From Westiellopsis prolifica IICB1 (GTDB lineage: Bacteria; Cyanobacteriota; Cyanobacteriia; Cyanobacteriales; Nostocaceae), in the NCBI RefSeq assembly GCF_004323185.1, contig NZ_NAPS01000001.1, positions 998,713 through 1,038,419 of the forward strand: a stretch of 39,707 nucleotides of DNA. The letters are read 5' to 3'. The notes beneath the pieces are model-generated. The model was not told where the DNA came from, did not search any database, and saw nothing but the letters and a program-made list of their open reading frames with translations. Positions 1 to 39,707 of the stretch are shown piece after piece. Positions within the stretch are counted from its first letter, which is position 1. The number at the start of each line of letters is the position of its first letter. The position numbers were made by a program, and so were the translations under genes.

Positions 1-104
1 GAACCCAGAAATCATTTCGGCGAGCGCAAAAATCATTTCGGCGAACCCAGAAATCATTTCGGCGAACCCAGAAATCATTTCGGCGAACCCAGAAATCATT
101 TCGG
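1..104. repeat. 21-bp tandem repeat, five copies
   Basis: Five head-to-tail copies of a 21-bp unit (gaacccagaaatcatttcgg plus c). Copy 2 differs by a few bases and copy 5 lacks its last base. Because 21 is a multiple of three, the plus-strand frame starting at base 1 is open through the array and stops with TAG at 163-165. It would encode a heptapeptide repeat (EPRNHFG). The array touches the window edge, so it could be the 3' end of a repeat-protein gene or simply a non-coding tandem repeat; the sequence here does not decide. Confidence 0.85.
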
Positions 105-603
105 TCTAGCTTTCAGGCTGATTGGCACTATTGATTCTTCAACCTCTATTCCCGCCAAGAATTAGATTTATCATATTTTCGTGCCTTAGTTGTGCGATTT
201 ATCACATGAGCGTCTAGCTTAAAAATATATCAGTCCCTAGTACAATTACGACTGGACAACAGCTAATATACGGAAACAGTCTCCATTTTGTGACTAATCA
301 CTCATTAATAATAAGTAAGTTAACGCGAATAAACATAGCGGGAGTTACGAAAAGTAAACATGCACCAAAAAGTACAGACGCGATCTTCCTCGCGCCTCTA
401 ACAATGACAAATGACATAGAACAAATGACAACCCCAACTAATTAGCTTTATTTGTGCCAACTTGCTTACAATAGTTTTTTGTTATTAACTATTGACAATT
501 GACTCTTGACTTAACGAAGAAAAGCTAAGTAAGTGTTAAATGCCAGGTACTGATTTAAATTAAATTTAAGTGTGGTTGCCGATAGCATCGGCAATTTTTA
601 ATA
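105..603. other. Intergenic region, no gene seen
   Basis: Roughly 440 bases after the short open frame have no convincing coding region. The stretch holds a degraded copy of a dispersed palindrome (376-397, arms AGACGCGA and TCGCGCCT with one mismatch), some AT-rich direct repeats, and a perfect hairpin just before the next gene. No promoter could be assigned with confidence. Confidence 0.5.
576..600 (+). terminator. Hairpin with T-run abutting the next start codon
   Basis: TTGCCGAT (576-583) and ATCGGCAA (587-594) form a perfect 8-bp stem with a 3-base loop, followed by TTTTTA. This looks like a small intrinsic terminator, but it ends only three bases before the ATG at 604. It may instead be a 5'-leader hairpin that controls ribosome access. 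No Shine-Dalgarno sequence is seen for that start. Confidence 0.5.
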
Positions 604-1926
604 ATGTCACCAACTGCCGAAATTTTACTTGTTTTATTACTAATCTTTGCCAACGCCCTATTTGTCATGTCAGAGTTGGCGATTGTCTCAGCTCGAAAAG
701 TACGCCTCCAACAGATGGCTGAACGGGGAGATCAAAAGGCTCGTGTGGCCCTAGAACTCGCATCTTCTCCCAATCAATTCTTGGCTACTGTCCAGGTAGG
801 AATCACTCTGCTAGCAATTTTATCAGGTGCTTTTGGCGAATCAGTCATCGCCAAAAGACTAGTTCCTATTTTTAGTTCTATCCCTTTTTTGGCTTCCTAT
901 AAAGATGCCACTGCTTCCGTCACAGCTGTTTTAATTATCACCTATCTGACATTGATTATTGGTGAATTGGTTCCCAAGCGAGTTGCATTAAATCACCCAG
1001 AACCAATTGCTTCCGTAGTTGCTATTCCTATGAAGTTACTAGCAACAATTGGCTCACCAATAGTTCATTTACTCAGTATTTCTACAGATGCAGTATTGCG
1101 AATTTTAGGTATTAGACCGTCTACCGAACCCCAAGTCACAGAAGAAGAAATTAGAGTCTTAATCGAACAAGGTACAGAAGAGGGAACCTTTGAGGAAGCC
1201 GAACAAGATATGGTCGAGCGAGTATTTCGTTTAGGCGATCGCCCTGTCAGTTCGTTTATGACACCCCGTCCTGATATTGTCTGGTTAGACTTAGATGATT
1301 CTGCTACAGAAAATCGTCAAAAGGTGATTGAAAATGGTTATTCTCGATATCCAGTTTGTCAGGGAGGATTAGACAATGTTCTCGGTATAATTGCTGTGAC
1401 TGATTTATTAGCCCGCAGTTTGTGTGGAGAACAGCTAGATTTAACAGTCGGATTGCGAAAGGCTGAATTTGTGCCAGAAAGCACCCGTGGCTTAAAGGTT
1501 TTAGAATTATTTAAACAAACTGCCACTCACATGGCGTTGGTAGTAGATGAATATGGTGTAATTCAGGGATTAGTCACTCTTAATGACGTGATGATTGAAA
1601 TCGTTGGTGATGTTCCTACAGCCGATGAACTAGAAAATCCCCAAGCTGTACAACGGGACGATGGTTCTTGGTTATTAGATGGAATGTTATCTGTAGAAGA
1701 ATTTTTTGAAATGTTCGACCTTGAAGAATATCTCAAAATCCATCAACGCAATTATCAAACATTAGGTGGTTTTGTAATTACCCATCTCGGCCGAATCCCC
1801 GCAGCAGCAGATCACTTTGAATGGCAAGGAATGCGTTTTGAAGTCATGGATATGGACGGAAACCGCGTTGATAAAGTCTTAGTGATCCCAAAACAAATGC
1901 AAATGGCTGATCGGGAAGGAAATTAG
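604..1926 (+). CDS. CNNM/CorC-HlyC family membrane protein with CBS pair
   Basis: A 440-residue integral membrane protein of the hemolysin C/CorC (UPF0053) family, related to CNNM magnesium and divalent cation transporters. The N-terminal 190 residues form a DUF21/CNNM transmembrane domain with hydrophobic segments near 5-25, 60-80, 100-125 and 140-165. Residues about 210-335 are a tandem CBS (Bateman) module, recognisable by FMTPRPDIVWL and the VVDEYGVIQGLVTLNDV segment. Residues about 350-430 are the small CorC_HlyC domain (DGSWLLDGML, LGGFV, FEV). Length and domain order are normal for the family. The ATG at 604 is the first start in frame and gives the expected hydrophobic N-terminus. The older name hemolysin should not be read as toxin activity; cation transport or its regulation is the likelier role, by family inference. 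Confidence 0.9.
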   Translation: MSPTAEILLVLLLIFANALFVMSELAIVSARKVRLQQMAERGDQKARVALELASSPNQFLATVQVGITLLAILSGAFGESVIAKRLVPIFSSIPFLASYKDATASVTAVLIITYLTLIIGELVPKRVALNHPEPIASVVAIPMKLLATIGSPIVHLLSISTDAVLRILGIRPSTEPQVTEEEIRVLIEQGTEEGTFEEAEQDMVERVFRLGDRPVSSFMTPRPDIVWLDLDDSATENRQKVIENGYSRYPVCQGGLDNVLGIIAVTDLLARSLCGEQLDLTVGLRKAEFVPESTRGLKVLELFKQTATHMALVVDEYGVIQGLVTLNDVMIEIVGDVPTADELENPQAVQRDDGSWLLDGMLSVEEFFEMFDLEEYLKIHQRNYQTLGGFVITHLGRIPAAADHFEWQGMRFEVMDMDGNRVDKVLVIPKQMQMADREGN

Positions 1927-1941
1927 GGGACAAGGGAGTGT

Positions 1942-2067
1942 GGGGAGACAAGGGAGACAAGGGAGACAAGGGAGACAAGGGAGACAAGGGAGACAAGGGA
2001 GAATTATTTAACAAGTTTCTTCCCGATCCCCGATCCCCGATCCCCTTTCCCCGATCCCCGATCCCCA
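1942..2067. repeat. STRR-type tandem repeats downstream of the CNNM gene
   Basis: Two adjacent short tandem arrays: about seven GGGAGACAA units (1942-2002) and, after a short AT stretch, CCCCGAT units (2021-2067). They fill the whole gap between two convergent genes. The same unit types recur at other gene borders in this window, as in STRR sequences of heterocystous cyanobacteria. Confidence 0.85.
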
Positions 2068-2070
2068 TTT

Positions 2071-2844
2071 CTAGGCTGTTTTGAAAAATCTAATGATCTC
2101 ACGAACATGATCGAGAAATTGTCCGTCAGTGGAGAGTTGAGCGATCGCAGCTCTTGCTTCTCTTGCTAAACGTTCGTGTTCTGTTTGATTTGTGGCACGC
2201 AATTCTTCTAAGTTGGCAGAAATCCGAGCTTGTTCTTTACGTGTTTCTTCTAAGTAACGTTGCTGATTGGCTACTATAGAATAAGAATTTTCGGGATCTA
2301 GTTGTTCTTCTACACGCTTCATTCTGTCTTCCATCCCGTCAAAGCGGTTGCGGAGTTCGACAATATCGTGGCGCGGATACTTCCATTCATTACCAATCGA
2401 AGTTAAGCGTGTATATAAATATTCATAAGCACTAATTGCTGGACGTAAACCTGTTAAGAGTAAAGCTGCACCCGAACCAAAATATCCAACAGCACTAATA
2501 CCTTTGACAGCAAGAATATAAAGACCAATCGCTGAAATTAAGTGTAAAGCAATGGCAATTAAGAGCGATCGCTTTGCCAAACTCGTCACATAACTAACTT
2601 GTTTTTCTTCGACAGGAATTTCTTTTTCTGTGGATTGTTCTGCTTCTGCTAATACTTCTTTAGCTTTGAAATAGACATTCCAAGGTACTGTCACAATCAC
2701 TAATAACCACCAGAAACTAGCACCCCCAATCACCCAATCCAAAAAGTTGCCAGAAGGTACATGAAACCATTGAAATATACTAAAAATTAGCAATACGGAA
2801 ACCACAATTCCAATACTGGAACTGAGAAAAAAGTTAAAATACAT
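2071..2844 (-). CDS. Conserved-looking membrane protein with coiled-coil tail
   Basis: I do not recognise a named family for this 257-residue protein. It has about four hydrophobic segments (near residues 5-25, 38-58, 92-113 and 118-136), a charged loop between the second and third (EAEQSTEKEIPVEEKQ), and a long soluble C-terminal half (about 160-257). That half is rich in E, R, Q and A with heptad-like spacing (DGMEDRMKRVEEQLDP and EETRKEQARISANLEEL), suggesting a coiled coil facing the cytoplasm. It converges with the CNNM gene across a tandem-repeat block. The ATG gives a clean hydrophobic N-terminus. Function unknown; the coding call is firm. Confidence 0.8.
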   Translation of the reverse strand: MYFNFFLSSSIGIVVSVLLIFSIFQWFHVPSGNFLDWVIGGASFWWLLVIVTVPWNVYFKAKEVLAEAEQSTEKEIPVEEKQVSYVTSLAKRSLLIAIALHLISAIGLYILAVKGISAVGYFGSGAALLLTGLRPAISAYEYLYTRLTSIGNEWKYPRHDIVELRNRFDGMEDRMKRVEEQLDPENSYSIVANQQRYLEETRKEQARISANLEELRATNQTEHERLAREARAAIAQLSTDGQFLDHVREIIRFFKTA

Positions 2845-2937
2845 TATGCTTTAGCTCCCATGAAGGTTTTTCCATCATGGCTTTGGATTAACAGATAAGT
2901 GTAAAAGCTTGTGATGGTTTTTAGAGTTACACAATCT

Positions 2938-3107
2938 TGGGGATAGGGGATCGGGGATTGGGGATAATTCCTTCTACTTCAGTTGAATGTATTTCCAGTA
3001 ATGAATCAATCATTCTTGTTTGGCGATCATTACCTTGAATCATATGATCGATAATTGATCGGGGATCGGGGATTGGGGATTGGGGATTGGGGATTGGGGA
3101 TTGGGAA
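2938..3107. repeat. Two STRR blocks (GGGGATT/GGGGATC)
   Basis: GGGGATA/GGGGATC/GGGGATT units occur at about 2938-2965 and again at about 3058-3107, separated by roughly 90 bases of ordinary sequence. A minus-strand reading frame through the block is a by-product of the repeat (proline/serine-rich, IPNPQSP) and is not called as a gene. The rest of the 2845-3339 gap holds AT-rich sequence and a direct repeat of CTAGCTACCTTTATGCA at about 3314-3348. Confidence 0.8.
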
Positions 3108-3339
3108 ATCGTTGGTATTACCAATTACAGCTTTTTATTTAAGTTCTAGTGAAGAAAATTAAGTTAGTTTCCAGCTAAATATATTGAATTTTTTGAATAA
3201 AACTAGGGTAATCCATTGGTATTTGCAGAATTACCCTGATTTTAATTGCCAATGAAATAAAAATAGTGACACATTTTGGCATACCCTCCGTTGCTTTATC
3301 GATTGCTTGAGTCTAGCTACCTTTATGCACTAGCTACCT

Positions 3340-3558
3340 TTATGCATTAGTTGTAGGCTTTAAAAATAGCCATGCTACAAAAAATGTGGCTGCTGTAAAT
3401 AATTGCGTCAGATCTAATGCAGACAGATATCCATCTGCAAAGGAAGCAATACTTCTATCTGTGATCCCAAACAACCAAGACGAAAGGCCAAACAGCCAAA
3501 TTCCATTCTTAAGATTGCCAACAAATTCCTTTGGTTCAGAAGGTTGCTGGTTATTCAT
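3340..3558 (-). CDS. Small two-helix membrane protein, hypothetical
   Basis: A 72-residue frame with a short polar N-terminus (MNNQQPSEPKEFVGNL) and two hydrophobic segments (about 18-33 and 48-68). A GGAG sequence lies about 11 bases before the ATG on the minus strand. An overlapping plus-strand frame (3386-3577) has less protein-like composition and no ribosome site, so the minus frame is preferred. Family not recognised. It could be a real small membrane protein; short length and isolation keep confidence moderate. Confidence 0.45.
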   Translation of the reverse strand: MNNQQPSEPKEFVGNLKNGIWLFGLSSWLFGITDRSIASFADGYLSALDLTQLFTAATFFVAWLFLKPTTNA

Positions 3559-3952
3559 GCTTGAATGTCTCCGTTAGTTAAAAAATGAGCAAAAATCTGC
3601 ATATTTACGAAAACTCACCAGTAGCGAACTAAGCTACTAGTGGAATAAACATTTGATTTACATGTGCTGATTGTTCCTGCCTACTATTAATTTCTGTATA
3701 ACTATATTAATAAATATTTTTAGGTATTGACATAACTATCCAAAGGTACATTGTGAGGAAACGATGTCAAAAGCGAAAGTTTAAGAGTTAAAAGGATTTT
3801 GATTAACAGAGCTTGAGACAACACATACCCTCATAGGTGTAGAGAAAATTATTCTCCCCCTTGTCTCCCTTCTCCCCGATCACCAAGTTGCGAAAAATAA
3901 AACTTTATACTTGAAGAAGCAAAGAGTAGTTTTCTATTAGGAGGGGAGAGCA
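3559..3952. other. Intergenic region with one hairpin
   Basis: This 394-base stretch has no coding frame worth calling. An imperfect hairpin lies at 3616-3642 (AGTAGC/GCTACT core with a 7-base loop). A short STRR-like fragment (CCCCTTGTCTCCC) sits near 3857-3880. The last 15 bases carry a strong ribosome binding site for the next gene. Confidence 0.4.
3939..3944 (+). promoter_or_regulatory. Shine-Dalgarno AGGAGG
   Basis: A full AGGAGG lies eight bases before the ATG at 3953. It is the strongest ribosome binding site seen in the window and fixes the start of the 432-residue protein. Confidence 0.8.
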
Positions 3953-5251
3953 ATGGCTCCCAATCCCGCCATCATGCAGGCTGTAGAACGGTTGGGTTAT
4001 CGTGTCACAGTGGGCGATGTGGCAACCCAGGCTGGATTAAATGTCGAAATTGCAAGTGCTGGACTATTGGCCCTTGCATCTGAAGCGAATGGACATATGC
4101 AGGTTGCGGAATCAGGCGATATTGTTTACCTTTTTCCGCGCAATTTTCGAGATATCTTACGCAACAAATACTTGCGGCTACAGTTGCAGGAGTGGTGGAA
4201 AAAAGTTTGGAGTATCCTGTTTTATATAATTCGCATTTCTTTTGGCGTTTTACTGATAGCTTCTATCGCCTTGATTTATATCACCATCCTTGTGATTATT
4301 ATGTCTGCTAACTCAGATCGTGATAATGGCGATCGCGGGGGTAATTTTGGCGTAGGCTTTTTCTATTTTCCCGACTTATTTTGGTATTTCAGTCCTAACT
4401 ACGATAGCTATAATCAAGAACGACGAAGGGAACGCACACAAAGCGACCTGAACTTTTTGGAAGCAATATTTTCGTTTCTGTTTGGTGATGGGAACCCTAA
4501 CGCCAACTTAGAAAAACGTCGCTGGAAGGGAATTGCGGCAATAATTCGCAAAAATAAAAATGCAGTGGTAGCTGAACAAATAGCACCCTACCTTGATGAT
4601 ATTGGTGAGACATATCAACAAGAGTATGAAGATTATATGCTGCCAGTTTTGACTCGCTTTAATGGTCGCCCACAAGTCAGTCCAGAAGGGCAAATCGTAT
4701 ACTATTTTCCAGATTTACAAGTCAGTGCAACAAATAAACGCGATCGCTCAATTTCATCTTATCTCGAAGAGTTACCCTGGCGTTTTAGTGCAGCTTCATC
4801 AGGACAAATTCTTCTCAGTGCTGGGTTGGGTGTAGTTAATATTGTTGGTGCTTTAATTCTGGGAAGTTTATTAAGAGATGGTACAGCAGCAGCAGTCTTA
4901 GGTGGACTAGTAGCATTTGCTCAAGGGATTTACTGGCTGCTGTTAGCTTATGGTATCGGTTTCTTGGGAATACCATTGGTGCGTTATTTCTGGCTTCAAT
5001 GGCGTAATCGTAAAATAGCCGAACGCAACCGCACCAGACAAGCACGAGCCAGAGTATTAGCAAGTGCAGATACTCAATTACAACAAAAAATTGACTATGC
5101 AGGACAGTTTGCAGCCGAAAAATTTATTGGTAAAGAAGATTTGGTCTACTCCACCGAAACCGACTTGCTAGAACAAGAAGTTGAACATAGCAAGCAAATT
5201 GACGCAGAATGGCAAAAGCGTCTTGAGGAAGGAAGCAGGGAAAATGGTTAG
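3953..5251 (+). CDS. Membrane protein with two repeated winged-helix-like modules
   Basis: A 432-residue protein without a recognised name. Two similar soluble modules are visible. The first (about residues 8-63) runs from a helix-turn-helix-like stretch (VGDVATQAGLNVEIASAGL) to ESGDIVYLFPRNF. The second (about 198-255) runs from KNAVVAEQIAPYL to PEGQIVYYFPDLQ. Each looks like three helices followed by a beta wing. Module 1 is followed by a transmembrane pair (about 86-118) and an aromatic- and glycine-rich loop; module 2 is followed by two to three transmembrane segments (about 283-345) and a charged, probably coiled-coil tail. AGGAGG eight bases upstream supports the start. A membrane-bound sensor or protein-binding platform is possible, but the function is not known. 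Confidence 0.85.
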   Translation: MAPNPAIMQAVERLGYRVTVGDVATQAGLNVEIASAGLLALASEANGHMQVAESGDIVYLFPRNFRDILRNKYLRLQLQEWWKKVWSILFYIIRISFGVLLIASIALIYITILVIIMSANSDRDNGDRGGNFGVGFFYFPDLFWYFSPNYDSYNQERRRERTQSDLNFLEAIFSFLFGDGNPNANLEKRRWKGIAAIIRKNKNAVVAEQIAPYLDDIGETYQQEYEDYMLPVLTRFNGRPQVSPEGQIVYYFPDLQVSATNKRDRSISSYLEELPWRFSAASSGQILLSAGLGVVNIVGALILGSLLRDGTAAAVLGGLVAFAQGIYWLLLAYGIGFLGIPLVRYFWLQWRNRKIAERNRTRQARARVLASADTQLQQKIDYAGQFAAEKFIGKEDLVYSTETDLLEQEVEHSKQIDAEWQKRLEEGSRENG

Positions 5252-5275
5252 AGGGGTGGAGGAGTAGGACGGGAC

Positions 5276-5323
5276 AAGGGAAGGGGGACACGGGGGACAA
5301 GGAGGACAAGGAGGACAAGGGAG
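5276..5323. repeat. STRR-type tandem repeat
   Basis: GGGGGACAA/GGAGGACAA units fill the gap between two convergent genes. They belong to the same repeat type as the GGGAGACAA array after the CNNM gene. Confidence 0.75.
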
Positions 5324-5341
5324 AATAATTTTTGACTTTTG

Positions 5342-5815
5342 TTACGCCCCAGTCCATTGTGAAAAGGGGTTTTTGACTAAATTACTGTTGAAATATTTGG
5401 GATCTTCTGAAACTTCTTCACCAATCCAAGGCGGTAATTCTATTTGTTGCGTTTCTTCACTGAGTTCGACTTCTGCTAAAATTAGCCCTTTGTTAACACC
5501 TTCAAACTCGTCTATTTCCCAAATTAAACCACTATATTCAATTTTGTATCTAGTTTTTTCAATGATGGGGCGATCGCACAATTTATCCAGCATTTCCTGA
5601 GCATCTTCAATAGGTATTGGGTACTCAAACTCAGATCTAGAATATTTAACACTGGGGCTTTTGATTGTTAAATAACCTTGGTTGCCTACTATGCGGACAC
5701 GTACAGTAGCTTCTTTTTGTGTAGCTATGTATCCTTGACGATATACACTACCCTCAGCTAATTTTCTCCAATTATCTCCTTTAACTAAAAATTTACGCTC
5801 TATTTCTTTTGCCAT
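5342..5815 (-). CDS. CYTH-domain triphosphate tunnel metalloenzyme
   Basis: A 157-residue CYTH protein, the size of the short bacterial triphosphate tunnel enzymes. The signature ExExK motif is at the extreme N-terminus (E4-I-E6-R-K8), which also fixes the start. Further tunnel-lining charged strands follow: TVRVRIVGNQGYLTIKS (about 37-53), SRSEFEYPIP, EKTRYKIEY and an acidic strand IDEFEGVNKGLILAEVEL. The family hydrolyses inorganic tripolyphosphate or thiamine triphosphate, and some members make cAMP. Short forms with this layout (as in Clostridium thermocellum and Nitrosomonas) act mainly as triphosphatases, which is the best guess here. Metal (Mg or Mn) and triphosphate bind inside an eight-stranded barrel. 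No operon partner is evident. Confidence 0.9.
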   Translation of the reverse strand: MAKEIERKFLVKGDNWRKLAEGSVYRQGYIATQKEATVRVRIVGNQGYLTIKSPSVKYSRSEFEYPIPIEDAQEMLDKLCDRPIIEKTRYKIEYSGLIWEIDEFEGVNKGLILAEVELSEETQQIELPPWIGEEVSEDPKYFNSNLVKNPFSQWTGA

Positions 5816-6045
5816 TGTTATCCTTTGATTTAGTTAATATTGGGTTAATATTTGTTTACATATGAGTTCATTTCTGGAATTCTATTTACCTATCGAGTAT
5901 TCATAATGTAAGCTTAAGTTTTTTGAAAATTGCTTAGGTTTTAGCTTATAAAATGCATAACATTGATTTAACCGCACCTAATCATAATTTAAGTAATTTT
6001 TGAAAAAAATTGAAGTGTTCTCAAGCATTGACATTGGCAAGAAAA

Positions 6046-6355
6046 AAGTGTGCTACAAAACCGCTCCGAAAAACCTATACAGAACTAGTCAACCATAGAC
6101 AAAGCTGTACAAAGTCGGAGCGTGCAGACTAAGACTTTAGAGGTCTACGATTTTTGAGTCATGACACCTACAGGTGAACGCCAGCTTGTAGACGGCAGTC
6201 GCTCATGGGGGAAACCCCCTGTTCTGCGCGCTGCCTCCACTGTCGAACTCAGTTAAGCAATCAGTAAACAGGTTTATAGCTGTAGTGCTGAGTTCCTAAA
6301 AAGCTCTGAAATCATTGTCGAGGCAAACATTACTTAGTGATAAGGCTGACAGAAT
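6046..6355 (+). ncRNA. Omega RNA (HEARO RNA) of IscB, with presumed 5' guide
   Basis: The region immediately upstream of iscB has the layout of a HEARO/omega RNA. From 5' to 3' there is an 8-bp stem CGCTCCGA (6062-6069) with TCGGAGCG (6115-6122). Next comes a stem GGCAG (6194-6198) with CTGCC (6231-6235) enclosing GGGGG-AAA-CCCCC (6207-6219). Then follows an 8-bp stem GAACTCAG (6245-6252) with CTGAGTTC (6288-6295). The order matches known omega RNAs, where the first stem follows the guide directly. The guide should therefore be the roughly 16 bases before 6062, about 6046-6061 (inferred). The 3' end runs up to, and may overlap, the iscB start at 6356. The RNA directs IscB to DNA complementary to the guide. 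Confidence 0.82.
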
Positions 6356-7642
6356 ATGTCAAATTATGTTTTTCTGATTGATGGCAACCAAACACCGCTT
6401 AATCCAGTTCATCCGGCACAAGCTAGGAAGTTATTGGACTGTGGAAAAGCGGCAGTATTTCGGCGATATCCGTTCACATTGGTTTTGAAACGTGTTATCG
6501 AAAATCCTAACGTGTACCCGCTTACACTCAAAATTGACCCAGGCTCAAAGTTTACTGGAATAGCTCTAGTTACCAACCAAGGTGACGTGATTTGGGCAAT
6601 GGAGTTACAGCATCGCGGTCAACAAATCAAAGATGCGCTACTTCATCGTTTGGCAGTGCGTAGAGGACGAAGAAACCGCAACACTCGTTACAGGCAAGCA
6701 AGATTCCTTAATCGCAAACGTCCGGATGGTTGGTTGGCTCCATCATTGCGGCATAGAGTTCTGACAACTGAAACCTGGGTCAAACGGCTGAAAAAGTTTG
6801 CACCTATTGGTTCCATCGCTCAGGAATTAGTGAGATTCGATACTCAGGCAATGCAAAATCCTGAAATATCCGGTACTGAATACCAACAAGGGACTTTACA
6901 TGGTTATGAGTGTCGTGAGTACTTACTAGAGAAGTGGAATCGTCAGTGTGCTTATTGTGGTGTTAAAGACGTTCCCCTTGAAATTGAGCATATTCACCCG
7001 AAATCAAAAGGCGGTTCTGAGCGCATATCAAACCTTTGTTTGGCTTGTCACAAGTGCAATCAGCGCAAGGGGAACAAAGATGTTAAAGATTTTCTCAAAG
7101 GTAAGCCAGAAGTACTCAATCGTGTTCAAAAACTTGCAAAAGCTCCATTGAAAGATGCAGCATCTGTAAACAGTACTAGGTGGATGCTTTTCAACACTTT
7201 GAAGTCTTTTGGTTTACCTGTGACTACTGGAACGGGAGGACAAACCAAGTTTAATAGAACGCGCTTTGAGTTACCCAAGGCACATTGGATTGACGCTGCT
7301 TGTGTTGGTGTGGTTGAAATCATCAAGCTCGTCACGAACAAAATCCTGAAAGTGAGAGCGACGGGTTTTGGTGGGAGACAGCGTTGCCAGACAGACAAGT
7401 TTGGTTATCCTCAAAAACACCGTCCTTTGCGTCCAATACATGGTTTTTCAACTGGCGACATTGTTCGTGCTGATGTTCCGAAAGGCAAATACGCAGGGAC
7501 TTTCACAGCACGTGTCTGTCCAATGTCGCACGGTTATGGAGAGTTTGTAATTGACAAAAAACGCAGATCAATCAAATTGGAGTACTTAACGCCTGTTCAC
7601 ATGAAGGATGGTTACGACTATGTCTATACCTGTACAAAATGA
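6356..7642 (+). CDS. iscB: IscB RNA-guided nuclease (RuvC + HNH), intact
   Basis: IscB proteins are the RNA-guided endonucleases ancestral to Cas9. This one has 428 residues. The PLMP domain is at the N-terminus (PLNPVHPAQARKLLDCGKA, 14-32). RuvC-I follows with D61 in KIDPGSKFTGIAL, and an arginine-rich bridge helix at about 99-120 (RRGRRNRNTRYRQARF). RuvC-II has E157 in AQELVRFD. The HNH domain spans about 195-245, with paired CxxC knuckles (C198/C201 and C231/C234) around EHIHPKSKGG and N226. RuvC-III has H310 and D313 in HWIDAACVG. The rest (about 330-428) is the C-terminal target/TAM-interacting region. All expected catalytic residues are present, with no frameshift, so activity is plausible. 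The upstream omega RNA is its guide RNA. Confidence 0.95.
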   Translation: MSNYVFLIDGNQTPLNPVHPAQARKLLDCGKAAVFRRYPFTLVLKRVIENPNVYPLTLKIDPGSKFTGIALVTNQGDVIWAMELQHRGQQIKDALLHRLAVRRGRRNRNTRYRQARFLNRKRPDGWLAPSLRHRVLTTETWVKRLKKFAPIGSIAQELVRFDTQAMQNPEISGTEYQQGTLHGYECREYLLEKWNRQCAYCGVKDVPLEIEHIHPKSKGGSERISNLCLACHKCNQRKGNKDVKDFLKGKPEVLNRVQKLAKAPLKDAASVNSTRWMLFNTLKSFGLPVTTGTGGQTKFNRTRFELPKAHWIDAACVGVVEIIKLVTNKILKVRATGFGGRQRCQTDKFGYPQKHRPLRPIHGFSTGDIVRADVPKGKYAGTFTARVCPMSHGYGEFVIDKKRRSIKLEYLTPVHMKDGYDYVYTCTK

Positions 7643-7666
7643 CTAGCAATGTACAGAGGTGTATAG
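7624..7666 (+). repeat. Right-end hairpin overlapping the iscB stop codon
   Basis: CTATAC (7624-7629) pairs with GTATAG (7661-7666) and TGTACA (7631-7636) pairs with TGTACA (7650-7655), with a small bulge between the two helices and a 13-base loop. The iscB stop codon TGA (7640-7642) lies in the loop. Subterminal imperfect hairpins mark the ends of IS200/IS605-family elements, so this is read as the element's right end. Confidence 0.65.
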
Positions 7667-7712
7667 CAATTAAGTTACAGTTTGAAGCCCTACTTTGTAA
7701 AGGAGAAATTGT

Positions 7713-7991
7713 ATGTCGAAGAATATGGAGGATGTATTTGTAGATGTTGTAGAGAATAAACCCAAATCAGTAGTTCAGAAATATCTACAAAATCCCTTTT
7801 CTATTGCATGGTCAAAATTGGCTACATTAACACAACCTGTCCGTAGTCGCACAGCAGAAGCCCAGGAAGACGAGCAATCCGAACAATATAGACCAGATTT
7901 CACCCAAGATCACAGTTTATATCGTCCCTTCACAGACCGCATCGATCCATCGCTTTACTACGCCATCTTCTTTCCTAACCAACGCTTATAG
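7713..7991 (+). CDS. Small hypothetical protein next to pflB
   Basis: A 92-residue soluble protein with no family I recognise. AAAGGAG about seven bases before the ATG gives a good ribosome site. The N-terminal half (EDVFVDVVENKPKSVVQKYL) looks helical, the middle is acidic and low in complexity (AEAQEDEQSEQ), and the C-terminus is aromatic (LYYAIFFPNQRL). The iscB element ends about 45 bases upstream and may have separated this gene from its original promoter. It converges on pflB across a strong hairpin, so it is not in that operon. The coding call rests on the ribosome site and composition. Confidence 0.65.
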   Translation: MSKNMEDVFVDVVENKPKSVVQKYLQNPFSIAWSKLATLTQPVRSRTAEAQEDEQSEQYRPDFTQDHSLYRPFTDRIDPSLYYAIFFPNQRL

Positions 7992-8002
7992 CATTCGTGA
8001 AG

Positions 8003-8035
8003 TACCTACACTGTACCGCAAGGTCAGTGTAGGTA
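8003..8035. terminator. Bidirectional hairpin between convergent genes
   Basis: TACCTACACTG (8003-8013) and CAGTGTAGGTA (8025-8035) form a perfect 11-bp stem. It continues through one bulged base into ACC-GCAA-GGT, that is, a GNRA-type tetraloop. It lies between the 92-residue gene and the end of pflB, where a shared terminator is expected. A long T-run is lacking on either side. Confidence 0.7.
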
Positions 8036-8041
8036 GTTTAC

Positions 8042-10270
8042 CTAAAACCTTTCATGGAATGTCCGCTTAATCACATCAAGCTGCTGTTCCCTGGTCAACT
8101 TAATAAAGTTCACTGCGTAACCAGACACCCGTATCGTTAACTGTGGATATAACTCAGGATGATCCATCGCATCCATCAACATCTCTCGATTCATGACGTT
8201 GACGTTGATATGATGTCCACCATCATGGAAGTATCCATCCAGCATTCCCACGAGGTTGTTAATTCTGTCACCTTCAACTTTACCCAGCGCTGATGGCACG
8301 ATTGAAAAGGTATTAGAAATGCCATCCTGAGAATATTCGTAAGGTAATTTCGCAACCGATGCAAGGGATGCAATTGCACCTTTAGTATCTCGTCCGTGCA
8401 TGGGGTTTGCGCCTGGTGCAAAGGGTTCTCCTGCTTTTCTACCGTCGGGTGTGTTTCCTGTTTTCTTTCCATACACAACGTTAGAAGTAATTGTTAATAC
8501 TGATTGTGTAGGCACAGCGTTACGGTAAGTCTTGTGTTTGCGGAGTTCTTTCATGAACCTGGTAACTAAATGCACCGCAATCTCATCAACTTGATCGTCA
8601 TTATTGCCGTATTTCGGGAAATCTCCTTGAATTTGGTAATCTACTGCTAACCCGGCTTCGTTCCGCAATACTTTGACTTTGGCATATTTAATTGCAGACA
8701 AAGCATCTGTAACTACTGACAATCCTGCAATTCCACAGGCCATGGTACGAAAAACATCGCGATCGTGCAATGCCATTTCTAAGCGTTCGTAACAGTATTT
8801 ATCATGCATGTAGTGGATGACATTGAGGGTATTAATATAGGTTTTTGCCAACCACGCCATCATTCCTTCAAATTTTCTCCATACCTCGTTGTAGTCTAGA
8901 TATTCTGAGGTAATCGGTGCTGTTTCTGGTGCAACTTGTTCGCCAGATTTCTCGTCTTTACCGCCATTTATCGCGTATAGCAGACATTTAGCTAGGTTTA
9001 CCCGTGCGCCAAAAAACTGCATTTGTTTACCAATTCGCATCGCTGAAACACAGCAGGCGATCGCATAATCATCACCCCAGTACAAACGCATCAGATCATC
9101 GTTTTCATACTGAATAGAACTAGTGTCAATCGAAACTTTGGTACAATAGCGTTTAAAGTTATCTGGTAAACGTTCTGACCACAATACTGTTAAATTTGGC
9201 TCTGGTGCTGGCCCCAAATTATACAGTGTATGTAACATGCGAAAGCTAGTTTTTGTCACCAAAGGTCTACCATCTTCCCCCATTCCGCCAATGCATTCTG
9301 TCACCCAAGTCGGATCACCAGAAAACAATTGATTGTAATCAGGAGTTCGCAAGAAACGCACCATCCGCAACTTCATCACAAAATGGTCAATGATTTCTTG
9401 TAATTGCGCTTCTGTAATTAAGTCTTGTCGCAAATCCCGTTCAAAGTAAATATCAAGGAACGTTGAAATTCTGCCAATCGACATCGCCGCCCCATTTTGT
9501 TCTTTTACCGCTCCTAAGTAGGCAAAATAAAGCCACTGTACAGCTTCTTTGGCGTTTGCGGCTGGGTGACTAATATCACAACCATAGCTAGCAGCCATTT
9601 CTTTGAGTTCAAACAGCGCTTTGATTTGATCAGAAATTTCTTCTCGCAGACGAATTGTATCTTCGTCGATCACGTCTAAATCCAAAGATTCTAGCTGCGC
9701 TTTTTTATCTTCAATCAGACTATCAACACCGTATAATGGCACACGCCGATAATCGCCGATAATGCGTCCACGTCCGTAAGCATCTGGTAATCCTGTTATA
9801 ATTCCAGAATGTCGTGCCAAGCGGATTTCGCGAGTATAAGCATCAAACACACCATCATTGTGGGTTTTACGATACTTAGTAAATATCTCTGCGGTTTGCG
9901 GACTTAAGTGATAACCGTATGCTTCTAATGAGTCTTTAACTACACGAATCCCACCAAACGGCATAATTGCACGTTTGAGGGGTTTGTCAGTTTGTAAACC
10001 AATAATTTGTTCGAGTTCGCGGTTAATATAACCCGGATGATGAGAAGTAATGGTCGAAACAACTTCAGTATCAGTATCTAAAATACCTTTTTCTCGCTCA
10101 ATTACCATTAAATCTTTAACTTGATGCCAAAGTTGTTGAGTGCGTTCAGTTGCGTCTGTTAAAAAAGATTCATCGCCTGTATAAGGTGTATAGTTTTGTT
10201 GGATGAAGTCACGTACATTGATTTCTTTCATCCATTTACCAGTTTTAAAATTATGCCATTGTGCCAACAT
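8042..10270 (-). CDS. pflB: Pyruvate formate-lyase (formate C-acetyltransferase)
   Basis: PFL converts pyruvate and CoA to acetyl-CoA and formate during anaerobic metabolism, using a glycyl radical. The 742-residue length matches PflB. The adjacent active-site cysteines are C406 and C407 ([16 protein letters not shown]), and the radical glycine is G717 in the C-terminal RVSGYAV motif. The PFL N-terminal domain ([33 protein letters not shown]) is complete. The start at 10270 gives [13 protein letters not shown], which fits the family. No PFL-activating radical SAM enzyme (PflA) lies next to it, although the protein needs one to be active. The gene is transcribed away from rbcL across a 0.9-kb shared upstream region, so expression in dark anoxic conditions is the natural hypothesis. 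Confidence 0.97.
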
Positions 10271-11177
10271 ATGATTAATATCCCTCAGTTCACAAAGCTA
10301 TTATTTTTGAAATGCTTATTTATCTTGCTTGGAATAATAGTTGCAGTGTGATTGTTCTTGATGTTGAACCTAAAACTTGTCTCTAGGTTTAGTTATAAGC
10401 CAAGAATTTGAGGAAATTGTGAGGATATATGTAGGGCAATCGTTAAATAAAATACATTAATGTGAATTACACACTGATGCGCTCAGATCGTTTATTGGTC
10501 TTAATCATTTTCATAAACTTTTTCCAAGCTGATGCGATCGCACAATCCTTCAATATAACGAAATGTAACAATATTAGCTTTAGTAGCTTTGTATGAGTTA
10601 TGTGCGATCGCCATAGGGTAAATACTACTGAGAGTTTTAGGATTGCTTTATATAACCGATAATGACTTTCTGTAAAGTAAATGTAATATAATGTTGAAAT
10701 TATTCTTTAATAAGAAATTCAAATATAAAAGTTAAAAAGTTCCAAAGGATAACTTATTGCATTCTTGATATATTGTGAAACAAGTTACAAATTACGTGGT
10801 GTGCAATGAAGTATTTAGCTCACCACTCCTTTAAGTTAAGAACAAATTTAGGGGAGTGCGAGCAACAGCTAAGTAAATAAAATTTTATTCCTGGAAAAAG
10901 GGGAACATAACACCGTACAATAGTGCGTGCCTACAACGCAAGTACACTGGTGAGAAAATTTCCCCGCAATTCTTAGGGGTGAATGCTCCAGTCCAGACTT
11001 ATGGGGGTTTCCACCAAATCTCCTAAGTCGAAAAACCACTAACCTTAGTCAAAGACAACCCAAAAACACCAAAATGTTCCAAATCTTTTTGTTGTTTGGG
11101 GGAAACAGCCAAGGTTTAGAGGGAGTTGCACGCGGCGTGGTTTGTAAGTAGAAAGAGTGACTTCTTGGAAGGGAATT
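10271..11177. promoter_or_regulatory. Divergent pflB/rbcL control region and long rbcL leader
   Basis: About 900 bases without a gene lie between the pflB and rbcL starts. Two HIP1-like gcgatcgc sites occur (near 10535 and 10605). A TATAAT at 10687-10692 is a candidate -10 element for rbcL, but no convincing -35 or NtcA site (GTA-N8-TAC) was found near it. Further on, GACTTA (10996-11001) and TAAGTC (11024-11029) bracket a G/C-rich stretch and could fold in the rbcL leader. If the TATAAT is real, the rbcL leader is about 480 bases long. Confidence 0.4.
11167..11174 (+). promoter_or_regulatory. Ribosome binding site choosing the rbcL start
   Basis: GGAAGGGA lies directly upstream of the ATG at 11178. 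It supports that start over the in-frame GTG at 11157. Confidence 0.55.
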
Positions 11178-12608
11178 ATGTCTTACGCTCAAACGAATAC
11201 TCAGACAAAATCTGGGTATCAAGCCGGGGTTAAAGATTACAGACTAACTTACTACACCCCAGATTACACACCTAAAGATACAGATATTCTGGCCGCATTC
11301 CGGATGACTCCCCAACCCGGAGTTCCCCCCGAAGAAGCAGGTGCTGCTGTGGCCGCTGAATCTTCCACTGGTACCTGGACTACCGTATGGACTGACTTGC
11401 TAACCGACCTAGATCGCTACAAAGGTCGTTGTTACGATATCGAACCCGTTCGTGGCGAGGACAACCAGTACATTGCTTACGTAGCTTATCCTCTAGACTT
11501 GTTTGAGGAAGGCTCTGTAACCAACATGTTGACCTCAATTGTCGGTAACGTATTCGGTTTCAAAGCTTTACGGGCGCTGCGTCTGGAAGACTTGCGGATT
11601 CCAGTTGCTTACCTCAAGACTTTCCAAGGCCCTCCCCACGGTATCCAAGTTGAGCGTGACAAATTAAACAAATACGGTCGTCCTTTGTTGGGTTGTACCA
11701 TTAAGCCCAAACTCGGTTTGTCTGCGAAAAACTACGGACGTGCAGTATACGAGTGCTTGCGCGGTGGTTTGGACTTCACCAAAGACGACGAAAATATCAA
11801 CTCCCAGCCTTTCCAACGTTGGCGCGATCGCTTCCTGTTTGTAGCTGATGCCATTCACAAAGCCCAAGCAGAAACAGGCGAAATCAAAGGTCACTACCTA
11901 AACGTTACCGCTCCTACCTGCGAAGAAATGATGAAACGGGCAGAGTTCGCTAAAGAACTCAAGATGCCTATCATCATGCATGACTACTTGACCGCAGGTT
12001 TCACCGCCAATACAACTTTGGCTAGATGGTGTCGCGACAACGGTATATTGCTCCACATTCACCGAGCAATGCACGCGGTAATTGACCGTCAAAAGAACCA
12101 TGGTATCCACTTCCGCGTTTTGGCTAAGACTCTGCGGATGTCTGGTGGAGACCATATTCACACTGGTACGGTGGTCGGTAAGCTAGAGGGTGAGCGCGGT
12201 ATTACAATGGGCTTCGTTGACCTACTGCGCGAAAACTATGTTGAGCAAGACAAATCTCGCGGTATTTACTTTACCCAAGATTGGGCTTCTATGCCTGGTG
12301 TAATGGCTGTTGCTTCTGGTGGTATCCACGTATGGCACATGCCAGCATTGGTAGAAATCTTTGGTGATGATTCCGTACTGCAATTCGGTGGTGGTACACT
12401 CGGTCACCCCTGGGGTAACGCTCCTGGTGCAACCGCAAACCGTGTTGCTTTGGAAGCTTGTATTCAAGCTCGTAACGAAGGTCGCAACTTGGCTCGCGAA
12501 GGTAACGACGTTATCCGTGAAGCTGCTAAGTGGTCTCCTGAATTGGCTGCTGCTTGCGAACTATGGAAAGAAATCAAGTTTGAATTCGAGGCCATGGATA
12601 CAGTCTGA
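11178..12608 (+). CDS. rbcL: RuBisCO large subunit (Form IB)
   Basis: The catalytic subunit of ribulose-1,5-bisphosphate carboxylase/oxygenase, 476 residues. Signature segments are intact: K176 and K178 in TIKPKLGL, the carbamylated lysine K202 with the metal ligands D204 and E205 in [11 protein letters not shown]295 in HIHRAMHA, and loop-6 K335 in [10 protein letters not shown]. The sequence is clearly cyanobacterial Form IB. An in-frame GTG at 11157 would add seven residues, but the ATG at 11178 is preferred: it gives the usual MSYAQTxTQTKSGY start and has GGAAGGGA just upstream. The C-terminal EIKFEFE (465-471) is the RbcX-binding tail. First gene of rbcL-rbcX-rbcS; the protein is destined for carboxysomes. 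Confidence 0.99.
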
Positions 12609-12610
12609 CG

Positions 12611-12672
12611 ATTTTAGATTTGCGATTTTGGATGGTGGATGAATCTAAAATCCAAAATCCAAAATCTAAAAT
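12611..12672 (+). repeat. Repeat-built hairpin in the rbcL-rbcX spacer
   Basis: Bases 12611-12633 and 12650-12672 are complementary over 23 positions with two mismatches, leaving a 16-base loop. The right arm is made of heptamer-like AAATCCA/AAATCTA tandem units that continue to about 12680. The rbcL-rbcX spacer of heterocystous cyanobacteria is known to carry such short repeats. A stem like this can protect the upstream rbcL message or reduce read-through, which would favour rbcL over rbcX. Confidence 0.75.
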
Positions 12673-12700
12673 CTAAAATTCACAGGGGCTGGGGTCAAGC

Positions 12701-13105
12701 ATGAATCTGAAACAAATTGCGAAGGACACAGCCAAGACGCTGCAAAGCTACCTGACTTATCAGGCAGTTAGGACGGTGTTGGCTCAACTCAGTGAAACAA
12801 ATCCTCCCTTGGCATATTGGCTGCACAAATTTTCTGCACAGGACAAAATCCAGGATGGAGAAGCTTATATTGAAGAACTTTTCCGAGAAAAGCCGGATTT
12901 AGCATTGCGGATTATGACAGTCAGAGAACACATAGCCGAGGAAGTCACCGAATTCTTGCCGGAAATGGTTCGTGCTGGTATTTTACAAGCCAATATGGAA
13001 CACCGCCGCCAGCATCTTGAGCGGATAACGCAGTTAAACCAATCAAACCCCAGTGCCGACGAATCAGAACAGCAAGCAACTTCAGATCAAAACAGTGAAC
13101 AGTAA
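12701..13105 (+). CDS. rbcX: RuBisCO assembly chaperone RbcX
   Basis: RbcX is a small helical dimer that clamps the C-terminal tail of RbcL (EIKFEF motif) and helps the RbcL8 core form before RbcS joins. This 134-residue protein has the family N-terminus (MNLKQIAKDTAKTLQSYLTY), the conserved LTYQAVRTVLAQLSETNPPLAYWLHKF segment that lines the peptide groove, and a disordered, serine/glutamine-rich tail after about residue 110. Its position between rbcL (92 bases upstream) and rbcS (72 bases downstream) is the standard arrangement. Confidence 0.97.
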   Translation: MNLKQIAKDTAKTLQSYLTYQAVRTVLAQLSETNPPLAYWLHKFSAQDKIQDGEAYIEELFREKPDLALRIMTVREHIAEEVTEFLPEMVRAGILQANMEHRRQHLERITQLNQSNPSADESEQQATSDQNSEQ

Positions 13106-13177
13106 ACAGTTAACAGTTAACAGACGATAACTGATAACTGAATAACTAATGTCAACCGCAATAATTATCATTTAGCT

Positions 13178-13513
13178 ATGCAAACTCTACCAAAAGAGCG
13201 TCGTTACGAAACCCTTTCTTACCTTCCTCCCCTCACCGATGCTCAAATTTCCAAGCAGATTCAATACATTTTGAATCAAGGCTATATTCCAGCGATCGAG
13301 TTCAACGAATCTTCTGAGCCTACCGTATACTACTGGACAATGTGGAAACTCCCTTTGTTCAGCGCTAGAAGCACTCAAGAAGTATTGAGCGAAGTACAAG
13401 CTTGTCGTTCTCAGTATGGCAACTGCTTCATCCGTGTTGTTGGCTTTGACAACATTAAACAGTGCCAAGTTCTCAGCTTTATTGTTCACAAGCCCACTAG
13501 CAGCAGATACTAA
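13178..13513 (+). CDS. rbcS: RuBisCO small subunit
   Basis: A 111-residue Form IB small subunit that caps the L8 core to give the L8S8 holoenzyme. Recognisable features are the N-terminal [13 protein letters not shown], the [16 protein letters not shown] helix, the [10 protein letters not shown] segment and the C-terminal strand [10 protein letters not shown]. It follows rbcX by 72 bases that contain an AACAGTTAACAGT-type short repeat, and it is the last gene before a strong terminator. The same fold is copied in the SSUL tail of the activase encoded about 2 kb downstream. Confidence 0.98.
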
Positions 13514-13552
13514 AGCTGGTAATTTGTGAGTAATTAATATATTCCCTCAACT

Positions 13553-13583
13553 AGAGAGGTAGATTACTCTACCTCTCTTATTT
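13553..13583 (+). terminator. Intrinsic terminator of the rbcLXS operon
   Basis: AGAGAGGTAGA (13553-13563) and TCTACCTCTCT (13568-13578) form a perfect 11-bp stem with a TTAC loop, followed by TATTT. It lies 40 bases after the rbcS stop. Confidence 0.85.
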
Positions 13584-13602
13584 ACTGAAAAGTCTTTGGT
13601 TG

Positions 13603-14388
13603 TTAGTTGTTAGTTGTTTTCTCCGTGGCTACCTTCTGAACAAGTTGAACATCTATATCTAATGCCTTAGCTATTTGTTCTACAGTTAAACCTAGTGTTA
13701 GCAACTGAGGTATTGTTTCTAACTTACCCTCTTGCTTACCTTCCTCAAAAGCTTCCTGATATACCCGTGTTTGCTTTAATTCACCTAGTCCCAACATTTT
13801 CTCTATCTCCTCCCGGCTCAGGCGCGGAAATTTGTAGACTATGATCGTTTCTATCAATTGTATGAGTTCTGTTTGAGTAACTTGATTCTCTATCTGTTGT
13901 TGAGCAGAAGTAATAATCTCCCTAGCTTTTGTTGTCGCAGTGTCTTCTGGTTCTACAATTAATTTAACAGTTTCAATTCCAAGGGATGACTGATTCGAGG
14001 TTAGTTCATCTAGATAAACACGGTTTACCCGTTGAGAATTGAGTAATTCAATATAGCGTTGTGTTTCTCCTGTATCTACACCCCTACTGGGGAATATCAC
14101 TACACCACGCCAATTATTAGTTAATTCAGTCTTATCGAGATAATTGAAAAGTTCGGTAAAGAAGCGAGAATAGAATTTTTTATCAGATTGAAACTGAACT
14201 TCACTAAAGTATATAGGTAGTTCTGTGGAATTGGGAAGAAAAACACCATCTATTCTAAATGAGAGTTGTTTGACTTCAACTGAAGAAAATTGATAAACAT
14301 TAGCAAGTTGGGGTGGTTGTTGGATGAGTTCAAAGAAAATGCTAGGAAAGCTTTGGAAAAGACGATAAAAAATACTATCAGTTTTCAC
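13603..14388 (-). CDS. DUF2887 / Rpn-like PD-(D/E)XK nuclease-family protein
   Basis: A 261-residue member of the DUF2887 group, often annotated as Rpn-family recombination-promoting nuclease or putative transposase. The N-terminus (SIFYRLFQSFPSIFFEL) is typical. The nuclease-like core has D47 in FRIDGVF and E63-V-Q65 in IYFSEVQFQ, followed by FYSRFFTEL, which fits a PD-(D/E)XK layout. The C-terminal part (about 185-250) holds the usual short linker with GLGELKQTRVYQEAFEEG and a helix-turn-helix-like end (LTVEQIAKALDIDVQLVQKV). Such genes occur in many scattered copies in cyanobacteria. It lies on the opposite strand between rbcS and rca and has no obvious role in carbon fixation. Confidence 0.9.
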   Translation of the reverse strand: MKTDSIFYRLFQSFPSIFFELIQQPPQLANVYQFSSVEVKQLSFRIDGVFLPNSTELPIYFSEVQFQSDKKFYSRFFTELFNYLDKTELTNNWRGVVIFPSRGVDTGETQRYIELLNSQRVNRVYLDELTSNQSSLGIETVKLIVEPEDTATTKAREIITSAQQQIENQVTQTELIQLIETIIVYKFPRLSREEIEKMLGLGELKQTRVYQEAFEEGKQEGKLETIPQLLTLGLTVEQIAKALDIDVQLVQKVATEKTTNN

Positions 14389-14532
14389 AAACGGATATTT
14401 TGAAGTTAATTAAGCCATTTTAATCAGAAATAATCATAAAAATAAATACTTATCTATCTCTGAAGAATAGTGACAGAGAGTCACAAAAAAAATTAACATA
14501 ATTTTCAGATATTTTATCTATCCCCAAGGTTT

Positions 14533-15792
14533 ATGAGTTACTATATTGCTCCTCGCTTTTTGGACAAACTTTCTGTTCACATCACCAAAAACTTTCTTGA
14601 TATCCCTGGTGTCAGAGTACCTTTGATTTTAGGTATTCACGGACGTAAAGGTGAAGGTAAATCTTTTCAGTGTGAGTTAGTTTTTGAAAGAATGGGTGTA
14701 GAAGTAACTCACATTTCCGGCGGAGAATTAGAAAGTCCAGATGCAGGAGATCCAGCACGGCTAATTCGTCTACGTTATCGAGAAACCGCAGAATTAATCA
14801 AGGTGCGCGGTAAAATGTGCGTCATCATGATTAATGATTTAGATGCGGGTGCTGGACGTTTTGATGAGGGTACGCAATACACAGTCAACACCCAATTGGT
14901 AAACGCCACACTGATGAATATTGCCGATAACCCTACTGATGTGCAGTTGCCTGGTAGCTATGATGCTACACCATTACATCGCGTACCAATTATTGTTACA
15001 GGAAATGATTTCTCTACTTTGTATGCGCCATTAATTCGTGATGGTCGAATGGAGAAATTTTATTGGGAACCAGACCGAGATGACAAAATAGGAATCGTTG
15101 GCGGAATTTTTCGTGAAGATGGACTTTCGCAACGGGAAATAGAACAACTTGTTGATACGTTCTTGAATCAGTCTATTGACTTTTTTAGTGCTTTGCGATC
15201 GCGCATTTATGACGAACAAATCCGCAAGTTTATTTATGACATTGGAGTTGAGCGTGTCTCAATGCGAGTAGTCAACAGTTTAGAAGGACCACCCCAATTT
15301 CAAAAACCTAGTTTTAATTTGTCTCATTTAATTGAGATGGGTAATTTCATGGTAGGAGAACAACAACGTGTTCAGAATTCGCAGTTAGTTACAGAATATA
15401 ATCGCGGTTTATATTCCCGTAATCTATCTCAGCCTGCTGCTGCACCCACACAAGCAAATCAACCTGTTAGCAATCGTGATAACGGCTATCATAAATCACA
15501 TTCTAATAACACTCATCTCACCTTAGAAACCCAAGGACAAATACGTGAACTACTAGCACAAGGTTACAAAATTGGCATTGAACATGTAGATGAACGTCGT
15601 TTCCGTACAGGTTCGTGGCAAAGTTGCACCGTTGGTCAAATCAATGGCGAGTCCGATGCTATCTCCACTCTCGAATCTTGCCTAGCGGAATACACTGGCG
15701 AGTATGTGCGCTTAGTAGGAGTTGACCCAAAAAATAAACGTCGGGTAATGGAAACAATTATTCAGCGTCCGAATGGGAAAGTAAATAATTAG
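14533..15792 (+). CDS. rca: RuBisCO activase with C-terminal SSUL domain
   Basis: Rca is an AAA+ ATPase that frees RuBisCO from inhibitory sugar phosphates. The ATPase core covers about residues 1-290, with Walker A GIHGRKGEGKS (34-44, K43) and Walker B CVIMINDLDAG (96-106). A flexible proline/asparagine-rich linker (about 298-326) leads to a RuBisCO small-subunit-like (SSUL) domain at about 327-412 (IRELLAQGYKIGIEHVDERRF; YVRLVGVDPKNKRRVMETII). In cyanobacteria the SSUL domain binds the holoenzyme and recruits activase into carboxysomes. The gene follows rbcLXS by about 1 kb in the same direction but behind the rbc terminator and a reverse-strand gene, so it should have its own promoter. The ATG at 14533 gives the conserved N-terminus. 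Confidence 0.95.
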   Translation: MSYYIAPRFLDKLSVHITKNFLDIPGVRVPLILGIHGRKGEGKSFQCELVFERMGVEVTHISGGELESPDAGDPARLIRLRYRETAELIKVRGKMCVIMINDLDAGAGRFDEGTQYTVNTQLVNATLMNIADNPTDVQLPGSYDATPLHRVPIIVTGNDFSTLYAPLIRDGRMEKFYWEPDRDDKIGIVGGIFREDGLSQREIEQLVDTFLNQSIDFFSALRSRIYDEQIRKFIYDIGVERVSMRVVNSLEGPPQFQKPSFNLSHLIEMGNFMVGEQQRVQNSQLVTEYNRGLYSRNLSQPAAAPTQANQPVSNRDNGYHKSHSNNTHLTLETQGQIRELLAQGYKIGIEHVDERRFRTGSWQSCTVGQINGESDAISTLESCLAEYTGEYVRLVGVDPKNKRRVMETIIQRPNGKVNN

Positions 15793-15795
15793 TCA

Positions 15796-15855
15796 TTGGT
15801 CATTGGGCATGGGGCATGGGGCATTGGGCATTGGGCATTGGGCATTGGGCATTGG
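15796..15855. repeat. STRR block (GGGCATT units)
   Basis: Seven-base GGGCATT/GGGCATG units repeat after the rca stop. Reading frames through this block on both strands are repeat artefacts. Confidence 0.85.
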
Positions 15856-15913
15856 TTATTCTCCCTGCTCCCTGCTCCCCACACTTCCCACACTTCCTTG
15901 TCCCCCTTCCCCA

Positions 15914-16720
15914 TCACTGGAGTTTCAAAAACTTCTCTAAGGCGAGTACCATACTGGGAGGCCAGCGACGGATATTTTTCACCCAATTGATATCCTTATA
16001 TCGGGTGTCAAGTCCGTAGGCTGCTACCCAGTTACTTTCCGCCTCTCCTTTTTGTCCTTTTACCCAAAGGGCGGCTGTGAGTGCAGCACGTGTGTCAGCA
16101 AAATTGGGGTATTTGCGGACTATATTTTTCATTTCTCGGATGGCTTGGTCTATTTGACCAGTTTCATACAAAACCAAAGCATAGTTCCCACGAGCTATAA
16201 CTAAATTTGGTGATATTACCATTGATTTTTGGTAATCAGCAATTGCTTCTTCCCATTCACCCAAACCTGCTTTAGCTGTACCACGATTGTTGTAAGCCAT
16301 CGCATCGTTGGGATTGACTTCTAGGATATAGTTATAGTCTGCGATCGCTTCTTCCCATCTCCCCAAAGCTTCAAGAGCTGTACCACGGTTTAAATATGGA
16401 TCTGTCACATCAGGAGCAAGTTCAATAGCTTTGTTAAAATCTGCTAAAGCTTCTTGTAATTTGTTCTGACTCACCCTAGAGTTTCCCCGATTACTCCAAA
16501 TCGCTGCATTATCTGGGAACCTTTCTATAATTTCTGTCCAGTACTGTTCAGCCTTAGCAAAATCCCCTTTACTTGTCGCGACAAAAGCTGATTTTGCTAG
16601 GTTATCCCATTTTTGTATTTCTTCTGGCGTGAAGTTTGGTCTTTGAGGTTGGGCGATGACTGCTTCACTCCAACCAAACATCAGCAACAGACTCAACAAA
16701 ATCACAAATAATCTCATCAT
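15914..16720 (-). CDS. Exported TPR-repeat protein
   Basis: A 268-residue protein with an apparent signal peptide (MMRLFVILLSLLLMFGWSEAVIA, cleavage near residue 24). At least four tetratricopeptide repeats cover about residues 38-200; the clearest are AIWSNRGNSRVSQNKLQEAL, PYLNRGTALEALGRWEEAI and AYNNRGTAKAGLGEWEEAI. The C-terminal part ends in WPPSMVLALEKFLK. TPR proteins of this kind are lumenal or periplasmic scaffolds in cyanobacteria, and some aid photosystem assembly; a specific partner cannot be named from sequence. Two ATG codons in a row make the exact start ambiguous by one residue. It lies downstream of ruvB on the same strand but behind a strong palindrome. Confidence 0.88.
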   Translation of the reverse strand: MMRLFVILLSLLLMFGWSEAVIAQPQRPNFTPEEIQKWDNLAKSAFVATSKGDFAKAEQYWTEIIERFPDNAAIWSNRGNSRVSQNKLQEALADFNKAIELAPDVTDPYLNRGTALEALGRWEEAIADYNYILEVNPNDAMAYNNRGTAKAGLGEWEEAIADYQKSMVISPNLVIARGNYALVLYETGQIDQAIREMKNIVRKYPNFADTRAALTAALWVKGQKGEAESNWVAAYGLDTRYKDINWVKNIRRWPPSMVLALEKFLKLQ

Positions 16721-16808
16721 TGGGGATTGGGGATTGGGGATCGGGGATCAGGGATTGGGGATTGGGGATTGGGGAAGGTGGGGCCCCACCTTCCCCGATC
16801 CCCGATCC
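16718..16808. repeat. STRR block around a perfect palindrome
   Basis: GGGGATT and GGGGATC units run from about 16718 to 16770, followed by a 26-bp perfect palindrome and then GATCCCC units. The whole block fills the gap between the TPR gene and ruvB. Confidence 0.85.
16771..16796 (-). terminator. 26-bp perfect palindrome after ruvB
   Basis: GGGGAAGGTGGGG (16771-16783) is followed directly by its exact complement CCCCACCTTCCCC (16784-16796). It lies 14 bases beyond the ruvB stop and would form a very stable hairpin in the ruvB transcript. There is no T-run, so it may act as a 3'-end stabiliser as well as, or instead of, a terminator. Confidence 0.6.
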
Positions 16809-16809
16809 C

Positions 16810-17916
16810 TCATAACAACGATAACTGTTCATTCGGTGGCTTATTAAAGCCCATGTGCTTATAGGCTGCTGCTGTGGCTACTCTACCACGGGGTGTCCGG
16901 CTTAAATAGCCGATTTGCATCAAATAAGGTTCATAAACTTCTTCTATGGTTTGGGTATCTTCACCAGTTGTGGCGGCGATTGTTTCTAATCCTACTGGTC
17001 CACCATTAAATTGTTCAATGATTACAGTCAACATTTTGCGGTCTGTCCAATCCAAGCCGCAAGGATCAACTTGGAATAGGTGCAATGCTTCAGCTGCAAC
17101 TTTTTCACAAACTTGCTCAAAGGATTTTACTTCCGCATAATCACGGACACGTTTGAGTAGTCTATTAGCAATCCGTGGTGTGCCTCGCGATCGCCTAGCA
17201 ATTTCTGTCGCACCATCTTTTGTAATAGCAGTTTTGAGTAATTCTGCACTGCGCTGAACAATGAGACTTAGTTCTTCTACCTCATAAAATCTTAATTTTT
17301 GTACTAAGCCAAAGCGATCGCGTAGAGGAGAAGTCAGCGCGCCGACACGAGTTGTTGCCCCTACTAAGGTAAATTTTGCTAGTGGGATACTGCGAGTCCG
17401 AGCGCTGGAACCCTTGCCAACGGTAATATCTAATCTGTAATCTTCCATCGCGGGGTATAAAATTTCTTCGGTCATCCGCGATAGACGATGAATTTCATCG
17501 ATAAATAGAACATCTCCTGGCTTCTGATTCACTAGCAGTCCAACAATATCTCTAGGTCGTTCTAGAGCCGGGGCGCTGGTAATTTTATAGTTCACTCCCA
17601 TCTCAGCTGCTAAAATCATTGCCATTGTGGTTTTACCTAAACCGGGAGGCCCATACAATAGCAGGTGATCTAGCACTTCTCCTCTAGACTTAGCTGCTTT
17701 AATTGCTATTTCCAGTACATCTTTTAAATCTTTTTGCCCAATATAATCGGCAAACCTATGTGGTCGAATACTTTCTTCTTGTTTACCTTGTTCATCAATA
17801 GCAGCTTCGGGTTGCAAAATATTCTCTTCTGGAGATGGTTTTGCTGATTCCTGATGCTGTTTTGGTGGTTTACCGCTTGGATCGTGAGGCTGTTTTTTCG
17901 AGGAAATAATCGCCAT
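16810..17916 (-). CDS. ruvB: Holliday junction branch migration ATPase RuvB
   Basis: RuvB is the hexameric AAA+ motor that drives branch migration of Holliday junctions together with RuvA. The 368-residue protein has an N-terminal extension of about 45 low-complexity residues compared with E. coli RuvB. The normal start of the domain follows ([16 protein letters not shown]), then Walker [12 protein letters not shown] (89-99, K95), Walker B VLFIDEIH (136-143), sensor [18 protein letters not shown], and the C-terminal winged helix ([23 protein letters not shown]). It is transcribed divergently from hisF with 156 bases between. No ruvA or ruvC is nearby, which is usual for cyanobacteria. Confidence 0.98.
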
Positions 17917-18072
17917 AGTTCAGCTATTAACTTTTACTTGTAGACTTATTGGGGGCAAGTGGTAGCGCACCAACGCGTATAAATACTGACGCAAAATTTT
18001 TCTTTGGAGAAATTACGCTTGCCAATTTAGAATTTAAATTCCGGGGAACTACTTAGGAGTACAAAGTTTGTC

Positions 18073-18846
18073 ATGCTGGCTAAGAGAATCTTACCTTGCT
18101 TAGATGTGAACGCGGGAAGAGTTGTAAAAGGAGTTAACTTTGTTAACCTCCAGGACGCGGGCGATCCTGTTGAATTAGCAAAAGTTTACAACGAAGCTGG
18201 AGCAGATGAGTTAGTGTTTCTGGATATTACAGCTACTCATGAAGACCGTAATACTATTATTGACGTCGTTTACCGCACTGCGGAACAAGTTTTTATTCCT
18301 TTGACTGTTGGCGGTGGCATCCAATCCTTAGAAAATGTTAAAAATCTGTTACGAGCTGGAGCGGACAAGGTTAGTATTAATTCTGCGGCGGTACGTGACC
18401 CAGATTTTATTAATCGGGCTAGCGATCGCTTCGGTAATCAATGCATAGTTGTTGCAATTGATGCTAGACGCAGAAAAGATCCTACCAATCCAGGTTGGGA
18501 TGTGTATGTGCGAGGTGGACGGCAAAATACAGGCATCGATGCTCTTCAATGGGCGCAAGAAGTAGAAAAACGAGGTGCGGGAGAACTATTAGTGACTAGT
18601 ATGGATGCCGATGGAACTAAGGCTGGTTATGACCTCGAATTAACAAAAGCGATCGCCGAAACTGTACAAGTTCCAGTAATTGCTTCCGGTGGTGCAGGTA
18701 ATTGTCAACATATTTATGAAGCACTTACAGAAGGTAGAGCTGAAGCCGCCTTACTAGCTTCACTACTGCATTACGGAGAATTAACCGTGGAGGAAATCAA
18801 AAACTATTTGCGTCATCATCAACTACCAGTACGAATGTATCAGTAA
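18073..18846 (+). CDS. hisF: Imidazole glycerol phosphate synthase subunit HisF
   Basis: HisF is the cyclase half of the HisH-HisF enzyme of histidine biosynthesis. It uses ammonia from HisH to turn PRFAR into imidazole glycerol phosphate and AICAR. The 257-residue TIM barrel keeps both catalytic aspartates, D11 ([15 protein letters not shown]) and D130 (VVAIDARR), and the phosphate-binding loops (LTVGGGI and [10 protein letters not shown]). AGGAG occurs 13 bases upstream of the ATG. No other his gene is adjacent, as expected in cyanobacteria, where his genes are scattered. Confidence 0.98.
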
Positions 18847-18947
18847 TGTTAGTAGATCTGTGGTTTTGAAGATACATCCAGTACTCAACACACTTCCTGA
18901 AAAGGATGTTAGACTTGGTAAAGAAACATTAATAAATATTAATAAAT

Positions 18948-19139
18948 ATGTTGATTCCTATATTAATTTTTGATGTGGCGCTGGTAGCCTGGTCGCTGCA
19001 TCTGATGGAAAGAGCTTATGAGAGTAAAGAATTTTCCTTGATGTTAGCTGGTTTATTAGTTGCATTAGCCGCAGCTGCAATGATGGTTGTTTACTTTTTG
19101 ATGGGGCATTGTATTAGCTATTTATTACAAGTGTCTTAA
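18948..19139 (+). CDS. Small membrane protein, hypothetical
   Basis: A 63-residue protein with two hydrophobic segments (about 1-18 and 30-52) and a short polar turn containing LMERAYESKEF. It follows hisF by about 100 bases. No Shine-Dalgarno is seen before the ATG. Composition and the clean two-helix pattern favour a real gene. No function can be named. Confidence 0.6.
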   Translation: MLIPILIFDVALVAWSLHLMERAYESKEFSLMLAGLLVALAAAAMMVVYFLMGHCISYLLQVS

Positions 19140-19286
19140 TCAAAAAGATGCTGATTTAGAGTAAATGACAAAACAAAAATAGCTTTGTGGTATTATCCAT
19201 TACTCATTTTTTTAATTGCCAACAAACCAAATACTAAAGAACCAATATTACGCTAATCCAAATGTAAACTGAAACGGAATATTCAC

Positions 19287-19393
19287 TATATAGCAATCCT
19301 ATATGATTTGTGAAATTGCAGAGCTTAGATCCCCGACTTCTCAACAGAAGTCGGGGATCTTGTGTCTCACTAATGATTTGGGAATACTATATA
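19287..19393. mobile_element. 107-bp MITE-like palindromic element
   Basis: Imperfect terminal inverted repeats of about 26 bases (19287-19312 and 19368-19393, both beginning TATATAG when read inward) enclose a perfect 15-bp stem. That stem is AGATCCCCGACTTCT (19327-19341) with AGAAGTCGGGGATCT (19346-19360) and a CAAC loop. There is no coding capacity. Size, nested inverted repeats and AT-rich flanks fit a non-autonomous MITE; the inner palindrome is a familiar cyanobacterial dispersed repeat. The remaining sequence of the 19140-19455 gap shows nothing else. Confidence 0.75.
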
Positions 19394-19455
19394 TCCTATA
19401 AGTAAAGTTGTTAGCTCCAAGTTATCAAAACTTCTGACATGAATAATTAGCGAAG

Positions 19456-20073
19456 CTAATTAACAGGAACTTTCATCATCAAACCATATTTATCTAAAGC
19501 TGCTAAAGAAACATCAGGAAGATGATTGAGCATTTCATTCCATGTGCTGCAAGCATGTAATGCTTCCACAACAACTGAAAGAGGTTCAGAGAAAATATTT
19601 TCAAATTCTGCTTCACCTGAAAGTTTATTTTGATAAGCTAACTGTTCCTGTGGAGGGATAAATTGAGCATTAATATCTGGACGATTTCCCCTAGCATCAA
19701 CACGATACCAACCTATTTTCGGTAGGTATATTGCATTGAAACCATGCAAGCTATAGGGTTCACCATGATCATGAATGCTTAGTCTCTGATAGCACAACCC
19801 TGCTGGAATACCATTTGCTCTGAGTAACGCTGCTAACAAATGACTCTTTGCATAGCAATAACCTGTTTTATATTTGAGTACATCTGAAGCTTTACAAGTT
19901 ACAGGATTCATTTGATAGTCGCAACTATGATAAATTTCATCTCGTACCCACTCAAAACAAGCTTTCGCGATCGCCTCTGGTGTTTGATGGTTTGATGCAA
20001 GGGTTTTCGCTAATTCCAGAACTGTAGGATGTTCCCAGTCAATAATTTCGGTTGCTTCTAAATATTCTTTCAT
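19456..20073 (-). CDS. Transglutaminase-like cysteine protease-fold protein
   Basis: A 205-residue protein of the bacterial transglutaminase-like superfamily. The Cys-His-Asp triad is visible: C73 in TGYCYAKSHLLAALLRANGIP, H110 in SLHGFNAIYL and D126 in WYRVDARGN. Spacing is standard. Members act as peptidases or hydrolases of amide bonds more often than as crosslinkers, and the substrate is unknown. There is no signal peptide, so it should be cytoplasmic. It reads in the same direction as the baeRF-like gene upstream, but a roughly 240-base repeat-rich gap separates them. Confidence 0.9.
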   Translation of the reverse strand: MKEYLEATEIIDWEHPTVLELAKTLASNHQTPEAIAKACFEWVRDEIYHSCDYQMNPVTCKASDVLKYKTGYCYAKSHLLAALLRANGIPAGLCYQRLSIHDHGEPYSLHGFNAIYLPKIGWYRVDARGNRPDINAQFIPPQEQLAYQNKLSGEAEFENIFSEPLSVVVEALHACSTWNEMLNHLPDVSLAALDKYGLMMKVPVN

Positions 20074-20125
20074 AATGAAGTTAAGACCAGTCCTTTCAAG
20101 GTGTAAATCTGGAAAATGAAAATTT

Positions 20126-20281
20126 CTTGGTGTCTTAGTGTCTTAGTGTTTCAATAATTATTTTTTCACCACCCTTCGGGTTCGCCACCTTGCCTACTCT
20201 TACGAGAAGCCGCTGGCGCGTCTACGTGACGGGAACCGCCAAGACGGCAAGTGGACTCACCAAGACACTAAGACACTAAGA
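20126..20281. repeat. Interrupted inverted repeat with decamer arms
   Basis: The left arm (about 20127-20149, CTTGGTGTCTTAGTGTCTTA plus GTG) and the right arm (about 20258-20280) are complementary at 21 of 23 positions. Each arm is itself built of a 10-base CACTAAGACA unit. The interior holds further partly complementary GCCACCTTGCC/GGCAAGTGGAC pieces and fragments of a GC-rich dispersed cyanobacterial repeat. It resembles a composite MITE-like insertion between two minus-strand genes. Confidence 0.6.
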
Positions 20282-20312
20282 AGAAATATAGCTTCATCCC
20301 TTTCTCGTGTGT

Positions 20313-21482
20313 TTAATATCGGAAAATAGCTGCTGCTGGTACGCCATTTGGTAATTCTCCTGGTTCGACAGTGTAAACTGCTCCACCATTTAGCAGGGTA
20401 TGAATAGCAGCAAAATCCAACATGTCTTGATCATCTGGTTGTGCTTCTGAGTGCAAATCTACAGCCATTGTCTCAGGATCAAAGTCACCCCACACCTGTT
20501 GAGCTACAGGCACTAATAAATAATCTACTCTTTTGTAATATGCAGCAGGAATTATTTCTTTAAGATCGCCAGAAGCTCTACCAGTTCCTTGACCGATAAT
20601 TTGTTGGAAAAGTTCTGTAATGGCTTGTGGTGTTTGAGTATAAATAGGTTCCACAATTCGCCAAGCCTTTTCATGTAGTTCTTCTGACTTGACAATATCT
20701 ACATTAGCAGCCATACCTTCTTCTACAAGATTGTGGTAAGTATTAGCTTCTTTGTAAATTGGAAAGAGATATTCAACTCCTGCTAAGACTAAAGGTGCTT
20801 TTGCATCCCGTAGTCTTTCGTGTAATGCTTCATTGATAAGATAGAAGAACTGGAGGATATCTTTCTGATGTTGGTCGCGATCAGGACTTCCCTGACCATG
20901 AAATTCACCAGGTTGTGAAGAAGGATTGCTTGTTGCACCCTTAGATGCTCCTATTCGGAACTGACCTGTTTTGGCAGTTTCATCGTAATTTAAGGCTTCT
21001 TCAAGACTCTTGGGTAGATTTTCTACTTCTATTTCATGAATCGTGTAACGTGTTCCCTCAAAGAACCTAATATTGTCTTGACTTAAAGCCAAGACGAAAA
21101 AGCGTCCATCATTGTTAATTAGGTGTAATAAAGGTTTGAGGTGGAATTGATTACTAACAACTACTAATTCTTCAAACTCTATCGGTAGTTGATAATAGCG
21201 AAAAATATTTGGTGATCTGAAAATTGCCAAGCAATGATCTTGGTGTTGCCAAAATTCATTTGTATCTAATTCTTTAGCTGGCTGGAGAAAATCTACTGCA
21301 TCAGTATGACGCATTTCCATTTTATCTAGACGTTCTTCTGCTTCACGAATCAAATTTTTGAAGCGAATTGGATTTTGTCGAATTTCAGCGCCAGCTTTTT
21401 GCATTGGTATGTATAGAGAAACACAAGGATATTCTGTACTTTCTACTAATTTTTTTAGTTCTTGAATGGATAATGGGTTCAT
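20313..21482 (-). CDS. Bacterial archaeo-eukaryotic release factor (baeRF)-like protein
   Basis: A 389-residue protein resembling the baeRF group (bacterial relatives of eRF1/Pelota, family 3-like). It begins MNPLSIQELKKLVESTEYPCVSLYIPM; the SLYIP strand is typical. A middle domain around residues 115-180 (RFFVLALSQDNIRFFEGTRY) is followed by a glycine-rich linker and an HxxD-rich segment (GQGSPDRDQHQKDILQFF, about 200-217). The C-terminal domain includes PLVLAGVEYLFPIYKEANTY and ends GGAVYTVEPGELPNGVPAAAIFRY. A ribosome-linked role is inferred from family studies and has not been shown. It is not a normal release factor; there is no GGQ peptidyl-hydrolysis motif. Confidence 0.75.
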   Translation of the reverse strand: MNPLSIQELKKLVESTEYPCVSLYIPMQKAGAEIRQNPIRFKNLIREAEERLDKMEMRHTDAVDFLQPAKELDTNEFWQHQDHCLAIFRSPNIFRYYQLPIEFEELVVVSNQFHLKPLLHLINNDGRFFVLALSQDNIRFFEGTRYTIHEIEVENLPKSLEEALNYDETAKTGQFRIGASKGATSNPSSQPGEFHGQGSPDRDQHQKDILQFFYLINEALHERLRDAKAPLVLAGVEYLFPIYKEANTYHNLVEEGMAANVDIVKSEELHEKAWRIVEPIYTQTPQAITELFQQIIGQGTGRASGDLKEIIPAAYYKRVDYLLVPVAQQVWGDFDPETMAVDLHSEAQPDDQDMLDFAAIHTLLNGGAVYTVEPGELPNGVPAAAIFRY

Positions 21483-21507
21483 ATTTTTAGTTCCTATCTA
21501 TCAATTC

Positions 21508-21695
21508 AAACTGATACCAATTTAAAAAATGATTGCGACAGATAAATTCATGTAACCCGAATGCAGAAGGCGATTCCCAATCCGTCTTGAAAAGCTGAGG
21601 TTCCCTCCGGAATGCTACTCTACCTTAAAGCCAATGATCGCGTCTACAAACTTTTCGCAAAATCTACAATTCAAAATCCAATATGGTATAAGTTG
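21508..21695. mobile_element. Possible degraded MITE
   Basis: AAACTGATACCAATTT (21508-21523) and the inverted AACTTATACCATATTGGATTT (read from 21694 leftwards) resemble each other as weak terminal inverted repeats. Between them is non-coding sequence with scraps of a dispersed GC-rich repeat. The match is imperfect, so the call is tentative. Confidence 0.3.
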
Positions 21696-21743
21696 TCTAA
21701 ATTAATTGAAATTAATTTATATAATGACTACATCTTTCTTTTG

Positions 21744-21797
21744 ATAAAAAAATACCTACCTTAATCCCTCTCTTAAGACAGAGGTAAAAGTAGGTAC
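21744..21797 (-). terminator. Intrinsic terminator after the DUF1361 gene
   Basis: Read on the minus strand, GTAGGTA-type arms (21753-21759 with 21790-21796) enclose a CCTCT/AGAGG inner helix (21767-21771 with 21780-21784). The hairpin is followed by a run of seven T (complement of 21746-21752). It lies 65 bases beyond the stop of the gene at 21862. Confidence 0.75.
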
Positions 21798-21861
21798 AGA
21801 AATTAATGAGTTGTGTTAATGATTATTTGTTGTTTTAAATCCAAATTGAAAATCACTTAAG

Positions 21862-22533
21862 TTAACCCGCATGATGACTATTAGGATTAATACTTGTTGA
21901 CTGAATACCTATGCTTTTACTTTGTCGGCTCACAAAACCTAAAGTTACTCGTTTCATTAGCCAGTGTAAGCCCACAAGTATAGCAAAAGTAATAGCAATG
22001 ATCACTAAAGGCTGTTTACCCAAAGTTTCTTCTATGCCTCTAGTTAACAAAGCATCTGGTTGAGTGATAAAATCCCAACTGTTAAAACGCAAGAATCTAC
22101 CCCAATAAATACCAACAGCACATAAAGCATGAGTGATCATTTCCATCCAGACAATCCATTGACTTTTGCCAATACGGTGCAGATAGTATCCCACATTGAT
22201 TAAGGATATAACATAAGCTTCAAAACCAGCCATGATGACTAGAAAATACACAGGAATTAGCACCAAGGTAATCATCCACACAGATTGAATTGTGCGGATA
22301 TCGTCGATGAGGTGAATGATATCAGTTAACAAATACGGTGCATTTGGTAAAAAAGCGTAGAAGACCAAAAATCCTAGCCACCAAACCCAAGAACGCCCAC
22401 GTTTGACGCGAAACAGCCAAACGCTCAAAGCTAAAGGTATAAACGCCAGAAATAAATTCCAAGTCATCCAACGCATATTGATTTGCAAGACCTGTAGAAC
22501 TCTGGACACCAATTCAATCAGTTCCGCTTTCAT
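21862..22533 (-). CDS. DUF1361 membrane protein
   Basis: A 223-residue integral membrane protein of the DUF1361 family with about six hydrophobic segments. Family-like signatures are MRWMTWNLFLAFIPLALS near the N-terminus, FLVFYAFLPNAPYLLTDIIHL at about 76-96, and RFLRFNSWDFITQP at about 146-159. The acidic/histidine DIIHL segment is the most conserved part of this family. Function is not known. A proper intrinsic terminator lies downstream, and a 399-base gene-free stretch lies upstream. Confidence 0.85.
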   Translation of the reverse strand: MKAELIELVSRVLQVLQINMRWMTWNLFLAFIPLALSVWLFRVKRGRSWVWWLGFLVFYAFLPNAPYLLTDIIHLIDDIRTIQSVWMITLVLIPVYFLVIMAGFEAYVISLINVGYYLHRIGKSQWIVWMEMITHALCAVGIYWGRFLRFNSWDFITQPDALLTRGIEETLGKQPLVIIAITFAILVGLHWLMKRVTLGFVSRQSKSIGIQSTSINPNSHHAG

Positions 22534-22932
22534 CGCTGCTTCCTCAGAGGATTGTGTGAGTGATTATGTATTTTCTGGATATGAACTCAGTTACTTGAGA
22601 CTGGTATTAGGGTGGTCATTTGTCTAATTTGAAAATGGATGTAGGGGTGAAAGGGTATAGGGATTTAGGGGTGTAGAAAGAGTCAAATTTTTATTCTCCC
22701 TAGTGTACGCAGTTCATCATGGCTACTTAAATTTTTGATGCATATAAACGACTTTGCTTTGGTGTTGATATGATTAGGAAGACTGGTTAATCAATTTCCT
22801 AGTATACCCAGAACTAAAAAATAGGCTACTACCTGAGAATGGAATTGTTGTTATGTTTGTCACTATAGTTATATATATTTCACTCTGACTAGGAGCTTTT
22901 CCTGAAAGGTAGATGATTTTCTTGCTCACGGA
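22534..22932. other. Intergenic region, nothing recognised
   Basis: Between the DUF1361 gene start and the end of the NACHT gene. The sequence is AT-rich with a short G-rich stretch near 22645-22680. No gene, RNA or clear repeat was recognised. It must hold the DUF1361 promoter and the NACHT gene terminator, but neither is evident. Confidence 0.4.
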
Positions 22933-25005
22933 TTAATGATGATTGACTAACAATAAATTTTTTTCTATGGATTTGATTGTTGCGGAAGTCACATTACTAG
23001 CCTTATTGAGACAATCTAGTAAAATCTTATTAGCGTTCCAATATTCCTGTAATTTTTGTAAGTCATTTTCCTCAAACTGCCAATCATGACCTATTTGGCG
23101 ATCGCGAATGATTAAATCTCGTAGTTTATTAGTCCAGGTTTCTCCGTTTTCTTGCCACCATCGTTTCAAAGCTATTCTACTTTCTTGGGATGACGGAAGT
23201 TCCTGGTGTAGATTTTGCAGTGATTGCTGTAGATCAGAACTATCTTGTTGTAAGTGCTGTAAGTCAAGAGCAAGTACGATACACTGTAAGCGTTGACAGA
23301 AAATATCACTCGTCATCCTTAAACTAACAGTCAATGCATGTATTAATGCCATATCTAAAGCTAAATCAACAGCTAATTTTCCTGCTAATCTACCATCTAG
23401 AGATAAAGCTAATGTTTGATTATAAGCAAGAGAATAATCTGGAGGCAGAGCCAGGGTAAAATAAAAAGCACGTACACTAGCCGGATAATAAGACACCTTC
23501 ATACTAGAGGTTTTTTCACCTAACCAAATCAAAAACTTTTGCAATTTCTGATTTGAAATCACTAAATTATCTACTTGTTGTTTCATTAATAACAATAAAT
23601 CATCCGCAGGCTGCATCATTTCCGCAGCTAGTAAAAAAACTTCTCGCCAACGTTTTTCACCAATATGGATGACAAATTTTTGCAGGTTTTGGGATTTTCC
23701 AATAGTAACTATTTCTCTCGCCGTTAAATATTCTTGAAATGTGAAATGCGAAAAAGAATAAATACCCCGCCTTTGTTCTAGTAATAAACCGTGTTGTGCT
23801 TCAATAGCTTTTAATGCAGCAGTACTAAGCTGTTCCAATACTTCTAAATCTGTCGGTGTATTAGGAAGATCACGTAGATACTCGGCGATCAATAATTGTA
23901 TTTTGGTTTTTGGAAAAAAGTAATCTCCTTGAGTAAAGGTAGTTGCTGCTAAACGACAAAGTAACTTAATTTGATGTAGTAATGACAAATTGTGATCAAG
24001 TTCATCTTTTTTAATTTCTCTAGCTTCGTTCCAACGCACTAATAACAATTCTAATGCTTGCTTGTAAAATTCTGATCGCAAGGCTGGAAAATCGCCTAAA
24101 AACTGAAATACCAAGCAAATAAGATTTAATAAAATTGACGTTGTTGCTAACTCTAAAATTTGCTGATTTTCTGGTAGTTCTAATTTTTGCATAAATTCAG
24201 AAGCTTTGACTTTTCCCTCCCAAAGAGAATTTTTAACAACAGCTACAAACCATTTATCTGCAAAGGTTGCGATTTGTGATTTACTAAAATCAGCAATTTC
24301 AACTTCAGTAAAACCCTTAAACTGATATGGCTGGGCAGCAAGACGACAAGTAATAATTATTGTATTTTTATAATATTTTTCAGAAAATTTGCATATTTCT
24401 TTAATAACTTTTTCACTTTGTGAATCTGTTAATTCATCTAATGAATCTAGTAAAATTAATGCTTTTCCATGATAAAAAATTGACATGATTTCAGATTCAG
24501 AAAAGTCATAATCTTGAAAATATTGATAAATATATTTTGATAATATAATTTTATTGCTATCACTATTGGTTGCAACAAAATCTTTTAAACTAATAAAAAC
24601 TGGTAGATAATCTGATTTAAACTTACCTTGATTACAACGAACTGCTATTGATTGTAAAAAGCTGGTTTTACCAGAACCTATTTTGCCAAATACCATCAAT
24701 TTGGAGTACTTAGCAACTGCTTCTAAAGCAGGAATTCTTTTTTGATTCAAATTAGCTAAATTAAAACGGTCAAAACTATTAGAATCTAGCTGTTGTAATT
24801 CAGTCGTGTTCAGCCATCTTTTACTGGTAATTTCTTCAAAAACATCGACTTCTACATAAAGATCATCTAAAGCTATGGGTCCAGCAATATCCAAAAGATG
24901 AAGAGTTCCACATTGGGCTTGAATTTTTTCATAGTGAGCAAAGCGTGCTTTTCGCACTAGGGTGTCAATATCTGAAGTATTTTCCACGATTGTTTCCAAA
25001 GACAT
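22933..25005 (-). CDS. NACHT-domain STAND NTPase, possible antiphage NLR-like protein
   Basis: A 690-residue NACHT ATPase. Walker A is GKIGSGKT (107-114, K113) in LMVFGKIGSGKTSFLQS, and Walker B is ALILLDSLDEL (182-192). They are followed by typical NACHT sensor motifs (IIITCRLAAQPYQFKGFTEVEI) and a helical region ending around residue 450 (YSFSHFTFQEYLTAREIV). The region about 450-590 is helical and leucine-rich. The last roughly 90 residues (LQKLQEYWNANKILLDCLNKASNV) resemble the short NACHT-associated C-terminal domain seen in bacterial NLR-like antiphage proteins. There is no obvious N-terminal effector: the first 90 residues have no enzyme motif. Bacterial NACHT proteins include proven antiphage factors; defence is the leading hypothesis. 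It stands alone. Confidence 0.9.
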   Translation of the reverse strand: MSLETIVENTSDIDTLVRKARFAHYEKIQAQCGTLHLLDIAGPIALDDLYVEVDVFEEITSKRWLNTTELQQLDSNSFDRFNLANLNQKRIPALEAVAKYSKLMVFGKIGSGKTSFLQSIAVRCNQGKFKSDYLPVFISLKDFVATNSDSNKIILSKYIYQYFQDYDFSESEIMSIFYHGKALILLDSLDELTDSQSEKVIKEICKFSEKYYKNTIIITCRLAAQPYQFKGFTEVEIADFSKSQIATFADKWFVAVVKNSLWEGKVKASEFMQKLELPENQQILELATTSILLNLICLVFQFLGDFPALRSEFYKQALELLLVRWNEAREIKKDELDHNLSLLHQIKLLCRLAATTFTQGDYFFPKTKIQLLIAEYLRDLPNTPTDLEVLEQLSTAALKAIEAQHGLLLEQRRGIYSFSHFTFQEYLTAREIVTIGKSQNLQKFVIHIGEKRWREVFLLAAEMMQPADDLLLLMKQQVDNLVISNQKLQKFLIWLGEKTSSMKVSYYPASVRAFYFTLALPPDYSLAYNQTLALSLDGRLAGKLAVDLALDMALIHALTVSLRMTSDIFCQRLQCIVLALDLQHLQQDSSDLQQSLQNLHQELPSSQESRIALKRWWQENGETWTNKLRDLIIRDRQIGHDWQFEENDLQKLQEYWNANKILLDCLNKASNVTSATIKSIEKNLLLVNHH

Positions 25006-25148
25006 TGATTCACGAGGTTACGCAACTGGCACATTATCTTAATCAAATATTTGTACTGAGGACTAAAGTCTTCACTACAAATATCAAATGAAAAATGAAA
25101 ATTTTATGTGACACCTGCGTAACTCCTAACTCTTTTTTTACTGACAAT

Positions 25149-26354
25149 TTAAGTAGGTGAATAAGTAGACAAAAACTTTTGAAATTCACCTGCTGCTACA
25201 GGACGGCTAAACAGAAAACCTTGCATAGCATCACAGTTATATTGTTGTAAAAACTCTTTTTCTGATTCAGTTTCTACACCTTCAGCAATCACTTGAAGAT
25301 TCAAATTGTGGCCCATTTGAATCAATGCTGTTGTAATAGCAGCTTTTTGGGTATCGTTGACAACATTGTGAATAAAGTAACGATCAATTTTCAACTTATT
25401 GATCGGTAATTTTTTTAAATACATTAAAGAAGAGTAGCCTGTACCAAAATCATCAATTGCAATTTTTATACCCAAAGAACGTAATTCATTCATTGTGGCG
25501 ATCGCACTATTGATATCCTGCATAACCAAGCTTTCAGTTAGCTCTAATTCTAGGTAATGTGGTTCCAAATTACTCGCCGCTAAAAAGTTGACAATTTTTT
25601 TACTCAAGTCTGGTTGAGAAAATTGACGGGCTGAAAAATTAACAGCAATACACAACGGAGCATAACCTGCATTTTGCCAAGCTTTATTTTGTTGACAAAC
25701 ACTTTGTAAAACCCATTCACCAATGGGAATAATTAAACCTGTAGACTCTGCTAAGGGAATCAATTCAGAAGGCGCAACCAATCCCAATTCTGGACTTTGC
25801 CATCTCAATAAAGCTTCTGCGCCAATGATTTTTCCAGAATTAATATCTACTTGTGGTTGATACTCAACATAAAATTGCCGAAAATTTCCTTGCTCAATAG
25901 CTCGTTGTAAAATATTTTTTACAGCCAACATTTCGCTATTAAAAGCCTTAATTTGTGGGCTAGCAGAAAAATATTGTTTTAACGTAGCTTGTTTTTGCAA
26001 ACGCCCATCAATTGCACTCAATAATTCAGCACGAGTAAATGGTTTTGTCAGATAGTCATCTGCACCCAATTCCATACCTTGGCGGAAGTCAGTTTTAGTT
26101 GATTTTGCCGTGAGAAAAATAAATGGAATTGTTGCTGTTAGTGCTTCTTGACGTAAATTTGTTAGTACACCATAACCATCAATTTCTGGCATCATTAAAT
26201 CACACAAAATTAGATCAGGAGTCTCATTTAAAGCTAACTTGATTCCTACTTTCCCATTAGCAGCACCAATAGTTTTGAAATCTTCTGATTCTAGCAATTC
26301 TATAATATTTTCTCTAACGAAATTTTCATCTTCGATTACTAAAATTTTAGTCAT
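25149..26354 (-). CDS. REC-EAL response regulator (c-di-GMP phosphodiesterase)
   Basis: A 401-residue response regulator. The receiver domain (1-120) has the phospho-acceptor D52 in LILCDLMMPEIDG, an acidic pocket (IEDE) and the conserved K104 region (YLTKPF). The EAL domain (about 155-398) hydrolyses c-di-GMP to pGpG. The catalytic set is present: E180-A-L in GAEALLRW, N239 in AVNFSARQ, ELTES at 271-275, DDFGTGYSS at 301-309, K322 in LKIDR, E358 in VIAEGVE and Q378 in DAMQGF. It should therefore be active rather than a degenerate sensor. It follows the hybrid-sensor kinase gene by 55 bases on the same strand, so the two are probably one operon and a cognate pair. Confidence 0.96.
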   Translation of the reverse strand: MTKILVIEDENFVRENIIELLESEDFKTIGAANGKVGIKLALNETPDLILCDLMMPEIDGYGVLTNLRQEALTATIPFIFLTAKSTKTDFRQGMELGADDYLTKPFTRAELLSAIDGRLQKQATLKQYFSASPQIKAFNSEMLAVKNILQRAIEQGNFRQFYVEYQPQVDINSGKIIGAEALLRWQSPELGLVAPSELIPLAESTGLIIPIGEWVLQSVCQQNKAWQNAGYAPLCIAVNFSARQFSQPDLSKKIVNFLAASNLEPHYLELELTESLVMQDINSAIATMNELRSLGIKIAIDDFGTGYSSLMYLKKLPINKLKIDRYFIHNVVNDTQKAAITTALIQMGHNLNLQVIAEGVETESEKEFLQQYNCDAMQGFLFSRPVAAGEFQKFLSTYSPT

Positions 26355-26409
26355 ATTATCTGGTTTGATTGATTATTTTTTATTAGGCTTTTGGAGTGGA
26401 TACACATAA

Positions 26410-29157
26410 TTAACTATTACTTAATGGTAAAATAACAGTAAACGTTGTTCCCACTCCTAGATGACTTTCCACAAAAATTTCACCCTGATGTAAATCTACA
26501 CATTTTTTGACAATTGATAGCCCCAAGCCAGTACCTGGAATATTGCCAACATTTGCAGCACGATGGAAAGAATCAAACAAAAGGGGTAAATCTTCTTGTG
26601 GAATACCAATTCCTTGATCTTTTACTTCAAAAACAATTCGATTTTTTTGCTCAGTGAGAATAAATTTAATGATGCTACCGTTAGAAGAATATTTGAGCGC
26701 ATTCGTCAGTAAATTTCTGAGAATGTGTCCTAGTAAATTTTTATCCACACGACAGTGCATAGATTCGTATTCACAATGAAAGGCGATCGCATTTTCCGTT
26801 TCATCTTCCGTGTCATCATCGTGTTGCAATTCTTGGATTAAATCACGACAGTACTCTACTAAATCTAGTGATATTGGTTTAAAGTCTAGTCTTCCCGCTT
26901 CTGTTTTACCAATTACCAAGACATCATTTAACATGTTAGTCATGTGTTTCACACTGCTTTGAATACGCCGTATATGGGAGAGTAATTTTTCTTGTGTCCA
27001 TTTGTGATAGTAGTGTTCCATCAATTCTGAAGAAGAAAGGATAGTAGTCAACGGCGTACGGAATTCATGAGAAGTTGTAGTTATAAAGCGGGACTTAAGT
27101 TCGTTGAGTTCTTTTTCCTTCTCTAAAGCTGTTCTCAATTCCTCTTCTGCCTGCTTGCGTTCAGTAATATCATTTTGAATACCGACGTAGTGAGTACACT
27201 TGCCATCATCATCAAAGACCGGAGAAATACTTAGCTCATTCCAAAATAAAGTATTATCTCGACGATAATTACGTAAGATTACGGTGCAATTTCTTGCTTG
27301 TTTAATGGCGTTTCTAATTTCTTGTATTTCTGGTTGATTAGTATCAATTCCTTGTAAAAAACTACAGTTGCGACCTATGACCTCGTCCCGACAATAACCA
27401 GTCATATGCTCAAAAGCAGGATTAGTATATATTATTGGCATATTTGGCAGTCTAGCATCAGAAATTACAATGCCATTATTGCTAGCCTCGATCGCGCGAT
27501 CGCGTAAACGCAGGTTTTCTTCTGTTCGCTTGCGTTCAGTAATATCTGTGGAAATACTACAAATAGCATAAGGAACATCACTTTCATCTTTCAACGGAAA
27601 TTTGATAGAAAGATAAGTATGTAACCCATTTTCTTGAGGAATAATTTCTTCAACTTCTATTGCTGTGCCACTCATAAAAACATTGTGATTATTGACTGCA
27701 AAATTATCAGCAATATCGCGGGGAAAAAATTCGTATATGCTTCTACCTCTTACCTCATCTTGAGTGATTTGAAATAACTTTTCATACTCACTATTAATCA
27801 GTAAATATCTGTTTTCAGTATTTAAGACAGAAATAATCGCTGGAGAATAATCTAAAATTGCCTGTAGTATTTTTTGAGTCTGTTGCAATTCAGATTCCGC
27901 CAGCTTGAGGTCATGAATATCTGTATTGGTAGCGAACCAATTTAATATTTTTCCGTCCTGATCTCGCTGGGGTACAGCACGTGATAAGTGCCAGCGATAT
28001 GTTTGATCGCTTACCCTCCGCCAGCGGAATTCTAATTCTAAATGTTCACCTGTAGTTATAGATTTTTGCCAAGCATCAAAACATTTAGATAAATCTTCCG
28101 GATGCACCCAATTTTGCCACTCCCAGTCCAACATTCCTTCTTGGTCACAACCCAAATAATCTTGTATGCGTTGGTTAATATACTCTACACTTCCATCCGG
28201 TCGAGCAATCCATACTTGTTGAGGAATAGATTCCGCTAAAAAGCGAAAGCGTTCTTCACTTTTTTCTAAAGCTTGTGTTCGCTGTTTGACTTTTGTTTCT
28301 AGTTCTATTTTTGCCTGCTTGTGTTTGGTTATGTCCCTTTGTATAGAGACAAAATGAGTTATTTTGCCTTCTTGGTTTGCAATTGGGACAATATTAGCAT
28401 CAATCCAGTATGTGTAACCTTTTTTGTGGTAATTAATTAAATCCACTCTAACTGGTGAACCATTGATCAGCGCCGCACGAATTCGCTTTAATTGGGTGCG
28501 ATCAGTCAAATCACCTTGCAAAAATCGCGGAGTTTTGCCAATAACATCAGCACTTGTCCAACCACTCATTCGGGTAAAAGCTTCATTAACATACACTATT
28601 AATGGACCAAAAGGTTCATCAAGTACATCAGCAGTGGTGATGATAATTGCATCATTGACATTTACAACAACTGATTCAAATAAACGCAGTTGTTCTGTTA
28701 TATCTGTTGATTGATTTAGAGAAGAACAGAGAATTTGTAATGTCTGAAAAATCGTATTTAAGGTAATTAATCCAACTAATTGATTTTGTGGGTCAACTAT
28801 TGGTAGTAAAGACAAATTATTTTGTCGGAAAAATAATAACAAATAAGCAAGATTTTTGGCTTGACGATATTCAAGGGTGATCACCGAAGTAACCATGACT
28901 TGTGAAATTTGGACTGTTTGGAAGTCAAAGCCACAACAGACTAACTTAATTAAATCTTGATTTGTAAACCATCCTACTACCCGCATTTCATCTGTCACCA
29001 AGACACAACTGATTTGCTGTTGATTCATGAGCGTGACAACATCAAATAATAATGTGTCCGGTGTAACAGTTACAGGAGCAAAATCAATTACAGAATCTAC
29101 AGAATCTATCGATGGTAAAGAGATAACTGGAGTTAAGGCGTGCATAGATAATTGCAA
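26410..29157 (-). CDS. CBS-PAS/LOV sensor histidine kinase
   Basis: A 915-residue cytoplasmic-looking kinase with no transmembrane segments. Domains in order: tandem CBS (about 25-140), PAS1 (155-280), PAS2 (300-420), PAS3 (425-545), PAS4 (550-670), HisKA with phospho-acceptor H697 (TTTSHEFRTPL), and HATPase_c (about 800-912) with N815/N819, D848 (DQGIGIP) and the GTGLGLSIV box. PAS4 is LOV-like: it carries GRNCSFLQG with the photoactive-type cysteine C598, the NYRRDN and FWNELSI strands and Q661 in GIQND. PAS1 has the same loop but with proline in place of the cysteine (GKTPRFLQG, P210). C598 lies at 27364-27366. The downstream EAL regulator is the likely partner. Light sensing is inference from the motif; the CBS pair suggests adenine-nucleotide input too. 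Confidence 0.94.
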   Translation of the reverse strand: MQLSMHALTPVISLPSIDSVDSVIDFAPVTVTPDTLLFDVVTLMNQQQISCVLVTDEMRVVGWFTNQDLIKLVCCGFDFQTVQISQVMVTSVITLEYRQAKNLAYLLLFFRQNNLSLLPIVDPQNQLVGLITLNTIFQTLQILCSSLNQSTDITEQLRLFESVVVNVNDAIIITTADVLDEPFGPLIVYVNEAFTRMSGWTSADVIGKTPRFLQGDLTDRTQLKRIRAALINGSPVRVDLINYHKKGYTYWIDANIVPIANQEGKITHFVSIQRDITKHKQAKIELETKVKQRTQALEKSEERFRFLAESIPQQVWIARPDGSVEYINQRIQDYLGCDQEGMLDWEWQNWVHPEDLSKCFDAWQKSITTGEHLELEFRWRRVSDQTYRWHLSRAVPQRDQDGKILNWFATNTDIHDLKLAESELQQTQKILQAILDYSPAIISVLNTENRYLLINSEYEKLFQITQDEVRGRSIYEFFPRDIADNFAVNNHNVFMSGTAIEVEEIIPQENGLHTYLSIKFPLKDESDVPYAICSISTDITERKRTEENLRLRDRAIEASNNGIVISDARLPNMPIIYTNPAFEHMTGYCRDEVIGRNCSFLQGIDTNQPEIQEIRNAIKQARNCTVILRNYRRDNTLFWNELSISPVFDDDGKCTHYVGIQNDITERKQAEEELRTALEKEKELNELKSRFITTTSHEFRTPLTTILSSSELMEHYYHKWTQEKLLSHIRRIQSSVKHMTNMLNDVLVIGKTEAGRLDFKPISLDLVEYCRDLIQELQHDDDTEDETENAIAFHCEYESMHCRVDKNLLGHILRNLLTNALKYSSNGSIIKFILTEQKNRIVFEVKDQGIGIPQEDLPLLFDSFHRAANVGNIPGTGLGLSIVKKCVDLHQGEIFVESHLGVGTTFTVILPLSNS

Positions 29158-29490
29158 TAGCCTTTAGCAAACAAATCAGGTGGAAACAGCATATTTAACT
29201 ATCTCCTGACGTTTGATTGGCTAAATTTGTAATATTTACCTGCAAAAGATATTTGCAAAGTATTGAAATATATTCCATTAAAGGTTTCTAATGTTACTAA
29301 ATTCAACAGTATTAGTACTTAAAAATTATGATCGGGGATCGGGGATCGGGGATCGGGGAAAGAGGGAGCTTTTAGCTCTTAGCAGAGAGTGTGGGGAGAA
29401 TAACCAATCCCCCAATCCCAATGCCCAATTCCCCATGCCCCATGCCCCATGCCCAATGCCCAATCCCCGATCCCCGATCCCCGATCCCCA
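29158..29490. repeat. STRR blocks flanking an intergenic region
   Basis: GATCGGGG units (29328-29358) and the complementary CCCCGATC units (29463-29489) face each other. Between them are CCCCATG/CCCAATG/CCCAATC units (29402-29462). The two outer arrays could pair over about 25 bases in the transcript. No gene is called in this gap; frames through it are repeat artefacts. Confidence 0.8.
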
Positions 29491-32253
29491 TTAAATTCCC
29501 GCAGTGCGTTCCCCGTAACGTAATAATCTTTCGATCGCTACCAAACGATTTTCCCAAGCTTTGACTTGATAGGGTTCATTTACAGATTGCGATCGCATCC
29601 ATACTCGAAATTGAGACTGGAAGCGAACCAGAGTTGCTTTTGCTAGCCTAAATTTACTTGCACTTGGTTCAGCAGCCAGTTGATTTAAAATGCTTTGTAA
29701 AACTTCTGCTTGAGTGTTAAAGTCCGAAACTGCGATCGCTGATAACTTCAGTTCGTCGTTTTGGGAAACAAATTTCCATTCGTTTACCAAGGAATTATAA
29801 CGGGCAGCAGCAGCAGCAAAAGGCTGACGAGAAGGAATCGGTTCTTTTTGTGTACCTTGTCTTCTACCTTGAGTGCGACTGAAAACTTTGTGCAATTCGT
29901 TGTTAAAATTCTCCGCAGCAAATAGAGCATAACCACTAATTGGCAAGTCTCTGACTAATTGGATTTGATCAAATGCTCCGACAGTCGGTAAAGAAAGCAG
30001 ACGAATTCCTGGTACTAATAAGGTAGAGCCTAATTTTGGAGAAGCGATCCAAGGTTGTGCCAATCGCTCAAAGCGGAGGGTATCTTGAGCGTAGGTCATG
30101 GGAATTATTACGTCTACATCACCTTGCCTTGCCCAGACTTCCCAATTTTGTTGAATTTTCTGAATCCGTTCTTGTTCTGGTAAGGGAAATACCGCTACCG
30201 ATAAAATCAAGTTCGGTCTTTTCGCCCGCAAATTCTGGGACAATTCCGCAACAAAGCTATTTACTTGTTGGGTACGAAATTCTGTCCATTTCTGCCATAA
30301 TTCTCTTTGGCTGGGAGAAATATTGATTGGATCTACACCTGTAAGTTGTTGAAACTTGGCTCTTGCTGCTTTGCCATAGCCATAAGTCCTTCCCGCACTT
30401 GGATCTTGGAAAGGATAGCGAATATAATCTAGCTGTAGACCATCAACTTTATAGCGAGTAACAATTTCTTCATACAATCGCTGTAAGTATTGCCGCACTT
30501 GTGGATTAGCCTGGTCAAAGAAGGGTTTTCCTTGACCTTGGGGAATCATTTGACCACGCTGATCATAGTTTGCCCAATCTGGATGAGCAGCAAGCACTGG
30601 TCCAGGATAATTAGGGTTGAGGTTGAGAATTTGATTGTGGCGTTGATTACCAGCTGCGAAAGTCCAAACCCAAGCGTGTAATTCCATACCTCGCTGGTGA
30701 GCTAATTTTACAGCTGCTGCTAGGGGATCCCAACCACGAATCAGGGGATTTTGCTGGGGTGCAACTTGACTAGGATAGATAGTGTAACTAGAGTTGATTG
30801 TTTCAAAATATACTGTGTTGAATCCTGCTTGAGCCAAGCGATCAAAAATTTTAGCTAATCCCTTTTCGCTACCAGCCCGCACAATTGTACCCCGGTCAAG
30901 CCAGATTGCTCGGATTTCTGGTTGAGCCAATCTCTGATCAACAGGAAATTGTTGCCATAACGAAGACTTGGCCATAAGCCAATTTGAGCGTGCTTGAGCA
31001 TACTGTTTTTGAGCGATTAGCTGTGGCAAGTTTTTGACAACTTCCCTTGCTTGTGCTAACACCTGCTCAGTATTCTGGACTGGTGCGCCAGATTTAATCG
31101 AAGCAAATTCTGCTTGCTGTACCTTGACAACTGGGGAATTACCATTTTGTACCGCAGCTGCTAGATGAGCGCTTTCGACTCGACCGATGAGATTTTCTAA
31201 CTGTTGTTGAAGAGCGATCGCTTCGTTACGACTAATCGGTGCATTAGATCTAGGTTCTAAATCCAAACGCACTCTCTGTTCAAGTTGGTCAATAGCTTCA
31301 TCGGAACGCGGAAACTTAATATTAGGTAGAGGTCTGGGTTGGGGAGCAGTAGCTGTAATTTGAGGAGGGGGTGTATTTGGAGTAGGGGATGTCGGGAGTA
31401 ATGTAGAGACGCGATTCATCGTGTCTGGGAGTGTGGAGACTGTGTTTGGAGTGGGAGAAGTGCTAGCAATGACGGAGGTAGAACAGTTTGATGAACCTCC
31501 TGGTACTTTATTAATAAAAATAGAAAACTTTTTGAGATGACGGTTGAGTGCAGCTTTTAACCAAGCAGTATCTGTCTGTACACCAGAAGCAGTGTCTACT
31601 CCCCAACGCCAACCCAACAAAGTAGAGCGTTCTGTGGTTAACACTGCTGGGGGTTTATCTTGAGCATCCCAAACAGCGCCTGCTTGTGAGGCCATAGCAT
31701 TAGGAACCATGACACCACCCCGCACTGTACCAAGCAGATCGTTTTGGTTGTCTAAATCACGTGTAATTACTGATGAAGGTTGTAATTTTTGGGGAGAGTT
31801 GAGGCTAAATCCCCAATATCCACCTAACAAAGATTGCAGCAGTTGACGTACTCCCGGCGCTGATGAACTTCCCACTGGGCCACTAGCGATCAAACGTCCC
31901 CCATTTCTCATCCATTCTTCGAGAGCGATCGCTTGTACTGGTGATATACTCTCTACGTTTGGCAAAAATAACACCGGGCGAGCGCCCCAATCGGCTGCAC
32001 TCTTAACACTATCTAAAGAAATTACACAGTACTTGGCCCCGATGGCTTGTAAACGATTTTCAATTCCCGCCCACTGACTAGCATTTTCTTGGGTATGGAC
32101 AATACTAAATACAGGCTCTTCAGCAGTTGCAGCGATTGCTGGTGCGATCGCGAATAAATTATATAGTATAAATAGAAATTTGATTTTAAAAATAAATAAT
32201 CCAGTTGTTTTTATATTTTTTAATTGATTTTTTCTTATCTTTTTATCTAGCAC
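29491..32253 (-). CDS. GHL10-type (DUF187) glycosyl hydrolase-like exported protein
   Basis: A 920-residue protein with an N-terminal hydrophobic signal or anchor (about 17-43, IFKIKFLFILYNLFAIAPAIAA). The segment 45-245 resembles a flavodoxin/amidotransferase-like domain without clear catalytic residues (EEWMRNGGRLIASGPVG). A proline/serine/threonine-rich linker covers about 252-312. A helical segment follows (315-440), then a GHL10/DUF187 glycosyl hydrolase-like TIM barrel at about 446-740 (EIRAIWLDRGT; LHAWVWTFAAG; VDGLQLDYIRYP with D604 and D609; VDVIIPMTYAQDT). Close relatives are common in cyanobacteria as family 10 glycosylhydrolases of unknown substrate; cell-wall or exopolysaccharide work is plausible. 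The linker includes a duplicated TSPTPNT motif and a coding copy of a dispersed palindrome. A later start near residue 17 is possible. Confidence 0.88.
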   Translation of the reverse strand: MLDKKIRKNQLKNIKTTGLFIFKIKFLFILYNLFAIAPAIAATAEEPVFSIVHTQENASQWAGIENRLQAIGAKYCVISLDSVKSAADWGARPVLFLPNVESISPVQAIALEEWMRNGGRLIASGPVGSSSAPGVRQLLQSLLGGYWGFSLNSPQKLQPSSVITRDLDNQNDLLGTVRGGVMVPNAMASQAGAVWDAQDKPPAVLTTERSTLLGWRWGVDTASGVQTDTAWLKAALNRHLKKFSIFINKVPGGSSNCSTSVIASTSPTPNTVSTLPDTMNRVSTLLPTSPTPNTPPPQITATAPQPRPLPNIKFPRSDEAIDQLEQRVRLDLEPRSNAPISRNEAIALQQQLENLIGRVESAHLAAAVQNGNSPVVKVQQAEFASIKSGAPVQNTEQVLAQAREVVKNLPQLIAQKQYAQARSNWLMAKSSLWQQFPVDQRLAQPEIRAIWLDRGTIVRAGSEKGLAKIFDRLAQAGFNTVYFETINSSYTIYPSQVAPQQNPLIRGWDPLAAAVKLAHQRGMELHAWVWTFAAGNQRHNQILNLNPNYPGPVLAAHPDWANYDQRGQMIPQGQGKPFFDQANPQVRQYLQRLYEEIVTRYKVDGLQLDYIRYPFQDPSAGRTYGYGKAARAKFQQLTGVDPINISPSQRELWQKWTEFRTQQVNSFVAELSQNLRAKRPNLILSVAVFPLPEQERIQKIQQNWEVWARQGDVDVIIPMTYAQDTLRFERLAQPWIASPKLGSTLLVPGIRLLSLPTVGAFDQIQLVRDLPISGYALFAAENFNNELHKVFSRTQGRRQGTQKEPIPSRQPFAAAAARYNSLVNEWKFVSQNDELKLSAIAVSDFNTQAEVLQSILNQLAAEPSASKFRLAKATLVRFQSQFRVWMRSQSVNEPYQVKAWENRLVAIERLLRYGERTAGI

Positions 32254-32362
32254 TTCACTATCTACTCCTCACTTAATATTGGTCATTGGTCAAGTGTCAT
32301 TAGTCATTAGTTGGTAGTTAATTTCAACAACCAACAAATAACAACTAACAAACAACAACTAA
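32254..32362. repeat. Short repeats between two minus-strand genes
   Basis: TTGGTCA/GTCATTA units (about 32279-32310) and AACAACTAACAA units (about 32325-32358) fill this 109-base gap. Similar TTGGTCATTGG units recur upstream of the next gene at 33697-33740. Confidence 0.6.
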
Positions 32363-33688
32363 TTATTTAATACAGGTCTCTATTAGTTCCTCTACTCCGG
32401 CAACGGGAAAGATGTTTGTACCCAATTGACGAGCTAATTCTTTCATATTTATATCATCTAAAAATACCAATTCACCATGTTTTAGCATGACACTTGGCAG
32501 CAAGATCCCATCTCCTAAATCTTGCCCTTGTAAATTTAACAATAAATCATGACCAGTGAGCAATCCTGTCACAGATATACTTTGTCCCCAATAATCACTA
32601 TTAAGAGCCTGCATAGTGACTTCTAAACCTTCCACTGAATTTAAGCGTTTTAGAATTGGTTGAAATGCTTGTTCTACAGCGTTACCCACTACCCAATTAA
32701 ATCTTTTTTGGGTTTTAATTTTTGGTGGTAGTAATTGATCAGCAGTTTGCAGAAACTGCTTGATAAACAAGCGAATTGAGCCGACGCCGTTATCGATTTG
32801 GGGATAATCTTCATATTCAGATTCATATGGTAATTCTTCTTTTGCGATTAAAAACCATTCATCAGCTAACCAAGCAAATGTAGAATCAAACTTTTGTCGA
32901 AATTGCTGCTGATGCGATCGCACTTGTTGAATTACTTCTTGAGCTTTTTCTGGTGTCACTGGGATCAGTTCGTCTTCTTGGGGGCGAAACTTAGTTAATC
33001 CTACTGGTACTACTGCTACCGAAGCAACAGCTGGCACCTCACCAGTATGAAATGACGCTAAATCTCTCAAAGTTTGATCCAAATGTTTGCCATCATTTAT
33101 ACCAGGACATACGACTACTTGAGCATGGATTTGCAGTCGCCTTTGTTGAAACCACTTGATCTGCTGCAAAATTTGTCCAGCACGGGGATTTTTTAAGAGT
33201 CTAATTCTGACTTCCGGTTCTGTAGCATGAACCGATACATATAATGGAGACAGTCGCATTGCTTCAATACGTTGCCATTCTCGTTCTGTCAAATTAGTTA
33301 AAGTCAGGTAAGAACCATACAAAAAGCTCAAGCGATAATCGTCATCTTTGAGATATAAACTTGAACGCTTACCTGGTGGTTGTTGGTCGATAAAACAAAA
33401 CGGACAGCGATTATTGCACTGAATTAAATTATCAAACAAGGCGGTTTCAAATTCTAACCCCAAGTCTTCATCGTAGTCTTTTTCAATTTTCAGATGATGA
33501 GTTTTGCCAGTAGCGTCTAAAACTTCTAATTCTAAAATTTCATCAGCGCACAAAAACTGATAATCAATTAAATCGCGGGGAGATGTACCGTTAATAGTAA
33601 CGATCGCATCCCCAACTTCAAAACCAATTTCTGCTGCAATAGAATCGGGTAATACTTTGGTAATTCGAGCTGGACGAATAGTAGTCAT
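32363..33688 (-). CDS. PDZ-radical SAM-DUF512 protein (TIGR03279-like)
   Basis: A 441-residue protein of the cyanobacterial radical SAM/DUF512 type. The N-terminus is a PDZ-like fold (ITKVLPDSIAAEIGFEVGDAIVTING). A CX3CX2C cluster follows at C91, C95 and C98 (CNNRCPFCFIDQQPPGKR), the expected ligands of a 4Fe-4S cluster. The barrel and C-terminal DUF512 part (SVAVVPVGLTKFRP; TGLLTGHDLL; LPSVML) complete the family length. Family annotation is oxidoreductase with an FeS cluster; the substrate is unknown. It is related to the DUF512 protein of heterotrophs but should not be confused with the PFL activase, which has a different cysteine motif context and size. Confidence 0.93.
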   Translation of the reverse strand: MTTIRPARITKVLPDSIAAEIGFEVGDAIVTINGTSPRDLIDYQFLCADEILELEVLDATGKTHHLKIEKDYDEDLGLEFETALFDNLIQCNNRCPFCFIDQQPPGKRSSLYLKDDDYRLSFLYGSYLTLTNLTEREWQRIEAMRLSPLYVSVHATEPEVRIRLLKNPRAGQILQQIKWFQQRRLQIHAQVVVCPGINDGKHLDQTLRDLASFHTGEVPAVASVAVVPVGLTKFRPQEDELIPVTPEKAQEVIQQVRSHQQQFRQKFDSTFAWLADEWFLIAKEELPYESEYEDYPQIDNGVGSIRLFIKQFLQTADQLLPPKIKTQKRFNWVVGNAVEQAFQPILKRLNSVEGLEVTMQALNSDYWGQSISVTGLLTGHDLLLNLQGQDLGDGILLPSVMLKHGELVFLDDINMKELARQLGTNIFPVAGVEELIETCIK

Positions 33689-33780
33689 GTCAATTTGTCA
33701 TTGGTCATTTGTCATTGGTCATTGGTCATTGGTCATTAGTTCTTAGTTTAAAGCTAATGACTAATGACTAAGGACTAATG
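33689..33780. repeat. STRR-like TTGGTCA array
   Basis: TTGGTCATTGGTCATT units run from about 33697 to 33740, followed by GACTAATGACTAAGGACTAA-type units up to 33780. The two halves are roughly complementary to each other (TCATTAGT and ACTAATGA) and could pair. Confidence 0.75.
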
Positions 33781-33832
33781 ACTATTCCAAAGATTAAGAT
33801 AACTATTCCTGCTGCCATCTTCCCATGTGGTG

Positions 33833-34753
33833 CTAAAGAATTTTTGCACCAATTGCACCCAGAATTGCTACTCCAAATCCCAAACGATACCAGACAAATA
33901 CCCAATTGCTTCGCCGTTGTAGGAATTTTAGCAACCAAGCAATCGATAAATAGGAAAACACGAAGGTTGAGACGATACCGATCAATAATGGCAGGAACAT
34001 ATGCGATTCTTGAAGTACATCTTTAGTTTGGACAGCTGTGGCGATCGCCAGTGTTGGTAAGCCTAACAAAAATGAAAATCGAGCAGCAGTCTCTCGTTGT
34101 AACCCAATAAATAGAGCTGTCGTCAGGGTTGAACCAGAGCGCGAAGCTCCTGGTAAAAGAGCGATCATTTGCCCAAAACCTACAATAATTCCATCTTTAA
34201 TTTCTACTTCTTTAAAACCACGCTTGCGCGAGCCAAATTTCTCCGCTAAACCCAACAACGTCGCCATCACGATTGACATTCCTGCAATCATCAAAGAACT
34301 TTCTAATTCAACATCTAAAATTTTGAGTACTAAACCACCTAATAATGCAGGAAACGTCCCAATCGCAATTCCTACAAACATTTTCCACTCAGATCGCTGC
34401 CATTCTTTATGCTGAAATGCGAACCAAGCACCCCCCAAAATGTTGCGAATGTCTTTCCAAAAATATATTATCACTGCAAAAACGCTGCCCAGCTGAATAC
34501 TATCAATAGCTGCTTTACTCCATGTCACTTTCCAACCTAAAACGTCCCGAAATATGATTAAGTGAGCAGTACTGCTGATCGGCAAAAATTCCGTAATACC
34601 TTGGACTATACCTAAAATAAATCCTTGCAATATTTTCCCAATCAGGTTGGATTCACCCGCAACAGCATTACCAGCTGTTTGCATCAGATGATTTCCTAAA
34701 GGCAAAAAAAATTCTACTCCACCTGTTACAAACATTGTTCCCATTAACCACAC
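33833..34753 (-). CDS. uppP: Undecaprenyl-diphosphatase UppP (BacA)
   Basis: UppP removes a phosphate from undecaprenyl pyrophosphate to recycle the lipid carrier for peptidoglycan and other envelope polymers; overproduction gives bacitracin resistance. The 306-residue protein has the two signature motifs: GIVQGITEFLPISSTAH (48-64, with E55 and H64) and LLPGASRSGSTLTTAL (about 198-213, with the catalytic arginine). Around eight hydrophobic segments follow the family pattern. The N-terminus is some 38 residues longer than in the E. coli protein, which is common in cyanobacteria. It is followed by the radical SAM gene on the same strand after a short repeat block. Confidence 0.96.
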   Translation of the reverse strand: MWLMGTMFVTGGVEFFLPLGNHLMQTAGNAVAGESNLIGKILQGFILGIVQGITEFLPISSTAHLIIFRDVLGWKVTWSKAAIDSIQLGSVFAVIIYFWKDIRNILGGAWFAFQHKEWQRSEWKMFVGIAIGTFPALLGGLVLKILDVELESSLMIAGMSIVMATLLGLAEKFGSRKRGFKEVEIKDGIIVGFGQMIALLPGASRSGSTLTTALFIGLQRETAARFSFLLGLPTLAIATAVQTKDVLQESHMFLPLLIGIVSTFVFSYLSIAWLLKFLQRRSNWVFVWYRLGFGVAILGAIGAKIL

Positions 34754-34990
34754 TCCAGAAATAGCTGCCTAACTTTAACGAATTATCCAACTTTACGTCT
34801 TTGGAGTCAGTTGTACCGGAAGAGTATTTTCTTAAAAACACTGTAACGCTGGAATACAGGGATGCTGACGCATAAATGTATTCATTGAAAATGTGCTTTT
34901 TCTAAAAAATATACTTATTATGCCCCTGGGGGGGATATTAATCGTGATATCTTAAATAAGATAAAGTTAAGTAAATAATATTAATAAACT

Positions 34991-35749
34991 TTGGTTAATA
35001 ATACATTGTCCTCATACACTGTTTCTACCAACGTTAAAACTGAGACGGAGACATTCTCCACTTCTCGACATCCGCACATGCAGGTGTCAACTCCGCTTGG
35101 AGTATTTGCTTCTGCTCGCCAAACCTGGTTAATCTTTGCAGCAGCTACATTTTTAGTAACTGTACCAGTATTCATTGAAGCGCCTCTAGTGCGATCGCTA
35201 CCGTGGTTGAGTGTTGGTATCACATTTTTCTGGATGTGGCTGAGTTTCTTATTAATGTCACGTTCTGTAACATATCATTGGGGAGATTTATTATTTGGGT
35301 TTAGCTGGAGTTGGTTAGCTGGTTCGATTTACTGGGGTTGGTTACGTTGGGAACCTTTATGGCACCTACCAGTAGAATCTATCGGTTTACCATTTGCAGT
35401 ATGGTGCTTGCATCGAAATTGGGGAAAAGTCGGTAACTGGTTTTATTTAGGTTCTCTGCTAGGTACTGCCTTAACTGACTTGTATTTCTACTTAGTAAAT
35501 TTAATGCCCCACTGGCGACAAATTATGCGAGTAGAACCAGAATTTGTACCACTAATTTTACAGAATGCTTTAGCACAAGTACAGACGCCTTGGGGAGTCG
35601 CCTGGGCATTAATTCTTGCTATGGTTCTCACAATGGTAGGAATTCTACCTTTAGGTAAAAGACAGTGGCACTGGTATGCTTTTGGCGGAGCGGTATTAAG
35701 TACAATTTTAGTAGATAGTTTATTTTTGTTAGCTGCGCTTTTGGCCTAA
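34991..35749 (+). CDS. DUF3120 membrane protein
   Basis: A 252-residue (at most) membrane protein of the cyanobacterial DUF3120 family. Hydrophobic segments lie at about 45-65, 70-92, 100-122, 128-140, 150-172 and 196-245. The conserved core includes FGFSWSWLAGSIYWGWLRWEP and PVESIGLPFAVWCLHRNWGK, and ends with a hydrophobic helix at the C-terminus. The start is unsettled: TTG at 34991 is the longest, and ATG at 35078 gives a protein of 223 residues that starts just before the conserved part. No Shine-Dalgarno decides between them. The stop codon TAA (35747-35749) is the first codon of a MITE-like element. Function unknown; a photosynthetic-membrane role is only suggested by the family's distribution. 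Confidence 0.85.
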   Translation: MVNNTLSSYTVSTNVKTETETFSTSRHPHMQVSTPLGVFASARQTWLIFAAATFLVTVPVFIEAPLVRSLPWLSVGITFFWMWLSFLLMSRSVTYHWGDLLFGFSWSWLAGSIYWGWLRWEPLWHLPVESIGLPFAVWCLHRNWGKVGNWFYLGSLLGTALTDLYFYLVNLMPHWRQIMRVEPEFVPLILQNALAQVQTPWGVAWALILAMVLTMVGILPLGKRQWHWYAFGGAVLSTILVDSLFLLAALLA

Positions 35750-35854
35750 TACCATTTCACTTTTTTGATGATACAAATACATGGGTAGGGGCGTACACTC
35801 GTATACCCCTACAGTAAATCCAATATGTATCAGGATTTTTGTGAAACGGTATAA
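35747..35854. mobile_element. 108-bp MITE-like element bridging two genes
   Basis: Terminal inverted repeats, TACCATTTCAC (35750-35760) against GTGAAACGGTA (35841-35851), match at 10 of 11 positions. Further weaker matching continues inward to TGATACA/TGTATCA. In the centre, GTAGGGG (35785-35791) and CCCCTAC (35806-35812) form a hairpin extended by a wobble-containing GTAC/GTAT helix. The element has no coding capacity. It fits exactly between the DUF3120 stop and the first codons of the pentapeptide gene. Confidence 0.65.
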
Positions 35855-36683
35855 TTCCAGTGATCTCAACTTTGCTAATCAGGATTTACGAAATCGCTCT
35901 TTTCAAAAGCGTAATTTGATTGGTGCAGATTTTAGCGGTGCGGATATTCGCGGTTGTGATTTTAGTAATGCTTTATTACGGGAGGCTAATTTTAAGGAAG
36001 TCAAGGCTGGTCAAACTCTTATACACTTAATAATTACAATTATTGTTGCAGTAGTTGTGGCGATCGCTACGTTTCATGCAATTAGCCAGATATTATTTAA
36101 CGTTCTGGGTGTAACTCCTGAAGAACCAGCCTGGTTTTATAGTCTAATTTTCTTCTGTATTTTGGGTATTGTCACAGTCGCCTCTGCTGTGAGAGTTATT
36201 AATGATACTAAATTATTCATCAAGCGTATTGCGACAACAGTTTCGGGAGCAGTATTAGGTGCATTACTAGCTTTATTTTATCGCGGCATCACCACGATCC
36301 AAAATCATCCACAGATTGGGATAAAAACTTTAATTTTGAGTGCGATGATTACAGGATTGCTGGGTTTTTACTTTCCCAGAGGATTGGTAAGTGTTGCGGT
36401 TGGGGTTGCAGGTACGGTAGCAGCATACGGATTTGCTTTTTTACTAGGGTCAATGGCATTTGCACACATAAGCACCCTGCATATTGTTTGGGGATTAGTA
36501 TGGGGGAGTTTGTGTGTGGGAGCGATCGCACTAGTCATGCTTTCCCTAGTTCACAATGTAAAAGAAATTACAAGCTGCTTTGCCACATCATTTCGTGGTG
36601 CTGACTTAACAAACGCTAATTTTGAAAATGCCAAACTTGGAAATACAGATTTTTCCAGAGCAGTAGACATCTCCAGAAATTAA
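35841..36683 (+). CDS. Pentapeptide-repeat protein with internal membrane domain
   Basis: A protein of 281 residues from GTG 35841. The N-terminal 40 residues are pentapeptide repeats (DLNFANQDLRNRSFQKRNLIGADFSGADI...), which form a right-handed beta helix. A hydrophobic block of about five to six transmembrane segments follows (residues about 60-240). A short return of pentapeptide sequence closes the protein (FRGADLTNANFENAKLGNTDF). An ATG at 35781 would add 20 residues drawn entirely from a palindromic repeat (GRGVHSYTPTVNP), so the GTG with AGGA five bases upstream is preferred. In cyanobacteria pentapeptide proteins are numerous and mostly unassigned. The transmembrane insert between two repeat segments is less common. 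Confidence 0.85.
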   Translation: MKRYNSSDLNFANQDLRNRSFQKRNLIGADFSGADIRGCDFSNALLREANFKEVKAGQTLIHLIITIIVAVVVAIATFHAISQILFNVLGVTPEEPAWFYSLIFFCILGIVTVASAVRVINDTKLFIKRIATTVSGAVLGALLALFYRGITTIQNHPQIGIKTLILSAMITGLLGFYFPRGLVSVAVGVAGTVAAYGFAFLLGSMAFAHISTLHIVWGLVWGSLCVGAIALVMLSLVHNVKEITSCFATSFRGADLTNANFENAKLGNTDFSRAVDISRN

Positions 36684-36697
36684 ATATGCATTACACA

Positions 36698-36733
36698 GTA
36701 GAGACGCGAAATTTCGCGTCTCTACATTCTTTT
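36698..36733 (+). terminator. 28-bp perfect palindrome, terminator-like
   Basis: GTAGAGACGCGAAA (36698-36711) is followed directly by its exact complement TTTCGCGTCTCTAC (36712-36725), then ATTCTTTT. It is a dispersed cyanobacterial palindrome type and lies 15 bases after the pentapeptide gene stop. Degraded relatives occur at 376-397 and inside the GHL10 gene at 31407-31426. Confidence 0.75.
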
Positions 36734-36824
36734 CACCAGAGGTCTAATAGCCTCTATCGAAATTGTACGAAATACAGTGATTATACTGTGAATAACAAGA
36801 TAGCAACCTTAAACTAGTTTAGCT

Positions 36825-39707
36825 ATGCCTCTCACCTTCAACTTTGCTATTAGTCAAAATCAGACCTTTGAATTACGGTGTGATTATGGTTCGCGGCGTT
36901 TGGATAGCGATGAGTTGCTAGCACTGATTGATGTATGTGAAAAAAATTATTATCCGCGACGAAAAGATAGTTTCCCCGAACTCATGCAACTAGGACGACG
37001 GCTTTATCACTGGCTGGATGGTAAAGAAGGATGGCTGAGAAGGGCGTTAGATGAAGCTGATGAGGGGACGATTTATTTAGATTTGATTCAAACTAGCGAG
37101 GCGCAGGGATTAAACCCACAAACAGAACGGATGGCGTTAGGGTTGGCGCATTTACCTTGGGAATTATTACATGATGGCACTGGGTTTTTACTGCAACAGT
37201 CGAATGTATTGCCAGTGCGTTCTATGCAGCAACGCAATACTCAAGTTATTGGTGTACAGAATCGCCCTTTGCGGCTGCTATTTATGGCAACTGCACCGGA
37301 AGATCCCAGAGTTGCGACGCTGGAGTTTGAACGAGAAGAAGCCAATATTCTGCAAGCAACCAAAGATCAGCCGTTGGCGTTGATTGTTGAGGAAAGCGGC
37401 TCGATTGAAGAGTTGAAAAATCTGGTTGCATCCTACGGCGAAGATTATTTTGATGTCTTTCACATCACGGGACACGGATTAATTTATACCAATCAAGACT
37501 ACGGCTTTTTGCTGCGCCAAGGACAAAGAATTGCAGATCATACCCCCTGCTTGATCACTGAAGATGAAGTGGGGAATGTCCAACTTACTACCGTGAGTGA
37601 TCTCGCCAAAGCCTTTCGCGGACGCTGGCCGAGGGTGATTTTTCTGTCGGGTTGTCACACGGGAGAAGTTGCGAATAAAGGGACAGTACCCTCAATGGCG
37701 CAACAGTTGGTAAAGGCGGGGGCGGGTGTGGTTTTGGGTTGGGCGCGTCCGGTGTATGATCGCACGGGTATTATTGCAGCAAAAGCGCTGTATCAGGCTT
37801 TGGCGACGGGGGCGACGGTAGAGGAAGCGGTGAAAGCAGCCCAGCAGGAGATGATTGCTGAAGAATGCACCGACTGGCATTTATTGCGGATTTATCGAGA
37901 TACACGCCCGGTTGAGGAGTTGGTAACACCCTTGAGAACTAGGGGAAGAGAAAAGCTAGTATTTGCACCGCCAGAAAATGAATTTTTGGATGAAAATAAT
38001 ATAGTTAAAGTCGCCAGTCGTTTGAAATTTGTGGGACGCAGGCGGGCTTTACAAAGGTGTTTGCGGGCGTTGCGAGAAACGAGTGACAACATCGGCGTGT
38101 TGATTGCGGGGATGGGGGGACTGGGTAAGAGTACTTTGGCGGCGCGACTGTGTACGAGAGTCAGAAGCCAGCGCGAAGAGTTTCAGCAGGTGGTGTTGGT
38201 TGGGGTTTTGGATGAGATAGGTTTGCTGAATAAGCTTTCGAGCAAATATGAACGGTTTGGTGATGTTCCCGCACTCCTCAACGAACCAAAGGTTTCTCTG
38301 AAGGGACGACTGCAAAACTTTTTTAAGGCAGTTGAAAACGAACACAATCAGCCTTTGCTGTTAGTGTTGGATGACTTTGAGCAAAACATCCCCAAAGCTA
38401 ATATTGAGAATGGCTCATTGCGGATGACGGTCCAAGCCTACCGAATTTTAGAAGCGATTTGTGCGGCGCTGGCAGAAAATAACGCTGTGAGTCGGTTGAT
38501 TGTTACCTGTCGCTATTTGCAAGCGGACACTTTACCACCCCATCGCCTGCATTTAGAATCTTTGGCAGCGATGAGCAAAAGCGATATTGATAAAATCTGC
38601 CGTCCGTTAGACAAGGAAATTCAGCAACAGCCAATCACGCAACGGATTATTAAAGTAGCTGATGGTAATCCCCGCTTGTTGAAATGGCTGTTAGAAGTGA
38701 TTCAGCAACCAGGTTTAGAACCAGATGTGCTTTTGACTCGTTTAGAAGCGACTGAGCAAAAGTTCCGCGAAGATATTTTGGCACAGACTTTGCTGGATGC
38801 TTTGGAAAGTGAAGAGAAAAAGTTTCTGGCGCGGTTGAGTGTGTTTCAATTGTCGGTGTCGGGGGAGATAGCCCACAAAACCGCCTGGGAATCAAATTCC
38901 CAGGCTAAAAGCGAAAGTCCTCTAAAGAGGACTGAGGATTTAGGAAAAGGTATTTCTAGTCCGCTTGAGCGGACTTCAGCTATGAGCCAGGAAATTAATT
39001 TCCTGGCGATTATGGGCAAACTAACCAGCCTCAGCCTAGTAGAGTCGGCGACAACCCACGCCACACAAAAACAAGAATATCGGGTGACGACGATTTTAGA
39101 ACCATTGCTGCAACCTGTGTTAACTGGGGAAGAATGGCAAACTACGCGACAAGCCGCAACCCAGAGTATTTATCAAAGTTGGTGGGAAGAGGTTGATAAC
39201 CCCAACGAAGAACAAGCACGGGAAATCGTCAGGTTAGCGGTGTTGGCAGAGTTAAAAGAAATCGCCGTCACCGTTGGATATAGTATGGCGAGACGTTGGG
39301 TGAATCGTAGCCGCTATGTGGAAGCCCTGGAATTATGCCGAGAAATTCTATCTTTAGGCGAAGATTACCGGATTTTGGGAACCATTGCCAGGGCGGAAGT
39401 AACTTTGGGCTTGGTTGAGGAAGCGATGACGCATTATCAACAAGCTTTAGAACTTTGCCCAGAGGATGAGGTTAAACAAAAAGCTTCCATTCTCCACAAC
39501 ATGGCAGGGTTAATCGCCCAACAAGGAGAAATCAATCGAGCGTTAGCACTCTACGAACAATCTTTGCAAATCACAGACAGCATCAACGATGTGGGTGGTA
39601 AAGCTGCTACCCTCAACAACATGGCAACATTATTTGCCCAACAAGGAGATATCAATCGAGCGATCACACTCTACGAACAATCTTTGCAAATAAAAGAAAG
39701 CATCAAC
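36825..39707 (+). CDS. CHAT protease-STAND NTPase-TPR protein, cut by the window end
   Basis: An open frame from ATG 36825 to the window end, at least 961 residues and without a stop. The CHAT caspase-like domain covers about 130-330, with the catalytic pair H217 (HITGHG) and C277 (IFLSGCHTGE). A STAND/NB-ARC-like NTPase follows, with Walker A GMGGLGKST (429-437, K435) and Walker B LLLVLDDFEQ (512-521). Residues about 687-728 come from a palindrome-rich insert. TPR repeats begin near 820 and continue to the edge; the last two (HNMAGLIAQQGEINRALALY, NNMATLFAQQGDINRAITLY) are near-identical. The layout is like that of signalling ATPases whose TPR end senses a trigger and releases a caspase-like protease. 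Regulated proteolysis or abortive defence is plausible; the substrate is unknown. Confidence 0.92.
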   Translation, partial: MPLTFNFAISQNQTFELRCDYGSRRLDSDELLALIDVCEKNYYPRRKDSFPELMQLGRRLYHWLDGKEGWLRRALDEADEGTIYLDLIQTSEAQGLNPQTERMALGLAHLPWELLHDGTGFLLQQSNVLPVRSMQQRNTQVIGVQNRPLRLLFMATAPEDPRVATLEFEREEANILQATKDQPLALIVEESGSIEELKNLVASYGEDYFDVFHITGHGLIYTNQDYGFLLRQGQRIADHTPCLITEDEVGNVQLTTVSDLAKAFRGRWPRVIFLSGCHTGEVANKGTVPSMAQQLVKAGAGVVLGWARPVYDRTGIIAAKALYQALATGATVEEAVKAAQQEMIAEECTDWHLLRIYRDTRPVEELVTPLRTRGREKLVFAPPENEFLDENNIVKVASRLKFVGRRRALQRCLRALRETSDNIGVLIAGMGGLGKSTLAARLCTRVRSQREEFQQVVLVGVLDEIGLLNKLSSKYERFGDVPALLNEPKVSLKGRLQNFFKAVENEHNQPLLLVLDDFEQNIPKANIENGSLRMTVQAYRILEAICAALAENNAVSRLIVTCRYLQADTLPPHRLHLESLAAMSKSDIDKICRPLDKEIQQQPITQRIIKVADGNPRLLKWLLEVIQQPGLEPDVLLTRLEATEQKFREDILAQTLLDALESEEKKFLARLSVFQLSVSGEIAHKTAWESNSQAKSESPLKRTEDLGKGISSPLERTSAMSQEINFLAIMGKLTSLSLVESATTHATQKQEYRVTTILEPLLQPVLTGEEWQTTRQAATQSIYQSWWEEVDNPNEEQAREIVRLAVLAELKEIAVTVGYSMARRWVNRSRYVEALELCREILSLGEDYRILGTIARAEVTLGLVEEAMTHYQQALELCPEDEVKQKASILHNMAGLIAQQGEINRALALYEQSLQITDSINDVGGKAATLNNMATLFAQQGDINRAITLYEQSLQIKESIN
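38883..39007 (+). repeat. Four consecutive perfect palindromes inside the CHAT gene
   Basis: Four perfect hairpins lie in 125 bases. GCCTGGGAAT/ATTCCCAGGC is at 38883-38905 and AGTCCTCT/AGAGGACT at 38916-38933. AGTCCGCT/AGCGGACT is at 38958-38975 and GCCAGGAAAT/ATTTCCTGGC at 38986-39007. Similar palindromes are dispersed, intergenic repeats in cyanobacteria. Here they are read through in frame as about 42 residues (AWESNSQAKSE... to ...AMSQEINFL). Confidence 0.85.

What the first reader, a model, noticed from the sequence alone, without database searches (positions are those of the whole stretch)
6046..7667. Complete, apparently functional IscB-omega RNA system in a cyanobacterium
All catalytic residues of the RuvC (D61, E157, H310/D313) and HNH (EHIHP, N226) domains are present, the frame is unbroken, and a foldable HEARO RNA lies immediately upstream. 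No TnpA is present, so an intact nuclease has been kept without an adjacent transposase. That suggests recent mobilisation in trans or retention for a host function.
Basis: partly seen in the sequence, partly recalled or inferred. Interest (0 to 1): 0.8.

Follow-up and report, generated by a model that had tools for sequence, protein, structure and literature searches.

The report
Mobile IscB element, hairpin-extended guide RNA
This is an intact, recently inserted RNA-guided jumping-gene nuclease (a relative of the ancestor of Cas9) in a cyanobacterium, which is ordinary, except that a second, tiny palindromic repeat sits inside its guide-RNA scaffold, at a spot where the same repeat is found in other guide RNAs of this type.

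Summary
ORF 6356-7642 is a full-length IscB, far above the curated cut-off, with the catalytic residues of OgeuIscB. Upstream lies an omega RNA (HEARO), but at 66.8 bits it is below Rfam's gathering score of 83; three close relatives score 85-103. Its fold is backed by compensatory changes in 26 of 48 base pairs. 'Host function' gains no support. Lack of an adjacent TnpA is normal for IscB. IscB is common here (60 of 149 genomes, own included), so the element is a new member of a known kind.

The unexpected part is a 46-nt dispersed palindrome at 6192-6237, inside the omega RNA at the 3' base of one hairpin. It occupies the same site in 7 of 81 distinct omega RNAs read, in two types; a protein tree of four carriers forces at least three gains or losses. 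The other 74 have nothing there. It folds alone and leaves the predicted scaffold in place. I found no earlier report in the library searched.

The parts
6045..6060 (+). presumed 16-nt guide (left flank, host DNA), 5' of the omega RNA scaffold
   Evidence: left flank up to the junction equals the empty site of G001 and G002 and differs by one base in G003; 16-nt guide length taken from PMC9640706 passages
6061..7687 (+). IscB element (insertion); ends exact to about 2-4 nt because CC(C) is shared by left end and right flank
   Evidence: empty sites in G001-G003; left end CCGCT in 16 distinct elements and right end CAGTT..NNCCC in 15 distinct elements, the window included in both
6062..6122 (+). 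5' hairpin of the omega RNA (6062-6068 pairs with 6116-6122), position of the guide adaptor hairpin
   Evidence: alignment A1, helix 1, 94.9% of cells paired
6121..6333 (+). HEARO / omega RNA core (RF02033), 66.8 bits, below gathering
   Evidence: cmscan; 26 of 48 pairs with compensatory change
6168..6191 (+). hairpin that corresponds by order to stem loop 2 of OgeuIscB omega RNA
   Evidence: A1 helix 6; MFE fold; naming by order only, after PMC9640706
6192..6237 (+). nested dispersed palindrome (about 46 nt, ends exact to 1 nt) inserted in the omega RNA scaffold
   Evidence: absent from 12 of the 14 aligned leaders, same site in L162; same site in 7 of 81 distinct omega RNAs; 6192-6238 folds alone at -24.3 kcal/mol
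6356..7642 (+). iscB, 428 aa (PLMP, RuvC-I, bridge helix, RuvC-II, HNH, RuvC-III, C-terminal part)
7621..7668 (+). subterminal hairpin of the right end, overlapping the iscB stop codon
   Evidence: fold of 7619-7690, -12.4 kcal/mol, no shuffle control made
7688..7690 (+). CCC directly right of the element: candidate TAM, present in the empty site
   Evidence: 15 of 15 distinct right ends carry CCC, bases after it not conserved (by eye); empty site ACAAAA|CCCTAC

Best explanation
A mobile IscB-omega RNA (ISC-type) element without its own transposase that inserted recently into the upstream region of a 92-aa gene. Its omega RNA takes the left-flank sequence as guide, so IscB would cut the empty allele of the same locus (guide plus CCC) and favour keeping or copying of the element (homing or 'peel-and-paste' type maintenance). 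Shown by comparison: intact ORF, conserved catalytic residues, covarying omega RNA, precise empty site, flank-derived guide match, conserved CCC. Inferred: that the RNA and protein are made, that cleavage happens, that CCC is the TAM, and that a Y1 transposase in trans moves it. Inside the omega RNA a second, tiny palindromic repeat has landed at the 3' base of one hairpin. It is predicted to form its own hairpin, leaves the predicted scaffold in place and is probably tolerated rather than needed.
For: IscB cut-off passed; catalytic residues; dN/dS 0.037-0.061 against 7 of 8 relatives (the eighth, L123, had saturated dS; dS of the others 1.35-2.44, so the ratio is rough); omega RNA covariation, 0 of 500 shuffles as high; empty sites in 3 of 3 same-genus genomes searched and no element at the related place in G010; guide plus CCC intact in G001 and G002, one mismatch in G003, only the interrupted copy in the own genome; scattered close kin; same palindrome at the same omega RNA site in 7 of 81.
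Against: No expression or cleavage data. The omega RNA misses Rfam's gathering score. No other copy of this element in the genome: the three other IscBs are 55-59% identical, so transposition within this genome is not shown. Four Y1 transposases are present but none is linked to it. The two letters before CCC at the right end often equal the last two letters of the left flank (6 of 13 elements with both ends read, by eye), which a plain Y1 insertion would not predict.
Confidence: 0.85

Rival explanations
1. Retained for a host function: the IscB has been domesticated at this locus, for example as regulator or defence, and no longer behaves as a mobile element.
For: Intact ORF under purifying selection with no adjacent TnpA; single copy in the genome; it sits about 25 nt upstream of a gene start.
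Against: Absent from the orthologous site in the three same-genus genomes searched; the purifying selection is measured between elements at different places, so it fits selection on mobile copies; lack of TnpA is the norm (passages).
Confidence: 0.06
2. A dead or dying element: the palindrome has ruined the omega RNA, so the nuclease is intact but unguided.
For: HEARO score below gathering; palindrome within the folded core, next to the hairpin whose counterpart in OgeuIscB stacks on the pseudoknot hairpin; three of the seven carriers (L196, L198, L200) have no IscB match beside them, and the carrier IscB in L162 lacks part of the HNH motif.
Against: Predicted scaffold helices survive and the insert folds alone; the window, L119 and L247 carry the insert with an open full-length IscB frame; G176 holds four carriers at four places, so insert-bearing elements or their RNAs seem to have multiplied.
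Confidence: 0.12
3. The palindrome is not an insertion but an old optional hairpin of the omega RNA that most lineages have lost.
For: Same site and nearly the same sequence in two types of omega RNA.
Against: The palindrome occurs outside omega RNAs in many genomes (pattern in 29 of 388 genomes; 27 of 30 copies brought in as loci show no HEARO match at E <= 0.01); the protein tree needs 4 changes, at least 3 forced by well-supported branches, and no bootstrap tree has one.
Confidence: 0.12

Closest known systems
IscB of ISC / OMEGA elements (OgeuIscB, structure 7xht)
   Same: domain order, catalytic residues, upstream omega RNA with 5' guide, candidate 3' TAM
   Different: shorter (428 against 496 aa in the 7xht chain), the difference lying both before residue 109 and after residue 319; candidate TAM CCC instead of NNRR (passages); about 46-nt palindrome in the omega RNA
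HEARO RNA, Rfam RF02033
   Same: whole model matched; near relatives L116, L117 and L086 over the cut-off
   Different: the first 52 model positions are replaced by an unlike 5' hairpin and the nested palindrome falls in the core; the score is below gathering
Small dispersed or palindromic repeats of bacteria (REPs, PMC3733652 passages seen; cyanobacterial SDR and STRR repeats and rickettsial palindromic elements, recalled)
   Same: short, palindromic, dispersed, found in varied contexts, some inside genes
   Different: no member identical to this palindrome was identified by me in print; a host site inside an omega RNA was not found in the papers searched

Membership tests
IscB | curated family model NF040563 above cut-off | tested here: met
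   467.9 bits against 175
IscB | RuvC and HNH catalytic residues | tested here: met
   D61, E157, H212, H310, D313 align with D61, E193, H247, H340, D343 of OgeuIscB
IscB | N-terminal PLMP-type domain and Arg-rich bridge helix | tested here: met
   residues 4-115 align with the N-terminal part of OgeuIscB; RRXRR PF14239 over 5-179; domain names recalled and from PMC9640706
IscB | RNA-guided DNA cleavage | not testable with these tools
   needs biochemistry
HEARO / omega RNA (RF02033) | significant match over the whole model directly upstream of the nuclease | tested here: met
   6121-6333, model 1-211, E 9.7e-13
HEARO / omega RNA (RF02033) | score at or above Rfam's gathering score | tested here: not met
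   66.8 against 83; relatives L116 102.7, L117 97.4, L086 85.0. So it is a homologue of HEARO, not a listed member by Rfam's own rule
HEARO / omega RNA (RF02033) | conserved fold supported by compensatory change | tested here: met
   26 of 48 pairs, 97.7% of cells paired, 0 of 500 shuffles as high
ISC / IS200-IS605-like mobile element | precise empty site, no long target duplication | tested here: met
   G001, G002, G003
ISC / IS200-IS605-like mobile element | own Y1 transposase (TnpA) in the element | tested here: not met
   the only ORF of 80 aa or more on the element's + strand is iscB; four Y1_Tnp elsewhere in the genome, no relative of these in 108 loci. Not a defining feature of IscB elements, few of which lie beside TnpA
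ISC / IS200-IS605-like mobile element | subterminal hairpin at the right end | tested here: met
   7621-7668; no shuffle control

The most novel reading that the evidence does not exclude
Cyanobacterial omega RNAs are a recurrent landing site for tiny mobile palindromes: one palindrome family has entered the same scaffold position (3' base of stem loop 2, beside the pseudoknot hairpin) several times in different IscB subfamilies without stopping the element, so that a mobile repeat rides inside the guide RNA of an RNA-guided mobile element and marks a natural, insertion-tolerant position of the scaffold.
Probability: 0.45. Interest if true: 0.55.

Novelty: new variant of a known kind. Interest (0 to 1): 0.4.

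Why it matters
IscB with omega RNA is the studied forerunner of Cas9, and its large RNA limits its use as a compact editor. A natural series of omega RNAs with extra hairpins shows which scaffold positions may take foreign sequence. It is also a clear case of one mobile element nested inside the guide RNA of another. The exact empty sites give a ready-made natural target (guide plus CCC) to test whether such elements home into their own empty alleles.

Tried and rejected
Considered and rejected: (1) chance HEARO-like fold: rejected by covariation. (2) Pseudogene: rejected by the open frame and dN/dS; the single 'TAG' in the nearest same-genus copy is the stop after DGYDYA that L119, L162, L088, L116 and L120 also have, a few codons before the window's stop. 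(3) Copies elsewhere in the genome as proof of recent activity: none close. (4) A TnpA partner found by proximity: none (only the four own TnpAs served as queries, the 108 loci include some duplicates and many have only 1.5-kb flanks). (5) The palindrome as an omega-specific motif: rejected, most sampled copies lie elsewhere. (6) A first pattern for insert-bearing omega RNAs gave 197 mostly false candidates because its left anchor was loose, and its output was cut; it was replaced by the anchor, which found 7 filled and 74 unfilled; one search repeated it and listed the 74. That anchor misses some omega RNAs (L117, L122, L123 and L163, insert-free in A1, are not among the 81) and would miss very long inserts. 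(7) A direct repeat flanking the element: suggestive in 6 of 13 elements (by eye), left open. Searches without result: IscB with cyanobacteria and HEARO, 0 papers; the search for omega RNA with repeat insertions listed 3 papers, none of which by title and abstract start is on the matter. The 2009 HEARO paper, the 2008 paper on very small mobile repeats of cyanobacteria and the 2021 OMEGA paper were not seen; they are recalled.

Selection effects: four of the seven carriers (L196, L197, L198, L200) came from a search for the palindrome itself, so 7 of 81 is not a population rate; the other three (window, L119, L162) came from IscB searches. The 20 stretches were chosen mostly for length, and the omega RNA loci are the best-scoring ones, which disfavours RNAs with inserts. 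Of the copies found in 388 genomes only 30 were brought in as loci; of the further 20 stretches fetched, the three from G176 are longer versions of carriers already known (L196-L198), and the other 17 were not put through Rfam, though they were among the loci scanned by the anchor.

Full report
Observation. The ORF at 6356-7642 (+) is 428 aa and unbroken. It passes the IscB family model at 467.9 bits against a cut-off of 175, holds RRXRR and HNH domains, and aligns with solved IscBs. E193 and H247 are named as catalytic in PMC9640706 (passages). Against 8 relatives the ORF shows dN/dS of 0.037-0.061 in 7; in the eighth dS was saturated, and in the others dS is 1.35-2.44, so the ratio is rough though clearly low.

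Omega RNA. At Rfam's gathering score the whole window has no match. With an E-value threshold HEARO matches 6121-6333 over the full model, 66.8 bits, E 9.7e-13, gathering score 83. Fourteen leaders of the subfamily (A1; 14 of the 16 extracted, L119 left out for its long insert and L145 because its leader end was not aligned) share a fold of 48 pairs, 26 of them with a change on both sides that keeps the pair; 97.7% of cells pair, no shuffle of 500 reaches the observed values, and sliding the partners by 1-3 columns drops pairing to 33-43%. The structure was derived from this same alignment, which favours it over slid versions. So the RNA is real; the low score goes with two features, an unlike 5' hairpin and a nested insert (alignment; relatives without the palindrome, L116, L117 and L086, reach 102.7, 97.4 and 85.0 bits, L086 with another insert).

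Element and insertion. The left flank next to the insertion was found in G001, G002 and G003 (same genus) and G010 (same family) among 59 genomes searched, own included, and the right flank beside it. In G001-G003 the two flanks meet directly...CTACAAAACCCTACTTTG.... G010 has related flanks with other sequence between them and no element. Relatives show a left end CCGCT (window 6061) in 16 distinct elements and a right end CAGTT..NNCCC in 15 distinct elements, the window included in both; CCC is in all 15, the letters after it vary (read by eye; 39 rows examined, the others being duplicates or rows whose alignment stopped short of an end). The element is therefore about 6061-7687, the left flank is the guide, and CCC is a candidate TAM. 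The 21-letter site AAGTGTGCTACAAAACCCTAC is present exactly in G001 and G002, with one mismatch in G003, not within 3 mismatches in G010, and in the own genome only as the interrupted left half. The insertion lies about 25 nt upstream of the start of ORF 7713-7991.

Distribution. The own genome has three other IscBs at 55-59% identity (L004 and L006 are two pieces of one), 5 HEARO hits over the cut-off and 8 weaker ones at E up to 1, this one among them, and four Y1 transposases. Relatives at E <= 1e-60 occur in 60 of 149 genomes, own included; 45 loci were found in named genomes, the closest being in Brasilonema, Scytonema, Microseira, Pelatocladus, Microcoleus, Calothrix and unclassified cyanobacteria. 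HEARO occurs in 59 of 120 genomes of the order, own included, at E <= 1e-6. Cyanobacterial HEARO is already in print: a Limnospira indica paper mentions HEARO RNAs among its regulated RNA genes and leaves them undiscussed (PMC8400943, passages), and PMC9755519 uses a HEARO reference named Ama-1-1 (that this is Arthrospira maxima is recalled). PMC9755519 also states that only a few HEARO nucleases lie beside TnpA. No relative of the four own TnpAs appeared in 108 loci. The first part of the finding is thus ordinary.

The nested palindrome. Aligned with relatives, the window has about 46 extra nt at 6192-6237, a near-palindrome; 6192-6238 folds alone at -24.3 kcal/mol, and the predicted fold of the 298-nt leader keeps the 5' hairpin, the central stem, the hairpin before the insert and the long hairpin after it. 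The core is a dispersed repeat: with up to one mismatch it occurs 6 times in the own genome and 0 times in the reversed control; a longer pattern occurs in 29 of 388 genomes, with no match in the reversed control of any genome listed. Of 30 copies brought in as loci from that search, 3 lie in HEARO RNAs, namely the window and two in G176. The copies met led to omega RNAs in G176 (C25, C26, C248, all matched by HEARO at 59.6-74.7 bits) and in Scytonema RU_4_4 (C67, by motif; the Rfam search gave no HEARO match for it at E <= 0.01). L162 (G176, HEARO 52.5 bits) and L119 (Scytonema RU_4_4, a longer compound form, likewise without a HEARO match) carry it too. All four exact copies in G176 are in omega RNAs; a one-mismatch copy there (L199) is not. 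Of the 20 stretches around copies fetched, four are omega RNAs (L196, L197, L198, L200) and 16 are not recognisable as such.

Same site, different hosts and types. With an anchor on the 3' side of the linker, 81 distinct omega RNAs could be read in the loci held: 7 carry the palindrome directly after the same hairpin, 74 have nothing there and none has another insert there. The carriers belong to two types, one with CTGTCG and one with CTCTAGAA after the site. In an IscB tree of 24 rows the four carriers with an IscB gene (window, L119, L162, L247) need four changes, at least three of them forced by well-supported branches, and 0% of bootstrap trees have one; the nearest relative of the window, L116, lacks it. 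Many inner branches of that tree are weak. Separate insertions, or exchange of this RNA segment between elements, are both possible. By order of helices the site is the 3' base of stem loop 2, which in OgeuIscB stacks on the nexus pseudoknot hairpin (PMC9640706, omega RNA architecture section); this is inference, no structure was modelled. Three carriers (L196, L198 and L200) have no IscB match in the stretch held (L246, L248 and L200), and L162 has an open frame with a damaged HNH motif; the window, L119 and L247 have open full-length frames.

Other inserts. Long omega RNAs, picked for length, show other palindromic inserts in other loops: the loop of the long pseudoknot hairpin (L295, L297, L300, L302), the first hairpin (L304), the small hairpin before the central stem (L296) and the 3' end (L301) (read by eye). 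L086 has one in that small hairpin too. IscB ORFs carry in-frame repeat inserts as well: 35 aa in the own-genome copy L004, 37 aa in L116, 27 aa in L120 (same gene as L087), 19 aa in L088, and a longer insert with stops in L145. So these elements collect small repeats; what is special here is one palindrome at one site.

Mechanism and verdict. Most likely the element was moved by a transposase in trans, took its guide from the new left flank, and now marks the empty allele for cutting, which favours its spread and persistence. The palindrome is most likely a passenger that the scaffold tolerates. Shown: intact parts, fold, empty site, guide match, recurrence of the insert. Not shown: expression, cleavage, TAM, transposition, effect of the insert. 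The element is a new member of a known kind; the insert makes it a modest new variant.

Noticed in passing
L004 (own genome C1:254410-255786), L116, L120, L088: In-frame repeat inserts of 19-37 aa in iscB genes; L116, L120 and L088 carry theirs at the same point, directly after the RuvC-III motif (residues 317/318), which looks like a second hotspot; L120 and L088 share a similar insert, L116 has another.
   Followed up: partly
L295, L297, L300, L302, L296, L304, L301, L086: Other palindromic or MITE-like inserts in other loops of cyanobacterial omega RNAs.
   Followed up: partly
right ends of relatives; window 7684-7690: The two letters before CCC at the right end equal the last two letters of the left flank in 6 of 13 elements with both ends read, hinting at a short direct repeat or a footprint of the joining step.
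   Followed up: no
L005 (own genome C8:581956) and L008 (C1:165958): Proteins with stop-to-stop frames of 376 and 364 aa that match only the N-terminal part of IscB and seem to lack HNH, resembling IsrB; L008 has a weak HEARO match directly beside it (L023).
   Followed up: no
L016, L017 (own genome), L246, L248, L200: Omega RNAs without a nuclease ORF in the stretch held, likely non-autonomous elements.
   Followed up: partly
window 7713-7991: A 92-aa gene, conserved in G001-G003, without a Pfam or NCBIfam match, whose upstream region is interrupted by the element about 25 nt before its start codon; a ribosome-binding-like AAAGGAGAAA remains.
   Followed up: no
window 8042-10270 (-): A full pyruvate formate-lyase (TIGR01255, 1239 bits) next door.
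   Followed up: no
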